64,000 nucleotides of DNA, taken from assembly GCA_947644545.1 (NCBI GenBank), contig CANRZW010000001.1, positions 186,001 through 250,000 on the forward strand. Reading direction: 5' to 3'. Below are positions 1-64,000 of the stretch, piece after piece (position 1 is the stretch's first letter; each line of letters begins with the position of its first letter). This stretch comes from an uncultured Lachnospiraceae bacterium (lineage in GTDB: Bacteria > Bacillota > Clostridia > Lachnospirales > Lachnospiraceae). A program made the position numbers and the translations under genes. Below the pieces are notes generated by a model. It saw only the letters and a list, made by a program, of their open reading frames with translations, ran no database searches and was not told the DNA's origin.

Positions 1-168
1 CGTGATCGTCAGAATCCCCGGTGCAATGATCATCGTCATTGGAATATGATCCTTATAGACGCCGACTTCACCTTCCACCGTGTTGAATTCCACCATGGAT
101 ACTTCTTCCTCATAGAAAACCCTGTCCGGTGTGATAATTTTTAATGTAAAATTTCTATCATCAGCCAT
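1..168 (-). CDS. atpC: F1 ATP synthase epsilon subunit, N-terminal part (cut by window edge)
   Basis: Only the first 56 codons are visible; the rest lies beyond base 1. The translation starts MADDRNFTLKIITPDRVFYE and continues through VEFNTVEGEVGVYKDHIPM, which is the beta-sandwich start typical of the epsilon subunit. Epsilon joins the central stalk of F1 to the c-ring and inhibits ATP hydrolysis. It is the last gene of the atp operon, 66 bp after atpD. The ATG at 166-168 has an AGGT-type ribosome site. The family and position are certain; the C-terminal helical domain cannot be seen. Confidence 0.95.
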   Translation of the reverse strand, partial: MADDRNFTLKIITPDRVFYEEEVSMVEFNTVEGEVGVYKDHIPMTMIIAPGILTIT

Positions 169-234
169 ATATTACCTGCTTTCATCTAACATCAGACGTT
201 GCCATATTACCGAGATGCAAGTTACATGCATTCT

Positions 235-1650
<1,416 letters not shown>

Positions 1651-1767
1651 TCACTCATTTTATTAATCTAATGTGCATCTGCTCACATCGCGGAAGAATC
1701 TGCGCTTTTCGTTTGGTCAGACTGTGTGCTTTGCAGTCCGTACAAAACTTCCTAGTTTCTCCATCTC

Positions 1768-2631
1768 TTATGATATTGCGTTTGCACCTGCAATAATTTC
1801 TGTTAATTCCTGCGTAATAGATCCCTGACGTGCTCTGTTGTACATCAGTGATAGCTGATCTATCATTTCCTCAGCATTGCTTGTTGCGGAATCCATTGCC
1901 TGCATTCTCGCACCGTTCTCGCTGGCTGCCGCTTCTACCAGACCACCGTAGATCAGGCTGGTAACATATTTCGGGATGATCATATTCAGCGCCTCTTCGT
2001 CCTCCGGCTCGAAATTCATCATCGCCCGGCTGCCCGCACTCTGCACACCTTCCCCTTCCTTCGGTACTTCCACGGGAAGAAGCTTTAATAGAGTCGGCAC
2101 GTGCACGACCGTGTTCTTGAATCCGGTATAGGCCAGATAGATCTCTCCCACCTCACCGTCCGCATAAGATTTCAACAGCTGTTCGGTAATGGCCATCGCA
2201 TCCACATAGGACGGTTCCTCGATGATGTCCGGATTGTTCATCACGATATGATAACCACCTCGCTGCAACGCATCCTTACCCTTCTTGCCGATCGCATAGA
2301 TCTCAAGGTCTTCCTTGCGGAACTCCCCCTTTGTGATCAGCTTGACGATGTTAGAGTTATAGCCGCCTGCAAGACCTCTGTTGGAAGTGATCACGATCAC
2401 TGCCTTTTTACCGGACTGGCCTGCTCTCAAATACGGATGATTCAACCCTCCGGTGCGGGCCAGCATGGAAGTCACCGTCTCGTACATACAGTTGAAGTAT
2501 GCCTTGGACTGCTCCGCACGCTGTTTTGCCCTCTGCAGTTTAACGGTAGAAACAAGTTTCATGGCTTTAGTAATCTGCTGAGTACTCTGGATACTGCCTT
2601 TACGCCTTTTAATGTCTCTCATTGAGGCCAT
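1768..2631 (-). CDS. atpG: F1 ATP synthase gamma subunit
   Basis: Central rotor shaft of F1, 287 residues. The N-terminal helix (ASMRDIKRRKGSIQSTQQIT) and the C-terminal helix (EEMIDQLSLMYNRARQGSIT, then ELTEIIAGANA) are the conserved gamma coiled-coil ends that turn inside the alpha3beta3 ring. It sits 23 bp after atpA, so they are probably translated from the same message. The bases directly after the stop codon (GAGATGGAG) also occur after atpE; see findings. Confidence 0.98.
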   Translation of the reverse strand: MASMRDIKRRKGSIQSTQQITKAMKLVSTVKLQRAKQRAEQSKAYFNCMYETVTSMLARTGGLNHPYLRAGQSGKKAVIVITSNRGLAGGYNSNIVKLITKGEFRKEDLEIYAIGKKGKDALQRGGYHIVMNNPDIIEEPSYVDAMAITEQLLKSYADGEVGEIYLAYTGFKNTVVHVPTLLKLLPVEVPKEGEGVQSAGSRAMMNFEPEDEEALNMIIPKYVTSLIYGGLVEAAASENGARMQAMDSATSNAEEMIDQLSLMYNRARQGSITQELTEIIAGANAIS

Positions 2632-2654
2632 AGCGTCACCTTCTTTCTACTCAA

Positions 2655-4166
<1,512 letters not shown>

Positions 4167-4195
4167 TCATACGCACCTTTCTTCTAAATTTTGGT

Positions 4196-4741
4196 TTATA
4201 ACTGAACTTTCAGCAATTCCTTCTGCAGTTCGTTTAATTTTGTACTGATACTGCTGTCCACCACTCTGTCACCGATACGGATCACCATACCGCCGATCAG
4301 AGACTTATCCAACAGATAATTCATCTCCATCTTCTTATAAGAAGTCGTATCGAGCAGCCTCTGCTCAATCTTCATTCTCTGTTCCACCCGCAGGGGAACG
4401 GCCGTGGTCACAGTGGCAACCCCGATTCCCTTATACTGCTTTACCTCTGCTACAAAATAGTCGAGGATCGCATCAATGTCCCTGTAGCGGTCTTTGGAGA
4501 TGATGATAGTCAGAAATCCCAGCAGCTCATCTGACATCCTGCCTTCAAACACATTTTTGGCAACCTGAATCTTCTCCTCCTTGATGATCTTCGGATGATT
4601 CATCAGTCTGCCAAATTCCTCATTCTCTGAAAGCACATGCTGAAGCTGCTCTATTTCTTTCAATAACGCGTCCACTTTGCCCTGCTCTACCGCAAGCTCA
4701 AAGAGCGCGTCGCCATATGTCTTCGAAATTAGCTTAGCCAT
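4196..4741 (-). CDS. atpH: F1 ATP synthase delta subunit
   Basis: 181-residue delta subunit (OSCP family), which fastens the peripheral stalk to the top of F1. The N-terminal helical bundle starts AKLISKTYGDALFELAVEQG, and the C-terminal part contains DKSLIGGMVIRIGDRVVDSS, the most conserved delta signature. Its start overlaps the end of atpF by 13 bp, which suggests translational coupling between the two stalk components. Confidence 0.97.
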   Translation of the reverse strand: MAKLISKTYGDALFELAVEQGKVDALLKEIEQLQHVLSENEEFGRLMNHPKIIKEEKIQVAKNVFEGRMSDELLGFLTIIISKDRYRDIDAILDYFVAEVKQYKGIGVATVTTAVPLRVEQRMKIEQRLLDTTSYKKMEMNYLLDKSLIGGMVIRIGDRVVDSSISTKLNELQKELLKVQL

Positions 4742-5289
4742 GTGCTCTCACCCATTTCTTTCAAAGTTTCTTCGATCAAAGTGTCCTGAACAGTCGTATC
4801 GATAGCGGCATTCACAACCTTGCCTGCCATCAGGGATGCCAGTACTACCATCTCGCGCTTCACTTCATCCGCAGCCTTATTTCTCTCCAGTTCAGCTTCC
4901 ACGCCGGCTCTCTCAATGATCCTGGCAGCTTCTTCTTTTGCTTCCGAAACGATCTTATTCTCGTTTGCCAGCGCCTTCTTGCGCGCTTCACCAAGGATCT
5001 CTTCCGCTTCCTTGTTGATCTCTCTTAGCTTGGTCTCGTATTCTTCCTTCAACGCCTTCGCCTGCGCCATATCAGCCGCAGCCGTGTCCAGTTCGTTCTT
5101 GATCCGTTCCTGCCTTCCCTGCATCATATTCCGTACCGGATTAAACAGGGAGTGGGACGCGATCAAGAACAACGCAAACACAGCGATGATCATTAACACT
5201 GCATCGCTCAGCAGCTGCATATCCAAATCAAAAAGCCTGGGCTCCATCTGGGCAGCCGCCATCACCATCTGTGTAGCTACTATATTCAA
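4729..5289 (-). CDS. atpF: Fo ATP synthase b subunit (TTG start)
   Basis: 186-residue peripheral stalk subunit: one membrane helix (about 24-47, VLMIIAVFALFLIASHSLF) and then a long charged coiled coil rich in K, E, A and R, ending in a delta-binding region. The reading frame begins with TTG at 5287-5289, 9 bp after a perfect AGGAGG, so I accept the rare start codon. The first ATG is seven codons further in and lacks such a site. It follows atpE after a 123-bp gap. Confidence 0.95.
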   Translation of the reverse strand: MNIVATQMVMAAAQMEPRLFDLDMQLLSDAVLMIIAVFALFLIASHSLFNPVRNMMQGRQERIKNELDTAAADMAQAKALKEEYETKLREINKEAEEILGEARKKALANENKIVSEAKEEAARIIERAGVEAELERNKAADEVKREMVVLASLMAGKVVNAAIDTTVQDTLIEETLKEMGESTWLS

Positions 5290-5412
5290 ACCCTTGTACC
5301 TCCTTTCCGTGAATGTTTACTTTCCCGCGCTGATCAGCGGCGTTCCTTATCACGTCTTTGTCACAGCCTGGGAAAATGCATGTTCTTTGCAGTCTTAGTA
5401 CGACTCCATCTC

Positions 5413-5739
<327 letters not shown>

Positions 5740-6462
5740 CTATTCTCCCGTCGTGCAGGCATCAGTAATATATGTCATAGTCAACATACAGAACACATAT
5801 GTCTGGATCGCACCGGAAAACAAATCGAAATACACATGCAGAGCCGCAGGCCATACGATCGCGATCTTAGAGAGCAGACCATAGACAAGCGCCAGCATAA
5901 CCGTGCCGGACAGTACATTTGCGAACAAACGCAAGGATAACGATATCGGCACAGCCACGTCACCGATTACATTGATCGGCGCCCAAATCGGCCACGGATC
6001 ACATAAACCTGCGATAACGCCTTTGACTTTCTGATGCTTAAACTTGTTAAAGTGAATCAGCGTAAATGTTATGATACCGAGCGCCAGCGTCACGCCGTAA
6101 TCCGCCGTGGGCGGCCGTAATCCAAACAATCCGGAAATATTGCTGAGTAAGATAAAAATGAAGATCGTGCCGATGTAATTGCGGAATCCGGGGCTGAACT
6201 TACCCATAACGCCGCCAATCATCTTATCAAGCATCTCCACTACCATCTCTGCGATATTCTGGAAAGTACCCGGAACGTCCGATGCATGTTTCACGGCCCG
6301 CCCTGCGGCGATACTAAACCCGATGATCACAAGCATGACGATCAACACGCACACATGGGTGGTCGTTATCCATACAGTCTGGCCGAATAATTCATAGGAA
6401 AAAACCCCATGGATCATAAAGTCGATCTCCTGGCTTGCAGATAACATAATTCCCTGTCCCAT
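5740..6462 (-). CDS. atpB: Fo ATP synthase a subunit
   Basis: 240-residue polytopic membrane stator subunit that provides the ion half-channels next to the c-ring. The essential arginine lies in SLSLRLFANVLSG (Arg178), and the conserved LSNISGLFGLRPPT stretch lies near 106-119. GGGGGTGAAAGT precedes the ATG. It is followed by atpE after a 69-bp gap and preceded by the two accessory membrane genes atpI and atpZ. Confidence 0.98.
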   Translation of the reverse strand: MGQGIMLSASQEIDFMIHGVFSYELFGQTVWITTTHVCVLIVMLVIIGFSIAAGRAVKHASDVPGTFQNIAEMVVEMLDKMIGGVMGKFSPGFRNYIGTIFIFILLSNISGLFGLRPPTADYGVTLALGIITFTLIHFNKFKHQKVKGVIAGLCDPWPIWAPINVIGDVAVPISLSLRLFANVLSGTVMLALVYGLLSKIAIVWPAALHVYFDLFSGAIQTYVFCMLTMTYITDACTTGE

Positions 6463-6540
6463 ACTTTCACCCCCTTACACTAAGATTTTAATATTTTTTA
6501 AAATAACCGTCTTTCCGAAATCCTTCCCCCGGATAAACCG

Positions 6541-6930
6541 TTATATTTTAAACACTTTCGCATTCAGCCTTTTCATCCACGGATTCATATAAGCCGACAC
6601 CTTCATACCCATGTAACCGCAGAATGCAAAGATCGGATTGGCGAAATCCGTATAGATCAGCACGATCATAATCGCCACCAGCACAAAATATCGGATCAGG
6701 CTGTTGGCGCCCACCGTCTTCGCCGCTCCCCTGGCCGCCTGATCAAGCCCTCTGTTCAGAGACCACCACATATGTACCGCGCCTGCCACCGCAAGCACGA
6801 TCCCAATCCACAACCCTGCACTGTATGAGAACTCCCTTGAAAAGAGAAGTAAAACAAGCTGAAACACAATACCGTACAGGACAATACCCAGACAAAGCTC
6901 AAACAGCGTCGGGTCAATTCTCTTCTTCAT
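6541..6930 (-). CDS. atpI: ATP synthase accessory membrane protein, AtpI-like
   Basis: 129-residue protein with about four hydrophobic helices and a short basic tail (MKRLNAKVFKI). Its position just before atpB and its size and topology match the ATP synthase protein I family, thought to help assemble the c-ring. Sequence conservation in this family is low, so the call rests partly on context. Its ATG overlaps the stop of atpZ as ATGA, which implies coupled translation. Confidence 0.8.
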   Translation of the reverse strand: MKKRIDPTLFELCLGIVLYGIVFQLVLLLFSREFSYSAGLWIGIVLAVAGAVHMWWSLNRGLDQAARGAAKTVGANSLIRYFVLVAIMIVLIYTDFANPIFAFCGYMGMKVSAYMNPWMKRLNAKVFKI

Positions 6931-7256
6931 AACTCGCCTCGCTTCTGCGTATCCTGATCATCCGTAAGCCTCTGCCGCGAATCTGCCGTCCCGCCTTCTT
7001 CGCTGCCATGAACGGTCGTCGTGCTGCGCCTGCGCGTCACCGCCGGCGTCTCATAGATCCGCTTCGCAAACCGGAACACATTCGTGAAACCCGCCAGCGT
7101 ACCGACAAAAAACAACAGAATCATCCAGAAAGAAGTGCCGAACTTCCGGTCAAGAAACATACCCGCAAAAGAGCATAGAAAAATAGGAACCAGCATATTA
7201 ATACCGAACTGCGTTATCATCGTAAGCGCCTGATAAACATTTCTATTATATTTCAC
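6927..7256 (-). CDS. atpZ: AtpZ/AtpI family protein (GTG start)
   Basis: Small protein with two membrane hairpin helices (TQFGINMLVPIFLCSFAGMF and SFWMILLFFVGTLAGFTNVF) and a charged C-terminal tail, as in AtpZ, a partner of AtpI in Mg2+/Ca2+ handling or c-ring assembly. The frame is open further upstream to 7316 with another GTG. I prefer the GTG at 7254-7256 because AAGGGAAG precedes it at good spacing and the family normally begins near KYNRNVYQAL. First gene of the atp operon. Confidence 0.78.
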   Translation of the reverse strand: MKYNRNVYQALTMITQFGINMLVPIFLCSFAGMFLDRKFGTSFWMILLFFVGTLAGFTNVFRFAKRIYETPAVTRRRSTTTVHGSEEGGTADSRQRLTDDQDTQKRGEL

Positions 7257-7355
7257 TGCTCTTCCCTTCTTCAAATCTCCTGTCATGCAGCGTTCATAAT
7301 GCTTCCTGCACGACACAATTTAATTATCGCATGGTAAAGAATACCCGCTTATCAA

Positions 7356-7384
7356 ATTATACTCATTTCCCTTGTTTATGTCCA
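7356..7384 (-). promoter_or_regulatory. Promoter of the atp operon
   Basis: On the minus strand TGGACA and TATAAT are separated by exactly 17 bp, a near-consensus housekeeping promoter. It lies about 100 bp before the atpZ start, with no other minus-strand gene in between, so it probably drives the whole atp operon. Confidence 0.75.
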
Positions 7385-7402
7385 GTAAAATTGTGAATTA
7401 CA

Positions 7403-7432
7403 TTGACTTTTTCCCACTGCCTGTGTCAAAAT
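7403..7432 (+). promoter_or_regulatory. Probable promoter of the DUF402 gene
   Basis: TTGACT, an 18-bp spacer and CAAAAT on the plus strand, about 70 bp before the ATG at 7502. The -35 is strong and the -10 imperfect. It is back to back with the atp promoter. Confidence 0.5.
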
Positions 7433-7501
7433 ATTCTTAATCAAAGTATTACCGAAAGAGATATGACATTTCCCGGATGACCGGCACCCAAAGGAGGTAT
7501 T

Positions 7502-7990
7502 ATGTCAAATCCGATCTTATACCGCAAAAGACTTATCCCCGCTGAATGCATTCTCTTGAAGGACGACCGCATCCTCTACCGGGACGAACAGATCATCGTA
7601 ACTGGCTGGCATACGCTGAAACCGCGTAAGGACCTGCATCATGGTTTCTCCTGTTACTATCTGTCGGAAGGCTTTAAGATCAGCCGTTTTTACAGAGACG
7701 ACGATTCCATGACCTTCTGGTACTGCGATATCGTCGATCATACCTGTGACCCGGATACCGATACCTATGTGTTCACGGACCTTCTCGTCGATGTAATCGT
7801 CTATCCCGACGGCTTCGTGAAAGTGGTGGATCTGGACGAACTGGTCACCGCCAGACGCTCCGGCATCCTCTCCGAAGAGCTGCTTGACACTGCCCTGCTG
7901 CGGCTGGACAATCTGCTGCAGATCATCTATCGTGGAGAATTTCCCAGGCTGCAGAAGCCGACCGAACTCTATAGGAATGCCTTTTATTGA
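7502..7990 (+). CDS. DUF402 family protein (nucleoside phosphatase/RNase E-like fold)
   Basis: 162 residues with the DUF402 pattern: WYCDIVDHTCDPDTDTYVFT, then DLLVDVIVYPDGFVKVVDLD and an EL..A...G segment. The acidic residues in D-x-D and DLDEL are those that bind metal in relatives such as the S. aureus nucleoside tri/diphosphatase Ntdp. AAAGGAGGT precedes the ATG by five bases. It is a single-gene unit divergent from the atp operon and ended by a hairpin. Substrate unknown; nucleotide hydrolysis is an inference from the family. Confidence 0.8.
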   Translation: MSNPILYRKRLIPAECILLKDDRILYRDEQIIVTGWHTLKPRKDLHHGFSCYYLSEGFKISRFYRDDDSMTFWYCDIVDHTCDPDTDTYVFTDLLVDVIVYPDGFVKVVDLDELVTARRSGILSEELLDTALLRLDNLLQIIYRGEFPRLQKPTELYRNAFY

Positions 7991-8013
7991 TGATACTTTC
8001 CCTTTGCCAAAAT

Positions 8014-8061
8014 AACGTTCCTGTGAATTGCCAACTCAAATTGTCAATTCACAGGAACGTT
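8014..8061. terminator. Bidirectional terminator
   Basis: Perfect 17-bp inverted repeat (AACGTTCCTGTGAATTG and its complement) with a 14-base loop, with A residues on the left and T residues on the right. It lies between the convergent DUF402 gene and the SleB-type hydrolase gene and can serve both. Confidence 0.88.
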
Positions 8062-8103
8062 TTAAATTTCATTCGTTCTCTTAAAATTTATCTTCTTATG
8101 TAC

Positions 8104-9303
8104 TTAATAGAAGATATGCCCTCCGATCCTGTACTTGGGAGTCACCCCATCAACCGGTGTCCTGAAATAGACACAGCTGCCCACATTGGTACTGCCTTTC
8201 ATGACCTCGTCTGCCGCCTGATAACAGCTGGAAGTTGCCCTGCCTTCCGCCAGCGCCAGTGCCAGCCGCCCACTGGCTACCGGTGAAAACTGCCTGGATT
8301 GATATATAACACCAGTTACTGTATTCGGAAAGACGGAGCTCAATACTCTGTTCATCACGACTGCCCCCACGGCCACCTGCCCGCTGTAAGGCTCACCGCC
8401 TGCTTCGCAGTAAATCAGATTCGCCAGAAGGTACCGATCTCCTTCCGCGAAACTCACCTCCGAAATATCCCGCCAGCTTGACTGTGACGCCAATTCTGCC
8501 ATCCGGATCTCTTCTGCCAGCTTCGCTTTCAGCGCCGTAATATTTTCTTCCTGTTCCTTGATCTCCTGCTCATAGGCAAGCGCCGTTGCTTCCGCTTCCG
8601 AGATCTGGCTTGCGGTCGCATTGATCGAGTTCGATGTCTTGCTGACAAGACCCGACACACGGCTCTGTTCTGCCACCACCTGCACTTTATATTCATCCAG
8701 CTGTCCCATATCTTCCTCGAGCCTTTCCATTGCCAGATGCAGTTCCGCTTCCTTCGCCTCCATCGCCGCCTGCGCATCCTTATAGTCCTGCAGAACCTTT
8801 TCTTCATAGGAAGACAGCTGTTCAATATAATTATTCTTATTCAGAAAATCCGAGAAACTTCCCGCCGAAAAGAACAGCTCCAAATACAGATAATCGCTTC
8901 TTTCATAGATAAACTTGATCTGCTGCTTCATTGCCTCATACTGCTCATCTTTCAAGAGGATCGCAGTCGCCAGCTCATCCTCTACTCTCGCAATCTCCTC
9001 GTTCAAATCCCTGATCTCGGCTTCCTTCTCCGTGATCTTCATTTCCAGATCACTCAGATTATTACTCACCTGAGACAATTCTGTATTCAGAGTTGACAAC
9101 GCACCCTGCAGAGAATCTTTCTGTTCGTTCAGCTTGTCAAGATTTTCCTCCGTCTCGTCCAGTTTGGATTCTGCCTCTCTTTTCTCTTTCTCTGCCTGAT
9201 CAATCTTCTTTCTGGTCTCTTCTGTTGCCTGTACCGTGACAGGAAGCAGAAGCGCCAGCATAAGAATCCATATACCGACAATCACGTTCCGCTTGCCACT
9301 CAT
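8104..9303 (-). CDS. Secreted coiled-coil protein with SleB-type cell wall hydrolase domain
   Basis: 399 residues. A signal peptide (VIVGIWILMLALLLPVTVQA) is followed by a long coiled coil (about 28-265) of the PcsB/EnvC-like kind seen in peptidoglycan hydrolase regulators. The C-terminal SleB/CwlJ hydrolase_2 domain (about 285-399) contains LLANLIYCEAGGEPYSGQVA, with the catalytic Glu of the family, and ends RIGGHIFY. It should cut peptidoglycan outside the membrane, in division or spore germination. GGAGGGG precedes the ATG. Last gene of a run that also encodes an amidase and a GH18 protein. Confidence 0.9.
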   Translation of the reverse strand: MSGKRNVIVGIWILMLALLLPVTVQATEETRKKIDQAEKEKREAESKLDETEENLDKLNEQKDSLQGALSTLNTELSQVSNNLSDLEMKITEKEAEIRDLNEEIARVEDELATAILLKDEQYEAMKQQIKFIYERSDYLYLELFFSAGSFSDFLNKNNYIEQLSSYEEKVLQDYKDAQAAMEAKEAELHLAMERLEEDMGQLDEYKVQVVAEQSRVSGLVSKTSNSINATASQISEAEATALAYEQEIKEQEENITALKAKLAEEIRMAELASQSSWRDISEVSFAEGDRYLLANLIYCEAGGEPYSGQVAVGAVVMNRVLSSVFPNTVTGVIYQSRQFSPVASGRLALALAEGRATSSCYQAADEVMKGSTNVGSCVYFRTPVDGVTPKYRIGGHIFY

Positions 9304-9326
9304 AAACCCCTCCGCACTCGACCGTA

Positions 9327-9758
9327 TTACTGCTGTTCGATCAAGCTTATTCTTCTTACGTGCTTCTCCTCCTCGGAGAACTCCGTCTGCAGGAAAGCAT
9401 CTACAATGCTGACCCCGAGATTCGGTCCCACGATACCGCCGCCCATGGCAAGCACATTTGCGTCGTTGTGCAGTCTGGTCATCTGTGCCGTCAGCGTGTC
9501 CGAACAGAGTGCGCAGCGCACCCCTTTTATTTTGTTAGCTGTGATCGAAATACCAATACCTGTAGTACAGATCACAATGCCCTTCTCGTATTCTCCGGCA
9601 GCCACTGCCTCGGCAACAGCACGTCCAAAGATCGGATAATCACAGGAATCTTTTCCATAACACCCAAAATCTTTATACGCAATCCCTTTCTCTTGCAAAT
9701 GAGCCGTCACGACTTCCTTCAATTCAAATCCACCGTGATCACTTCCAATTGCTATCAT
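9327..9758 (-). CDS. rpiB: Ribose 5-phosphate isomerase B
   Basis: 143 residues, full length for the RpiB/LacAB family. MIAIGSDHGGFELKE is the phosphate-binding start, and GIVICTTGIGISITANKIKG carries the catalytic cysteine and anion-hole loop. It interconverts ribulose 5-phosphate and ribose 5-phosphate in the pentose phosphate pathway. AGGAGGT lies before the ATG. It sits between the TsaC gene (50 bp) and the SleB-type hydrolase (23 bp). A role in another aldose phosphate (allose) cannot be excluded. Confidence 0.95.
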   Translation of the reverse strand: MIAIGSDHGGFELKEVVTAHLQEKGIAYKDFGCYGKDSCDYPIFGRAVAEAVAAGEYEKGIVICTTGIGISITANKIKGVRCALCSDTLTAQMTRLHNDANVLAMGGGIVGPNLGVSIVDAFLQTEFSEEEKHVRRISLIEQQ

Positions 9759-9808
9759 AATTAAATACCTCCTGATATTTTATATTTTAAACTTTGTACT
9801 AACTATCC

Positions 9809-10858
9809 CTATACACTGACAATCCGATAGCCCGCCGCCTTGATCAGTCTGTTCATGATCGCTTGTCCAATGCCGGAATCCTTGAAGGCCTCGGCATAAA
9901 TGATCTCCACCTCATCATCGTCAAACTCCCGTAACACACGATATAATTCTCTCGCAATCGTCTGCTCGTCTTCTCTGCCTCCCACACTCCTGCACACATC
10001 AACACGATAGAGAGTCTGTGTTTCATCCGTAGATATAACACCTGTTTTTTTGCTCTTCGCTCTATGAAGCCGACACTGCTCATTAATATACCGCACCACG
10101 TCTGCTTCCGTGCCTTTCACAACCGTCAGCTCTCCTTTCGGTGCATAATGTCTGTATTTCATCCCCGGAGCTTTGGGCGCCTGTCCGGAATCCGCTTTCA
10201 GGATTGTACTGTCCTCTTCCACTTCACACAGCACTTCCTCTAACTTCTGCCTGGTAATATATCCAGGGCGAAGAATCATGGGGCTGTCCGATGTCAGATC
10301 AACGATCGTAGATTCCAGACCGATCTCGACATCTCCTCCATCAATGATCATCTCGACCCTGCCGCCTAAATCCTCTGCCACATACTTCGCGATCGTAGGG
10401 CTCGGCCTGCTCGAGCGGTTCGCGCTGGGAGCCGCCACATAGCCGCCTGCCGCCAGAATCATCTGCTGTGCGATCCGGTTGGCCGGCATTCGCACGGCTA
10501 CCGTATCGAGTCCTCCCGTTGTCTCATGGGGAACACGCTCTGACTTGTGCAGGATCATCGTAAGCGGCCCCGGCCAAAAGTGATCTGCCAGTTTCCTTGC
10601 GCTTTCCGGCACCTCTCTCACAATCGGCGCAAGATCATCCAGATTAGCGATATGTACGATCAGCGGATTATCCGACGGTCTTCCCTTCGCCGCATATATT
10701 TTTCTGGAAGACAACGGATTCAATGCATCTCCTCCCAATCCATATACGGTCTCCGTAGGAAATGCAACCAGCCCGCCTTCTCTGATAATCCTTCCTGCTT
10801 CCCGGATCAGTTCCTGATCCACATATTCTTCTGTCATTCGGACTATTTTCGTCTCCAA
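9809..10858 (-). CDS. tsaC: L-threonylcarbamoyladenylate synthase (Sua5 type)
   Basis: 349 residues. The YrdC domain (about 10-205) has GGLVAFPTETVYGLGGDAL and KGRPSDNPLIVHI, and a C-terminal Sua5 domain follows a linker containing PKAPGMKYRHYAPK. It makes threonylcarbamoyl-AMP from threonine, bicarbonate and ATP for the t6A37 modification of tRNAs. The frame opens with TTG (10856-10858); the peptide start METKIVRM agrees with family members, though the ATG eight codons in is a possible alternative. The order with rpiB matches many Firmicutes. Confidence 0.95.
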   Translation of the reverse strand: METKIVRMTEEYVDQELIREAGRIIREGGLVAFPTETVYGLGGDALNPLSSRKIYAAKGRPSDNPLIVHIANLDDLAPIVREVPESARKLADHFWPGPLTMILHKSERVPHETTGGLDTVAVRMPANRIAQQMILAAGGYVAAPSANRSSRPSPTIAKYVAEDLGGRVEMIIDGGDVEIGLESTIVDLTSDSPMILRPGYITRQKLEEVLCEVEEDSTILKADSGQAPKAPGMKYRHYAPKGELTVVKGTEADVVRYINEQCRLHRAKSKKTGVISTDETQTLYRVDVCRSVGGREDEQTIARELYRVLREFDDDEVEIIYAEAFKDSGIGQAIMNRLIKAAGYRIVSV

Positions 10859-10895
10859 GTCTTATCCCATCTTCCTAATTTCTTATCGGAGGAAA

Positions 10896-11621
10896 CTATT
10901 CATCCTGCTCACCGTTCAGATACTGCATGACTGCCATATGAATCGCCCATGCGACCTTCTCCTGATACAACTCCGAAGACAGCTTCTGCGCTTCCTCATA
11001 ATTTGACAAAAATCCACATTCCACGATCACGATCGGTGTGGAAGTTTTCTTCAAAAGATAATAACTGTCATTGGACTTAGCCTGTCTGGCATTATCCTTA
11101 TCCAACTCCAACGCCATAGTCTGTTGGATCATCTCGGCCAGCTTCCTGCTCTTCTCGCTGTTCGCATAGTAGAATACCTGCGCACCGTGGACATATTCTT
11201 CATGATAGCTGTTCTGATGAATGCTGATCGTCAGTTCCGGCTGACGCTGCTCGATCAGTTCAACCCGGTTCTTCATATCCTGTACTTTCTTATTTGATGC
11301 GCCTTCCTCATACAGTCCGGCATCCGATTCTCTGGTCAGCACCGCATCCACATCCTGCATCAGCAGAAATTTCTGCAGCTTTTGCGCGATCACCAGATTA
11401 ATGTCTTTCTCCAGGCTGCCGTCAACACTGACTTTGCCGGGATCGGCTCCGCCATGTCCGGCATCGATAATCACGCACGGCCGGGCATCCTTTGTCTCCA
11501 CCTGCCTGGAGGACGTCATCCTGGCGCCTCCGCGTACAATAAAATAAACAGATACAAGCATAAGCACGAGCAGCGCCGTTCTGAGCAGGCACTCATACGC
11601 TTCCGGATTTCTCCCTTTCAT
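10896..11621 (-). CDS. N-acetylmuramoyl-L-alanine amidase, CwlD-like
   Basis: 241 residues: an N-terminal membrane anchor (LLRTALLVLMLVSVYFIVRG), then an Amidase_3 domain. The zinc site is visible: His in VIIDAGHGGADPG, Glu in DGSLEKDIN and His in LTISIHQNS, with the catalytic Glu in IVIVECGFLSN. It removes stem peptides from muramic acid. CwlD in Bacillus makes muramic lactam in the spore cortex; size and anchor fit CwlD. The neighbouring GH18 protein supports a spore or wall role. Confidence 0.9.
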   Translation of the reverse strand: MKGRNPEAYECLLRTALLVLMLVSVYFIVRGGARMTSSRQVETKDARPCVIIDAGHGGADPGKVSVDGSLEKDINLVIAQKLQKFLLMQDVDAVLTRESDAGLYEEGASNKKVQDMKNRVELIEQRQPELTISIHQNSYHEEYVHGAQVFYYANSEKSRKLAEMIQQTMALELDKDNARQAKSNDSYYLLKKTSTPIVIVECGFLSNYEEAQKLSSELYQEKVAWAIHMAVMQYLNGEQDE

Positions 11622-11702
11622 ACTCCATTCCTAACACCAGTTCCATTAATAAATGCATATGAAAGATATGCCGGAAACATACCGCCAGCCTGTTATATTG
11701 CG

Positions 11703-13394
11703 TTACTGATTCATATATTCCGCGATCACATCCCAGATAGAATCTACCGCGAAGGCGAGCTGCCATTCCGCCACGCCCGCAATTTGGTATTTGTTCATAA
11801 TGTTTAGTTTCACCCGGATGGATTCCTCATCCTCCATCCATACCTGAATATAGCTGTCGCCCGTCTGATACTCACCGTAATTCTGACAGGTCTTCTCATC
11901 CCATGTGGTAGTAATGCCATGATCCGCAAGATACTGCTTAGCCGCCTCCATCCCCACGGCCTGGCTGTCCACCGCAGTTCCCTTCGTCTCCCAGATCCTC
12001 GTATAGAACGGGATTGCATTGATCACCTTATTGGCCGGCACCTGGGCTACGGTATCCGCGATTCCCTTTTCTACGAAATCAATGGATGCTACCGATCCTG
12101 CCTTCTCACTGCCCTTATAGTGTTCGTCATAACCCATGACAATGACATAATCCGCAACGACGCCCTGCTCTTCCCTGTCATAATGATCCGTGTATCCCAT
12201 CGGCACATAATTATCCACCGAGAGCACAATCCCATTCTGTCTGCAGGGAATGGACAGCTCTCTGATGAATTCGATGTAAGGCTCCCCTGCGTCCAGGCTG
12301 ATATTCTCAAAGTCTATGTTGATCCCGTCCAGATTATATTGGATAGCCGCATCGATCAGGCCATTGATCAGATACTGTCTGGTGCTCCATCCTGCCAGCA
12401 GCTCATACATGTCGATTCCTTCATGACTGAAATTATCAACAAGCGCCCATACTTCCAATCCCATATCATGCGCCGTGTTCACATAATTCTCGGAAGCAAA
12501 GCTGGTGAAGTTCCCGGCGTTGTCGCTCAAAGCGAACCATGTAGGCGATACCACATTAATGCTCTTCGTCCCCTGCAGCAACGGAATCAGCGTATCATTG
12601 CCTGTCGGACTGGCAACTACATGCCAGGCCAGGTTAATCTTATGATCTCTTGTCTGAGACGTATATACCGGTTCCATGTAATCTGTCACCGGCGTCGGTT
12701 CCACTGTCGTCTGCTCGCCGAGCCGCTTATTCTCCACATAGCCGATAAAAGCGTCCTCCGTCTTGACCTTGCTCCAGTTCTCCATCTCTTCCAGTATGAT
12801 CACTTCCGTTCCCTTCGGGACATCGGTCAGAATATCGCTCTTAACGCCGCCCTGATAGCGCACCTGGGTATCCTTCAGGATCGTGGCCGTCTGACGGGCA
12901 TTCCACTCCGTATAGACCTGCATCCGGTCCGGATTCCCGTACAAAGCATAGGAAAAATTGGCGTACTCCTTCACAAAATCAACCGCCACATACAAGGTCT
13001 CACCCTCATATCTGGCAATCGTATATTCTCTGCTGCTTTCCTCCCCGCCTACAGATACCGTCTGCGTACCGATCTGTGAACTGACAACGGCCTCCGGCAG
13101 TACATACAGAAGCAGCCCCTCCTTCTTATCTTCAAAGAATCTATCGTTAAAATATTTATGCACGGTCGCAAAGTCAAAATAGCATACACCGTCCATAAGT
13201 CTTGCATGTTCTTCAATCCGTTCATCCTGTAAGATAACAGGCACGTCTCCCTCGCCTCTGACATCAAAATATTTCGTCAGATCAGCTCGTTCCTTCGAAT
13301 ACGAATATTTCTCCATCAGCCTGGCTCCAAAGCCAACCGCCCCGATCACAACAATAAGAGCGATCGCTATTAGTACCGGAATTATTTTTTTCAT
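11703..13394 (-). CDS. Membrane-anchored GH18 glycosidase with SH3 domain
   Basis: 563 residues. An N-terminal membrane helix (IIPVLIAIALIVVIGAVGFG) is followed by a copper-amine-oxidase-like/SH3-type region (about 40-225, with DVPKGTEVIILEEMENWSKV) and a GH18 barrel (about 250-560). The GH18 signature LDGINIDFEN spans 355-364, giving the catalytic Glu363. Relatives (YaaH/SleL, YdhD) cleave N-acetylglucosamine bonds of cortex peptidoglycan. It heads the run GH18-amidase-tsaC-rpiB-SleB. Substrate in this organism is inferred. Confidence 0.9.
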   Translation of the reverse strand: MKKIIPVLIAIALIVVIGAVGFGARLMEKYSYSKERADLTKYFDVRGEGDVPVILQDERIEEHARLMDGVCYFDFATVHKYFNDRFFEDKKEGLLLYVLPEAVVSSQIGTQTVSVGGEESSREYTIARYEGETLYVAVDFVKEYANFSYALYGNPDRMQVYTEWNARQTATILKDTQVRYQGGVKSDILTDVPKGTEVIILEEMENWSKVKTEDAFIGYVENKRLGEQTTVEPTPVTDYMEPVYTSQTRDHKINLAWHVVASPTGNDTLIPLLQGTKSINVVSPTWFALSDNAGNFTSFASENYVNTAHDMGLEVWALVDNFSHEGIDMYELLAGWSTRQYLINGLIDAAIQYNLDGINIDFENISLDAGEPYIEFIRELSIPCRQNGIVLSVDNYVPMGYTDHYDREEQGVVADYVIVMGYDEHYKGSEKAGSVASIDFVEKGIADTVAQVPANKVINAIPFYTRIWETKGTAVDSQAVGMEAAKQYLADHGITTTWDEKTCQNYGEYQTGDSYIQVWMEDEESIRVKLNIMNKYQIAGVAEWQLAFAVDSIWDVIAEYMNQ

Positions 13395-14104
13395 TTATCC
13401 AGCTCCTTTCTGACCGTCCTCATTATAACAAACTATTCTCTTTCAGTCATTATTATTTTGACAATTTTCGGCAGAAAAATGACTTAACGCACTTCTTATA
13501 CTTTTGTCATCCCACGCGGCGCGGTCTTTTGCACTGCATGGGATGAACTAAAACTTTTCAGACGCTTTGCCATATCTTAGATCAATCGGTCTCAAACTTA
13601 TACGAACCCGTGGAGCGGGAAACCTCCATAATCTTATCCAGAGTCCTGACAATTGACATAAGTCTTGCCGTCTATGCGTCGAAATCAGCATAATCAGCCT
13701 GCAATCTCGTGTTTTGATCCGATATCATCCTAAAATTTAGTTTGCCAAAAAGAGCATTGTGATATACTAACAGCATAAGATATATAGAGCGCCGAATCGT
13801 TTCCAAGATATCCCAGACATGCAAAAATAAATAAAATAACTGTATAACCTACTCATTCCCTGTGAATTATAATTGTGAAATATAGAAACAAGATATGGTT
13901 TATGATCAGGCACATGGCCTATAAGACTCTCTCCCTTCAAAAGAATTCAGGAGAGAAAGATGTTATTTATGAAATTCTATACATTGCCTCCTCTCTGTGC
14001 CGACTATCCGGAGACATCTTGTAGTTTAATTATAGCCACAATATGACAAAAAAGCAAGTAAATTCTAAATTTATTAAAAATTTTTAAACACTTTATGCAC
14101 ACTA
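13395..14104. other. Gene-poor stretch between the GH18 gene and mecA
   Basis: About 700 bases with no convincing gene. It holds the GH18 promoter region, an imperfect 10-bp hairpin (13508-13545), a 25-residue minus-strand frame (13582-13659) reading MSIVRTLDKIMEVSR... with coding-like composition but no ribosome site, and a 28-residue plus-strand frame (13960-14046) with GGAG six bases before its ATG. The GGAG is the right arm of a 7-bp hairpin (13928-13956). These could be decayed genes or small regulatory elements. Confidence 0.4.
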
Positions 14105-14131
14105 TTGACTAAAATTGACGCAAAGTATAAG
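14105..14131 (+). promoter_or_regulatory. Probable promoter of mecA and its leader ORF
   Basis: TTGACT at 14105-14110 and TATAAG at 14126-14131 (15-bp spacing; TAAGAT two bases on gives 17). It lies about 40 bp before the leader ORF. The match is good but the spacing is ambiguous. Confidence 0.5.
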
Positions 14132-14173
14132 ATACAGGTAGTTATCGGACAAAGCTGTCATCAGAGGTACTCG

Positions 14174-14227
14174 ATGGCAGATTTAGAACTTTTATTATAT
14201 GGTAAAAAGGATGTGATCATCGTATGA
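14174..14227 (+). CDS. 17-residue leader ORF overlapping the mecA start
   Basis: Reads MADLELLLYGKKDVIIV. GAGGT stands a few bases before its ATG, while mecA itself has only AAGGA at a poor distance. Its TGA overlaps the mecA ATG as ATGA, so ribosomes finishing the leader can restart on mecA. I infer translational coupling. The peptide has no recognisable function; it may exist only to control mecA translation. Confidence 0.5.
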   Translation: MADLELLLYGKKDVIIV

Positions 14228-15000
14228 AAATAGAAAAAGTAAATGAGCACCAGATCCGCTGTACTCTTACGAGAGAGGATCTGGCAACCCGTGAGCTGAA
14301 GATCAGCGAGCTTGCCTATGGCACCGAGAAAGCCAAAACCCTGTTTCGTGATATGATGCGTCAGGCCGCTTACGAATGCGGTTTTGAAGCGGAAGACATC
14401 CCGTTGATGATCGAGGCAATTCCGCTGAATTCCGAATGCATCGTTCTGATCATCACGAAGGTAGAAGATCCGGAAGAACTGGATACGCGTTTCTCCAAAT
14501 TTGCGCCTTCTCTTCATGAAGAAGCCGAGGCCTATGACGAGGATGCGGACGATTTGCTGGATGCCTTCTCCGACGGCGCCGACGAAGTACTGAATATGCT
14601 GCGCAAGATGAATGACAACGAACCGACGCAGGATAACGACTCGTCTCGTCCCCCTGCAGCCAACCCCGGCAAACAGGCTGATGGCAAACAACCATCCGTA
14701 CAGCAGATTTCCTGCCAGCTCTTTACCTTCACATCATTGAATAACGTGACCCGGCTGGCTCACGTAGTATCCTCTTCCTATCAGGGTGTCAGTTCTTTAT
14801 ATAAGAATGACGCAGCCGGAACTTACCTGCTGCTGATCAGTCCCGACGGACAGAGTGCTTCGGATTTCAACCGGACCTGTAACCTGATCTCGGAATACGG
14901 ACGGCCCGAGAAAGCTGTCAATTCTGCCAAAGCTTATCTGGAGGAGCATTTTGAACCTCTGATTAAGGATCATGCGCTTACGGCGCTGGCACAGATTTAG
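14224..15000 (+). CDS. mecA: Adaptor protein MecA
   Basis: 258 residues. The N-terminal domain (MKIEKVNEHQIRCTLTREDL, 1-85) recognises target proteins. An acidic linker (about 105-150) leads to a C-terminal domain (about 160-250) that binds ClpC. MecA delivers substrates such as competence factors to the ClpCP protease. The FLI/YKF core is recognisable in SCQLFTFTSLNNVTRLA. It is isolated on the plus strand, with a leader ORF overlapping its start. The acidic linker is longer than in Bacillus, as usual in Clostridia. Confidence 0.92.
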   Translation: MKIEKVNEHQIRCTLTREDLATRELKISELAYGTEKAKTLFRDMMRQAAYECGFEAEDIPLMIEAIPLNSECIVLIITKVEDPEELDTRFSKFAPSLHEEAEAYDEDADDLLDAFSDGADEVLNMLRKMNDNEPTQDNDSSRPPAANPGKQADGKQPSVQQISCQLFTFTSLNNVTRLAHVVSSSYQGVSSLYKNDAAGTYLLLISPDGQSASDFNRTCNLISEYGRPEKAVNSAKAYLEEHFEPLIKDHALTALAQI

Positions 15001-15048
15001 GCTGCCGTTTCCGGCACAGACTGACGTATATGCATCTATCTTTGCTGC

Positions 15049-15093
15049 GGTTCACACCATATCCGCCACATACCGGCGCATTCGGTGTGAGCC
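15049..15093. terminator. Structured hairpin between convergent mecA and SGNH genes
   Basis: A 10-bp stem (GGTTCACACC with GGTGTGAGCC, one G-U pair) encloses a second small stem (CGCC/GGCG). No clear T-run follows, so it is either a weak bidirectional terminator or an mRNA 3' end barrier. Confidence 0.45.
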
Positions 15094-15100
15094 GTGACCG

Positions 15101-16249
15101 TTACTCCCCTGTAAGATCCGACTCGCTGATCAGCCCCACCGTATCTTTCAGCGCACTTTGTGCACTCTCTATCACTACGATATCCGGCTCGAATTCCTCC
15201 ACGACTTCATCCAGAATCGGAATATTAAGCCAGTCAATGCTCAGTGTCTCACGGAAGCTCTCCGCAATATCGTCTTTGAGAAACATTCTGATAAAGCTGT
15301 CACCCAGTATCAGGATCTTCATATCGTTTGTGCAGTTTTCATTGCTATAGACATGCGTATGTTCCTTGTAGTGCAGAAAATCCCACCGCTCCTTCGTCTC
15401 GGACGTGATCTCTCTCGCCATCGGCTCTTTCACCTGATAAACCGGGCACATCTCCGTATAAGGATACGTAAAGCCGTACAGATCTACGCTCCTCTCCTCC
15501 TCCGTAATCGTGAAATCTTTTTCCTCCAGAACCGGCACCTCCGCAAAGTCTTCATGAATGTCGTTCATCAGGATCTGATAACCAAGGAAAGACCCTCTCT
15601 CGTTCCAGTGGAGGGAGTCCACATATTGAAAATAAAGCAGTTCGTCCGCGCGTGCCGTCAGCGCTTCCTTAACCAGAATCTGGTCTACATCCGTATTCTC
15701 CTGCAGTATTTTCACGATCTGATCCGCTTTGGACAGCGTACCCGTACGACAGACACCGTCAAGATACTGATCCGGATAGATCTCTTCCTTACTGTAACAT
15801 TGCAGATAGTAGAATGCGATCCCCCTGTCCTCCAGATAATCGGAAATCCCCTGCATTCCCGCTGCATACCGGGTAAGCGCCGCATCCGGCATCAGGTTCA
15901 GGCGCTGATGCTCCCGTATCATCTCGTCATCCTTGACAAACAGCCAGTCGCTCTTCCCGCTCATGGTGTCTTCCTTAACAATCCTGTGAAACAATTGGTA
16001 TTGCAGCGTCGCATCTGCCTCCACGATAACCGTTCTCCCCCTGAGATTGTCCTTCAACCAGCTCTCATACTGTGCGATATAATCCCGGTTGAATCCTCCC
16101 TCCTCCGTCCGTATCGCCGGATACCCTGCCAACCGCCTGTTCTCCATAGAAGAGACTCTTCCTTCTTTCTCCCTGTGTGCAAAAATCCACGGCAGCGATA
16201 TCATACACATGAAAACAAAAATTGTCAGAATATTGAATTTGCGTTCCAT
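15101..16249 (-). CDS. SGNH/AlgJ-like protein of a polysaccharide O-acetylation system
   Basis: 382 residues: a short N-terminal membrane anchor (ILTIFVFMCMISLPWIF), then an extracytoplasmic domain. The family signature VDSLHWNERGS gives Asp211 and His214, and ILILGDSFIR gives Ser318, the expected catalytic triad of AlgJ/AlgX-type SGNH proteins (DHHW group). These move acetyl groups onto a surface polymer, using acetyl passed across the membrane by an MBOAT protein. The MBOAT gene lies upstream in the same run. Three bases separate it from the acyltransferase-3 gene. Polymer unknown. Confidence 0.82.
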   Translation of the reverse strand: MERKFNILTIFVFMCMISLPWIFAHREKEGRVSSMENRRLAGYPAIRTEEGGFNRDYIAQYESWLKDNLRGRTVIVEADATLQYQLFHRIVKEDTMSGKSDWLFVKDDEMIREHQRLNLMPDAALTRYAAGMQGISDYLEDRGIAFYYLQCYSKEEIYPDQYLDGVCRTGTLSKADQIVKILQENTDVDQILVKEALTARADELLYFQYVDSLHWNERGSFLGYQILMNDIHEDFAEVPVLEEKDFTITEEERSVDLYGFTYPYTEMCPVYQVKEPMAREITSETKERWDFLHYKEHTHVYSNENCTNDMKILILGDSFIRMFLKDDIAESFRETLSIDWLNIPILDEVVEEFEPDIVVIESAQSALKDTVGLISESDLTGE

Positions 16250-16252
16250 ATC

Positions 16253-17383
16253 TTACTCTCTCTTCCATTTACTTGCCATAAGCAGCGCCGGTCTGCCGAT
16301 CAACCGCTCCGCTATGACCGACGCGCCATAGGAAACCGCCAATGCAAAGACAAACCGGATTCCCCAATCCCAATAGGGATTGCCGGTCCGAAACGCCATA
16401 TGTTCTGTATACAGTTTTATGATCAGCCAGTGGAACAGATAGATTCCATAGGAATTTTGTCCGATCTTCTGAAAAAAAACATTGCACACCAACGGCAGCG
16501 GATGCAACGCCTGGCTTAGCATGATCCCGATCGACCAGATTGTAAACAGTACATGCCCCGGCACGCCAAAGAGCTGATTCTTTCCGTCTATTTCGCCCCA
16601 GATCATACATACGCAAAACAGCAGCAGGCAATAGGACAGCGCTCTTCTGTTTTCCCATATTCTCATATCATCCGTGCGGCGCAGAACATGATACAGGCAG
16701 ATGCCGCCCGCCATCACAGGCAGTTGTGTGAAGATCCAGAGGGAACCTATGTACGATTCATAGATATAAGCGTCCGTCTCCGGTATCAGGAAAGATACCG
16801 CATGATTCAACAGACCGGAGCCTGGCACCGTCAACAGGAAGAAGCATATGGACTTCTCAAGGTTGTTGATCCTGCGATACAAAAAGGGCGCCATGCAATA
16901 AAAAAGAACCAGATTTCCCAAATACCATTCTATTCCCATAACGCTGTTGATATAGTGTGGTACCAGTCCGTGCAGCAGCAGGATATGGGCGGTCATATTG
17001 GCGGCGGACACTCCGCCCAGACTGCCCAGCCAATAAGATTCACCTGCCCTTATGAAAATCCTGGACAGAAACAGCGCCGTATAATACAGAGGAAGCAGCC
17101 TCAACAGCTTCCTGATCCACCACTGCCGATAACCTCCCCCCTGCATTTGAACCCCGTTCCGTTCCTGATCATATCTCGCAAGAGAAGCAAAGACCAGACA
17201 GGCGGATACTACATAAAAGATCTGTACGCCGCGAGAACCCGCTGCCCCGATCTTCCCCATAACACCCGGCAGGCTGTTCGCGCCTGAATGAATCATCAAC
17301 ACGCTGCACGTGGCGATCCCTTTTACCGCATCCACCCAGCCATTCTTCTTCACACTTACCGACATTGCCGTCTCGCCCATCAC
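16253..17383 (-). CDS. Acyltransferase-3 (OafA/YrhL) family membrane protein
   Basis: 376 residues with about ten membrane helices. The N-terminal motif WVDAVKGIATCSVLMIHSGA has the conserved His of acyltransferase-3 proteins, followed by RGVQIFYVVSACLVFASL. These enzymes O-acetylate surface sugars or peptidoglycan. No C-terminal SGNH domain is fused, so the separate SGNH protein just downstream could be its partner instead of, or as well as, the partner of the MBOAT protein. A start six codons later (MSVSV) is possible. Confidence 0.85.
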   Translation of the reverse strand: MMGETAMSVSVKKNGWVDAVKGIATCSVLMIHSGANSLPGVMGKIGAAGSRGVQIFYVVSACLVFASLARYDQERNGVQMQGGGYRQWWIRKLLRLLPLYYTALFLSRIFIRAGESYWLGSLGGVSAANMTAHILLLHGLVPHYINSVMGIEWYLGNLVLFYCMAPFLYRRINNLEKSICFFLLTVPGSGLLNHAVSFLIPETDAYIYESYIGSLWIFTQLPVMAGGICLYHVLRRTDDMRIWENRRALSYCLLLFCVCMIWGEIDGKNQLFGVPGHVLFTIWSIGIMLSQALHPLPLVCNVFFQKIGQNSYGIYLFHWLIIKLYTEHMAFRTGNPYWDWGIRFVFALAVSYGASVIAERLIGRPALLMASKWKRE

Positions 17384-17428
17384 ATTCTCCCTGTTATCTT
17401 CTGTATTCCTTCGCTTTCAACAGCGCTT

Positions 17429-18850
17429 CTAAAACTGAAAATAGATAAACGGATTATAAGTCTCCGTCACGACATACATAAAGGAAACTGCCAGAAGAGC
17501 CAGCGTCAAAGTGTTCTCCAGGAGCAGAAAGGAAAGCGCGGACAGCTTCTCTTTTAATCTTTCATAACACCACTTACCTGCCGGCGTCATCGCGATCACA
17601 CTTACTATAATAATGAAGACATCATAGGTCTGCAGATAGTATACCAGGGTAAATCCTACGCCCTCCGGCTGCAGCATTCCGAACATCGACCGTAAGTACA
17701 TACCGCATTCCCGCAACGTTGCCGTCTTAAAGATCACCATGCTTATCATCCACAGTAACACCACGACGGGCCATGCGAGAACTTTGGGCAGGCCTGCCTT
17801 GTCCGGATATTTTCTGGAAAGATACCGCTCGCCAACGATCAACACGCCCCAGTACAAACCCCAGACCACGTAATTCCACGCTGCCCCGTGCCATAATCCC
17901 GTCAGCAGGAACACACATAACAGATTGAAATAAGCATTACCCCTTCTGCTTCCGCCGAGCGGAATATAGACATAATCACGGAACCATGTTGAAAGCGATA
18001 TGTGCCATCTTCTCCACAGTTCCGCCACCGAACAGGATATGTACGGATAATCGAAGTTTCGCGGGAAGCGGAATCCGAATATCCTTCCCAGGCCGACCGC
18101 CATATCACTGTACCCCGAGAAATCAAAGTAGAGCTGTAAGGAGTAGGTGAGCACACCCAGCCACGCCACTGCCGGCAGGTTCTGACCGGGTCTGTTCCCG
18201 AAGACCGCGTCCGCCGTCACCGCCAGCGAATTGGATAAGATCGCCTTTTTGGCCAATCCGACCGCGAAGACTTTCAGTCCGTCCATAAACTGATCCACAC
18301 TGTGCCGCCTGGCATTCAATTGTCTCTCAATATCCGAATAGCGGACGATCGGCCCTGCGATCAGCTGCGGAAACAACGCAATATAGAGTCCGGTTTTCAG
18401 AATATTCTTCTGAACCCCGGCTTCCCCGCGATACACGTCTATTACATAACTCATCCCCTGAAACGTAAAGAAGGAGATGCCGATCGGCAGTACGATATCG
18501 GGTATCATAAACCGGCTTCCCGTAATATCATTGACAATCTGCACTATAAACTTCGTATATTTCCAATAGCCAAGACTGAGAAGGTTTAGCGAGACTACCA
18601 TAATAAAAGCCGCTTTCCGCGCCTTCTCGTATTCCTTCGCCTGCAAAATGCCAAGGATCCGGCCGCCTGTATAATTCAAAGCAATGGAATATAAAATTAT
18701 GGGGAAAAATGCATATCCACCCCACAAATAGAACAAAAGACTGGCCAACAAAAGCCAGATATTTCTTACCTTTACAGATCTTAATAAAAAGTAGCCCGAA
18801 AGAACGATGGGCAGAAAGAAAAAGATAAATATCGACGAACTAAATACCAT
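17429..18850 (-). CDS. MBOAT family O-acyltransferase (AlgI/DltB-like)
   Basis: 473 residues from the chosen start. About ten or more membrane helices with the MBOAT core: RRWHISLSTWFRDYVYIPLG (about 280-300) and LLTGLWHGAAWNYV, with the invariant catalytic His321. It takes acyl groups from a cytoplasmic donor and moves them across the membrane. The frame is open to 18940, but family members begin directly at the first helix (MVFSSSIFIFFFLPIVL), so I start at 18850. First gene of the O-acylation run. Confidence 0.9.
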   Translation of the reverse strand: MVFSSSIFIFFFLPIVLSGYFLLRSVKVRNIWLLLASLLFYLWGGYAFFPIILYSIALNYTGGRILGILQAKEYEKARKAAFIMVVSLNLLSLGYWKYTKFIVQIVNDITGSRFMIPDIVLPIGISFFTFQGMSYVIDVYRGEAGVQKNILKTGLYIALFPQLIAGPIVRYSDIERQLNARRHSVDQFMDGLKVFAVGLAKKAILSNSLAVTADAVFGNRPGQNLPAVAWLGVLTYSLQLYFDFSGYSDMAVGLGRIFGFRFPRNFDYPYISCSVAELWRRWHISLSTWFRDYVYIPLGGSRRGNAYFNLLCVFLLTGLWHGAAWNYVVWGLYWGVLIVGERYLSRKYPDKAGLPKVLAWPVVVLLWMISMVIFKTATLRECGMYLRSMFGMLQPEGVGFTLVYYLQTYDVFIIIVSVIAMTPAGKWCYERLKEKLSALSFLLLENTLTLALLAVSFMYVVTETYNPFIYFQF

Positions 18851-18979
18851 GATCCATTTTATCCTATCATAAATAAAAGCCGCCTGTAGTTCCATTGGAG
18901 AAGCTTCTCTTCCTGGTCTTCCCGACAAAACTCCGTCCAATGGCTCTACATGATGAACAGCTTTCCTGATTTCTTAAGT

Positions 18980-19171
18980 TTATAATGCTTCGATCTGCTT
19001 CATAAGATCATCGATATTCAATCCATGAACCATCGCCGCCTCTTCCAGAGACTCTCCCTGCGCGGAAGGGCATCCAAGGCAGTGCATTCCCGCATTCATA
19101 AGAACCGGTGCAACATCCGGATTCGTCCTCAAGATCTCTCCTATCGTCATCTCCTTCGTAATATTTGCCAT
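18980..19171 (-). CDS. DUF1858 redox-disulfide domain protein
   Basis: 63 residues covering one whole DUF1858 domain: [20 protein letters not shown], then [22 protein letters not shown]. The CLGC pair (C-x2-C) is the redox motif of the family, often found with anaerobic redox enzymes. GGAGG lies five bases before the ATG at 19169-19171; an ATG four codons upstream overlaps that site and is rejected. It is divergent from the pyruvate formate-lyase gene. Partner unknown. Confidence 0.88.
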
Positions 19172-19300
19172 TTTTCCCTCCATTCCGAAGCGTCACAAAT
19201 CTAAACCGAACTTGTGCAGTTTGCCGAACAAAATTGCTCATCGGATAATTTGTGCAGCCTTCTGACCTTTATTCTCTGTCATTGTACCTGTACCTTTCCT

Positions 19301-19329
19301 AGTATAATCTGAAAACGATTTTCCTGCAA
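19301..19329 (-). promoter_or_regulatory. Promoter of the DUF1858 gene
   Basis: Minus-strand TTGCAG, 17-bp spacer, TATACT. It would give a leader of about 125 bases before the ATG. It is divergent from the pfl promoter about 110 bp away. The 19172-19556 gap contains only these two promoters, a direct repeat TTGTGCAG (near 19213 and 19250) and the pfl leader hairpin. Confidence 0.65.
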
Positions 19330-19436
19330 GTCTTATCTTGTCTGCTTTATTTTTCATCTTGTGTAAATTACATGCAAAATTCACAAAATTTAACAATGAA
19401 AAACTGATTTGTATGAGAAAAAGTACAAAGCCCGAC

Positions 19437-19466
19437 TTGACGTTACAGCTTGCTTTAACATATAAT
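19437..19466 (+). promoter_or_regulatory. Promoter of the split pyruvate formate-lyase operon
   Basis: TTGACG, 18-bp spacer and a perfect TATAAT, about 90 bp before the ATG of the PFL core. A near-consensus promoter fits the strong codon bias of the genes it would drive. Confidence 0.8.
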
Positions 19467-19490
19467 GTTGATACCGGATAAGCATGTTTT

Positions 19491-19513
19491 CCGGCACTTC
19501 ACAATTGTGCCGG
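19491..19513 (+). promoter_or_regulatory. Hairpin in the pfl mRNA leader
   Basis: Perfect 7-bp stem CCGGCAC/GTGCCGG with a 9-base loop, about 25 bases after the -10 box. It would form near the 5' end of the message and could protect it from decay or be part of an operator. No T-run follows. Confidence 0.5.
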
Positions 19514-19556
19514 GAGATTAACAACTTACACTAATATTGATAGGAGGCTATTCAAA

Positions 19557-21596
19557 ATGAGACCAGAATGGACAGATTTTGTAGGCGGCAAGTGGGACAA
19601 AGAAGTTAATGTCCGCGACTTCATCCAGAGAAACTATCATCCTTATGACGGTGATGAGTCCTTCTTAGCCGAGGCTACACAGAACACAAAAGACTTATGG
19701 GCACAGGTTCTTGAGTTACAGAAACAGGAACGTGAAGCAGGCGGCGTGCTGGATATGGATACCAAGGTTGTATCTACCATCACATCTCATGGCCCGGGTT
19801 ATTTGGACAAGAGCAAAGAGACAATCGTAGGTTTCCAGACTGATAAGCCTTTTAAGCGCTCCTTACAGCCTTACGGCGGTATCAGAATGGCAGAGAAGGC
19901 ATGTTCCGATAACGGCTACGAAGTAGATCCCGAGATCAGCGAGTTCTTCTCCACACACAGAAAGACACACAATGCAGGCTGTTTCGATGCTTACAATGCA
20001 GAGATGAGAGCATGTCGTTCTTCCCACATTATCACAGGTCTTCCGGATGCATACGGACGTGGACGTATCATCGGTGACTACAGACGTGTGGCTCTGTACG
20101 GTATCGACAGACTGATCGAGGACAAACAGGCACAGAAAGATTCCACAGGACGTGTTATGACAGACGACGTAATCCGTCTTCGTGAAGAATTATCCGAGCA
20201 GATGGTTGCTCTGAAGCTGATGAAGGAAATGGCTGCTTCTTATGGCTGCGATATTTCCAAGCCCGCTTCCAATGTACAGGAAGCAATCCAGGCTACTTAC
20301 TTCGGATACCTTTGCTCCGTAAAAGAGCAGAACGGTGCTGCTATGTCCCTTGGACGTACATCCACCTTCCTTGACATCTATGCTGAGAGAGACCTGGCTA
20401 ACGGTACTTTCACAGAGCAGCAGATCCAGGAGTTCGTTGACCACTTCATCATGAAGCTGCGTCTGATCAAGTTTGCTCGTACACCTGAGTACAACCAGAT
20501 CTTCGCAGGCGATCCGGTATGGGTAACAGAGTCCCTCGGCGGTGTTGGCGTTGACGGCCGTCCGATGGTAACGAAGATGAGCTTCCGTTATCTGCACACA
20601 CTGACCAACTTAGGGCCTTCTCCGGAGCCGAACCTGACAGTTCTGTGGTCCACAAGACTGCCTGAGAACTGGAAGAGATACTGTGCTAAGATGTCCATCC
20701 AGACTTCTTCCATCCAGTATGAGAACGATGATCTGATGAGAGTGACACACGGTGACGACTACGGTATCGCATGCTGCGTATCTTCCATGGTAATCGGTAA
20801 AGAGATGCAGTTCTTCGGTGCCCGCGCTAACCTTGCTAAATGTCTGCTGTACGCTTTGAACGGCGGTGTTGACGAAGTTACAAAGAAGCAGGTTGGTCCG
20901 AAATATCGTCCTGTTGCAGGCGATGTTCTTGAGTACAACGATGTTCTGGATAAGTTCCTTGATATGATGGAGTGGCAGGCAGATGTATATGTAAATACAT
21001 TGAACATCATCCACTACATGCATGACAAATACTGCTATGAGAGAGCAGAGATGGCTCTTCATGACAGAGACGTTAAGCGTTATTTCGCAACAGGTGTTGC
21101 AGGTCTGTCTATCGTGGCTGACTCCTTATCTGCTATCAAGTATGCTAAGGTTGAGCCGATCAGAGACGAAGACGGTATCATCGTTGACTTCAAGACAACC
21201 GGCGACTTCCCGAAATATGGTAATGACGATGACCGCGTAGACGAGATCGCTCAGGAGATCGTTCACAAGTTCATGACAGCGATCAGAAGACATCACACCT
21301 ACAGAAACGGTGTTCCGACAACATCCATCCTTACCATTACTTCCAACGTAACTTACGGTAAGGCTACCGGTAACACACCTGACGGACGTAAGAAAGGCCA
21401 GCCTTTCGCTCCGGGTGCTAACCCGATGCACGGCCGCGATACGCATGGTGCAGTAGCTTCCCTGTCTTCCGTATCCAAGCTTCCGTTCAATGATGCACAG
21501 GATGGTATCTCCAATACCTTCACCATCATTCCGGGCGCTCTTGGTAAAGAGGATCAGGTATTTGCAGGCGATATCGAATTAGACCTGAATAAATAA
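19557..21596 (+). CDS. pflB: Pyruvate formate-lyase catalytic core lacking the glycyl-radical domain
   Basis: 679 residues; usual PFL is about 750-760. It follows PFL from the N-terminus through [11 protein letters not shown] (catalytic Cys406-Cys407), [42 protein letters not shown] and [17 protein letters not shown], then ends in an unrelated tail [12 protein letters not shown] and two stop codons (TAATAA). The glycine-radical segment RVSGYAV is absent here and is encoded separately at 21977-22216. The enzyme cleaves pyruvate with CoA to acetyl-CoA and formate. AGGAGG precedes the ATG. Codon choice is that of a highly expressed gene, so it is not a decaying copy. Confidence 0.95.
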
Positions 21597-21616
21597 TAAC
21601 GTGCAAAGCTCACGCA

Positions 21617-21645
21617 GGAGAATGCTTGCACGACAAGCATTCTCC
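21617..21645 (+). other. Intercistronic hairpin after the PFL core
   Basis: Perfect 12-bp stem (GGAGAATGCTTG/CAAGCATTCTCC) with a 5-base loop, starting 20 bases after the stop. No T-run follows, so it is more likely an mRNA processing or stability element than a terminator. It would allow different amounts of core and small proteins. Confidence 0.6.
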
Positions 21646-21674
21646 GATCAACTCTCCACATGGGGGAATTTAGT

Positions 21675-21878
21675 ATGGATAACAAGCAGATGATCGATGA
21701 CTTTGTCAAGATGATGGATTCCGGGATGGCACAGGGTGTCGGACACGTGAATGTCGATGTCGATGACAAGGCAGAAGAATCTAAGAATGTTCAGACAATG
21801 GGCTGTACCGATTGTTCCCGTACACCTCTTGCCTGCAGCGTTCCGACTCTCCAGGAGGGTCTGGACGATTATAAATAA
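21675..21878 (+). CDS. Small Cys protein related to the start of the glycyl-radical domain
   Basis: 67 residues (MDNKQMIDDFVKMMDSG...). GGGGGA lies eight bases before the ATG at 21675; an ATG five codons upstream overlaps that site. Residues 8-29 align without gaps, at the same numbering, with residues 8-29 of the radical-domain protein encoded next: Asp8, Val11, Asp15, Gly21, His24, Asn26, Val27 and Val29 are identical. It then diverges: no RVSGYAV loop, but Cys44, Cys47 and Cys54 in GCTDCSRTPLACS. I infer a duplicated and remodelled radical-domain fragment. Function unknown; it could bind the PFL core or a metal. Confidence 0.75.
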   Translation: MDNKQMIDDFVKMMDSGMAQGVGHVNVDVDDKAEESKNVQTMGCTDCSRTPLACSVPTLQEGLDDYK

Positions 21879-21976
21879 ACATCGAACCATGTAGATTGCC
21901 TGCTTCCGTATGGAGGATCTGTCAGAAGTCTGCAGGGCGAGATACCGCAAATTATTATTAATAGGAGGACACAACA

Positions 21977-22216
21977 ATGGCAGCAAATGCTCAGGTAGAT
22001 AACTTAGTATCATTATTGGATGGTTATGCAACAAAAGGCGGCCATCACCTTAACGTTAACGTACTCAACAGAGATACCTTACTGGACGCTCAGAAGCATC
22101 CCGAGAACTATCCTCAGTTGACAATCCGTGTATCCGGCTATGCAGTTAACTTCATCAAGCTGACACCGGAACAGCAGGCAGACGTTATCTCCCGTACTTT
22201 CCATGAGTCAGTTTAA
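21977..22216 (+). CDS. Free-standing glycyl-radical domain completing pyruvate formate-lyase
   Basis: 79 residues. [21 protein letters not shown], then [20 protein letters not shown] and RVSGYAV (radical-bearing Gly54), ending [18 protein letters not shown], corresponds to the last ~70 residues of ordinary PFL, starting where the core at 19557-21596 stops. GrcA/YfiD spare parts have a longer, different N-terminus; this one does not, so I read it as the missing end of the enzyme. AGGAGG precedes the ATG. PflA (22438) should abstract hydrogen from Gly54. It is followed by a terminator. Confidence 0.93.
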
Positions 22217-22249
22217 TTCGACGCGTAGAAATACCGACAGATAACAAAA

Positions 22250-22276
22250 GCAGTCTATGTAGTCTATACAGACTGC
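22250..22276 (+). repeat. Inverted repeat upstream of the pfl terminator
   Basis: GCAGTCT and AGACTGC (7 bp) enclose 13 bases, about 35 bases after the radical-domain stop. It may fold just ahead of the terminator hairpin. Confidence 0.4.
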
Positions 22277-22294
22277 ACATAACGGATAGGACAG

Positions 22295-22325
22295 AACGCC
22301 AGGGACATTGCTCCCTGGCGTTTTT
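22295..22325 (+). terminator. Rho-independent terminator of the pfl operon
   Basis: An 11-bp stem (AACGCCAGGGA with TCCCTGGCGTT) with a CATTGC loop and an uninterrupted TTTTT. It ends the message carrying core, Cys protein and radical domain and separates it from pflA. Confidence 0.93.
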
Positions 22326-22390
22326 CTGCTGCACCGTGAAGCAATGGCATGATGTCCCAATAAAGTCTGGTTTTTTTCAGGAATACAGGT

Positions 22391-22396
22391 TATACT
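22391..22396 (+). promoter_or_regulatory. Possible -10 box for pflA
   Basis: TATACT about 42 bp before the pflA ATG. The -35 region (TGGTTT at 17 bp) is poor, so this promoter may be weak or activator-dependent. That fits an enzyme needed in small amounts. Confidence 0.4.
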
Positions 22397-22437
22397 ATAC
22401 TTACCAAGAATGATGAAGAGAAAGAAGGTTTTTACTT

Positions 22438-23208
22438 ATGCAGGGAAGAATACACTCCTTAGAAAGTTTCGGTACCGTAGACGGGCCGGGCGTCAGGTTC
22501 GTCGTGTTTGTACAGGGCTGTCCCATGCGCTGTGCCTACTGCCATAATCCCGACACCTGGGAAATGAACGGCGGCACGTTGATGGAGCCGTCCTATATCA
22601 TCGAACAATATGAGCGTAATATCAGTTTCTATAAGGGCGGCGGCATCACTGTAACGGGCGGAGAGCCTCTGATGCAGGTAGATTTCCTGCTGGATCTGTT
22701 CCGCCTGGCGAAGAAGAAGAATATCCATACCTGTATCGATTCCTCCGGCATCGCCTACAAGAAAAATGCCAATCCCGAATGGCTTGCCAAACTGGACGAG
22801 CTGATGACCATGACAGACCTGGTGATGCTTGACATCAAACATATCGACCCCGAGAAACATAAAGAGCTGACTTCTCAGCCTAACGACGGTATTCTTGCTT
22901 TCGCGGAATATCTGAATGACAAACATGTGGATATGTGGATCCGCCACGTCATCGTGCCCGGTATCACCGACGATGATAAGTACCTGTACCAGCTGGGCTA
23001 CTTTATCGGAGCCTTCACTAATCTCAAAGCGCTGGATGCCCTTCCTTATCATACCATGGGCAAGCCGAAATACGAGAAACTGGGCATGGCCTACAAACTG
23101 GAGGGCGTAGAGCCCATGGATAAGAGTAAGCTGATCGAGAAGAAGCAAGTCATTCTGGACGGTATCCGCAAACGCCGCGAGGAATTGGGACTGCGCCAGC
23201 AATCGTAA
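22438..23208 (+). CDS. pflA: Pyruvate formate-lyase activating enzyme
   Basis: 256 residues, full length. The radical-SAM cluster motif is Cys28-x3-Cys32-x2-Cys35 (GCPMRCAYCHNPDTW), and GGGITVTGGEPLMQ is the SAM-binding GGEP segment. It uses a [4Fe-4S] cluster and S-adenosylmethionine to make the glycyl radical on PFL, here on the separate 79-residue protein. No extra ferredoxin domain. AAGGT nine bases before the ATG. It lies between the pfl terminator and a ferredoxin gene. Confidence 0.97.
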   Translation: MQGRIHSLESFGTVDGPGVRFVVFVQGCPMRCAYCHNPDTWEMNGGTLMEPSYIIEQYERNISFYKGGGITVTGGEPLMQVDFLLDLFRLAKKKNIHTCIDSSGIAYKKNANPEWLAKLDELMTMTDLVMLDIKHIDPEKHKELTSQPNDGILAFAEYLNDKHVDMWIRHVIVPGITDDDKYLYQLGYFIGAFTNLKALDALPYHTMGKPKYEKLGMAYKLEGVEPMDKSKLIEKKQVILDGIRKRREELGLRQQS

Positions 23209-23255
23209 CGGCTCAGCCTTAACACAGCCTGCCTTGTTTTTTCAATAATTGCCAC

Positions 23256-23284
23256 TTGTATATTGTGCCCTTTTATATTAAAAT
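23256..23284 (+). promoter_or_regulatory. Promoter of the ferredoxin gene
   Basis: TTGTAT, 17-bp spacer, TAAAAT, about 60 bp before the ATG at 23344. Confidence 0.6.
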
Positions 23285-23289
23285 AGAAG

Positions 23290-23307
23290 TTGATAAATTT
23301 ATATCAA
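23290..23307. promoter_or_regulatory. Dyad at the ferredoxin transcription start
   Basis: TTGATA and TATCAA arms with 6 bases between, immediately after the -10 box where a repressor could block transcription. It resembles operator half-sites of redox regulators in general layout only; spacing does not match the FNR or Rex consensus. Confidence 0.35.
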
Positions 23308-23343
23308 TCTCACATAGTTTTATAACATAAGGAGGATATCAAT

Positions 23344-23514
23344 ATGGCATTCGTAATCAATGACGGCTGTGTATCTTGCGGCGCTTGTGAAGCACAGTGC
23401 CCGGTAGGCGCAATCAGCATGGGCGACGGTAAGTTCGAGATCGACGCAGCTAAATGTATCGACTGCGGTTCCTGCGCAGGCGCTTGCCCTACAGGTTCTA
23501 TCGAGCAGGGTTAA
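23344..23514 (+). CDS. 2[4Fe-4S] clostridial-type ferredoxin
   Basis: 56 residues, MAFVINDGCVSCGACEAQCP at the start. Two cluster motifs are complete: Cys9, 12, 15 with Cys19 and Cys38, 41, 44 with Cys48, each in C-x2-C-x2-C-x3-C-P form. It is a low-potential electron carrier for pyruvate and hydrogen metabolism. Its place right after pflA suggests it may reduce the PflA cluster, which is inference. AGGAGG lies before the ATG. Codon use is that of a highly expressed gene. A weak hairpin (GACCGG/CCGGTC, 23517-23535) follows the stop. Confidence 0.95.
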   Translation: MAFVINDGCVSCGACEAQCPVGAISMGDGKFEIDAAKCIDCGSCAGACPTGSIEQG

Positions 23515-23569
23515 TGGACCGGTAAGAGTCCGGTCGGGCTCTCTTCCTCTGTCATGGATGATAGAACGA

Positions 23570-24307
23570 TCACTGGCTGGTCGTCTCGTCTTTGACAGAG
23601 GATTTCTTTTTTCCTCTGCCCAGCCTTTCCTTTGGCCTGTGACGTTCTCTGATCATCTCATCAATCTTCCGATAATGTTCTTCCTCTCTCTTCCAGCGCT
23701 CCTCGTCACGTTCTTCCTGCATCCGAAACTGATAATCAAGCTCCTTCAATATGCTTTCCTTGACATCCGTACACAGCTCTTTGTTGGCTGATTTCACGGC
23801 TTCCGTAATCATATGCTGCAGCAGATATTGAAGCCTTGCTGCTTTTCTGCTCTTATCCTCCTCCATATATTCCTTCGTTTCCAGTTCCTCTTTCTCTTTC
23901 GACAATGCCACTACAAAGGCTGTTCCTTTCATTTCCTGTTCCATCCTGTCACCTGTCATACTTTCTGTCATATTCCGCTCTCCTGTCATTTCTTCTTGTT
24001 TTACTGCTTCTTTTCCTGACTCTGTCATACTGCGTTCCATCTCCACCGTCTGGCTCACCTGCTGCATCAGCACATCATCCGGCATGCGAAACAGGATCGT
24101 CCGAATCGCTTTGAGCTGAAGTCCCTGCTCCTTAAGCTGCTTGATTTCCTTAAGCTGTCTGATATCCTTTTCCGTGTAACAACGATGACCCATCTCATTG
24201 CGCATAATGGGAAGCTCCAGTTCCTCCTCCCAGTAGCGCAGTACATGGCTCTCTACCTGCACCTTCTTAGCCGCCTCGGATATGTAGTAGATTGTTTTTT
24301 GCTCCAT
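23570..24307 (-). CDS. MerR-type regulator with long repetitive linker
   Basis: 245 residues from the ATG at 24305-24307, which follows GGAGAGGAG. The N-terminal winged helix (TIYYISEAAKKVQVESHVLR, then YWEEELELPIMRNEMGHRCY) is a MerR DNA-binding domain. The middle (about 85-130) repeats MTES and MTG-E/D-R units, and the C-terminal half is a highly charged coiled coil ending in a basic tail (RHRPKERLGRGKKKS). No effector-binding domain is seen. It follows dnaB. Target unknown; the layout recalls chromosome-binding MerR proteins such as RacA. Confidence 0.8.
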   Translation of the reverse strand: MEQKTIYYISEAAKKVQVESHVLRYWEEELELPIMRNEMGHRCYTEKDIRQLKEIKQLKEQGLQLKAIRTILFRMPDDVLMQQVSQTVEMERSMTESGKEAVKQEEMTGERNMTESMTGDRMEQEMKGTAFVVALSKEKEELETKEYMEEDKSRKAARLQYLLQHMITEAVKSANKELCTDVKESILKELDYQFRMQEERDEERWKREEEHYRKIDEMIRERHRPKERLGRGKKKSSVKDETTSQ

Positions 24308-24454
24308 CCTTTTTCTCCTCTCCAAATATAGTTTGTTACATGACTTCCATCGCCAGGCACACAAAAAGAGACTCCCCCATCCAGGCTTGTCTCTTTTGTA
24401 AAAAAGTATATTTGCTTCGCAGTCTCGTATCACACAATGCAAAAGGGTCGTCCT

Positions 24455-25786
24455 CTATCGCTGCAGATTCGCAAACTTCGTAAAGTCCGGCAGCCATACC
24501 AGTTCCACCGTACCGATCGGGCCGTTTCTCTGCTTCGCAATGATAATCTCTGCGATTCCCTTTTTCTCTGTATCTTTGTTATAGTAATCGTCTCTGTATA
24601 TGAACATTACCACATCGGCGTCCTGCTCGATCGCACCGGATTCACGCAGATCCGACAACATTGGTCTGTGATCAGGTCGCTGTTCCACCGCACGGCTGAG
24701 CTGGGAAAGCGCAATCACCGGTACGTGCAGCTCCCTAGCCAGCGCTTTCAGGGAACGGGAAATATCGGAGATCTCCTGCTGTCTGGAATCCGTGGATCTG
24801 CCGCTGCCTGACATCAGCTGCAAATAGTCGATAATGATCATTTCCAGATTGTGCTCCAGCTTATACTTACGGCACTTTGAACGCAGTTCCGAGATACTGA
24901 TACCCGGCGTATCATCAATAATCAGATTGGACTTACCAATGATTCCCGCACTCTCGATCAGTTTCTCCCACTCTATATCCGACAGATTTCCTGTCCGCAG
25001 ATGCTGGGAATCCACCTTGGATTCCATGGAGAACAGTCGATTTACCAACTGCTCCTTAGACATCTCCAGACTGAAAATAGCCACCGTCTTAGCCTGCTTA
25101 AAAGCCACATATTGAGCAATATTCAGGACGAAGGCTGTTTTTCCCATAGAAGGCCTTGCAGCTACCAGAATGAGGTCAGAAGGCTGCATACCGGCTGTCC
25201 TGTAATCCAGATCCAGAAATCCCGTTGCCACGCCCGTTACATTCCCCTTATTATGGGATGCCTTCTCGATATTATCCATGGCATTCATGACAATCTGCCT
25301 GATCGGTACAAACTCTCCCGTATTTCGTCTCTGCACCAGATCAAAAACCCGCTTCTCCGTGTCGGCCAGAATATCTTCCAGACTTTCCTTCCCCACATAA
25401 CAGGTATTGGCGATATCCTCATTGATACGGATCAGTCTGCGCAGGGTAGCTTTCTCTGCCACAATATTGGCGTAGTGCTTAATATTGGCCGATGTGAACG
25501 CCGCTGTCATCAGATCGCGGATAAATTCCAGGCTGCTCACCTCAGGCGGCACGTCTTTCTCACGCAGCCGGTCCTGCAGGGTTACCAGATCCACGGGCCT
25601 GCCCTCATCATTTAACTCCACCATGGTGTCAAACATCACACCATACTGCTTATTATAAAAGTCATCTCCCAGAACAATCTCCGAGGCGACAACGATCGCC
25701 TCTCTGTCCATGATCATAGAACCTATGACAGACTGCTCCGCTTCCATACTGTGCGGTAATATTCTCTTCAGTATTGCCTCTTCCAA
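24455..25786 (-). CDS. dnaB: Replicative DNA helicase DnaB
   Basis: 443 residues. The N-terminal hairpin-forming domain (LPHSMEAEQSVIGSMIMDRE) is followed by a RecA-like hexameric helicase domain with Walker A AARPSMGKTAF (about 209-219), IIIDYLQLMSG as Walker B and SQLSRAVEQRPDHRPMLSDL as the DnaB-specific loop. It unwinds DNA at the replication fork. It follows rplI after 17 bp, the order usual in Firmicutes. Confidence 0.98.
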   Translation of the reverse strand: MEEAILKRILPHSMEAEQSVIGSMIMDREAIVVASEIVLGDDFYNKQYGVMFDTMVELNDEGRPVDLVTLQDRLREKDVPPEVSSLEFIRDLMTAAFTSANIKHYANIVAEKATLRRLIRINEDIANTCYVGKESLEDILADTEKRVFDLVQRRNTGEFVPIRQIVMNAMDNIEKASHNKGNVTGVATGFLDLDYRTAGMQPSDLILVAARPSMGKTAFVLNIAQYVAFKQAKTVAIFSLEMSKEQLVNRLFSMESKVDSQHLRTGNLSDIEWEKLIESAGIIGKSNLIIDDTPGISISELRSKCRKYKLEHNLEMIIIDYLQLMSGSGRSTDSRQQEISDISRSLKALARELHVPVIALSQLSRAVEQRPDHRPMLSDLRESGAIEQDADVVMFIYRDDYYNKDTEKKGIAEIIIAKQRNGPIGTVELVWLPDFTKFANLQR

Positions 25787-25803
25787 CGTCTGTCACCTGC
25801 CCG

Positions 25804-26253
25804 TCAGTTTTCTTCCACAACCTTCACTTTCAGTTTCCCGGTCACCTTTGTATGCAGCTTAACCGCCACTTCATAAGCGCCCAGCGCCTTGATCGCCTCC
25901 GGAAGCTGAATCTTCTTCTTATCCAATTCCAGTCCACACTGCTCCCTGGCTGCTACCGCAATCTCCTTGGAGGAAACCGAACCGAACGCCCTGCCGCCTT
26001 CTCCTGATTTCATCTTCAATACCACTTCTTTCGTCTCCAGAAGCGCAGCAAGTTCTTGCGCCGCCTCAAACCGCTCCTGCGCAACCTTATCGGCATTTGC
26101 CTTCTGCAGCTTCAGATCATTCAGATTCGCGGTGTTTGCTTCCAGTCCCAGCTTCTTTGGCAGCACGAAATTCCTGGCATAACCGTCGCTCACATTAACG
26201 ATCTCGCCCTTTTTACCAAGTGACTTTACATCCTGTAACAAAATAACTTTCAT
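25804..26253 (-). CDS. rplI: 50S ribosomal protein L9
   Basis: 149 residues. The N-terminal rRNA-binding domain [20 protein letters not shown], then [13 protein letters not shown], is connected by a long helix to the C-terminal domain ending [15 protein letters not shown]9 binds 23S rRNA at the L1 stalk base and limits frameshifting. It lies 14 bp after gdpP and 17 bp before dnaB. Confidence 0.98.
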
Positions 26254-26267
26254 ATCCTCTTCCTCGC

Positions 26268-28325
26268 TTATCCGTCTAATTCGCCTTCTGCGATCATCGC
26301 ATCCAGCGTTCTCTTAATTGTAGCAATTCCTTCCTCAACTGTACCGTTCTCCAACTGCGCGCCTGCAATATTAAGATGTCCGCCGCCGCCCATTCTTTCC
26401 ATGATAACCTGTACATTTACCTCGTCGATAGAACGCGCACTGATATAGATCATGCCATTATACGGTGTCAGAATGAAGCTGGCCCTGATCCCCTTGACAT
26501 TCAGCAATTCATTGGCCGCCTGCGCTCCGATTACGGTAGGGCTGGCCAGATTATCTCCATGGAACACGGAGATCGCATAGCATGTCCTGTAAATCTCCGC
26601 ATGGCTGACCGCATAAGCCTTCGCCTTATATTCCGCCGCATCGTCCCGGAACAGTTTCCTGACACGGGTCACATCCGCCCCGTTCCGGCGCAGGAATGCT
26701 GCCGCCTCAAAAGTCCTGACTCCCGTCTTCGTCATGAAATTGTTCGTGTCGATCATAATGCCGGAGTACATGCAGTCGGCCTCCCAGGGCCGCAGCCGTA
26801 TTGTGTCACTCGTATACTGCAGGATCTCCGAAACCATCTCGCAGGCTGATGAGGCATAGGACTCAATATAAGATAACGTGGCATTCTCAATGATCTCCGC
26901 CCCCTGCCTGTGGTGATCCAAAACAACCACCGATTTGCAGCGCTTTAACAATTCCGGACATTCTGTGATACTGGGCTTGCTGACATCCACCACCACGAGC
27001 ACGGCATTATTGCCTACCATCTCCAACGCCTGCATATTATTAACGATCATATCTTCTTCGTACTCGTCATTATTGATAAACATATCTATCATGGGCTGCA
27101 TGGACGCACCAATCTCATTCAGTACGATATGCGCCGGTTTATCCAGGGTTCTGGCGATCCTGTAGATCCCCACTGCGGCCCCGAAACTGTCCGCGTCACC
27201 CATGCGGTGCCCCATTACGTACACTTCATCCTTAACCGAAACGATCTCCTTAAATGCATGCGCCTTGACACGCGCCTTAACGCGTGTACTCTTCTCCATC
27301 TGCTGGCTCTTGCCGCCGTAATAGGCAACATTCTCCGGCATCTTGACCACTGCCTGATCACCACCGCGTCCCAGGGCAATATCGATCGCATTACGGGCAA
27401 ACTCATAATTCTGCGAATAGCTGAGTCCGTTCAACCCCATACCGATACTGATCGTGACAGCCATCTCGTTCCCGATATTGACCGTCTTGACATCCTCCAG
27501 AAGATCAAAGCGGCTCTCCTGCAGCTGCATGGCCGCCTCCTTGCGCATGATCACAAAGTACTTGTCCTTCTCAAGCTTCTTGCAGATACCGTCAAGGGAA
27601 GCGATATACTTATTGACCTTCCGCTCGATCAAAGCCGTCAGCAGAGATCGCCTGACCTCTTCCACACTCTCCAGCGCCTCGTCATAATTATCAAGGTAGA
27701 TCAGGCCTACTGCCAGCGACTGGTTGTCCACTTCCCGCAGCGCGATCTTCAAGGCAGTCTCGTCAAACAGGTAAAGCGCGATCAAATACCCGTCGTATCC
27801 CTGCGCTTCTATGATATCACTGTTCTCTGCCATCTCACGCAGCGATATCTTCTTAAGCTTGGCAATATAATTGCCCGTCTCATATTCTACATCAAATTCT
27901 ACTTCATCCTCTTCGTTCTCACCCGGAAGCTTATCCTTCGTAATCATCGGAAACAATGATGTGATAGACTTACGATACCCCTTATCCTGATGCACCAGCC
28001 TTTCAAACGCGATATTCGTCCAGATTACCTTCCCCGCTTCGTCTAACAGCGCATGCGGCAGTTCCAGATCCCGCAGCAGCCGTCTCTGTATCTGCCCGTA
28101 CTGTGTGGCAAAGCTGACCAGTTCATTCATGATTACCGGCTTATTATAGAACATCATATACAGAATGATCGCGATATAAAATACAATAAATCCGCTGAGC
28201 ACGATGCCGGCCCTGTAATCTATAAAATAGATCAGGACATCCACGACGGCCAGTAAAAATCCCAGATATAAAGAAGACTGCAGATAGGACTTCATTCTTC
28301 CTTTTAATTTAATGCTGTTCTTCAT
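26268..28325 (-). CDS. gdpP: Cyclic di-AMP phosphodiesterase GdpP
   Basis: 685 residues from the ATG at 28323-28325. Order: two N-terminal membrane helices (about 15-60), a PAS-like domain (about 80-180), a degenerate GGDEF domain (about 200-330) and a DHH/DHHA1 phosphodiesterase (about 360-680). Metal-site motifs are GHRMGDADS (about 372-380) and VVVLDHHRQ (about 467-475). It hydrolyses c-di-AMP to pApA and so opposes CdaA, which is encoded at 35538-36407. The order gdpP-rplI-dnaB is conserved in Firmicutes. Confidence 0.96.
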
Positions 28326-28467
28326 CAATTTTCATCCATTCCGAAATAGTCATGTACATCACATCTGTTCCACAATTACACACTATCATAAGTATAGCAT
28401 TTTTTGGAGATTCACGCCACTCCAATATATAGACTTTTTTCTTCACGAAATGACTCTTTCCCGGGAA

Positions 28468-28505
28468 GCAAAAGAGGCCGCGCATCAATTCATGCGGCAG
28501 CCTCT
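28468..28505 (-). terminator. Terminator of the rpsF-ssb-rpsR operon
   Basis: On the minus strand a hairpin with outer arms AGAGGC/GCCTCT and inner arms CGCAT/ATGCG is followed by TTTTGCTT, about 27 bases after the rpsR stop. Confidence 0.75.
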
Positions 28506-28531
28506 AAAGAAATATCTACTTCATTCAATGA

Positions 28532-28795
28532 TTAGTCCTGGACATAAGGCATAAGCGCCACGTGTCTTGCACGTTTGATCGCTACAGTCAATGCGCGCTG
28601 GTGCTTCGCACAGTTACCAGTAATTCTTCTGGGAAGAATCTTGCCTCTCTCGGATACATATCTTTTCAGTTTATTGGTGTCCTTATAATCGATCACGTTA
28701 TCTTTACCACAAAATACGCACACTTTCTTTCTTCTGCGCATTCCGCCTTTTTTCTTGGCAGGGTAATCCGGCCTGTCTGTTTTATTAAATGCCAT
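28532..28795 (-). CDS. rpsR: 30S ribosomal protein S18
   Basis: 87 residues. The conserved core is [20 protein letters not shown], then [21 protein letters not shown]18 pairs with S6 on the 30S platform, and both genes are in this operon. An N-terminal basic stretch ([14 protein letters not shown]) has two extra cysteines in CVFC. AAGGAGG lies before the ATG. Confidence 0.98.
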
Positions 28796-28859
28796 CGTCT
28801 TTGCCTCCTTCTAAAATCAGCAACAGCCGCTATATTTCGCTGTTACCAAGTCCAAACAA

Positions 28860-29300
28860 TCAGTTGAACGGCAGTTCCTCATCGATTCCGTCAGGGATAT
28901 TCATAAAACCGTCCCCGGCTGCTGCCGGTGCAGGTCTGCTGACAGGAGCAAAACCGCCATCACCGCTGCCGGCGCTGTTCTTGCTCTCCGCAAATTCCTG
29001 ATCTTCTACCACAACATCCGTTGTATACACTTTAACGCCATCCTTATTGGTATAGCTGCCTGTCTGGATCCGCCCTGTGATCGCGATCTTCGTCCCTTTG
29101 TGCAGATATTTCTCGGCGAACTCACCGGATCTGCCAAATGCTACACAGCTGATAAAATCTGCATTCTGATCATCATTATTACGATTGAACCTGCGGTCCA
29201 CAGCCAATGTATATCTTGCAACTGCCATAGCGTTATCGCCCTGAGAATATCTCACCTCAGGATCTCTTGTCAAACGCCCCATTAGTATAACTTTGTTCAT
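28860..29300 (-). CDS. ssb: Single-stranded DNA-binding protein
   Basis: 146 residues. The OB fold starts MNKVILMGRLTRDPEVRYSQ, with FISCVAFGRSGEFAEKYLHK and TGRIQTGSYTNKDGVKVYTT (about 1-105). A flexible Gly/Ala/Pro tail follows and ends in the partner-binding acidic tip DGIDEELPFN. It lies between rpsF and rpsR as in most Firmicutes. Confidence 0.98.
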   Translation of the reverse strand: MNKVILMGRLTRDPEVRYSQGDNAMAVARYTLAVDRRFNRNNDDQNADFISCVAFGRSGEFAEKYLHKGTKIAITGRIQTGSYTNKDGVKVYTTDVVVEDQEFAESKNSAGSGDGGFAPVSRPAPAAAGDGFMNIPDGIDEELPFN

Positions 29301-29312
29301 AGATGCCTCTTT

Positions 29313-29603
29313 CTATTTCTCGTCTTGTCTTACGCACAAATAACGCACGACATTATCCATGATACGGATACGGCTTTCGATCTCGGCCGGAACATTACTC
29401 TCGGCATCAAACTGGATGAAATAGTAGAAAGCCTCTTTCATTTTCTGTACTTCGTAGGCTAATCTCTTCTTTCCCCAATCGTCAACGTTCGTAATCTGTC
29501 CGCCGAACCTTTCTACCAGAGCCTTTGCTTTCTCTAAAGTAGCGGCTCTCTCGTCGTCCTCGATCTTTGCACTGACAACAACGGCTAATTCGTATTTGTT
29601 CAT
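29313..29603 (-). CDS. rpsF: 30S ribosomal protein S6
   Basis: 96 residues from the ATG at 29601-29603, starting MNKYELAVVVSAKIEDDERA, with WGKKRLAYEVQKMKEAFYYF. It binds 16S rRNA with S18. AAGGAGG lies eight bases before this ATG; an ATG two codons earlier is too close to the site, and the open frame up to 29642 contains none better. First gene of rpsF-ssb-rpsR. Confidence 0.97.
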   Translation of the reverse strand: MNKYELAVVVSAKIEDDERAATLEKAKALVERFGGQITNVDDWGKKRLAYEVQKMKEAFYYFIQFDAESNVPAEIESRIRIMDNVVRYLCVRQDEK

Positions 29604-29658
29604 GCTCATTTCCTCCTTTTGGTCTCTGGCCCCTCTTCTCATAGAGGAGCAAGGATGA

Positions 29659-29673
29659 TTGACTTTCAGTCAA
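29659..29673 (-). promoter_or_regulatory. Inverted repeat in the rpsF leader
   Basis: TTGACT-GAA-AGTCAA, a perfect 6-bp dyad in the leader between promoter and rpsF. S6:S18 autoregulatory leaders are known in bacteria, but I do not see their defining CCG bulge here, so a regulatory role is only a suggestion. Confidence 0.35.
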
Positions 29674-29694
29674 ACTAGTATATCACGAGTATTA

Positions 29695-29723
29695 ATAATA
29701 TCATAAGAACCCAAAATCTGCAA
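29695..29723 (-). promoter_or_regulatory. Promoter of rpsF-ssb-rpsR
   Basis: Minus strand TTGCAG, 17-bp spacer, TATTAT, about 90 bp before rpsF. Confidence 0.65.
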
Positions 29724-29757
29724 GCAGTTTTTTGGCTGAACTGTTACATGATATCCG

Positions 29758-29937
29758 CTATTTCCTTATAATCTCCTTTACAGACTTCTCTGCCTGTCTG
29801 CGCGCGATCATGATCTGGTGTCCGCATCCCACGCATTTTAACCGAAAATCCGCACCGATCCTCAGCACCTCCCACTCCCTGGAGCCGCAGGGATGCTGCT
29901 TCTTTAATTTCAAGATATCTCCTACCTGGATGTCCAT
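29758..29937 (-). CDS. DUF951 protein (YyzM-like)
   Basis: 59 residues from MDIQVGDILKLKKQHPCGSR; WEVLRIGADFRLKCVGCGHQ and IMIARRQAEKSVKEI complete the DUF951 domain. Cys in HPCGS plus the CVGC pair could bind zinc. Family members are encoded near rpsF in many Firmicutes, as here. Function unknown. The ATG at 29935-29937 is chosen because the domain starts there; the frame extends ten codons upstream and overlaps the end of the sirtuin gene. Confidence 0.85.
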   Translation of the reverse strand: MDIQVGDILKLKKQHPCGSREWEVLRIGADFRLKCVGCGHQIMIARRQAEKSVKEIIRK

Positions 29938-29959
29938 ATCAATGTCCCACCTTCTGCTC

Positions 29960-30676
29960 TCAGTCAAGCCGGGAGAAGATCTCCCCGATGCTTCCCTTCA
30001 CGACCAGATCCGCGATCGAGTCTCTCGGCGTCGGCGTCTTGTTCACCAGCACAAGCTTGTTCCCCCTGTAATAGTCCAGAAGCCCGGCCGCCGGATATAC
30101 GGCTAAAGAAGTTCCGCCGACAATCAATACATCCGCCTCCCGAATATAGCGGACCGCATCCGAGAGCGTCTTCTGGTCCAGTCCTTCCTCATAAAGCACC
30201 ACATCCGGCTTGATGCTGCCGCCGCACTCACACACCGGCACGCCCTCCGAGTGCAGAATAAATTCCGCGCTGTAAGATGCTCCGCATCTCTCACAGTAGT
30301 TGCGCAGGACCGAACCATGCAGCTCCAATACCACCTTACTGTCGGCCGCCTGATGCAGCCCGTCGATATTCTGCGTCACCACGGCTCTCAGTTTCCCCTC
30401 CTGCTCCCACTGCGCCAGTTTCCTGTGCGCCGCATTCGGCCTGGCGTCCAGACATAACATCTTGGCCCGATAGAACCGATAGAATTCTTCCGGGTTCTGT
30501 CTGTAAAACGTATGGCTCAGGATCGTCTCCGGCGGAAAATCATACTGTTGATGATATAATCCGTCCACGCTTCTGAAATCCGGGATTCCGCTCTCCGTAG
30601 AAACACCCGCTCCGCCGAAAAATACAATGTTATCGCTTCCCTTTACCCATTCTCTTAACTGCTCCAGCTGTTCCAT
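29960..30676 (-). CDS. NAD-dependent protein deacylase (sirtuin)
   Basis: 238 residues from the ATG at 30674-30676, which follows GAGGGAT. NAD-binding motifs are VFFGGAGVSTESGIPDFRS and VTQNIDGLHQAAD (catalytic His within); the zinc module is NYCERCGASYS with VPVCECGGSIKP. It removes acetyl or other acyl groups from lysines using NAD+, as CobB does. The frame is open upstream to 30727, but that part does not resemble the family. It lies between leuA and DUF951 with short gaps. Confidence 0.95.
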   Translation of the reverse strand: MEQLEQLREWVKGSDNIVFFGGAGVSTESGIPDFRSVDGLYHQQYDFPPETILSHTFYRQNPEEFYRFYRAKMLCLDARPNAAHRKLAQWEQEGKLRAVVTQNIDGLHQAADSKVVLELHGSVLRNYCERCGASYSAEFILHSEGVPVCECGGSIKPDVVLYEEGLDQKTLSDAVRYIREADVLIVGGTSLAVYPAAGLLDYYRGNKLVLVNKTPTPRDSIADLVVKGSIGEIFSRLD

Positions 30677-30769
30677 ATCCCTCACCCATACCTCTCTTTT
30701 CCTGCCGCCCCATACGACTTTCCGCACTGAACCTGCCGCCGGAGAACCAATACGATGTCTTCTAAGAAC

Positions 30770-32452
30770 TTACTTATGTTCGCCCAAGCCCAATCTGTTG
30801 ATCGCCGAGAAGATCGCTCTCACCGAAGCGCGCGTAATATTGGAACTTACGCCGACGCCATATGTTACACGGCCGCTCTCCACATCCAGCAGATGGATAT
30901 AAGCTGCCGCCTGAGAGTTGGAACCGCTCTGCAATGCATGTTCTTCGTAATCCAGGATCTTGATATCCAGCTCCAGCTCTTCCTGCAGCCCACGCTTCGC
31001 CGCATCGATCGGACCGTTACCCACAGCCTCAAACCGCTTCTCCGTACCATGATCGGTGTAGACTACCGTAACTTTCGTATCGAACTGCGACTTGGTCTCC
31101 TCGCTCAGATCATCCACACGCAGCCTGCGGAAGTGGATCGGCTCCTTCTGATCCAGATACTGCTCCCGGAAGTTGTCCATGATCTGATCCGGTGACACTT
31201 CTCCCTGTCTCTCGGATATTTTCTGAATCACGCCCGCGAATTCCTTATGCATTCCCTTAGGCAGCTTGAACCCGAAATAAGTATCCATAATAAAAGCTAC
31301 GCCGCCCTTTCCGGACTGGGAATTGATACGCACGATCGGTTCATATTCTCTGCCGATATCCGCCGGATCGATCGGAAGATACGGTACCTGCCAGATCTCA
31401 CTTTGCCGCTCCTTCATAGCCTGTACACCCTTATTGATCGCATCCTGATGGGAACCGGAAAAGGCCGTAAACACCAGTTTGCCCGCATACGGATGTCTGG
31501 GATGAATCTGCATCTTACAGCATCTTTCATAAATCTCTATGCTCTCATTCACGTGCTCGATCGCCAACCCGGGATCGATTCCCTGTGAAAACATATTGTA
31601 AGCGATATTCATAATATCCACATTACCGGTCCGCTCTCCATTACCGAACAAGGTTCCCTCTACGCGCTCGGCGCCTGCCAGCAGCGCCAGCTCGGCGCTG
31701 GCCACTCCCGTTCCTCTGTCATTATGCGGATGCACACTGAGGATAATGCTCTCCCTGTTCTTGAAATGAGTATTCATCCATTCGATCTGATCCGCGTACA
31801 CGTTCGGGGTATTCGTTTCCACCGTAGAGGGCAGATTGATGATCATGGGTTCTTCTCTTGTCGGCCCCCACTCCTCCTGCACCGCGGTACAGATTTCCAA
31901 GGCATAATCCAATTCCGTTCCGGTAAAACTTTCCGGTGAATATTCCAGTATGATCTTCCCCGGAAAATCAGCGGCACATCTCTTTACCATCCTGGTGCCT
32001 TCCACTGCGATCCTGGTGATCTCATCCCGATCCATGTGGAAGACCACGTCCCGCTGCAGAGTAGAGGTGGAATTATATATGTGCACGATCGCCTGCTTAC
32101 ATCCCCTGATCGCCTCAAAAGTTCTCTCCACCAGTTCCTCACGGCACTGGGTCAGCACCTGCACCACTACATCATCCGGAATCAACCTGCGATCAATCAA
32201 TTGCCGCAGAAAATCAAATTCAATCTGACTGGCCGCCGGAAATCCTACCTCAATCTCCTTAAATCCCAGCTTGATCAGATAGTTGAAGAACTCTATCTTC
32301 TCGGATACCACCATGGGATCGATCAACGCCTGATTGCCATCCCGCAAATCTACACTGCACCAGACAGGCGCTTTCTCGATCTCTCTGCATGGCCAGTTTC
32401 TCTCCGGATAATGTACTACCGGATTTTTACGATAATGTTTGTAATTTAACAT
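30770..32452 (-). CDS. leuA: 2-isopropylmalate synthase
   Basis: 560 residues from MLNYKHYRK, with GGAGG eight bases before that ATG; an upstream ATG overlaps the site. The catalytic barrel has WCSVDLRDGNQALIDPM (substrate/metal) and LSVHPHNDRGTGVA (metal HxH). The C-terminal LeuA dimer domain (about 430-560) is the leucine feedback site. It condenses acetyl-CoA with 2-oxoisovalerate, first step of leucine synthesis. This is the long LeuA2 form. No T-box or leader peptide is visible; the HPr terminator lies just upstream. Confidence 0.96.
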   Translation of the reverse strand: MLNYKHYRKNPVVHYPERNWPCREIEKAPVWCSVDLRDGNQALIDPMVVSEKIEFFNYLIKLGFKEIEVGFPAASQIEFDFLRQLIDRRLIPDDVVVQVLTQCREELVERTFEAIRGCKQAIVHIYNSTSTLQRDVVFHMDRDEITRIAVEGTRMVKRCAADFPGKIILEYSPESFTGTELDYALEICTAVQEEWGPTREEPMIINLPSTVETNTPNVYADQIEWMNTHFKNRESIILSVHPHNDRGTGVASAELALLAGAERVEGTLFGNGERTGNVDIMNIAYNMFSQGIDPGLAIEHVNESIEIYERCCKMQIHPRHPYAGKLVFTAFSGSHQDAINKGVQAMKERQSEIWQVPYLPIDPADIGREYEPIVRINSQSGKGGVAFIMDTYFGFKLPKGMHKEFAGVIQKISERQGEVSPDQIMDNFREQYLDQKEPIHFRRLRVDDLSEETKSQFDTKVTVVYTDHGTEKRFEAVGNGPIDAAKRGLQEELELDIKILDYEEHALQSGSNSQAAAYIHLLDVESGRVTYGVGVSSNITRASVRAIFSAINRLGLGEHK

Positions 32453-32502
32453 CCTGTGTTCCTCCATTTTCTATCTGGATTATTTCCTTCATGACAAAGA
32501 AA

Positions 32503-32524
32503 AGCCCGTTGTATACAACGGGCT
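32503..32524 (-). terminator. Terminator after HPr
   Basis: Perfect 22-bp palindrome AGCCCGTTGTA/TACAACGGGCT, followed on the minus strand by TTTTCTTT. It ends the HPr message before leuA. Confidence 0.85.
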
Positions 32525-32536
32525 AAACTGACAGCA

Positions 32537-32800
32537 TTATTCACCGAGTCCACTTTCGATTGCATTGATAAGCGTTTTCAATGCTTCTTCTTCATCTTCG
32601 CCATCACACACAAACTCAACCTCATCACCGCATTTAACACATGCGCCAAGCACACTCAAAACACTTTTGGCATTCGCTGTATTATCCCGAAACGTAAAAG
32701 TTATTAAAGATTTAAACTGCATCGCTTCCTTACATAGGATTCCTGCCGGTCTTAAATGTAGCCCTGTCGGGTTTTTGATGACTACCTTTTGGCTTACCAT
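32537..32800 (-). CDS. ptsH: HPr-type phosphocarrier protein
   Basis: 87 residues from MVSQKVVIKN. His15 in PTGLHLRPAG is the site phosphorylated by enzyme I, and Ser46 in TANAKSVLSV is the HPr-kinase site, both at exact family positions. It therefore looks like true HPr rather than Crh, which lacks His15. It carries extra cysteines (Cys23, and Cys in GACVKCGDE) unlike Bacillus HPr. GGAGG lies before the ATG. No enzyme I gene is nearby; the gene stands alone between glmM and leuA with its own terminator. Confidence 0.88.
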   Translation of the reverse strand: MVSQKVVIKNPTGLHLRPAGILCKEAMQFKSLITFTFRDNTANAKSVLSVLGACVKCGDEVEFVCDGEDEEEALKTLINAIESGLGE

Positions 32801-32890
32801 ACCCTTATCCTCCAATTCAATTCCGGTTGATGCCTACCCCCAGCCACAACCTACTTTAACTATATCATTTTTTCCTAAGTACCACAAGAG

Positions 32891-34240
32891 TTACAGCATA
32901 ATATTCTGTATCAGTTCCGCCAGTTTTTTAGCCTCGGTATCTATCATCTTCTGGTCTTTTCCCTCAATCATAACTCGCACAAGAGGCTCCGTTCCGGATG
33001 GTCTGATCAACACTCTTCCTTCTCCTGCGAACTTTCTGTCGAGCTCTGCGATCGCATCCGCAATCTCCGTATAATCCATATACTTTTCTTTCTTATGATT
33101 CGGTACCTTTGCATTGACCAGTGCCTGAGGCATCACTTCCATCACAAGTTTCAACTCGGACAGCGGCTTACCGGTCTCCACGACTACCTGCAGCAGATGA
33201 AGCGCACTCAACAGGCCGTCGCCGGTCGTATTCTCATCCAGGAAAATAATATGCCCGGACTGCTCACCGCCAAGACTTGCGCCGATCTCTTTCATTCTCT
33301 CCAGAACATATCTGTCTCCCACCTTCGTCTGCTCGATATGAATATCGTTCCGCTCGCCCATCAGGAAGAAGCCCAGATTGCTCATAACCGTAGCCACGAT
33401 CGTATCCTTATGCAGCTGGCCGTTCTGTTTCATATGCAGGCCGACTACCGCCATGATCTGATCCCCGTCTACGATATTTCCCAATTCATCCACAGCCAAA
33501 AGTCTGTCTGCATCACCGTCAAAAGCCAGCCCAAGGTCAGCCTTCTCATAAACGACTCTCGCCTGCAGCTCTTCCATATGCGTGGAACCACAGTTCGCAT
33601 TAATATTCGTGCCGTCAGGATTGTTATGGATCGCCACCACCTCGGCGCCCAACTCCTTCATCGTCTCCACCGAAGTATAGAATGCGGCTCCCTCCGCACA
33701 GTCGAGAACGATCTTCATGCCGTGCAGATCGATATTGACGGCCTTCATCGCATGGTTGATATATTCCTCCCTGGCATCGGTCCGATACTTGATCTTGCCG
33801 ACCCCGGCTCCGATCGGAAACTTTACGCCCTGCATACCGTTCCTGATCAACTCTTCAATCTCATCTTCCAGTGCATCCGGCAGTTTATACCCATTTCCGT
33901 CGAAAAACTTAATTCCGTTAAACTCCACCGAATTATGAGAGGCAGAGATCACAACCCCTGCGTCAACCTTGTATTTCCTTGTCAGATATGCCACGGCAGG
34001 AGTCGGAAGCACTCCCACATACACCGCATTCGCACCGACAGAGCAGGCTCCTGCCATCAATGCATTGGCCAGCATATCTCCTGATATCCTGGTATCGCAG
34101 CCCACCATAATCGTCGGTTTATGCGCATTCTCCTTCGAGAGCACATAAGCGCCTGCCTGGCCCAACTGCATTGCCAACTGCGGCGTCAGCTCTTCGTTTG
34201 CGACACCTCTTACACCATCCGTACCAAATAATCTTCCCAT
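32891..34240 (-). CDS. glmM: Phosphoglucosamine mutase
   Basis: 449 residues. It starts MGRLFGTDGVRGVANEELTP; the phosphoserine loop is VVISASHNSVEFNGIKFF (Ser101), the metal loop LAFDGDADRLLAVD and the sugar loop GGEQSGHIIF; the C-terminal phosphate site is IRPSGTEPLVRVM. It converts glucosamine 6-phosphate to glucosamine 1-phosphate for UDP-GlcNAc and peptidoglycan. It lies directly after cdaA-cdaR, the conserved c-di-AMP/wall operon; GlmM binds and inhibits CdaA in other Firmicutes. Confidence 0.98.
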   Translation of the reverse strand: MGRLFGTDGVRGVANEELTPQLAMQLGQAGAYVLSKENAHKPTIMVGCDTRISGDMLANALMAGACSVGANAVYVGVLPTPAVAYLTRKYKVDAGVVISASHNSVEFNGIKFFDGNGYKLPDALEDEIEELIRNGMQGVKFPIGAGVGKIKYRTDAREEYINHAMKAVNIDLHGMKIVLDCAEGAAFYTSVETMKELGAEVVAIHNNPDGTNINANCGSTHMEELQARVVYEKADLGLAFDGDADRLLAVDELGNIVDGDQIMAVVGLHMKQNGQLHKDTIVATVMSNLGFFLMGERNDIHIEQTKVGDRYVLERMKEIGASLGGEQSGHIIFLDENTTGDGLLSALHLLQVVVETGKPLSELKLVMEVMPQALVNAKVPNHKKEKYMDYTEIADAIAELDRKFAGEGRVLIRPSGTEPLVRVMIEGKDQKMIDTEAKKLAELIQNIML

Positions 34241-34267
34241 ACTATAACTGTTTCCTTTCCTGTTGCT

Positions 34268-35548
34268 TTACTCCGGCTCCGTTATGTGTACATTTATCCA
34301 GTTTTCATCCAGCGAAACTGTCGAATCCTCTGGAAGGCTCACCATTAACGGCATTCTGTAATATCCGCTCTCTATCTCCGTATTCTCTTCTCCTGCCGTC
34401 CATGCCGTCACATCCACATATGGCTCCAAGGCATTAATATCGATCTGCGCCAGCTCGGAATTCAGGCCGATCAGTGCAATCTCATAGGATTCTTCCGGCT
34501 CCGTGATTGACGCATGGTAACCTGCCGGAAGTCCAATGAACCTTATACTCTCCACCGGCACGGAAACATTCTGTCTCCGAACCTGCTCTATCCGTACTGC
34601 CACGCTGATCTGTCCTTCAAAATCTTCTTCTGCCAAAATAACGCCCTCCGGCAGATAATCATGAATATTGATCATCGTCTCCACCGTTTCCCGCGCACCG
34701 CTCACATCCAGCGCTTCCTCCGGGATTACGATAGAGGTGATCTCTTTCATCAATTCGGAACGCCCGGCGATCATAACACTGTTCCTGCTGCCGGTAATCT
34801 CTCCGGTAGCCTTATACCCATCCGCCGGAACGCCGCTGGCCTGATAAATGATCGGAACTGTTTTCTTCTCAAGTATCTCAACGTTGATCCGTACTCTTGT
34901 AATACTCTTCTCGATGCTCTCGGACCGGATCTCCACACCGTCCTCATTATACAGGCGGATATCAGAATCTGTTCCGATATTGTTGGTAAATCCGGATACA
35001 TCCACCTCTGCCTGCGCCCTGGAGATCTGCGAGATGACAGACTCGGGACCGGACAATCTGATCAGGTTCTGCTCCGTATTCACAGCGCCAACCATATAAC
35101 CTTCCTGGATCTCTCCCGTCACATTCGGACGGATCGGGAAGGATCTGGTCTGTTTATTTTCGATATTCAACTTGACGCTGTCGATGTTTCCCTTGATGCT
35201 TTCCAGCTTATCGTTGTATTTATTGGTATACAATTTGATGCTTATCGTATTCAGGCTCGTCAGATCCCTCATATCCGCCTCGGCGATTACATTCGATGCT
35301 CCCAAGGTATCTATAATGGACCGCGGTGCCCGTATGATGACCGAATCAATCATATCCGTGTCTTCCAGCACCTCGTAGATCTGTCCTTTCTCCGTGATCA
35401 GATCACCGTTCTTGATGGTGACCGGTATATTATTCACCTTCAGAGGAGAGATCGGATCATTAATATTGGTCACAATGATCCAGAGCATAACCGCAAACAG
35501 AAAAGATACCAGTTTCAGTCCCCAGTTTTTGGTGATCCTATGCTTCAT
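34268..35548 (-). CDS. cdaR: YbbR-domain protein CdaR, regulator of CdaA
   Basis: 426 residues. One N-terminal membrane helix (WGLKLVSFLFAVMLWIIVTN) leads to extracytoplasmic YbbR repeats (about 45-410), each with an I-P-V-x-I/V start such as VNNIPVTIKNGDL and KKTVPIIYQASGVP. CdaR modulates the diadenylate cyclase CdaA at the membrane. Its start overlaps the end of cdaA by 11 bp, so the two are coupled. glmM follows after 27 bp. Confidence 0.93.
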   Translation of the reverse strand: MKHRITKNWGLKLVSFLFAVMLWIIVTNINDPISPLKVNNIPVTIKNGDLITEKGQIYEVLEDTDMIDSVIIRAPRSIIDTLGASNVIAEADMRDLTSLNTISIKLYTNKYNDKLESIKGNIDSVKLNIENKQTRSFPIRPNVTGEIQEGYMVGAVNTEQNLIRLSGPESVISQISRAQAEVDVSGFTNNIGTDSDIRLYNEDGVEIRSESIEKSITRVRINVEILEKKTVPIIYQASGVPADGYKATGEITGSRNSVMIAGRSELMKEITSIVIPEEALDVSGARETVETMINIHDYLPEGVILAEEDFEGQISVAVRIEQVRRQNVSVPVESIRFIGLPAGYHASITEPEESYEIALIGLNSELAQIDINALEPYVDVTAWTAGEENTEIESGYYRMPLMVSLPEDSTVSLDENWINVHITEPE

Positions 35549-36407
35549 TCCTGGTCCTTCCTTTCCATAATTTCCGTTTCTTCTCTTCCACCGGCTTATC
35601 CTGGATCTCTGCCAGTCTGCCCTTCAGTCTGTCCGCATCCAGCGCCCGCTCTAAGCGTCCGTTATAAGCAACACTGATCTTACCGGTCTCCTCGGATACG
35701 ATCACTGTCAGGGAATCCGTAACCTCAGAGATTCCCACGCCTGCTCTGTGCCGTGTCCCCAGATCCTTGCTCAGCGCCATATTATCCGACAAAGGCAGGT
35801 AACAGGTCGCAGAGATGACACGATTCCCCCGTACGATCACGGCTCCGTCATGCAGCGGTGTATTGTGCTCGAATATATTGATCAAAAGCTGGCTGGACAC
35901 GATGCCATCCACATCGATACCCGTCCTTTCATATTCTTTCAACGACTGATGCTGTTCAATCACGATCAACGCCCCGGTTTTCACCTTCCCCATCTCAACA
36001 CATGCCTTCGTAATCTCGTTGATTGTGCGATCGGAAAAAAGCCCTCCTTCCATTTTACCGGAATCAAACGCCACGATAGACGAAAAGAAATTCTTCTGCC
36101 CCAGCTCCTCCAATGCCTTGCGCAGTTCCGGCTGCAACACTACCACAATGGCGATCGCCGCAATACTGAATACATTGGTAACGATCCACAAAATAGTGTT
36201 CATGTTAAAGAATGCTGCCAGCAGAATAAAAATGGCGATCACGATGACGCCCTTGAGAAGGGCCCATGCTTTCGTATTCTTAATCCATGCCAGAATATAA
36301 TACGACAGAAATGTCAGAATAATGATCTCCACAATATCTGTCTTATGAATAGTGGGCATATGCAGCTTAGTCAGGTAAGTCTCAATCAAAGTGTTCAGTT
36401 GTTGCAT
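35538..36407 (-). CDS. cdaA: Diadenylate cyclase CdaA
   Basis: 289 residues: about three membrane helices (25-45, 50-66, 72-91) and a DAC domain (about 105-255). Catalytic motifs TPLHDGAVIV (DGA at 187-189) and GTRHRAGVG (RHR at 219-221) are intact. It makes c-di-AMP from two ATP; c-di-AMP controls potassium and osmolyte uptake. The variable, basic C-terminal tail (KKRKLWKGRTRNEA) is also typical. The degrading enzyme GdpP is encoded about 7 kb away. Confidence 0.97.
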   Translation of the reverse strand: MQQLNTLIETYLTKLHMPTIHKTDIVEIIILTFLSYYILAWIKNTKAWALLKGVIVIAIFILLAAFFNMNTILWIVTNVFSIAAIAIVVVLQPELRKALEELGQKNFFSSIVAFDSGKMEGGLFSDRTINEITKACVEMGKVKTGALIVIEQHQSLKEYERTGIDVDGIVSSQLLINIFEHNTPLHDGAVIVRGNRVISATCYLPLSDNMALSKDLGTRHRAGVGISEVTDSLTVIVSEETGKISVAYNGRLERALDADRLKGRLAEIQDKPVEEKKRKLWKGRTRNEA

Positions 36408-36468
36408 ATTCTCACACCACCTTTATACTTTAATCTGATTATATAACAGGGCAACATCCGTTTTCCTG

Positions 36469-37440
36469 TTACCGGTTATCATGTGCGGACCTGTTCCTTG
36501 AAACCGCCCTGCCCTTCTGACTGTTGATCTGCTTTACCTTTTTCTCCGGCCTGGCGACTACAATCTTGGGAACGGCCTTGACATAATAATAATATTCATC
36601 ATCTTCAAACTGTACTTTTTCCGTTCTGCTATAGTCTACGTTAAACACAAAAAACTGCAGGGCTGCCGCTATAAGCAATGCGGCAATATTCCCCAGAAGC
36701 ACTTCCACCAGGGCTACATTCGTGTCAAACATCAGGTCTCCCACCAACAATACCGTAATGTTCACCACCGCTCCCGCCGCCATGGCGATCGTCCATGCAT
36801 AATCTATGCTCATTCTTCTGATAAGATACACAAGAATCACCGTCACTGCAAAAGCAACAATCGTAATAACCATATCCCGGTTATTCAAAAGACCGTCCAC
36901 AACAAACTTGAATTTGACTGTCTGCTCCTCCTCTGCCATGGCAACGATTGCAGATACGTTCTGCGTCACGAAATGCAGCATATGATACACGATAACGCCG
37001 CACGCGATCGAAACCGCAGAAACCGGTGTCCCTACAAGCCCCATAGCCAGCGGAACCGCGTATGGTATCTTAAGCAGAAAACAGATCGGCAGCAACAATA
37101 TCACCAGCGTATCCTTAGGTGAAAATCGCAGGTACAGCAGAAACATGAGCAAAAACCCTACTCCCACGACGATCGTGCACTCCAGATTGAATGCATAGAG
37201 ATGAAGCATGATGAACACCGCTGCCATGACAATAATAAAATTCATCGGCATAAAGGAGCACATCAACGCTACGATCAGAACTACCGTCATCTTATCGATA
37301 CTATCCATATATCCTATGCGGGAGTTGATGAGAAGTAAAGACACCAATGCCAGTATAAACTTTAAAAAGGGCGTGATGTATACTTCATATTTACTATATA
37401 GAGTCAGCAAAATCTGCTTTGCAACAAGTAAGCCAGTCAT
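36469..37440 (-). CDS. Conserved polytopic membrane protein of unknown function
   Basis: 323 residues with about eight hydrophobic helices between 20 and 270, then a cytoplasmic tail that begins FEDDEYYYYVKAVPKIVVAR and ends basic. I do not recognise a named family; similar proteins are common upstream of cdaA in Lachnospiraceae, from memory. It lies 61 bp before cdaA and 54 bp after another small membrane protein, so it is probably co-transcribed with the c-di-AMP genes. A role in osmotic or wall control is only a guess. Confidence 0.7.
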   Translation of the reverse strand: MTGLLVAKQILLTLYSKYEVYITPFLKFILALVSLLLINSRIGYMDSIDKMTVVLIVALMCSFMPMNFIIVMAAVFIMLHLYAFNLECTIVVGVGFLLMFLLYLRFSPKDTLVILLLPICFLLKIPYAVPLAMGLVGTPVSAVSIACGVIVYHMLHFVTQNVSAIVAMAEEEQTVKFKFVVDGLLNNRDMVITIVAFAVTVILVYLIRRMSIDYAWTIAMAAGAVVNITVLLVGDLMFDTNVALVEVLLGNIAALLIAAALQFFVFNVDYSRTEKVQFEDDEYYYYVKAVPKIVVARPEKKVKQINSQKGRAVSRNRSAHDNR

Positions 37441-37494
37441 CTTTTATCCTTACCTCTTCTGAACTTCCAATTCTTTACCTTCCGTATGTCTCTC

Positions 37495-37881
37495 TCATGC
37501 TTTATACATATCCGACAGTTTACGCAGATTCATATAATACAGGCGTAGACTCTTTACCGCCCTCATATACCGTATGGTATAAACCACATAAGAGATCACG
37601 GCATATATTCCCACTGTCCACAGGTATATAGACAGAATATGCCTTGCAAATTCTAACAGATCCATCTTATAGATGTCCGTCATAAACGTTTCAAAGTCAT
37701 AAAAAATGTACATGCCAAAGACCACTACAAATGCAATGGTTGCACTTATAATGGACTTCAACACCTGCCATCCTATATAATCACCACGAAAATAGCTCCC
37801 TATCGCAACGTTCTTCTTTCCATCGTTCGCCTCATAGGAGGCCATTTTCGTCATTAGGATTATTCTCTCTTCATTTAACAT
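37495..37881 (-). CDS. Small membrane protein of unknown function
   Basis: 128 residues. A polar N-terminus (MLNEERIILMTKMASYEAND) is followed by two or three hydrophobic segments (SIISATIAFVVVFGMYIFYD and YLWTVGIYAVISYVVYTIRY) and a basic C-terminal helix (RAVKSLRLYYMNLRKLSDMY). No known domain seen. It starts nine bases after the YvyF-like gene, so translation is probably coupled. Confidence 0.7.
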   Translation of the reverse strand: MLNEERIILMTKMASYEANDGKKNVAIGSYFRGDYIGWQVLKSIISATIAFVVVFGMYIFYDFETFMTDIYKMDLLEFARHILSIYLWTVGIYAVISYVVYTIRYMRAVKSLRLYYMNLRKLSDMYKA

Positions 37882-37890
37882 ACCAGTCTC

Positions 37891-38301
37891 CTAACCCAGG
37901 AAACGCATTTTCGGATTGTCGTGCGGATCCTTCTTCTTGGACTGGGGTTTGGGAGCTTCCGGTTTATGGATGCTGCTGCTTAATTTGTCTGCCATGCTGT
38001 TCTTACACTTCTCACAGAAACGTCCGGTCATGATCGCTGCACCGCAATTCTCACAAAACAGCGTAATCCCTGAACCTTCTCCGAGCTGCAGACGTTCCTC
38101 CCGAAGCCACTGCTGGATCTGATTCGTGGTCACTTCACACGCCTCCGACACCTGAGGAATTGTCGCATTTCTATTATCCTGGATATACTTCTTTACTTCC
38201 TGGAATTTTGCTTCCAGCGCCTCCCTGCATGCCATACAGATCGGAGGCCCCGACACATAATTGAAAAGTTTTCCGCATTTTCTGCAGTTTCTAGCATTCA
38301 T
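37891..38301 (-). CDS. Flagellar-operon protein YvyF-like, zinc ribbon and HTH
   Basis: 136 residues from MNARNCRKCGKLFNYVSGPP. Two zinc ribbons are visible (C-x2-C...C-x2-C at the start; LFCENCGAAIMTGRFCEKCK near 95-115), with a MerR-like helix-turn-helix between (ATIPQVSEACEVTTNQIQQW). It matches the YvyF family (TIGR03826) found next to comFC in flagellar operons. AGGAGG lies nine bases before the chosen ATG. Here too it directly follows comFC. Exact function unknown. Confidence 0.83.
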   Translation of the reverse strand: MNARNCRKCGKLFNYVSGPPICMACREALEAKFQEVKKYIQDNRNATIPQVSEACEVTTNQIQQWLREERLQLGEGSGITLFCENCGAAIMTGRFCEKCKNSMADKLSSSIHKPEAPKPQSKKKDPHDNPKMRFLG

Positions 38302-38320
38302 GGTATTATCCTCCTGCATT

Positions 38321-39049
38321 TTAGATTCCATTACCGATTGCAAGCGTCACAAAGTAGATCCGCCTGACCCCTGCCCCACGCAGCTCATAACTTACCGCAT
38401 CGATCGTGCTGCCCGTTGTATAGATGTCATCAATAATGATAGTCGTATTTAATTTTACATCATTTCGGCAAATTTTGAAAGCCCTTTTCAAATTATTTTG
38501 TCTCTCGGTCATTGGTAAATCTTTCATCGGGGCTGTTTTGCGGATTCTTTTGACCAAATCGGTCTCTACCGGAATATCCATGCACCGCCCGAGTTCTTCC
38601 GCCAGTACCTGCGCCTGATTATACCCCCTGCTGCGCTTCTTCGATTCATGGATCGGTATCGGAATAATTGCATCCGGCTCACACCCTGCGATCCACTGCC
38701 CAAGTCCTGCCTTCATACATGCCGCATAGTACGCCGCATATTCCTGCCTTCCCTTATACTTAAAGCGATAGATGGAATCCGCTGCGCTCTTGTAAGTATA
38801 GAGCGCCCGTCCGCAGTCGAACAGATGCCTGTGCCGCATACAGTCCCCACAGTATTCTTCCGTCTCCTCCGAAAGCTCTTTTCCGCATTTCATGCAGTAT
38901 GGCTCTTTTACATAGGCAAAACTATCTGCACACGTCTCACAGACCAGCCTGCCGAATGGCCTGACCGCCCTGTCACAGACGGGACATCTGCGCGGATAGA
39001 GAAGATCCGTTATCATTCCCGGAAATACTTTTGTCAAATTAACCCCCAT
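38321..39049 (-). CDS. comFC: ComF family protein (ComFC)
   Basis: 242 residues from MGVNLTKVFPGMI, preceded by GGAGAGAAGGG. The N-terminal zinc finger (RRCPVCDRAVRPFGRLVCET, then YCMKCGKEL...CGDC) is followed by a phosphoribosyltransferase-like domain with TTIIIDDIYTTGSTIDAVS, the PRPP loop. It takes part in DNA uptake during transformation, perhaps moving DNA into the cytosol. It lies between recD2 and the YvyF-like gene with gaps of 25 and 19 bp. The frame is open upstream to 39139, inside recD2. Confidence 0.92.
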   Translation of the reverse strand: MGVNLTKVFPGMITDLLYPRRCPVCDRAVRPFGRLVCETCADSFAYVKEPYCMKCGKELSEETEEYCGDCMRHRHLFDCGRALYTYKSAADSIYRFKYKGRQEYAAYYAACMKAGLGQWIAGCEPDAIIPIPIHESKKRSRGYNQAQVLAEELGRCMDIPVETDLVKRIRKTAPMKDLPMTERQNNLKRAFKICRNDVKLNTTIIIDDIYTTGSTIDAVSYELRGAGVRRIYFVTLAIGNGI

Positions 39050-39074
39050 TCCCTTCTCTCCTGTCCACTCCGCT

Positions 39075-41324
39075 TCAACACGGCATGACCAGTTCCCTGA
39101 TCCGCTCCGCCAAACCGGTATACCGTCTGTTCTGGACATTATTATCCACCATCGCCTGCACGGTATTACGGCTTCCCAGGATCGTCACGCAGTTTCTGGC
39201 CCTTGTCACTCCCGTATACAGGAGATTTCGGTTAAACAGCTGCCTTGGCCCCGTCAGGAGCGGCATGATGACTGCCGGGTATTCACTGCCCTGAGATTTA
39301 TGGATCGTCACCGCATAGGCCAGCTCTATCTCATCGAGCTGTGCAAACGCATAGGTGACCCGCCTGTGCTCATCATACTCCACCACTACTTCATGCGCAT
39401 ACTCGTTGATTTGTCGGATAATCCCGATATCACCGTTGAAAATACCTGTACCCTTGTCGATCGGTATCCCATATCTGCTGACTACTTCCCACTCCAGCTG
39501 ATAATTGTTCTTGATCTGCATGACCTTATCATTCTCTCTGAAAAGCGTCTCGCCCGCCACATATTCTTTCTTGTCTTCCGAGGCCGGATTCAAATATCTT
39601 TGCAGGATGCCGTTCAGCGTTTCCACGCCCAGCTTTCCTTTCCTCATCGGCGTCAGCACCTGTATATCATAGGGCTGCGCTTCCACGTAAGAAGGCAGTT
39701 TCTCCGTGATCAACTGTATCATATGCTTGTAGATAACATTGGTGTCATTTCTTTCCAGAAAAAAGAAATCCCTGCTCTTGTTATCCATCATCAGCTGCTC
39801 GCCCGCATGAATACGGTGCGCATTCCAGACAATATCGCTCTCACCTGCCTGTCTGAAAATCTTCTCCAGCTTGACCATCGGAAACTGCCCGCTGTTCATA
39901 ATGTCCTGCAGCACCTGCCCGGGCCCGACCGAGGGCAGCTGATCCACATCCCCTACCATAATCAGCCTGGTTCCCACCATAACGGCTTTCAGCAGCGCCT
40001 GGAACAGAAAGATATCCACCATGGACATCTCATCCACAATGATAACGTCCGCCTCCAGCGGATTACTTTCGTTCCGCTCAAAGCGCACCGCCCTGTTCTC
40101 CTCCGAGACTTCCCCGTTCAGCTCCAACATCCTGTGGATCGTCCTGGCTTCATATCCCGTCGCCTCAGTCATGCGCTTCGCAGCCCTGCCCGTCGGCGCT
40201 GCCAGATAAATATCCATCCCCTCTGTCAGGAAGTACCGTATAATCACATTAATCGTGGTCGTCTTACCCGTCCCCGGTCCTCCCGACAGAATAAAAATAC
40301 CGTTCTTCACACTGCCCAGCACGGCCTTTTTCTGCAGGGCATCCAACTCAATCTCCAGCTCTGCGGCAAGCTTTTCGACCTTTCCTTCCAGACTCTGCTC
40401 CTCTGCCGGCAAAAGCTGCTCCTCACTTGCCGATACATTAAGATCATGAAGCATTCTTGCACAGTTCAGCTCCGCATAATAATAAGTAGATGTATAGACC
40501 TTACACTCCGTTTCTCCTGGCGACGGCATCTTAATAACCAGCTTCTTATCCATCGCCAGATTCCCCAGGTGCGGCTCCATCACGGAGGCCTCCAGCCCCA
40601 GCAGTTCACCGGTCTTTCTTAAAAGCACGCTTTGAGGAAGATAGCAATGCCCCTCTCCGCCCGCCAGCATCAGAGAGTAGAGGAGCCCGCTTCTGATCCG
40701 ATAATCCGAATCCGTGTGAATGCCTATTCTGGCCGCGATCTCGTCTGCGATCTTAAATCCGATCCCATGAATATCCTCCGCCAGCTGATAGGGATTCTCC
40801 CTAAGCACACCATATACTTTCGCCCCGTAGGCCTCATAAATACGAAAGGCAAGCGTATTTGAGATCCCATATTGCTGCAGATAAGACATGGCCTCCCTGG
40901 CATCGCGTTTCTCATAAACGACGGCCGCGATCTCCCTTGCCTTCCGCTCGCTGATCCCTTTGATCTCTGCCAGCCGTTCCGGCTCCTCCTCAATAATCCG
41001 GTAGGTATCCGCTCCGAATCGTTTCACGATCCTGGCTGCCAGTGCCGCTCCCACTCCCTTGACTGCTCCCGAACCAAGATACCGTTCGATACTGACTACA
41101 TCATCCGGCGGAACAATCTTATATGACTCTACTTTGAATTGCTCTCCATATACGGCATGTGTGATATAGTCACCCGATGCCGCTATGGTTTCCCCCTGAT
41201 CTATCGTCCCGAAAGTACCGACGCAGGTAACTTCATCCTCCCCGCTGATCAGATTCAATACCGTATATCCGTTTTCCGTATTGCGATATATAATATGTTC
41301 TATAAATCCTTTGATCGTCTCCAT
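39075..41324 (-). CDS. recD2: RecD2-type DNA helicase
   Basis: 749 residues. The long N-terminal region (1-330) includes helix-hairpin-helix repeats (GSGAVKGVGAALAARIVKRF and EIKGISERKAREIA) that mark RecD2 rather than RecD. The helicase core has Walker A GGPGTGKTT (348-356), Walker B VIIVDEMSMVD and a C-terminal SF1 motif LAYAVTIHKSQGSEYPAV. It moves 5'-3' on DNA and works without RecBC in Firmicutes repair. First gene of a run with comFC and the YvyF-like gene. Confidence 0.96.
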   Translation of the reverse strand: METIKGFIEHIIYRNTENGYTVLNLISGEDEVTCVGTFGTIDQGETIAASGDYITHAVYGEQFKVESYKIVPPDDVVSIERYLGSGAVKGVGAALAARIVKRFGADTYRIIEEEPERLAEIKGISERKAREIAAVVYEKRDAREAMSYLQQYGISNTLAFRIYEAYGAKVYGVLRENPYQLAEDIHGIGFKIADEIAARIGIHTDSDYRIRSGLLYSLMLAGGEGHCYLPQSVLLRKTGELLGLEASVMEPHLGNLAMDKKLVIKMPSPGETECKVYTSTYYYAELNCARMLHDLNVSASEEQLLPAEEQSLEGKVEKLAAELEIELDALQKKAVLGSVKNGIFILSGGPGTGKTTTINVIIRYFLTEGMDIYLAAPTGRAAKRMTEATGYEARTIHRMLELNGEVSEENRAVRFERNESNPLEADVIIVDEMSMVDIFLFQALLKAVMVGTRLIMVGDVDQLPSVGPGQVLQDIMNSGQFPMVKLEKIFRQAGESDIVWNAHRIHAGEQLMMDNKSRDFFFLERNDTNVIYKHMIQLITEKLPSYVEAQPYDIQVLTPMRKGKLGVETLNGILQRYLNPASEDKKEYVAGETLFRENDKVMQIKNNYQLEWEVVSRYGIPIDKGTGIFNGDIGIIRQINEYAHEVVVEYDEHRRVTYAFAQLDEIELAYAVTIHKSQGSEYPAVIMPLLTGPRQLFNRNLLYTGVTRARNCVTILGSRNTVQAMVDNNVQNRRYTGLAERIRELVMPC

Positions 41325-41349
41325 CCGTCACAACTTTCTCTCTATCAAA

Positions 41350-41375
41350 AAAACAGGCTGCCTACCGGGCAGCCT
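41350..41375 (-). terminator. Terminator of the flagellar rod operon
   Basis: Perfect 8-bp stem AGGCTGCC/GGCAGCCT with a 5-base loop. On the minus strand it is followed by GTTTTTTTG, about 16 bases after the rod-binding gene stop. Confidence 0.85.
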
Positions 41376-41390
41376 TTCTTAGTCAAAATC

Positions 41391-41759
41391 CTATGTAAGA
41401 TTATAATTGCGCTTGGCCTGTTCATATAACATCTGCGCCAGAGAATTCGACTGTTCGGTAGCAGTCTGGGAAGAGATCTGCTGAATGACCGCATCTTTGA
41501 AGTAATCTACCATGTTGGATGCATAGGCATCTCCATCCTCATCATCGCTGAATACCTTCGTCGTCTTTTCCATCTCTTTATAAATCTGTTCCCACAGATA
41601 AGCCTCAAACTGCTTACAGGCATCCAGAAGAGCATCATTATCCGTCTCTTTCACCTGTGCCGTATTTTCCAGCTTCTTCTGCAGATTCTCTGTATTGACC
41701 CTGTTGGTATCCGTCATATAATCCGTATACGTACCTAATCCGGTTAGATCCATACTCAT
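41391..41759 (-). CDS. Rod-binding protein (FlgJ N-terminal type)
   Basis: 122 residues from MSMDLTGLGTYTDYMT. DNDALLDACKQFEAYLWEQI and YKEMEKTT match the rod-binding domain of FlgJ, which caps the growing flagellar rod. The muramidase half of proteobacterial FlgJ is absent, as usual in Firmicutes. It follows flgG. The frame extends 16 codons upstream, but that part does not look like the family. Confidence 0.85.
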   Translation of the reverse strand: MSMDLTGLGTYTDYMTDTNRVNTENLQKKLENTAQVKETDNDALLDACKQFEAYLWEQIYKEMEKTTKVFSDDEDGDAYASNMVDYFKDAVIQQISSQTATEQSNSLAQMLYEQAKRNYNLT

Positions 41760-41882
41760 AAACGCTTCCCGTACCGCCCGTATCATACGGACAGTCTTCC
41801 TTTCCAAATTATCTGATACTCCCTGCGGCGGGTTATGCTATCACCATACCGCTCTGTACCATTATCCTATGTATCAGTCAGC

Positions 41883-42701
41883 TTAACGCTTCAGATTATT
41901 TGCCACTTCCATCATGGAATCGGAAGTTGTGATCGCCTTGGAATTCATCTCATAGGCACGCTGCGCAACGATCAGGTTAACCATTTCATTTGCCACCTGC
42001 ACGTTGGAGCCTTCCAGATATCCCTGAAGGATTCTGCTCTTGTCCACATTCGGATTCGTATCTTCGTTGATCGCACGGCCGCTGGCATCCGTCGCTGCAA
42101 ACAACGTACTTCCTATTCTGTTCAGGCCACCTGCATTGCTGAACTGGAACGTTCCGATCTGAATACCGATCGGCTGAGGATTATTTCTGTCATCAGGATA
42201 ACAGATCTGTCCGTCTTCCGAAATGGAAAGTTTCGTTGCAATATAAGTACGGGGCAGAGAGATCGCACGTCCCGTCGAATCCAGTACCGGAAGGCCGTCT
42301 GCATTCGTCAGCATCATGCCGCCGTTAGTTCCCAGCGCCCATGTAAAATCTCCGTTCCTGGTATAGTAAATTTCTCCGTCATCTCCTCGGATCCCGAAGA
42401 AACCTTCTCCTTCAATCGCGAATGCGGTATCGCTCTGTGCATCCAGCATACTTCCCTGTGTAAAGACGGAATTGATCGAAGCGATCCTCACTCCCAGGCC
42501 CACCTGTGAACTGGTAGGTTTCGGATCACCGTTCGCTGTCGTAGTGATGGACTGCAGATTCTGATACAAAAGTGACTTAAACTGCGCCACCTGTGCCTTA
42601 TACCCTGCCGAATTGACATTGGCCAGATTGTTGGCAATCGTATCTACATTCGCCTGCTGTGCATTCATACCGGTCGCTGCCGACCACAAACTCCTAACCA
42701 T
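41883..42701 (-). CDS. flgG: Flagellar distal rod protein FlgG
   Basis: 272 residues from MVRSLWSAATGMNAQQANVD, with AAAGGAG before that ATG. The N-terminal D0 helix has NNLANVNSAGYKAQVAQFKS; the C-terminal D0 segment has GYLEGSNVQVANEMVNLIVA and QRAYEMNSKAITTSDSMM. These pack as coiled coils in the rod. The middle has ALGTNGGMMLTNADG, as in FlgG. It lies between the FlgF-like gene and the rod-binding gene. Confidence 0.94.
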   Translation of the reverse strand: MVRSLWSAATGMNAQQANVDTIANNLANVNSAGYKAQVAQFKSLLYQNLQSITTTANGDPKPTSSQVGLGVRIASINSVFTQGSMLDAQSDTAFAIEGEGFFGIRGDDGEIYYTRNGDFTWALGTNGGMMLTNADGLPVLDSTGRAISLPRTYIATKLSISEDGQICYPDDRNNPQPIGIQIGTFQFSNAGGLNRIGSTLFAATDASGRAINEDTNPNVDKSRILQGYLEGSNVQVANEMVNLIVAQRAYEMNSKAITTSDSMMEVANNLKR

Positions 42702-42829
42702 AACTTTCTCCTTTTCTGCGCTGCCTTGTATCTCGATGCTGTTGAGACTGCACACAACGAGTTTGTGGCAGACAACGCACGGACACAAATCTCGCGATTG
42801 AACGTTCTACTCTTCAATCTTTACGTCTC

Positions 42830-43873
42830 TTATAATCTTCCTAACTGATTTACTGCTATATCAAGAGATTCATCATAAGTCGTGATCACTTTCTGATTAC
42901 TCTCATATTGTCTCTGTATCGCGATCATATTTACCATTTCAGTAACGATTGACATATTCGACAATTCCAATACGCCTCCTCTTACCGTTGCTGCCGCTTC
43001 CTGTTCAAGCCTTCGATGCGCCGCGGCATCCGTATCCTGCGCCGCCTCCAGTTCCTGCTGCGCCTCTTCTTCCCGCTGCTGCGCCGCCTGTACTGCCGCT
43101 TCCAACTCCGTCAGATCTTCCTCGCCTCTCGCCCTGGCGGAATTTAACGCACTCTGGGCAAGCGCGGTATATGTCCTCGCCTTGCTGTAGGCAGCCTCGG
43201 CAGCCTTCACTTCGTCACTGTCTACGACCTTGAACAGATTCTCTCCGAAATGCTCCAGCATGTCATAGTCTTCAAAATCCACCACGCCAATCGTTGCTAC
43301 CAGTTCTCCGTTCTGATAAATATCACCGTTCGTATTCGTTCCGATTTCCTTCTGATTAGGATCCAATCTGATCCGGCGCCTGTTCTCATCCAGCACATAG
43401 TCCCCGTCCTGCGTTACAAGATACCCCTGCGCCGTCATGGTAAAGTTACCGTCCCTTGTATACTTTATGGAAGTAACATCCGCTTTGTTCGTATATTCTA
43501 TCAGGAAAAATCCAGGTCCCGCCAAGGCAAAATCCAAGGGATTATCCGTCACTTTCATGGGGCCTTCTGAATAGTCCGTGTAGTTCTCGCCGATCTTCAC
43601 TCCCATATTCATACCGGTCCTCGATGACCACTTATCCGGGTTATCCACGAGTTCTTCATCGTAAGTCCTGCTTGTAGAAAGGTTGCGCGGCAGATTACCC
43701 GGTTCCGACAGATCCTTGATCTTATAGGCCAGTACCGTGTCAAATGCCTGGCTTGTAGTCCCTTCTTTCTTATAGGCATTGGTGTTCGCATTCGCCAGGT
43801 TGTTGGTCATAACGTCCATTCTGTGCTGTTCGTTGATCATTCCTGTATATGCCGTATAGAGCCCTTTAAGCAT
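42830..43873 (-). CDS. flgF: Flagellar rod/hook protein, FlgF-like, with coiled-coil insert
   Basis: 347 residues; usual FlgF is about 250-270. The D0 start (MLKGLYTAYTGMINEQHRMD, then VMTNNLANANTNAYKKEGTT) and end (LELSNMSIVTEMVNMIAIQR, QYESNQKVITTYDE) are standard. Between ENLFKVVDS (about 219) and TVRGGVLELSN (about 297) lies an extra segment of some 78 residues, nearly all A, E, Q, L, R and D, predicted to be a long coiled coil. In ordinary FlgF this junction is a short loop. Rod assembly role from family; the insert's role is unknown. Confidence 0.87.
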   Translation of the reverse strand: MLKGLYTAYTGMINEQHRMDVMTNNLANANTNAYKKEGTTSQAFDTVLAYKIKDLSEPGNLPRNLSTSRTYDEELVDNPDKWSSRTGMNMGVKIGENYTDYSEGPMKVTDNPLDFALAGPGFFLIEYTNKADVTSIKYTRDGNFTMTAQGYLVTQDGDYVLDENRRRIRLDPNQKEIGTNTNGDIYQNGELVATIGVVDFEDYDMLEHFGENLFKVVDSDEVKAAEAAYSKARTYTALAQSALNSARARGEEDLTELEAAVQAAQQREEEAQQELEAAQDTDAAAHRRLEQEAAATVRGGVLELSNMSIVTEMVNMIAIQRQYESNQKVITTYDESLDIAVNQLGRL

Positions 43874-43968
43874 AACTGTTCCGCCTCTCTTTCACTCTCT
43901 TCATGCACCTGTACAGCTAACTGTCGGTGTCTATATGCTCGGCGCAGCCAGTGCGCAAAACTGCCGTC

Positions 43969-44961
43969 TTAGTCTTCCCGATACCCTGCAAGAAATTCCA
44001 CGTATTTGCCGGTGCCGACAGCAACTGCCGTCATCGGGTCCTCCGCCGTCATCGTATTGATACCGGTGTGGGATGCGATCAGATCCTCCAGACCGCGAAG
44101 CAGGCTTCCGCCTCCCGTGAGCACGATCCCTCTGTCCGCAATATCGGCTGCCAGTTCGGGCGGCGTCTTCTCCAGAACGCTGTGGATCGTCTCCACGATC
44201 TGAACGGTGGTCTCGTGCAAAGCCTCCTCCGTCTCCTCCGATGACACCTTCACGGTACGAGGCAGTCCGGTCACAAGATTACGTCCCCTGACATCCATAT
44301 AGTCTACTTCCGGCCGCTTAAAAGCGGAACCGATCTTTATCTTCAAATCTTCTGCCGTCCGTTCACCGATCAGCAGATTATGTTTCTTACGCATGTAACG
44401 CACGATAGCCTCATCAAAATCATCTCCCGCAATCTTGATCGAAGCGCTGACGACCGTGCCACCCAGTGAAATCACTGCGATATCGGAAGTTCCGCCGCCG
44501 ATATCCACGATCATATTGCCGCAGGGCTTGGAAATATCGATTCCTGCTCCGATTGCTGCCGCAATAGGTTCCTCAATGATGGACACCTCTCTGGCGCCTG
44601 CCTGATAGGTCGCATCCTCAACTGCCTTCTTCTCTACTTCCGTAACACCGCTCGGTACACATACGGCAATGCGCGGCTTACGGAAAGTCTTCTTACCCAG
44701 CGCTTTCTGGATAAAGTATTTCATCATCTTCTCTGTTACCTGATAATCCGAAATAACACCCTGACGCAGCGGCCTTACCGCCACGATATTGCCGGGCGTC
44801 CTTCCCAGCATCAGTCTTGCGTCCTCACCAATGGCCTTGATCTTATTCGTATCTCTATCAAAAGCTACAACAGAGGGCTCCTTCAGCACAACGCCCTTGC
44901 CCCTGATGTAGACCAGTATGCTGGCTGTTCCCAAATCGATTCCGATATCTGTGTACTGCAT
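43969..44961 (-). CDS. mreB: Rod shape-determining actin MreB/Mbl
   Basis: 330 residues. Actin-fold ATP motifs are YTDIGIDLGTASILVYIRGK (phosphate 1), MIVDIGGGTSDIAVISLGGT (phosphate 2) and GIVLTGGGSLLRGLEDLIAS (adenosine). It forms membrane filaments that guide wall synthesis along the cell side. It heads a run with the flagellar rod genes (95-bp gap to flgF), a linkage also seen with mbl-flhO-flhP in Bacillus, so it may be closer to Mbl. Confidence 0.95.
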   Translation of the reverse strand: MQYTDIGIDLGTASILVYIRGKGVVLKEPSVVAFDRDTNKIKAIGEDARLMLGRTPGNIVAVRPLRQGVISDYQVTEKMMKYFIQKALGKKTFRKPRIAVCVPSGVTEVEKKAVEDATYQAGAREVSIIEEPIAAAIGAGIDISKPCGNMIVDIGGGTSDIAVISLGGTVVSASIKIAGDDFDEAIVRYMRKKHNLLIGERTAEDLKIKIGSAFKRPEVDYMDVRGRNLVTGLPRTVKVSSEETEEALHETTVQIVETIHSVLEKTPPELAADIADRGIVLTGGGSLLRGLEDLIASHTGINTMTAEDPMTAVAVGTGKYVEFLAGYRED

Positions 44962-45091
44962 TTCCTTTGATCCCCTTTCTCGTGATCTCTCTATAATAAT
45001 TTCCAGTTGCTGTCAAAATAAACCATAATTCAGGCTTCCTGCAAAGCAGTCAGCTATATGTTTTCATGAAAAAGCGCAATATGCTGGATAT

Positions 45092-45119
45092 ATTATAACC
45101 TAAAGAAATGGTTTTTCAA
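45092..45119 (-). promoter_or_regulatory. Promoter of mreB and the rod genes
   Basis: Minus strand TTGAAA, 16-bp spacer, TATAAT, about 130 bp before mreB. A second TTGACA...TATAGA pair (15-bp spacing) lies near 44990-45016. The 44962-45303 gap holds only these and a terminator. Confidence 0.7.
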
Positions 45120-45168
45120 AGGCTTTTATAGATTTTTTGAAAAATTTTAAAATTTAAAAAGAACACCA

Positions 45169-45198
45169 AAAACAGAACGGTTCCTTCCGTTCTGTTTT
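45169..45198 (-). terminator. Terminator of the coiled-coil protein gene
   Basis: Perfect 12-bp stem AAAACAGAACGG/CCGTTCTGTTTT with a 6-base loop. On the minus strand it runs into TTTTT. Confidence 0.85.
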
Positions 45199-45303
45199 CA
45201 GCATCCATGCTCCATACTAGTTTTATCGGCTGACTGCCCAAACTTCTTAACCATTCTGCCATGGAAAAATCCACCAAAAATACAAGTCCGAGCCTTCACC
45301 GCG

Positions 45304-46020
45304 TTAGATCTTTACATCAAACGGATGGCGCAGAGCTTCCATCTTCCGCAGTTCCTCCAAGGTCATTTCACTTATCGGCTTCTGTATCCCTTCCGCTGCA
45401 AGTTCTTCCGCTGACTGCCGGATCTCTGCCGTCTCAGTCGTCGTATCCGACATCTGCAGGGTCTCTGCCGTATCGACTGTCTCCGGCAGATTCTCTGTGG
45501 CCTTCTGCAGTTCCTCTGGCGTCATCTCCGGTTGGACATCCTGCAGCTCATGCTGAACGTCCTGCAGCTCTTCCTGCAATTCCAGGACTTCATCCATCAC
45601 TTCGTCCAGCTCATCCAGAATCCCGCCGCCGCTCTCCGTACCGGCAGCCTCTTCCACAAGATCCTCGAGTCTCTCTTCCGGTGTCTTGGGTTTGCTCTTC
45701 TCCACCGCCTCTGCGATCTTCTCTCCGATCTCCCTCGACTCGTCCATCATGTGCATCATCTGCTCGTTATTGTAGGCCATCTTCGCCGCTTTGATCTGAT
45801 CCTCATAGGAGTGAAACAGCTCCAGCTTTCTGGCGATCTCCTCCACCGTCTCACATGTTACATTTTTCAGGTTCTCCTTCTGGTTCTCGAAGAAGGCAAC
45901 CTGTCTGTCCCTCGCCTCCTGCCGTTCTATCTTCTGCTCTGTGCTCTTAAGGCCGCGCCCCCTGCTTAAAAGACCGCTGCCAAAAGCAGAACTGCCAAAT
46001 CCATGCATACCGATATTCAT
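45304..46020 (-). CDS. Acidic coiled-coil protein of unknown function
   Basis: 238 residues from MNIGMHGFGSSAFGSGLLSR, with GGAGGT six bases before the ATG. A Gly/Ser-rich start is followed by a charged helical region (about 30-100), a linker (TPEERLEDLVEEAAGTESGG), near-repeats LQEELQDVQ/HELQDVQ (about 150-165) and an acidic tail. No signal peptide, membrane helix or known domain. It is a monocistron upstream of mreB. Could be a structural or scaffold protein; nothing in the sequence decides. Confidence 0.65.
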   Translation of the reverse strand: MNIGMHGFGSSAFGSGLLSRGRGLKSTEQKIERQEARDRQVAFFENQKENLKNVTCETVEEIARKLELFHSYEDQIKAAKMAYNNEQMMHMMDESREIGEKIAEAVEKSKPKTPEERLEDLVEEAAGTESGGGILDELDEVMDEVLELQEELQDVQHELQDVQPEMTPEELQKATENLPETVDTAETLQMSDTTTETAEIRQSAEELAAEGIQKPISEMTLEELRKMEALRHPFDVKI

Positions 46021-46285
46021 AGAGATACCTCCTGCTCTCTCAGACTTCCGATGCAGCTCCTTCAAGCAGGATATCCGCCGCGCTTTGCCACACGCCATCC
46101 TGATATAAAACAACATCGGCTATATTTATTATATCGTCGATCCAGGCAATGCCATGAAGACGGGCGGAAAGCAATTCATGTCATATTTCCGCCGTTTCAC
46201 GGCATTGGTATCTTCTACCGGTCTCCCGGCAGCTTATAGTCTTCCCGCCTGTTCACGGCATCTCTATCTGCACGGCATCCGCAAA

Positions 46286-49150
46286 TTACTTCCTGCTCTT
46301 TGCTTTCTCAAGCATCTTCTTAATATAAACACCGGTATAGGATACCGGATTCTCCGCCACTTTCTCCGGCGTGCCTTCAGCGATCACGGTACCGCCGCCC
46401 TCACCGCCTTCCGGCCCCATATCGATGATATAGTCCGCGGTCTTGATCACGTCCAGATTATGCTCGATGACCACCACCGTATTACCGCCCTCAGCCAGCT
46501 TATGCAGAATATCCACCAGCTTATGCACGTCCGCAAAGTGCAGCCCCGTGGTAGGCTCGTCCAGGATATAGATGGTCTTGCCCGTACTTCTCTTGCTCAG
46601 CTCTGTGGCCAGCTTGATTCGCTGCGCTTCACCGCCGGACAATGTCGTGGAGGGTTGTCCCAGCTTCACATAGGCCAATCCCACATCGTAAAGCGTCTCG
46701 ATCTTCCTGCGGATCGACGGCAGATTCTCGAAGAAAGGCATCGCCTCCTCCACCGTCATATCCAGCACATCATAAATATTCTTACCTTTATATTTTACCT
46801 CCAGCGTCTCACGATTATAGCGCTTACCGCCGCAGACCTCACAGGGCACATATACATCCGGCAGGAAATGCATCTCGATCTTAATGATGCCGTCCCCGCC
46901 ACAGGCTTCACATCTGCCGCCCTTCACATTGAAACTGAACCGTCCCTTGCTGTAGCCTCTGGCCTTGGCATCCTGGGTGGAAGCGAACAAGTCTCTGATC
47001 TGGTCGAAGACTCCCGTATAGGTGGCCGGATTCGACCGGGGTGTTCTGCCAATAGGTGACTGGTCTATGTCAATCACCTTATCCAGCTGATCGATCCCCT
47101 CGATCCCCGCATGTCTGCCGGGAACGCAGCGCGCTCTGTTCAGGTCCCGCGCCAGGTGCTTGTAAAGAATCTCATTGACCAGAGAACTCTTGCCGGATCC
47201 CGACACTCCCGTCACACAGGTCATGATCCCCAGCGGAATCTTCACGTCTATTTTCTTCAGATTATTCTCCTGCGCGCCCTTTACTTTCAGGTAGCCGGCG
47301 GGCTTCCTTCTGACATCCGGTACCGGAATCTGCCGTCTGCCGCTCAGATACTGTCCTGTGATGGACTCTTCCACCTGCATGATCTCCTCTGCCGTACCCT
47401 GCGCCACCACCTCACCGCCGTGGGAGCCTGCTCCCGGCCCGATATCCACGATATGGTCCGCGGCAAACATGGTGTCCTCGTCATGCTCCACCACCAACAG
47501 CGTGTTGCCCATATCTTTCAGATTCTTCAGGGCAGCGATCAGCTTGTCATTATCCCGCTGGTGCAGGCCGATACTGGGCTCATCCAGAATATAGCATACT
47601 CCCACCAGGCCGGAACCGATCTGCGTCGCCAGACGGATCCGCTGCGCCTCCCCGCCGGAGAGCGAGCCTGTGGCTCTTGACAAAGACAGATAATCCAGAC
47701 CGACCTCCATCAAAAAACCGACTCTGGCCCGGATCTCTTTCAGGATCCTTCTGCCGATCAGCTGTTGCTGCTGGGTCAGTTCCATATCCCCGATAAAAGC
47801 GTGCAGCTTTGTGATAGACATGGATGTGATCTCATAAATATTCCGATCGCAGACGGTTACCGCCAGGGATTCCTTTTTCAGACGCATACCGCCGCATTCC
47901 TTACAGGGCGTGATGCGCATAAAGGACTCATACTCCTGCTTGATCATGTCCGAACCCGTCTCCCGGTATTTCCGGTCCATATTCCTGACCAGCCCCTCGA
48001 AAGCCACCGGATAAACACCCTTGCCCCGCTGTCCCTCGTAATAGACATCCACCTTCTTACCGTCTGTACCGTAACAGATCGCATCCTGCGCCTTCTGCGG
48101 CAGTTCTTCAAATGGGGTATCCATACTGAACTTATACTCTTTGGCCAACGCCTGCAGAAGCGCATTCGTAAAGCTGCCCTTGTCCTTGCTGGACTGCCAT
48201 CCCATCACGGCAATAGCGCCCTCATTCAGGCTGAGACTCCTGTCCGGTATCATCAATTCTAGGTCAAATTCCATCTTATAGCCCAATCCGAAACATTCCG
48301 GGCAGGCGCCGAAAGGATTGTTGAAGGAAAAACTTCTCGGCTCAATCTCACTAATACTGATTCCACAGTCCGGACAGGCAAAGCTCTGGCTGAAATTGAT
48401 TGGTTCCCCGTCAATCACATCCAACACCATCAACCCTTCTGCCAGGGCAAACACACTCTCAATGGAATCTGTCAGGCGTCTCTCAATCCCTTCCTTGACT
48501 ACCAGACGATCCACCACGATCTCTATATTATGCTTGATATTCTTCTCCAGCTTAATCTCTTCCGACAGCTCATACAGATTCCCGTCTACGCGCACACGCA
48601 CATAACCGCTGCGTTTGGCCCGGTCGAACACTTTGACATGTTCTCCCTTCCGGCCCCGCACTACCGGCGCAAGAAGCTGTATCCTGGTTCCCTGCGGGAG
48701 CGCCAGCACCTGATCCACAATCTGGTCAACCGTCTGCCGCCTGATCTCCCTGCCGCACTTAGGACAATGGGGAATCCCGATCCTGGCATATAACAGTCTG
48801 AAATAATCATAGATCTCCGTCACGGTTCCCACCGTGGACCGCGGATTCCTGTTGGTAGACTTCTGGTCAATAGAAATCGCCGGAGAGAGTCCTTCGATCC
48901 GTTCCACATTAGGCTTCTCCATCTGCCCCAGAAATTGCCTCGCATATGAAGACAGGGACTCCATATATCTTCTCTGTCCCTCCGCATAAATGGTATCAAA
49001 GGCGAGTGACGACTTTCCGGAACCCGACAGCCCCGTGAGCACCACAAATTCGTTACGCGGAATATCCACATCCAACGCTTTCAGATTATGTTCATTCGCG
49101 CCCCGGATCTTAATGTATTCGCGTGGGCGCATCTTTACCGTATCTGACAT
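46286..49150 (-). CDS. uvrA: Excinuclease ABC subunit A
   Basis: 954 residues from [18 protein letters not shown] lies five bases before this ATG and overlaps an ATG four codons upstream. Two ABC ATPase modules have Walker [13 protein letters not shown] and [13 protein letters not shown] and signatures [10 protein letters not shown] and [10 protein letters not shown]. Zinc sites include [18 protein letters not shown]...GACPECFG and [11 protein letters not shown]...CEVCGG. It finds distorting DNA lesions and loads UvrB. uvrB lies immediately upstream. Confidence 0.98.
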
Positions 49151-49190
49151 AGTTTCCTCCATCTGCTCTTTGTCTCTGTATCAAATCTGT

Positions 49191-49228
49191 TTCTACTTAT
49201 ATTATTACATTCTACTTATATTATTACA
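49191..49228. repeat. Tandem 19-bp duplication upstream of uvrA
   Basis: TTCTACTTATATTATTACA occurs twice in direct succession (49191-49209, 49210-49228), followed by a partial third (TATTACATA). It lies 41-78 bp before the uvrA ATG, in the AT-rich uvrA leader or promoter. Confidence 0.9.
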
Positions 49229-49324
49229 TATATTACATATGACAGCATTATAACTATATTCAGTTATAATACATGATAGCAGTATCACTATAGTATCCGC
49301 TTTGTCATGAATCCAGGGTCCTCA

Positions 49325-51328
49325 CTACTCTTTGTCAAAATCCCGCAGCTTCCCCTTCAATTCTACCATCCTGTCACGCAGCTCCGCTGCCGCCTCGAAG
49401 TTCAAATCCGCTGCCGCTTTCTTCATCTGCTTCTCCACATCCTTGATCAGCTTCTCCAGTTCCTGTCTGCTCATGGATTCAGGATCCTTCTCAAACTTTC
49501 GTTCTTCTTTGGCGATCGTCCGGGAGATACTGATCAGATCGCGTACCGCCTTCCTGATCGTCTGCGGTGTGATACCATGCTCCTGATTATAGCGCTGCTG
49601 AATCTCCCGTCTGCGGTTCGTCTCCGTGATGGCCGCGCGCATGGAATCCGTCATATTATCGGCGTACATAATCACGTGACCTTCCGAATTACGCGCAGCA
49701 CGACCGATCGTCTGGATCAGGGATGTCTCGGAACGCAGGAACCCCTCCTTATCTGCATCCAGAATCGCCACCAGAGAAATCTCCGGGATATCCAGGCCTT
49801 CCCGCAACAGATTGATTCCCACCAGCACATCGAATACATCCAGACGCATGTCTCTGATGATCTCCGCTCTCTCCAGCGTGTCAATATCGGAATGCAGGTA
49901 CTTTACTCGGATTCCTACGTCGCTCATATAAGCTGTCAGATCTTCCGCCATCCGCTTGGTCAGTGTCGTCACCAGTATCTTATGATGATTCGCAACCTCC
50001 CTGTTGACCTCTGAGATCAGATCATCAATCTGCCCTTCCACCGGCCGCACGTCTACTTCCGGATCCAATAGACCGGTAGGACGGATGATCTGTTCTGTGC
50101 GGAACAGTTCGTGGGAAGCTTCGTAGTCCGAAGGCGTCGCAGACACAAACAGCATCTGATCGATATGCTGCTCAAACTCTCCGAAGTTCAACGGCCTGTT
50201 ATCCAGCGCCGAAGGCAGACGGAATCCATAATCCACCAACGTATTCTTCCGTGATCTGTCCCCCGCATACATTCCCCTGATCTGCGGGATCGTCATATGG
50301 GACTCATCGATGATAATCAGGAAGTCACCCTTGAAATAATCCATCAGCGTAAACGGCGGCTCTCCCTCTGCCATACCGTTCAGATGCCTGGAATAATTCT
50401 CAATACCAGAACAGAAGCCAGTCTCCCGCAGCATCTCGATATCGAAGTTGGTGCGCTCCGATATGCGCTGCGCCTCCAGCAGCTTGTCCTCGCTCTTAAA
50501 ATATTTCACCCGTTCCGTCAGTTCCTTCTCGATCTCCACGCAGGCAATATTGATCTTCTCCTGTGGCACCACATAATGAGAGGCCGGATAGATCATCACA
50601 TGCTCCAGCGTGGCATGTACCTGACCCGTCAACGGATCCGTCTGCGCAATCCGGTCTATCTCATCCCCAAAAAACTCAATGCGGATCAGATGATCACCGC
50701 CCTGCGCCGGATAGACCTCCACCACATCACCGCGCACCCGGAAACAACAGCGGTCCAGATCCATGTCATTGCGGTCATACTGCATCTCGATCAATCCCCG
50801 GATCACTTCATCCCGGTCCCGCTGCATACCGGGACGCAATGACATACTCATACCCGCATACTCTTCCGGACTGCCCAGGCCATAGATACAGGACACGCTG
50901 GCCACCACTACAACGTCCCGACGTTCCGTCAAAGACGCCGTAGCCGACAGACGCAGCTTGTCAATCTCGTCATTGATCGAAGAATCCTTCGCAATATAGG
51001 TATCCGTGGACGGCACATAGGCTTCCGGCTGATAATAATCGTAGTAGGACACAAAATATTCTACCGCGTTTTCAGGGAAAAATTCCTTGAACTCGCCGTA
51101 GAGCTGTCCGGCGAGCGTCTTATTGTGCGCTATGACCAAAGTGGGCTTCTGGAGCTGCTGTATAATATTGGCCATCGTAAAGGTCTTGCCGGAACCTGTT
51201 ACCCCTAATAAAGTCTGGAACTGGTTGCCTTCTTTGAAGCCTTTCACAAGGGCTTCTATCGCCTGCGGCTGATCGCCGGTGGGCTGGTATTCACTGTGAA
51301 GTTTGAACATTTTTTGTTCAGTTTGCAC
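49325..51328 (-). CDS. uvrB: Excinuclease ABC subunit B (GTG start)
   Basis: 667 residues. Walker [12 protein letters not shown] (about 41-51), the beta-hairpin region [20 protein letters not shown], helicase motif IIDESHMT, motif [11 protein letters not shown] and a C-terminal UVR domain ([20 protein letters not shown]) that contacts UvrA/UvrC. It verifies damage and positions UvrC. The GTG at 51326-51328 is eight bases after GGAGG; the next ATG, six codons in, has no such site. An upstream LexA-type box suggests SOS control. Confidence 0.98.
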
Positions 51329-51413
51329 AAAGGTTACCTCCGAAATTCATATTAAAAAAGTTCGCCTGTTGGTACGAAATTCGCGCTCTTGGGATCCTAT
51401 AAAAGCAGATTTG

Positions 51414-51442
51414 ATTATATCATACTGAATCAGATTTGTACA
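51414..51442 (-). promoter_or_regulatory. Promoter of uvrB
   Basis: Minus strand TGTACA, 17-bp spacer, TATAAT, about 85 bp before the GTG. Confidence 0.68.
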
Positions 51443-51451
51443 GCGATTTTA

Positions 51452-51463
51452 GAACGTTTGTTC
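51452..51463. promoter_or_regulatory. LexA/DinR-type SOS box
   Basis: GAAC-GTTT-GTTC matches the Gram-positive LexA operator core GAAC-N4-GTTC exactly. It ends ten bases upstream of the -35 of the uvrB promoter, so LexA could block polymerase. It is the only such exact core I noticed in the window. Confidence 0.72.
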
Positions 51464-51610
51464 TGATTTTTTGGATTTTTTGTGAATGAACCTTTTTTCT
51501 CCCTTCAGGGGGCATCACATCTATCATGTATACCAGTAATTCCGGAATCTCTTTCAGGAATGATATCAGAATTGTCACCATAAATATCCGCTGTCACTAA
51601 TAGAAGAACA

Positions 51611-51648
51611 AAAGGACAAACTTATTACTCAGAATAAGAATGTCCTTT
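51611..51648 (-). terminator. Terminator of the FIST-MCP operon
   Basis: Two-part stem: AAAGGACA/TGTCCTTT outside and CTTATT/AATAAG inside, separated by an AA/AA internal loop. The minus strand continues TTTTGTTCTTCT. It lies 38 bases after the chemoreceptor stop. The 51329-51685 gap contains this and the uvrB control region only. Confidence 0.8.
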
Positions 51649-51685
51649 CTGTTAAACTGCATTGTTAACGCCTATCTCTGTCGCC

Positions 51686-52645
51686 TCAGGGCATATCCTG
51701 CACCACGGCGATCGCCTGCTCGATAATATTCTGGAATGTCTCGATCAGCACGCCCTTCTTACTGTCGTCGATATCCATCTTGTCAATGATATCGCTGTAG
51801 ACACCGGCCGTTCCGACAAGAGAATCCTGAACGGTCTGCACATAAGTACGGTTCCGCTCCACCGCGCTTTCGATCGATTCCCGCACCTGAGCTGTGCCGG
51901 CCGCACTTCTCTTCACATCGTCAAAATATTTCCCCGTCTGCTCTATGCTCTCGATATTGCAGAGCATCGCTTCATCCGAAGCCTGGATGAACTTGTTAAG
52001 CTCGTTGCTCTGACGCTCTACCTCCACAATGCTCGCGTGAATGCCTTCGACCATATCCCGGCTCGTCTTCGCGAGATTGCCTACTTCCTCTGCCACGACC
52101 GCAAAGCCCCTTCCCTGTTCACCGGCTCTGGCCGCCTCAATGCTGGCATTCAGCGCCAGCAGATTTGTCTGGTCCGCAACCGCTCTGATCCCTGTCAGGC
52201 TGTTCCTGATCTTATCCAACGCCTCCTGCAGCATATCGAATGTCTTGGACATCTTCTTGAAATTCTCCTGCAGAGAATTGGAGTCCGCTTTCAACTGCTC
52301 CATCTGCCGCTGTGCCTCCGAGACAGATGCATCGATCTCCGTCTCCACATCGCTGAAGTGATCCGCCGCCGCCGTAATATCCCGAAATCCTTCCTCCAGC
52401 GCACTCACCTCACCCTGCGGTCCTACCATATCTTCCTTCAAGCCCGAGAGCCGCTCCGTTGCGTACCGCATCTTCTGTGTGGTCAGAAAAACATCATCCG
52501 CCAGCTCGTTCACGACCCTGTATACGCTTGCCAGCGCATACTCCAGAGGATGCTTATCAAAAGCCTCTTTCCTGTCCGCCGCCGCGACAGATACGGAAGC
52601 CGCTGTCTTCTCTTTATTTCCGCTATTTCCAAATAACTTAAACAC
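51686..52645 (-). CDS. Soluble methyl-accepting chemotaxis protein
   Basis: 319 residues, no membrane helix. The signalling hairpin tip [20 protein letters not shown] and [20 protein letters not shown] (about 150-190) is intact and should bind CheA/CheW. The N-terminal ~90 residues are not a recognised sensor; they include [21 protein letters not shown] start at the GTG 52643-52645 because AGGAGGT is eight bases before it; a GTG three codons upstream overlaps that site. It is 12 bp after the FIST gene, which may supply the sensing function. Confidence 0.9.
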
Positions 52646-52657
52646 GCCTGTCACCTC

Positions 52658-53731
52658 CTACTCAAATGCCAGACAGCACATTGTCTGGTTAACGAACTGT
52701 GTATTGTAATGTTCTCCGACCCCGACCATACCGGCATGAGAAAAGCTGTGACACATCTCCGCAAGATAACTGTCCCAGTAATGTTCGTCGTTAAACATGA
52801 TATACCGGAAAAGACAATTGACAGACAGCACGGCAGATGCACGGACAAGGTCACTCTTGATCCTGGAGATCGTATCCTGTACCACCTCTCTATAGTCACC
52901 CATGCTTAAGATCGTCAGAAAGTCCATCTTGTTCGCCGGACGGAAGGTCGTGATACTGCCATCCGATTCCACCCCTTTGATCGAGACAATATAAGTATCG
53001 GAACCGCAGACATGACCGAACGGATTCTTGAACGTCTGTGTTGTGATCTTGTCTCTGCTGATTCCCAGCTCGGAAGTATACACTTTCTCGGCAGACTTGT
53101 TCTCCAACGTGCGGATCTTGTATTTCTTGGGCTCCGCTTCCGTCACCATAAACTGCTTTTCGTTGCCCTGTGGATGTATGTAGATATTTTCCTTGTATGA
53201 CTTTATCTTACCACTCAGATTCTTAAAGATGAAAAAGGCGCAGGCATCCTGATAAACCTTGCCGTTGCAGGCAACTGCCGCCGAATTACTCGTACCGCCC
53301 GCAAGGTCATAACCAAGACGGCACAGATAATCTGACAATGTAGTGACTGCGCGAACATCCGCTCCCGCAGAACAGATATCAAAACATGCCGTTCTTCCCT
53401 TTTCGCCGCCTACAGCTCTTACCGCATTTTCCAATCGTCTGATATATTTGATCGGCATGACGGAAGCCTGCTCCAGTACATCCGCCACAACTTTGATATT
53501 TTCTTTCATCGCGATGACTGTAATCCCCGCATCAAAAAACTCCTTATCAATATAGGCCTGCCCGACGCCGCCTATCGATGCCACTCCCGGAAAGGCCTTC
53601 TCGATCTCAGCGGCCGCGCGCTCAAGCATATCTTCTTTTGCAACAGAAAAAAACAGGGCCGCAGGCTCTGTAATTGTTCTTAATGCCTCTGATACATCGC
53701 CTTTCTTGCTGCTGCCGTATGATAACTTCAT
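52658..53731 (-). CDS. FIST-domain sensory protein
   Basis: 357 residues from MKLSYGSSKKGDVSEALRTI, with GGAGGAG before the ATG. The FIST_N region (about 20-185) has FPGVASIGGVGQAYIDKEFF and YDLAGGTSNSAAVACNGKVY; the FIST_C region (about 200-350) has PFGHVCGSDTYIVSIKGVES and SVNCLFRYIMFND. FIST domains are thought to bind small ligands in signalling proteins; ligand unknown. No output domain is fused, and a soluble chemoreceptor is encoded directly downstream. Confidence 0.87.
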   Translation of the reverse strand: MKLSYGSSKKGDVSEALRTITEPAALFFSVAKEDMLERAAAEIEKAFPGVASIGGVGQAYIDKEFFDAGITVIAMKENIKVVADVLEQASVMPIKYIRRLENAVRAVGGEKGRTACFDICSAGADVRAVTTLSDYLCRLGYDLAGGTSNSAAVACNGKVYQDACAFFIFKNLSGKIKSYKENIYIHPQGNEKQFMVTEAEPKKYKIRTLENKSAEKVYTSELGISRDKITTQTFKNPFGHVCGSDTYIVSIKGVESDGSITTFRPANKMDFLTILSMGDYREVVQDTISRIKSDLVRASAVLSVNCLFRYIMFNDEHYWDSYLAEMCHSFSHAGMVGVGEHYNTQFVNQTMCCLAFE

Positions 53732-53969
53732 ATCAGTCTCCTCCATTCTCCCTAACCTATGTATTATCCGTGCATTCATTCCCCTTTGATGATCAAATGT
53801 AATCATACCACAAAACTTGCTCTTTTCCTACTGTTTTCTATTAATATTCTGTTCCCGAAATAACAGATCAGTCTTTTATTACATCATACATTATAATCAA
53901 CGAGAAGGACTATCCAAACGAATCTGCAAAAAGGCAGCACTTGCGATTGTTATCAATATACACAGCCAG

Positions 53970-53995
53970 GAGGGCAGGGATTACTCCCTGCCCTC
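53970..53995. terminator. GC-rich hairpin after the GPH symporter gene
   Basis: Perfect 11-bp stem GAGGGCAGGGA/TCCCTGCCCTC with a TTAC loop, 49 bases beyond the symporter stop on the minus strand. A T-run is missing, so termination may be inefficient. The 53732-54043 gap otherwise holds the FIST leader, including an ATGAT...ATCAT dyad near 53790-53807, and nothing else I can name. Confidence 0.6.
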
Positions 53996-54043
53996 GCCTT
54001 ACACTTCCTGTCATGCACGCGGCCGAATTCCAGGCCGGCACAA

Positions 54044-55399
54044 TTAACCCTTTGCTTTCGCCTTACGATCCTCAAGCTCCTTGATATACTGTGGATTCTT
54101 CGACTCCACATCCAGAAACCAGGTATCGATCAGCAGAATGACAGCGATCACCAGCGGGCCGAATTTGAAGAAACCGTTAATACCGGAAACCGCCTGTGCC
54201 GTCTGTACGGCTGCCTGGCCGTCATAGCCGATGGCCGTGAGAACGAAACCGAACAACGCCGTCATGGCGCCCTGGCCCACTTTAGCGCCTACGGAACTGG
54301 CGGAGAACAGAACGGACTGCACACGGGTACCGGTCTTCCACTCACCATAGTCAATCGTATCTCCAATCAGCGCTCCCGCCATGCCCATGGCAAATCCCAT
54401 GCCGATACCGCGAAGAAGCGCTGTACCAAACAACACCGGAACCGTAGCAGGCGCCACGATGAAGACCACCTGCGCAACGATCATGCAGGCAGCGCCGAAC
54501 AGCACCATCTGACGTTTCGTAAACTTCTTTAACAGGAACGGGCAGACAATACATAAAACTACGCCCGGCATATTGGAACAGGCAACGAAGGTGCCCATCA
54601 GTCCCATATTCCCCATGACCGTGTTCAGATAATATACGGATACGGACAGGTTAAAAGTCAGGATAAAGTTTGCGCAGAGATTGATCACAAACGCCATCCA
54701 CCAGTACTTATTGACGAAAGCACATTTGACGCCCTGTACGATATTTTCCGGCGGCGCATCATTGTCAATCCGCTCTTTGACAAACAGGATATTCAGCGCC
54801 AGCGGAATGATTCCGACGATACCGAATACCAGAATGGATTTGATCCAGGCGCTCTGCATCTGTTGGCCGCCGAAGAAGTTAACCATCGGCATCATAACGC
54901 TTGCCATAATCGTCTGTGTCAGCGCGGCGAAGAGCATTTTGAAGATCAGCATCTGAGAACGATCCTCGGAATTATTGGTAACATAGGTAGCCAGAGAACC
55001 GTGCGCCATACAAACGTAAGTATAAAGAACGGTATTAAACAGGTTATAAGTAACAAAAATATAGGCTACACGGACTGCAACGGTAGAATCCGGCACAAGG
55101 AATACCAGGACTACGGATGCAACCATCGGCAGCGTCCATTTCAGGAGGACAGGAATACAATGCCCTCTTTTGGATTTGTGGGTATCAATCAGCTGCCCCG
55201 CAATCAGATCGGAGAAACCGTCAAAAATCTTGGAAACCATGATCACGGCGCCGATCAGAGCGGCATTCATAAAAATAACGTCCGTATAGAAAAACAGTAC
55301 ATAAGAACTGAAAAGCGTGTACATCGCGTTCAGACCAACGTCACCGGATCCATACAGGACCTTCTCAACTAAACTTATCTTATTTGCTTCTTTTGGCAT
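54044..55399 (-). CDS. GPH-family glycoside:cation symporter
   Basis: 451 residues with about twelve membrane helices. EKVLYGSGDVGLNAMYTLFS at the start and DLIAGQLIDTHKSKRGHCIP, the loop 2-3 signature of the glycoside-pentoside-hexuronide family, are present; GALIGDTIDYGEWKTGTRVQ lies in the C half. It imports sugars or oligosaccharides with Na+ or H+. It follows an esterase gene by 66 bp, downstream of an AraC-GH39 regulator, so a xylan- or arabinan-derived oligosaccharide is a reasonable guess. Confidence 0.92.
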   Translation of the reverse strand: MPKEANKISLVEKVLYGSGDVGLNAMYTLFSSYVLFFYTDVIFMNAALIGAVIMVSKIFDGFSDLIAGQLIDTHKSKRGHCIPVLLKWTLPMVASVVLVFLVPDSTVAVRVAYIFVTYNLFNTVLYTYVCMAHGSLATYVTNNSEDRSQMLIFKMLFAALTQTIMASVMMPMVNFFGGQQMQSAWIKSILVFGIVGIIPLALNILFVKERIDNDAPPENIVQGVKCAFVNKYWWMAFVINLCANFILTFNLSVSVYYLNTVMGNMGLMGTFVACSNMPGVVLCIVCPFLLKKFTKRQMVLFGAACMIVAQVVFIVAPATVPVLFGTALLRGIGMGFAMGMAGALIGDTIDYGEWKTGTRVQSVLFSASSVGAKVGQGAMTALFGFVLTAIGYDGQAAVQTAQAVSGINGFFKFGPLVIAVILLIDTWFLDVESKNPQYIKELEDRKAKAKG

Positions 55400-55465
55400 A
55401 ATCTTTCCCTCTCTTTATTGTAAGATAGCCGCCACGAAGGCCGGCCTCATACGACGGACAGTCAC

Positions 55466-56392
55466 TTAATTCACTGCCATGGGCCGCTCAAGACAGCTCC
55501 GGATAAATCCGTCAATAATAGCAAGCGTTTCCACGGTCCAGAACTCCGCGCCGCCGTGGTCGGCGCCTTTGATCAGATACAATTGTACCTCCTTACCGCA
55601 CTTTTTCATCTGACGGTACAAGATCGCACTGCCCTCACAGTTGACCAAACGATCTTTGGTGCCGTGCAGGATAAGGGTGGGCGGTATCACGGTATCTTCC
55701 GTGATATTACATTCCACGGAAAGCTTCCGCTTCAATTCCGGATGTTCCCGCAGGTCTACATGTCCCATCACCATGCCCTCCGGGCTGTCCGGCTGACAAT
55801 GCAGAACCTGAATCGGATTGGAGTCCTCTGCCATCACACTGGTGCTGCCATAGAAATTGACGATCCCTTTTACCTCCGCAGTAATCCCCGGATAGAGATT
55901 ATGTTCAACATCATCATGGATCATACCCGCAAACATTGCCGTATGACCGCCCGATGAGTCGCCGGAAACAACAATCTGATCCGGTTCAATGTGATACTGT
56001 TTGGCATTGGCCCGCAGGAATCGCACCGCGTTCCTGGCATCCATGATCTGTGCCGGGAAAGGCGCTATTCCGGAATGCCGGTACTCCACGATCGCCGTCA
56101 CATACCCTCGTTCCGCCAGTTTGGACGCTCTGGGAATCTGTGCGTAGACATCCTGCTGCATCCACGCCGAACCCTGGACGAAAACTACACAGGGCCAGAC
56201 CATCTCCGGCTGATTGCGGGTAAAAGGCTGTAAGATCTGCAGATGAAGCCTGACGCCGTCTATCTCGGCATATTCCACGTTGGGAATATAAGTGACGCCT
56301 ATTTCATCTCCCGTGGTCGAAATGACATGCGCCCCCTCCACTTCCTCTGTGAATTCCGGAATTTCCTCATAAGTCCATTCCTTTACTTCCAT
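55466..56392 (-). CDS. Alpha/beta hydrolase, probable carbohydrate esterase
   Basis: 308 residues, cytoplasmic (no signal peptide). The nucleophile elbow is VVSGDSSGGHTAMFAG (first Ser of GDSSGG), the acid is in LILHGTKDRLVNCEG and the His in LIKGADHGGAEFW. The oxyanion region PCVVFVQGSAWMQQD replaces the usual HGGG. It resembles BD-FAE/acetylxylan-type esterases that deacetylate imported oligosaccharides. It is first in an operon with the GPH symporter, preceded by a 22-bp direct repeat operator. Confidence 0.87.
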   Translation of the reverse strand: MEVKEWTYEEIPEFTEEVEGAHVISTTGDEIGVTYIPNVEYAEIDGVRLHLQILQPFTRNQPEMVWPCVVFVQGSAWMQQDVYAQIPRASKLAERGYVTAIVEYRHSGIAPFPAQIMDARNAVRFLRANAKQYHIEPDQIVVSGDSSGGHTAMFAGMIHDDVEHNLYPGITAEVKGIVNFYGSTSVMAEDSNPIQVLHCQPDSPEGMVMGHVDLREHPELKRKLSVECNITEDTVIPPTLILHGTKDRLVNCEGSAILYRQMKKCGKEVQLYLIKGADHGGAEFWTVETLAIIDGFIRSCLERPMAVN

Positions 56393-56436
56393 GTAAAATC
56401 TCCTTTCTTCGTGTTTGATCTCCCTTTATGAAAATC

Positions 56437-56442
56437 ATTATA
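56437..56442 (-). promoter_or_regulatory. -10 box of the esterase-symporter operon
   Basis: Perfect TATAAT on the minus strand about 45 bp before the esterase ATG, but no recognisable -35 at 16-18 bp. That is expected for a promoter that needs an activator; repeat operator elements lie upstream. Confidence 0.55.
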
Positions 56443-56543
56443 GCGAAACCGCCTCATCCCGCCTATCCTCCTGAACAGGCAGTCCATACCGGATAATTTC
56501 TAATGCATATAAAAACACGATCTGTATTGCCATACGGCGAAAC

Positions 56544-56575
56544 AAATCGTGATTGCTAAGTATGAAAATCGTGAT
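56544..56575 (-). promoter_or_regulatory. Direct-repeat operator, probable AraC-family site
   Basis: ATCACGATTT appears twice on the minus strand (56566-56575 and 56544-56553) with a 22-bp period, two helical turns, as AraC-type regulators require. An inverted CACGAT half-site is at 56516-56521. The array lies between the AraC-GH39 gene stop and the esterase promoter. The same motif with the same period occurs at 59217-59248. Confidence 0.65.
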
Positions 56576-56577
56576 AT

Positions 56578-59082
56578 CTATTTCCTGTCGATCAGAAGCA
56601 GCCGTACTTCATGTTCATCCAATACGGTAGAAAATATCCATTCTCCGGAATCGGTAATATGAAGCGGTTCATAATGAATCTGAAAACTGCTGATATTATT
56701 CAGATATTCCGTCTGCTGCCGCCCTCTGAATTCCGGCGCTCCCAGATGCATCCAGGTATCATAGCTGCTCCCATGTTCCCGGTTGATGGCAAAGGTCCGT
56801 TTCAGATATGCACCTTCCGGCAAATCCGTCAACGTAAGCCGGAAACTCTTGGTTCCTTTTTGTTCAAATCCATAATAACGGTCCACCGAATGCTGCTCTT
56901 CTACAGAAAGCATCCGGTCTATATGATTCGTCATATCATAATGGCAGTAATGGTAAAGGACAATCTGGATCCTCTTGTGATCTGCCGAGCGGGAGATCAG
57001 ATACCCTTCACCTCTGACCGCCACGATTCCTTTTTCCTGCTGCAACATAGTCAACAGCTGATAGGCAAAGTAGCCGGCTTTAGGAATGCCGTTATAGGTG
57101 AACAGACCATAGCCGCCGTGATAAATACTGGAGTTGATGACACGGCGGTCGGAAAGGTCCGTCAGATGGGTATAGGAGATCCCCGTCACATCCTCACAGT
57201 TTTCCAGAATATTTTTGACGATAAAGGCAGCCTTGAAGCAGGTATCATTTCCCAGATCATTCTGCCAGATCGTAGAATTCCATTCGCATACGTGGATCGC
57301 GCGATCACCCAGTCCGTGTCTTTGCAGAACCTCCCTGCACCGTGCAATCTCATACTTTAAGATATTCCGATCCGTACTGACGGCGGCCGGCTCTCCGGTC
57401 ATCCTGTCGGCCTCGGAAGAAAGGCTGTCCTCGGTTCTGCTCCGGGGAATTCTGGAGTAGTCACAGCCGAAGCACTGGAATGTAAACGTGTCCGGCAGAC
57501 AGTCATGCGCACGACAATACGCCAACAGCCTCTCCAACAACGCCGGCCCGTCCAATACAAGAAAGCCGGTATCCAGCCCAAACCCGTATATTGGCGCCTC
57601 CGGCAGAAAACGACGAATCCCGCGAAAAGTCTTTTCATAATAGGCAAGATATTGATCGGCCGTAAACACACCGTAGGAAATATACAAGGCATTGATCGGC
57701 GCAAAACGCCACTGCTCTACCTCCTCATGCCCATACCGCTCCAGAAGATGTGTCATTACCGCCTCTACAAGAAACTCCCATTTCGCCAGATTCTCCGGCG
57801 TGCCGAGCATCGCCATGCAGGAAACACCGAAAATATTATCCGTATGTTCCGCCAGCCTGCGGGGCATGTAGCTGAATTCAAAGAAAGGTTTCAGGCCCAG
57901 ATCCAGGATCTCATCCAGAACAATGTCCATATAAGTAAAACTCAGCCAGGGCGTACCGTCTTCCCGCTCATGATACAGATCCATGGCATCATCCAGAATG
58001 CCGTGAAACCGAATATAGCGAAACCCCACCTCTCTGACGGCGCGCTGCAACACTATATGAAGGGATTTACTCATCAGGGAACTGGCCCAGCCGATGCTGA
58101 TAGTGTCATTATGACGCAGCAAAAGAGGCCCGGCATTCTCAAGAAGACTCACCTGCACAGAGACAGTTTCCTGCTGCTTCTTGTCCAACGGCCGCAGTAC
58201 CTCCTCCACAGCCGCATGTTTCAGCAGATTCATATAAGAGATAATATTCACTGAAGGCTGTTCCTGCCGTTGATCAGCCACTGGGAAACCGGCAGGATCG
58301 ATGTCCTTCCGATAATGTTTCCTGTGATAGACGCCCGGCGTTTCACCGTATTCCTCATGGAAATTGATGATCATGGTGTTGATATTGGAAAATCCGCTGT
58401 CCAGCGCAATCTCGGTGATGGTCTTTTCACTGCGGGCCAGAAGATACGCGACACGGTTTAAACGAAGCTTGCGCAGATAGTCGGAAAAAGAGATTCCCAT
58501 GTGCTTCTGGAATTCCCGGGAGAGGTGGCTCTTGGAGAGGTAGACCCGGTCTGCGACTTCCTGCATTGTAATAGCTTCGTGAAAATGCATACTCAGATAA
58601 GTCAGCACCTCCTGCATACGATCCGCATCCCTTCCGAATACCGGAAACTGACCATCCGGCGTCTCAAACTGCGCTTTCAATATGGCAAGCAGACCAAAAA
58701 GCTGGCTCAGCACATAAAGCTGCCTGGACGGAGAAGGCTGCTCGAGATGATATTTAAACAACATGGCCAGCCTGGCCCGAATCAGGGCCGCATAATCCGT
58801 CTTGCCGGAAACATCCCTGCTGCAGCAGGCAACACGTCCTAACCTCGACTGTTGAAACAGATCCGGAGAAATATAAGCGGAAATGGTGTGACAGCCTGCC
58901 TCCGCATATAATTCGTGATGTTCATAAGGATTCAGAACAATAAAATCTTCCGGCTCGAGCACGTAATTATAACCGGAACCGATGATGGCAATCCGGCCGG
59001 ACAGTACATATAAGATTTCCATCTCACTGTGAAAATGGGGAATAGATGTATTGCAGTCAGATTCAAATCGAATCTCTTCCAT
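56578..59082 (-). CDS. AraC-family regulator fused to a degenerate GH39 domain
   Basis: 834 residues from MEEIRFESDCNTSIPHFHSE, preceded by GAGGAG. Order: cupin sensor (about 1-85), AraC helix-turn-helix pair (about 170-270; ITMQEVADRVYLSKSHLSRE, KTITEIALDSGFSNINTMII), GH39-like barrel (about 290-835). In active GH39 enzymes the acid/base Glu sits in W-N-E-P after a W-x-F stretch; here the segment reads VEQWRFAPINALYIS, so that Glu is missing. The nucleophile-like VCEWNSTIW remains. I infer a sugar-binding sensor rather than an enzyme. It probably controls the flanking esterase/symporter operon. Confidence 0.88.
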   Translation of the reverse strand: MEEIRFESDCNTSIPHFHSEMEILYVLSGRIAIIGSGYNYVLEPEDFIVLNPYEHHELYAEAGCHTISAYISPDLFQQSRLGRVACCSRDVSGKTDYAALIRARLAMLFKYHLEQPSPSRQLYVLSQLFGLLAILKAQFETPDGQFPVFGRDADRMQEVLTYLSMHFHEAITMQEVADRVYLSKSHLSREFQKHMGISFSDYLRKLRLNRVAYLLARSEKTITEIALDSGFSNINTMIINFHEEYGETPGVYHRKHYRKDIDPAGFPVADQRQEQPSVNIISYMNLLKHAAVEEVLRPLDKKQQETVSVQVSLLENAGPLLLRHNDTISIGWASSLMSKSLHIVLQRAVREVGFRYIRFHGILDDAMDLYHEREDGTPWLSFTYMDIVLDEILDLGLKPFFEFSYMPRRLAEHTDNIFGVSCMAMLGTPENLAKWEFLVEAVMTHLLERYGHEEVEQWRFAPINALYISYGVFTADQYLAYYEKTFRGIRRFLPEAPIYGFGLDTGFLVLDGPALLERLLAYCRAHDCLPDTFTFQCFGCDYSRIPRSRTEDSLSSEADRMTGEPAAVSTDRNILKYEIARCREVLQRHGLGDRAIHVCEWNSTIWQNDLGNDTCFKAAFIVKNILENCEDVTGISYTHLTDLSDRRVINSSIYHGGYGLFTYNGIPKAGYFAYQLLTMLQQEKGIVAVRGEGYLISRSADHKRIQIVLYHYCHYDMTNHIDRMLSVEEQHSVDRYYGFEQKGTKSFRLTLTDLPEGAYLKRTFAINREHGSSYDTWMHLGAPEFRGRQQTEYLNNISSFQIHYEPLHITDSGEWIFSTVLDEHEVRLLLIDRK

Positions 59083-59158
59083 AACGGTTCTCCTCATCAG
59101 AAAATGAACACAGCTCGCTGCTCTGGCAGAAAGCATTCGATACGATAAAACTACATAA

Positions 59159-59188
59159 ATTATATAAGAACAAACCTCGATAAGTCAA
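59159..59188 (-). promoter_or_regulatory. Promoter of the AraC-GH39 gene
   Basis: Minus strand TTGACT, 18-bp spacer, TATAAT, about 75 bp before the ATG. A self-sufficient promoter, unlike that of the esterase operon. Confidence 0.72.
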
Positions 59189-59216
59189 CGAATGCAGCAA
59201 AAGAACAACATACCTG

Positions 59217-59248
59217 ATCACGATTTATTTCTACTAAGATCACGTTCT
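59217..59248 (+). promoter_or_regulatory. Second copy of the 22-bp direct-repeat operator
   Basis: ATCACGATTT (59217-59226) and ATCACGTTCT (59239-59248) on the plus strand, period 22 bp, as at 56544-56575. It lies between the divergent AraC-GH39 and Nif3-family genes, 29 bp upstream of the -35 of the former and pointing toward the latter. The 59083-59401 gap holds this, both promoters and no other gene. Confidence 0.65.
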
Positions 59249-59347
59249 GTTTCAAAGATCCTTTCCCACACACCAAACCACAACACAAAAAAGGATAAAG
59301 TATGGAAAAAAAGGCTGTAAAAGAGAGCTGTCCGCAAAATTTTTTGC

Positions 59348-59353
59348 TAAAAT
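59348..59353 (+). promoter_or_regulatory. -10 box of the Nif3-family gene
   Basis: TAAAAT about 50 bp before the ATG, without a good -35. Its distance from the operator (about 100 bp) equals that in the esterase promoter (102 bp). Confidence 0.4.
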
Positions 59354-59401
59354 AACACCATAAACACAATGTTAGCGATTGCATAAAGGAGCGTTCGACT
59401 T

Positions 59402-60223
59402 ATGAAAAAATGGACAGTACAGCAAGTAATTGACAAGATCCTCATGGATATGTGCGGCGGGGCAAAGATCGAGCCCACCTGTGATATCATCTCTGTCGGC
59501 AGCCCCGACCAGGAAGTCACAGGGGTGGCTACTACCTTCATGGCAACCTTCGACGTGATCCAGGAAGCAGTAAGGCAGGGCAAGAACTTCATCATCACCC
59601 ATGAGCCCACCTGGTTTAACGGACTGGATAAGACCGACTGGTGCGAAAATGACAGCATCTATCTGGCGAAGAAAAAATATCTGGAAGAACATGGCATCAC
59701 GATCTGGCGGCTCCACGATCATATGCATATGGGTTCCGATGTCGATTACATCTATGAAGGGCTGATCGAAGAACTGGGTTGGCGCAAGTATCTGCAACAG
59801 GATGAACCCCAGCCCTGGATCTATGAAATTCCCGAGACGACACTGCAAAAGCTTGCCGAAGAGTTTAAGGACATCTTTCATATGGATACGATCCAGATCA
59901 TCGGTTCCCCGGACATGAAGGTGCGCAGAGTCGGCATTCTGGTAGGCGGCGGAAGCCTGGGCCTGGGTGTGGAAGTGATGCCCATGCAGGTGATGGAGCG
60001 CGACAGACTGGATCTGATGGTAGTGGGCGACATCACCGAGTGGACTATCTGCGCTTATCTGAATGATGCTTATCAGATGGGCTTCAACAAGGGTATGCTT
60101 ACTCTCGGACATGAGAGAAGCGAAGAATTTGGTATGAAATATATGGAAAAATGGCTGCAGGAAAGATTTTCGGACTTCCCGGTCGCCTTTATCGATGCGA
60201 AAGAACCTTTCAATTACCTCTAA
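59402..60223 (+). CDS. Nif3/DUF34 family dinuclear metal protein
   Basis: 273 residues. The two metal-binding halves of the family are present: FIITHEPTWFNG and WRLHDHMHMGSDVDYIYEGL in the first, MLTLGHERSEEFGMKYMEKW in the second (His and Glu ligands). VGILVGGGSLGLGVEVMP and LDLMVVGDITEWTICAY are typical. Function of Nif3 proteins is unsettled (hydrolase or metal handling). AAAGGAG lies before the ATG. It is divergent from the AraC-GH39 gene with a shared operator, so a role with sugar-derived metabolites is possible. Confidence 0.87.
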   Translation: MKKWTVQQVIDKILMDMCGGAKIEPTCDIISVGSPDQEVTGVATTFMATFDVIQEAVRQGKNFIITHEPTWFNGLDKTDWCENDSIYLAKKKYLEEHGITIWRLHDHMHMGSDVDYIYEGLIEELGWRKYLQQDEPQPWIYEIPETTLQKLAEEFKDIFHMDTIQIIGSPDMKVRRVGILVGGGSLGLGVEVMPMQVMERDRLDLMVVGDITEWTICAYLNDAYQMGFNKGMLTLGHERSEEFGMKYMEKWLQERFSDFPVAFIDAKEPFNYL

Positions 60224-60265
60224 AAAATAGATTTGCTTTACGACCTCTAATGTAAGCGTGAACCC

Positions 60266-60296
60266 GGAACAGTGAAGGAATTTCCTTCACTGTTCC
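60266..60296. terminator. Hairpin between convergent Nif3-family and GH43 genes
   Basis: GGAACAGTGAAGGAA and its exact complement are separated by one base (effective loop 3-5). No T-run on either side. It probably serves as a common 3' end structure. Confidence 0.65.
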
Positions 60297-60339
60297 CTTA
60301 ACCGTATCTGCAATACCGGCCACTGAAACCGGCATTGAT

Positions 60340-61305
60340 TCACGCCTCATTCTCATCATAGGAAAACACCGGTCTTCCCTCCGCATCCCACTTTACTTTC
60401 ATCAGCATGGCATGACGATTCGGATTATAGAGCGGATTTCCCTCGATCTCGGACTCTGTTCTGGCATGATACACCATCACTGTATTTCCTTCCTCATCCG
60501 TGGTAAAAGAATTGTGCCCCGGCCCATAAATTCCTCTCTGCACATCACTGGCCAGCACCGGATACCGCTCCTTCTTCCAGGAAAGAGGATCCAGAAGATC
60601 CGCATCCTCGTCCGCCGTCAACATTCCCATACAATACGCAGTTCCTGTCTCGCTGGCGGAATAAGTAAGGAAGATCCGGCCGCTTCGCTTCACCACTGCA
60701 GGGCCTTCATTCACCCAGAACCCCACACGCTCCCAGTCATAATCCGGCGTCGTCAAAAGCACCTGTATGGTCTGCAATTTCCATGGTTTTTCCATGCGGG
60801 CAATATAAAGATTAGAGATCTGCTTACCTACACCGACCTTCTCTGCCCATACGTAATAATGCGCTCCCTTATTCTCGAAAACTGTCGCATCCAGCGAAAA
60901 TCCCCGGAAGGAAAACTCGTCTTCATCGGCGCACTGCATCTTTCCTTTCTCGGTCCAGTGTCCCGTAATCGGATCCGCGTCCTCACATTCCAACACATAC
61001 GGCCTGATCTTCCAGATATCCTCTGCTTCTCCGGCCGCAAAATAGAGATACCATTTTCCGTCCAGGAAATGCAGTTCCGGCGCCCAGACATGCTCGCTCA
61101 TGGGTCCGCTTTCATGTTTTCGCCATACCACCGTCTCTTTTGCTTCTGCAAGTCCAGCCAGCGTGTCCGCATGGCGCAGCACGACGCTGTCATAAGCCGG
61201 AACGGAGGCGGTAAAGTAATAAGTACCGTCCGTATGCCGGTATACATAAGGATCCGCGCGCTGCAAGATCCAAGGTTTGTTCCATTTTACTACACGCTTA
61301 CTCAT
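60340..61305 (-). CDS. Glycoside hydrolase family 43 (arabinofuranosidase/xylosidase type)
   Basis: 321 residues, five-bladed propeller, no signal peptide. The GH43 triad is visible: catalytic Asp in LQRADPYVYRHTDGTYYFTA, pKa-modulating Asp in FSLDATVFENKG and acid Glu in FWVNEGPAVVKRSG. HNSFTTDEEGNTVMVYHART is the usual late motif with a metal-site His. It removes arabinose or xylose side groups from small oligosaccharides inside the cell. It lies 25 bp after the GH42 gene. Exact specificity cannot be read from sequence. Confidence 0.93.
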   Translation of the reverse strand: MSKRVVKWNKPWILQRADPYVYRHTDGTYYFTASVPAYDSVVLRHADTLAGLAEAKETVVWRKHESGPMSEHVWAPELHFLDGKWYLYFAAGEAEDIWKIRPYVLECEDADPITGHWTEKGKMQCADEDEFSFRGFSLDATVFENKGAHYYVWAEKVGVGKQISNLYIARMEKPWKLQTIQVLLTTPDYDWERVGFWVNEGPAVVKRSGRIFLTYSASETGTAYCMGMLTADEDADLLDPLSWKKERYPVLASDVQRGIYGPGHNSFTTDEEGNTVMVYHARTESEIEGNPLYNPNRHAMLMKVKWDAEGRPVFSYDENEA

Positions 61306-61330
61306 AGTACTCTCCTATCTCCTTTTTCTC

Positions 61331-63379
61331 TCAGTAAACTTTACATACAAGCGTTCCATAGCCGTCAATCTCGATCCGGCCGGACACTTCTTGTCCCGTA
61401 TACAGATCAGTTCCCTTCCGGCAAAGTTCGATCTGCGCCGGCTTCTTATCATAATTCAATACGAAGAGGTACTGATCCGCTCCCTTCCTGCGCACTGCGA
61501 TCTCACAACCTGTCGGCGCATGAACCACATCACGATAAGGCGAGATGACATTCAGCTTCTCCAGGAATACTCGTGCGCTTTCTGTATTAAATGCGGTTCC
61601 GTAATAATATACCTTACCCGCTCCCACCGTGTTACTGATCAGCGCGCCGCTGCCCGCATAGTAATCGGAAGTATACACAGCCTCCTGCTTACCTTCCCCT
61701 ATCGGCTGCAACAGATCCGTAAACACGCTGGCCTCCAGTTCCGTATCGCCCCACTGTATCGTCACCTTCCCTGCATCCGGTGCGATAAAGGAGTATTCCG
61801 GAATATCCGTACCCGACAGGTCTGCCAACAGGCCGGGCAGCTTCTCCATCACGCATCTTCCGTTCATGTCCTTGTAGCCGCTGCGGCATCCAATCACCAA
61901 AGTGCCGCCTGTTTCCACATAAGCCCTCAGCACGGCTTCCCGCTCTTTGCTCATGATCGTTGCATGAGGATAGAACAATACCTGATATTTCTTCCATTCT
62001 GTCACATCGGTGTCGTCATTCAAATAGACATAATCAAAAGGCGTATGGCTCAGCTGCAGTGCCTGAAATAATGCCGGCTGACTCGCCCGATCCACTCTCT
62101 CATGCCACACATCGAGCTGGGCATCCCATATATTGTCATAATCTTTCACGATACCGACCTGGGCCTCGTAAATGCTGCCGGCCAGCTCCTTCATGCTCTG
62201 CAGCTTCTCATGGATCTGCCCGACTTCCGCAATCCTGCGGTTATCCCTGCCGGAATAATCCAGAATGCCATGCCAGTAGATCTCCGTTCCCACGGTACAG
62301 GTACGCCACCGGAAATAGCTGACATAATCGGCGCCATGGGCAACAGACTGCATGGTCCAGAGAGCCATCTGTCCCGGTCTGGGCGACGGCGCTTCCATCC
62401 TGGTGTTCCAGCCATTCGCACCCGACTGCTGTTCCATAATGCCGAACACCGGGGTGACAGCGCGAACCTCCGCCAGATTGCGACTCCATTTCCTGTCCCT
62501 GATCTCACCTGGCACATCACGATAGGCATCCAGGCAGTAAGCGAAATTCGGATAGGAATCATAGGTTATGAAATCCAGGCTCTCTTTCGTCATCTGGTGA
62601 TTATCAATATTTGCAAAGATACCATTTGTAGTCACAAAATCCCCCGGCTTAACATATTTGCGGACAATATCACTCTGCATTTTTATAAAGCGTCTTGCAC
62701 TGTCCGAAATAAAGCGAGTATAATCCAATACCTCATGAGGATTGGTTGCATCGCTGTTCGTCTTGCGCGGTACGTGGATCTCCTCCCAATCCGTATAGGT
62801 CTGGTTCCAGAAGACCGTCCCCCACGCCTCATTGAGTGCGTCAAGATTCCCGTATTTCTTTTCCAGGAATACCCGGAACGCCCTGTTATCACTCTCGGAA
62901 TAGAATTGATTGATCCCGCAGTTTATTTCATTGTCGATCTGCCAGCCAATGATGCACGGACGGGATGCGTAATGAGCCGCAAACTTCTCCACGATCCGTT
63001 CCGAAAGCTTCTGATAGACCGGTGAGTTATAATTGCAGTGCCGTCTTTCCCCATGTCTGTACAGCACCCCATTGATATCCGCATTCAAGACTTCCGGATA
63101 CTTTTCCGTCAGCCAGGCCGGCGGCGTTGCAGTCGGCGTACAGAAGATCACTTTCATCCCCACTTCCTCCGCCAGATCCAGAAATTCATCAAAAAACGAA
63201 TACGTAAAATTCCCCTCTGTCAGCTCCACCTTGCTCCAGGCAAATTCCGCGATACGCACTACCTCGATCCCGGCCTTAAGCATCCGCTCCAGATCTTCCC
63301 TCCAGAGCTCCTTCGGCCAGTGTTCCGGATAATAACAAGTCCCCAGTACCAGTCTGTTTCCGTCTAAAATTGCACCCAT
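61331..63379 (-). CDS. Glycoside hydrolase family 42 beta-galactosidase-like
   Basis: 682 residues. The barrel has LGTCYYPEHWPKELWREDLE at the start, acid/base Glu151 in GWQIDNEINCG and nucleophile Glu316 in VFGIMEQQSGAN. The trimerisation domain (about 385-600) and a C-terminal beta domain follow. The metal cysteines of some GH42 enzymes are not evident. GH42 enzymes release galactose, and some members arabinose (alpha-L-arabinopyranose), from plant or host glycans. It precedes GH43 and follows the MATE gene by 39 bp, likely one operon. Confidence 0.94.
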   Translation of the reverse strand: MGAILDGNRLVLGTCYYPEHWPKELWREDLERMLKAGIEVVRIAEFAWSKVELTEGNFTYSFFDEFLDLAEEVGMKVIFCTPTATPPAWLTEKYPEVLNADINGVLYRHGERRHCNYNSPVYQKLSERIVEKFAAHYASRPCIIGWQIDNEINCGINQFYSESDNRAFRVFLEKKYGNLDALNEAWGTVFWNQTYTDWEEIHVPRKTNSDATNPHEVLDYTRFISDSARRFIKMQSDIVRKYVKPGDFVTTNGIFANIDNHQMTKESLDFITYDSYPNFAYCLDAYRDVPGEIRDRKWSRNLAEVRAVTPVFGIMEQQSGANGWNTRMEAPSPRPGQMALWTMQSVAHGADYVSYFRWRTCTVGTEIYWHGILDYSGRDNRRIAEVGQIHEKLQSMKELAGSIYEAQVGIVKDYDNIWDAQLDVWHERVDRASQPALFQALQLSHTPFDYVYLNDDTDVTEWKKYQVLFYPHATIMSKEREAVLRAYVETGGTLVIGCRSGYKDMNGRCVMEKLPGLLADLSGTDIPEYSFIAPDAGKVTIQWGDTELEASVFTDLLQPIGEGKQEAVYTSDYYAGSGALISNTVGAGKVYYYGTAFNTESARVFLEKLNVISPYRDVVHAPTGCEIAVRRKGADQYLFVLNYDKKPAQIELCRKGTDLYTGQEVSGRIEIDGYGTLVCKVY

Positions 63380-63418
63380 AACCTCACGTTTCCTTTCTTC
63401 ATGACTATCTGATCAGTT

Positions 63419-64000
63419 CTACACTGCGCCGGTCGTGATCTTCTTGATCCACTTGCCGCCCCGCAGCCGGAATACACACCACACCGCCTTCGCGATCTGA
63501 TCAAATTTCAAAGCTGTATAGATCCAGAAGGCGGGCACATGAAAGACAAACCCTGCCACCAGGCCCAGAGGAATGGAGAGCACCCAGAGGAAAATATTGT
63601 CCGCCAGCATGAGCATCTTCGTATCGCCGCCGCCTCGCAGCACCCCTTTGGTCATGATACTGTTGGCAGACTGGAAGATCATGATAAAGCTGATGGCGTT
63701 CATCAGCTGCTGCGCGATCAGCGCCGTCTCGGCAGACACATTATAAGCGCCGATGATCGGCCGACTGATCAGCAAAATGATCCCCCCTGCGAACAATCCG
63801 AGACAGATGCCCAGCCCGAGAAATGCGTAGCCCTGTTGTTGCGCTTTCTCACGTTTTCCCTCTCCCAATGTCTGTCCTGTCACAATAGCGCCCGACTGCG
63901 ACACACCCTGTGTCAGCACATTGCTCATCTGCTGTGTCACACTGGTGATCGCATTGGCCGCCACAAAGGCTACTCCCAGACGACCGATAACCATCGCCAC
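63419..64000 (-). CDS. MATE-family efflux protein, C-terminal part (cut by window edge)
   Basis: The last 193 residues of a membrane transporter; the start lies beyond base 64000. VLTQGVSQSGAIVTGQTLGE, GKREKAQQQGYAFLGL and MTKGVLRGGGDTKMLMLADN are MATE signatures, and about five helices are visible. MATE proteins expel drugs or metabolites by cation antiport. It is upstream of GH42-GH43 in the same direction, so it may be part of the sugar operon. Confidence 0.88.
   Translation of the reverse strand: MAMVIGRLGVAFVAANAITSVTQQMSNVLTQGVSQSGAIVTGQTLGEGKREKAQQQGYAFLGLGICLGLFAGGIILLISRPIIGAYNVSAETALIAQQLMNAISFIMIFQSANSIMTKGVLRGGGDTKMLMLADNIFLWVLSIPLGLVAGFVFHVPAFWIYTALKFDQIAKAVWCVFRLRGGKWIKKITTGAV

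Follow-up and report, generated by a model that had tools for sequence, protein, structure and literature searches.

Gene organization at the locus

The window analyzed here, a stretch of 64,000 nucleotides from an uncultured Lachnospiraceae bacterium, encodes a pyruvate formate-lyase (PFL) whose catalytic core and glycyl-radical domain are separate proteins. The features of the core, the radical subunit (GrcA3) and the activating enzyme (PflA) are listed below.

19542..19547, + strand: ribosome-binding site of the core, AGGAGG (from the sequence)
19557..21596, + strand: PFL catalytic core, 679 amino acids (aa), ending in TAA TAA and without a glycyl-radical domain
20772..20777, + strand: codons of the catalytic pair Cys406-Cys407 (from the sequence)
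21558..21593, + strand: split-specific C-terminal segment of the core, 12 residues (pattern search)
21963..21968, + strand: ribosome-binding site of GrcA3, AGGAGG (from the sequence)
21977..22216, + strand: free glycyl-radical subunit GrcA3, 79 aa (NF038360 and alignment with Escherichia coli PFL)
22136..22138, + strand: codon for Gly54, the radical glycine in RVSGY, which pairs with the glycine of this motif in E. coli PFL
22438..23208, + strand: PFL-activating radical SAM enzyme PflA, 256 aa (TIGR02493, 291.4 bits; cutoff, 231.75)

Against the pyruvate formate-lyase model TIGR01255, the core scored 1087.1 bits (cutoff, 994.2) over profile positions 2 to 665 of 744. The match stops at position 665, indicating that the C-terminal glycyl-radical domain is not on the same chain and is encoded separately. 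In a PDB sequence search, the core aligned with residues 10 to 681 of E. coli PFL and GrcA3 with residues 683 to 758, with a 5-residue gap in the linker on the GrcA3 side. An earlier note on this DNA had equated core plus domain with one PFL from which nothing is lost; indeed, no catalytic segment is missing, but its sum of 679 + 79 = 758 is partly a coincidence, since the core has an extra C-terminal segment and GrcA3 has the linker gap. The coordinates given there, as well as Cys406-Cys407, the TAATAA end, the 380-bp gap, the two AGGAGG sites and RVSGYAV with its Gly54, were all found in the sequence. Both cysteine columns are invariant across 26 close cores. The C-terminal segment comes after a shared stretch, ...LGKED, and its pattern was present in 63 of the 71 split tails tested versus none of 17 fused entries, 6 of which were loci fetched twice.

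The 79-residue protein scored 161.3 bits against NF038360 (GrcA3; cutoff, 158), with the radical glycine of RVSGY present. Thus, the free radical protein belongs to a family already named in NCBIfam. Its score on the GrcA/YfiD model TIGR04365 was 100.5 bits, below the cutoff of 170, and at 79 residues versus about 127 it lacks the YfiD-type extra N-terminal half, as had been stated. The high-expression codons claimed for the locus were borne out for the core, which showed the lowest effective number of codons, i.e., the strongest bias (38.6 versus a median of 47.0), among 38 mechanically picked window open reading frames of at least 200 aa; such a bias fits high expression.

A 67-aa cysteine protein between core and radical subunit

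The 380-bp gap between the core and GrcA3 genes holds a further gene.

21675..21878, + strand: 67-aa cysteine protein, C-terminal half GCTDCSRTPLACSVPTL (profile comparisons, homologues and dN/dS)

This protein is uncatalogued. It matched nothing in NCBIfam, Pfam or PDB at E values of 0.01, 1 and 10, respectively, and the best PDB match of its profile, built from 24 hand-picked homologues, was an unrelated protein at an E value of 0.18. By HHalign profile comparison, the N-terminal half is a homologue of GrcA3's docking half (95.2%); in the C-terminal half, two or three cysteines replace the radical loop. The latter half matched the tails of 16 cores (96.7%), whereas GrcA3 scored 0.1% against the same tails. 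The proteins retain the His and the Asn of the radical-domain strand, and their close cysteines, numbering two or three in 45 of the 47 family proteins, are kept even though the surrounding sequence varies. Counted from the strand His, the last Cys follows at a spacing of 29 to 31 in 38 of 47 family loci, compared with a His-to-Gly spacing of 30 in all 93 GrcA3 proteins; since the His-to-Cys values go up to 36 among the family loci and, in two named loci, up to 48, the register of the last Cys with Gly54 is not strict.

Homologues with E values of 1e-10 or lower occurred in at least 51 of 200 family genomes (2 were truncated), all 51 of which carry a split core, and, among the matches listed, the protein was found within these 200 genomes only alongside a split PFL. 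When gene order was read in the window and 80 named loci, which are the best 80 of at least 549 and thus a set chosen for closeness to the 67-aa protein rather than at random, all 81 had a core no more than 600 bp upstream, and 79 of the 81 had GrcA3 no more than 600 bp downstream. The 67-aa gene is under purifying selection: the median dN/dS was 0.083, and 0.051 for the cysteine half (437 pairs from the 59 of 81 sequences that are ungapped over 67 codons). The corresponding run on GrcA3, in which the rows were compared ungapped, gave ratios of at least 0.5 in 8.6% of the pairs, with a maximum of 2.9; misregistration close to the N terminus is likely in this run, and we base no conclusion on its figures.

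The split is widespread, and no intact PFL was found in this genome

The 95%-complete genome was searched with TIGR01255, a check that the earlier note had called for, and no intact PFL was found. Two other PFL-like enzymes scored 101.9 and 55.0 bits against the cutoff of 994.2, and two further matches were NrdD. The PFL-like enzymes were rejected as PFLs for their scores, which are far below the cutoff, and for having GCVE and GCME, which we take to be their active-site motifs, where PFL has Cys-Cys. Having found no full-length PFL to repair, we also rejected GrcA3 as a repair part in this genome; it would instead be a standing radical subunit.

A split PFL occurs in at least 76 of the 200 family genomes and also in other families of Clostridia (14 split loci in a class-wide search), so that the expected conservation across Lachnospiraceae holds. 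The split itself was therefore upheld, with neither an intact PFL found in the 95%-complete genome nor a stop confined to this strain, but the enzyme described as two polypeptides has a third, conserved one that had been overlooked. A stop mutation in an ordinary PFL, with the pieces now decaying, is extremely improbable, in keeping with the earlier argument against a broken gene. It has in its favor the position of the stop at a domain border and nothing else, and it is contradicted by the spread of the split over genomes and families, by purifying selection on the 67-aa protein, by the genes' own ribosome sites and the codon bias of the core, and by the uniform length of the cores, since all 62 complete cores read among the best 80 of at least 549 named loci have 678 or 679 aa.

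In the tree, from which four fused rows (L010 to L013) were dropped and eight duplicate loci omitted, four fused PFLs are nested among split ones. Re-fusion of split PFL with loss of the cysteines may underlie this nesting, but an arrangement of all split cores as one clade without these four was not rejected by the AU test (p 0.45). Some genomes carry an extra, unlinked GrcA3 gene; 11 of these loci were inspected, with a rubrerythrin gene near one and a Crp/Fnr-type regulator beside two. These extra genes are the one observation we found in favor of the proposal that an oxygen-cut radical subunit might be swapped cheaply.

Cysteines are encoded in trans or in cis at most split loci

The 67-aa protein and a cysteine-bearing core tail never occurred together at the 87 split loci examined, of which 52 have the 67-aa protein (one unlinked), 32 a core tail with at least two cysteines, and 3 (L090, L241 and L243) neither. 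The cysteines are thus not essential to every split PFL. Among the 73 family loci, 47 were trans only, 24 cis only, none both and 2 neither, one of the last two having an unlinked 67-aa copy; the 14 loci of the class search comprised 4 trans, 8 cis and 2 neither. Outside the 73 are three cores cut off by contig ends (L113, L128 and L132), each with a 67-aa homologue next to it. A cysteine cluster in the linker was seen at 1 of 30 fused PFL loci.

The cis class is defined solely by two or more cysteines in the core tail. An ACxxPxL-like pattern is missing from 8 of the 24 family cis tails (L054, L060, L061, L067, L073, L082, L085 and L095), which have cysteine pairs and lie outside the tail profile built from the other 16, and by our own reading 22 of all 32 cis tails resemble the pattern. 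Of 23 rows that the automated tail extraction skipped and that were read by eye, 19 were fused, 2 were cis (L058 and L084) and 2 were duplicates (L127 and L137). Well-supported branches yielded only three independent cis/trans contrasts, for which the sign test gave a median p of 0.25, so the complementarity may still reflect kinship. The cis tails place cysteines on the core and lack the docking strand; hence, capping through strand replacement can at best be part of the explanation at cis loci.

Proposed mechanism and alternatives

The three genes, their order and conservation, the purifying selection, the homologies of the two halves and the cis-or-trans pattern are matters of sequence, from which we infer how assembly, docking, capping and exchange might proceed. 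The PFL of this bacterium is very probably a split enzyme of core and GrcA3, and it would be obligately multi-polypeptide. The core would bring Cys406-Cys407, while GrcA3 would be activated by PflA and would dock into the core by its strand and the loop of Gly54. A pair or trio of cysteines would be supplied by the 67-aa protein and elsewhere by a short tail of the core. Given its copy of the docking half of GrcA3, the 67-aa protein most likely occupies the GrcA3 groove of cores that lack a radical subunit or have had it cut by oxygen. Its last cysteine would then lie at about the place of Gly54, beside Cys406-Cys407, and the protein would keep the site closed until displaced by fresh GrcA3. 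That the cysteine element fills the vacant radical-domain site in this way is put forward tentatively. The 67-aa protein could even be a dummy radical subunit in which the glycine loop has become a cysteine motif, a placeholder guarding or holding the catalytic cysteines through oxygen exposure, swapped for fresh GrcA3 and replaceable by a core tail, a fuller version that we consider possible but rather unlikely. For the explanation as a whole, a multi-polypeptide PFL with a cysteine element capping the empty core, the case for and the case against appear about evenly balanced.

Somewhat improbable, to our judgment, is that the 67-aa protein or the core tail is a recognition element aiding GrcA3 docking or its activation by PflA, with a role in trans like that of residues 696 to 733 of oxygen-cut E. 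coli PFL toward YfiD. An E. coli core truncated at residue 695 showed no measurable YfiD binding and poor activation, and one retaining 696 to 733 bound YfiD and was activated well (PMC8683613). The window core stops at approximately that truncation point, and the missing helix-strand stretch is resembled by the 67-aa protein. Yet GrcA3 has the same strand itself, so that two strands would compete for one place, and the cis tails hold cysteines with no such strand.

Alternatively, the cysteines could bind metal or form a disulfide and thereby control closure of the radical subunit on the core. The retention of close cysteines in small proteins with variable surroundings points in this direction, as do the Fe-S or Fe accessory subunits of benzylsuccinate synthase and 1-methylalkyl succinate synthase, which are proposed to regulate closure (PMC12358834 and PMC12590467). 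We nevertheless find a metal or redox subunit doubtful, given that PDB sequence searches gave no match to known accessory subunits and that nearly all family proteins, with their two or three cysteines, fall short of a four-cysteine cluster. More cysteines are usually required for a 4Fe-4S or rubredoxin site that is self-contained. Fe-S accessory subunits have a HiPIP-like or rubredoxin-like fold; at the sequence level, the 67-aa profile had its best PDB match in an unrelated protein. Still less probable is a role away from the active site, for instance in tethering PflA, signaling proteolysis or sensing oxygen for turnover: the element does accompany a split PFL, whose parts must meet, and the short cis tails could be flexible, but the retained His and Asn of the radical-domain strand in the 67-aa protein would be left unexplained.

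Comparison with known systems

E. coli PflB (pyruvate formate-lyase 1) agrees with the window system in its catalytic core, its Cys-Cys pair and the sequence of its radical domain but is one polypeptide, whereas here the radical domain is separate and the core ends in a short new segment. GrcA/YfiD (TIGR04365) and GrcA3 are both free glycyl-radical domains that would dock on the core of a PFL. The 60-residue N terminus of YfiD is disordered, and YfiD rescues a PFL that has lost its own domain (PMC8683613); GrcA3 would in contrast be the sole radical subunit, and the role suggested by its family name, an autonomous spare part of a full-length PFL, would not apply in this genome, where no full-length PFL was found. 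Close to the window system are the laboratory constructs of that work, in which a tPFL cut at about the same residue was combined with a truncated YfiD free of the extra N terminus: the activated complexes were reported to be as active as the wild type, although activation in vitro was poor (PMC8683613). Those constructs are man-made; the system of the window is natural and has a third polypeptide.

Two PDB entries named "Formate acetyltransferase," 38la and 38lb (chains of 687 and 739 residues), matched the core and did not turn up with GrcA3 as the query. These entries may represent natural split cores, or else constructs made by truncation. The 38la alignment ends at core residue 666, that of a tailed core used as the query reaches no further than residue 696 of 38lb, and neither entry was matched by the core-tail or the 67-aa profile. 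BSS-beta/gamma, MASS-delta and HPAD-gamma resemble the 67-aa protein as small cysteine-bearing partners of a glycyl-radical enzyme, but the 67-aa protein gave no sequence match to them, has fewer cysteines and has an N-terminal half homologous to the radical domain.

We recognized no paper on a natural split PFL or on the cysteine protein in a literature search that covered subscription journals poorly and bioRxiv not at all, which is weak evidence of absence. PFL, which turns pyruvate and CoA into acetyl-CoA and formate, is a key fermentation enzyme, and both this gut bacterium and many of its relatives encode it in pieces. Our results suggest that "formate C-acetyltransferase" as a name of the core and "autonomous cofactor" as a name of the domain are misleading for what is one multi-part enzyme. 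A large group of Clostridia with a separate radical domain could serve as a natural test system for exchange of a damaged radical subunit versus discarding the whole enzyme, and the 67-aa protein could offer a handle on protection or assembly of an enzyme with an empty radical site. Should the dummy-subunit reading be true, a glycyl-radical enzyme would have a placeholder protein of its own.

Regulatory and RNA features

Three candidate elements flank or separate the genes.

19437..19466, + strand: promoter-like site TTGACG-18-TATAAT 5' of the core (consensus scan, 11 of 12 matches)
21617..21645, + strand: 12-bp perfect hairpin in the gap between the core and 67-aa genes (RNA fold of 21594-21676, z -4.68)
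22295..22325, + strand: terminator-like hairpin with a T run 3' of GrcA3 (fold of 22214-22340, z -5.30)

Eight promoter-like sites were observed in the scanned region versus 6.3 expected, and TTGACG-18-TATAAT is thus a match rather than proof of a promoter. A search of Rfam over 18900-23600 gave no match, and the hairpin 3' of GrcA3 was absent from the output of a pattern scan. Read-through from the core into the 67-aa gene was considered and gained no support: the two lie in the same frame in the window, but two stops intervene, and the offset differs among loci.

A PFL encoded in two parts, with a third gene between them

The locus comprises the following features (window coordinates).

Features of the split pyruvate formate-lyase (PFL) locus
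19557-21596: PFL core, the catalytic part without the radical domain (679 aa; Cys406-Cys407; TAA TAA end)
21675-21878: 67-aa ORF inside the interval of the earlier note, with GGGGGA upstream
21977-22216: GrcA3, the free glycyl-radical subunit (79 aa; RVSGY; Gly54)
22438 (start): gene for PflA, the activating enzyme, downstream of GrcA3

All elements listed in the earlier note were found in the sequence, that is, the core with its cysteine pair and double stop, the 380-bp gap and the 79-aa protein with its glycine. The core scored 1087.1 bits against TIGR01255 (cut-off, 994.2), in an alignment limited to profile positions 2-665 of 744, and the 79-aa protein scored 161.3 bits against NF038360, "autonomous glycyl radical cofactor GrcA3" (cut-off, 158), and stayed under the cut-offs of the GrcA and GrcA2 models. 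Residues 10-681 of Escherichia coli PFL were covered by the core and 683-758 by the 79-aa protein. High-expression codons had been claimed for both parts; this fits the core, whose codon use is the most biased among 38 mechanically picked window ORFs of at least 200 aa.

An intact PFL elsewhere in the genome had been named as a possible alternative source of the activity; Pfam PFL-like and TIGR01255 profile searches found none in the source assembly (4.07 Mb, 83 contigs, 95.0% complete). Besides the window core, Pfam PFL-like matched at two other places, both rejected as PFL at 101.9 and 55.0 bits on TIGR01255 (cut-off, 994.2). Two more glycyl-radical matches proved to be anaerobic ribonucleotide reductases. 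The window gene was the single GrcA3 match above the cut-off.

NCBIfam already includes GrcA3 as a named model, so novelty does not lie in the small radical protein. The core also matches two PDB entries, 38la and 38lb, that are absent from the GrcA3 matches; split PFLs may be under study by others. No description of a natural split PFL or of the cysteine protein encoded by the 67-aa ORF was found in the open-access literature searched, and the latter would be the new element of the system.

The split is conserved in Lachnospiraceae and beyond

TIGR01255 matched above its cut-off in 146 of 200 family genomes. Among the matches listed, many cores stop near profile position 663-677, and most of these have a GrcA3 match shortly downstream. 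Complete split loci were retrieved from 73 genomes (one locus each), and three further genomes had partial split loci at contig ends; thus, the split reported for the window is present in at least 76 of the 200 genomes. A full-length PFL accompanies it in at least three of them (G070, G102, and G112). Fourteen extra loci, taken from a class-wide search for having a full or stand-alone short match, all carried a split core (13 outside the family), one with an interrupted reading frame (L235). Gene order is not universal: the 67-aa gene lies downstream of GrcA3 in L231, and PflA sits between core and GrcA3 in L090.

The third gene is tied to the split core

Searches with the 67-aa protein found nothing in NCBIfam (E ≤ 0.01), Pfam (E ≤ 1), and PDB (E ≤ 10); the matches in PHROGs were weak (best E, 0.024). 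At E ≤ 1e-10, homologues were present in 51 of the 200 family genomes, those of G009 and G019 being truncated, and all 51 genomes contained a split core. A one-genome-per-species scan yielded at least 549 relatives, the best 80 of which include those of Kineothrix alysoides and Acetatifactor muris. For these 80 plus the window, a core lay within 600 bp upstream in 81/81, GrcA3 within 600 bp downstream in 79/81, and PflA within 2.5 kb in 68/81, with some loci not long enough to judge; a Shine-Dalgarno-like string preceded the gene in 77/81. The median dN/dS was 0.083 (maximum, 0.249; 437 pairs of 59 sequences), and that of the cysteine half alone was 0.051.

In single-profile searches, residues 3-33 resembled the N-terminal half of GrcA3, the stretch preceding the radical loop (95.2%; E, 2.7e-8), residues 46-67 resembled tails at the C-terminus of 16 other split cores (96.7%; E, 4.3e-10), and the GrcA3 profile showed no likeness to these tails (0.1%). 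Genome-wide searches with the 67-aa profile also matched this pre-loop stretch of GrcA3 and of fused (one-chain) PFLs. Among 47 family loci, the strand His and the last Cys are 30 apart in 22 and 29-31 apart in 38, with outliers up to 36; the His-to-Gly spacing of GrcA3 was 30 in 93/93. Because the two spacings are usually close, the last Cys would usually lie near the position of the radical glycine.

Cysteines are provided either in trans or in cis

Among the 73 family loci, 47 encode the separate protein and have no cysteine tail (trans), 24 have the cysteines (at least two) in a core tail and lack an adjacent separate protein (cis), and 2 have neither, one of which (L107 in G001) has an unlinked 67-aa homologue elsewhere in the genome. 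In two trans loci (L053 and L064) the C-half of the protein is shortened and a CxxC kept. The 14 class-wide loci comprised 4 trans, 8 cis, and 2 neither, giving 52 trans, 32 cis, 3 neither, and 0 both for 87 loci, where cis is a plain cysteine count and 22 of the 32 tails are also ACxxPxL-like by eye.

On a tree of 99 cores, the split cores fall into one supported group (98% SH-aLRT) with four fused cores inside; a clade of split cores alone was not rejected by the AU test (p 0.45). The cis tail changes about 10 times, with 4 changes forced by supported branches. In numbers alone the complementarity is striking; kinship among loci may contribute to it, as well-supported branches provide just 3 independent contrasts, on average 2.9 of them in the expected direction (p 0.25).

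A linker cysteine cluster occurs in one (L024) of the 30 fused PFL loci (L010-L039). This PFL (L024/L123, G079) carries TCGCEEVTCAV and a GrcA3-like radical domain, and could have arisen by re-fusion or represent a form that predates the split.

A possible role of the cysteine element

According to PMC8683613, an E. coli core cut at residue 695 and a YfiD domain without its N-terminus are active once activated; binding and activation are weak, and both improve when the core retains residues 696-733. The window core and GrcA3 resemble natural counterparts of this cut core and trimmed domain.

We tentatively prefer to read the cysteine element as an occupant of the GrcA3-free core. It would be tied to the one situation peculiar to a split enzyme, namely a core lacking its radical subunit; there it would be seated in or at the vacant site and then yield it to GrcA3. 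Strand likeness to GrcA3 and the usual spacing argue for such seating of the 67-aa protein; for cis tails it is a guess. As a rival, the element could be a trans-acting recognition element. It might also be a metal or redox accessory subunit, like those of benzylsuccinate synthase and its alkane relative (PMC12590467; PMC12358834).

Additional genes and elements

A perfect 12-bp hairpin lies between the core and 67-aa genes (21617-21645; z, -4.68) and might govern how much core is made relative to the small subunits. After PflA, a small ferredoxin-like gene (23344-23514) with two CxxCxxCxxxCP patterns encodes a possible electron donor. A divergent 67-aa gene on the minus strand (18980-19183; 22 protein letters not shown) has a product that presumably resembles DUF1858-type proteins.

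A small protein of G000 (contig C68, L138, match 3181-3282, minus strand) has a similar N-half and a different conserved C-half, YHHGRCD(V/I)GSP(W/F)A, which defines a family at L138, L139, L141-L143, L145, L148, and L149. Two members tested had a best NCBIfam E of 0.11 and no Pfam match, and no PFL gene was seen within the few kb fetched around these genes. A third group with a similar N-half (L140, L144, and L147) has the C-half CC(H/N)MYGRxxxExVGxLDMY(T/S)D.

Among the matches listed, some family genomes carry a further GrcA3 gene at a distance from the core. Of 11 such unlinked loci inspected (L112, L114-L122, and L134), one has a rubrerythrin gene within about 0.6 kb (L117) and two adjoin a Crp/Fnr-type regulator (L116 and L122), which would fit a possible spare supply under oxygen stress.
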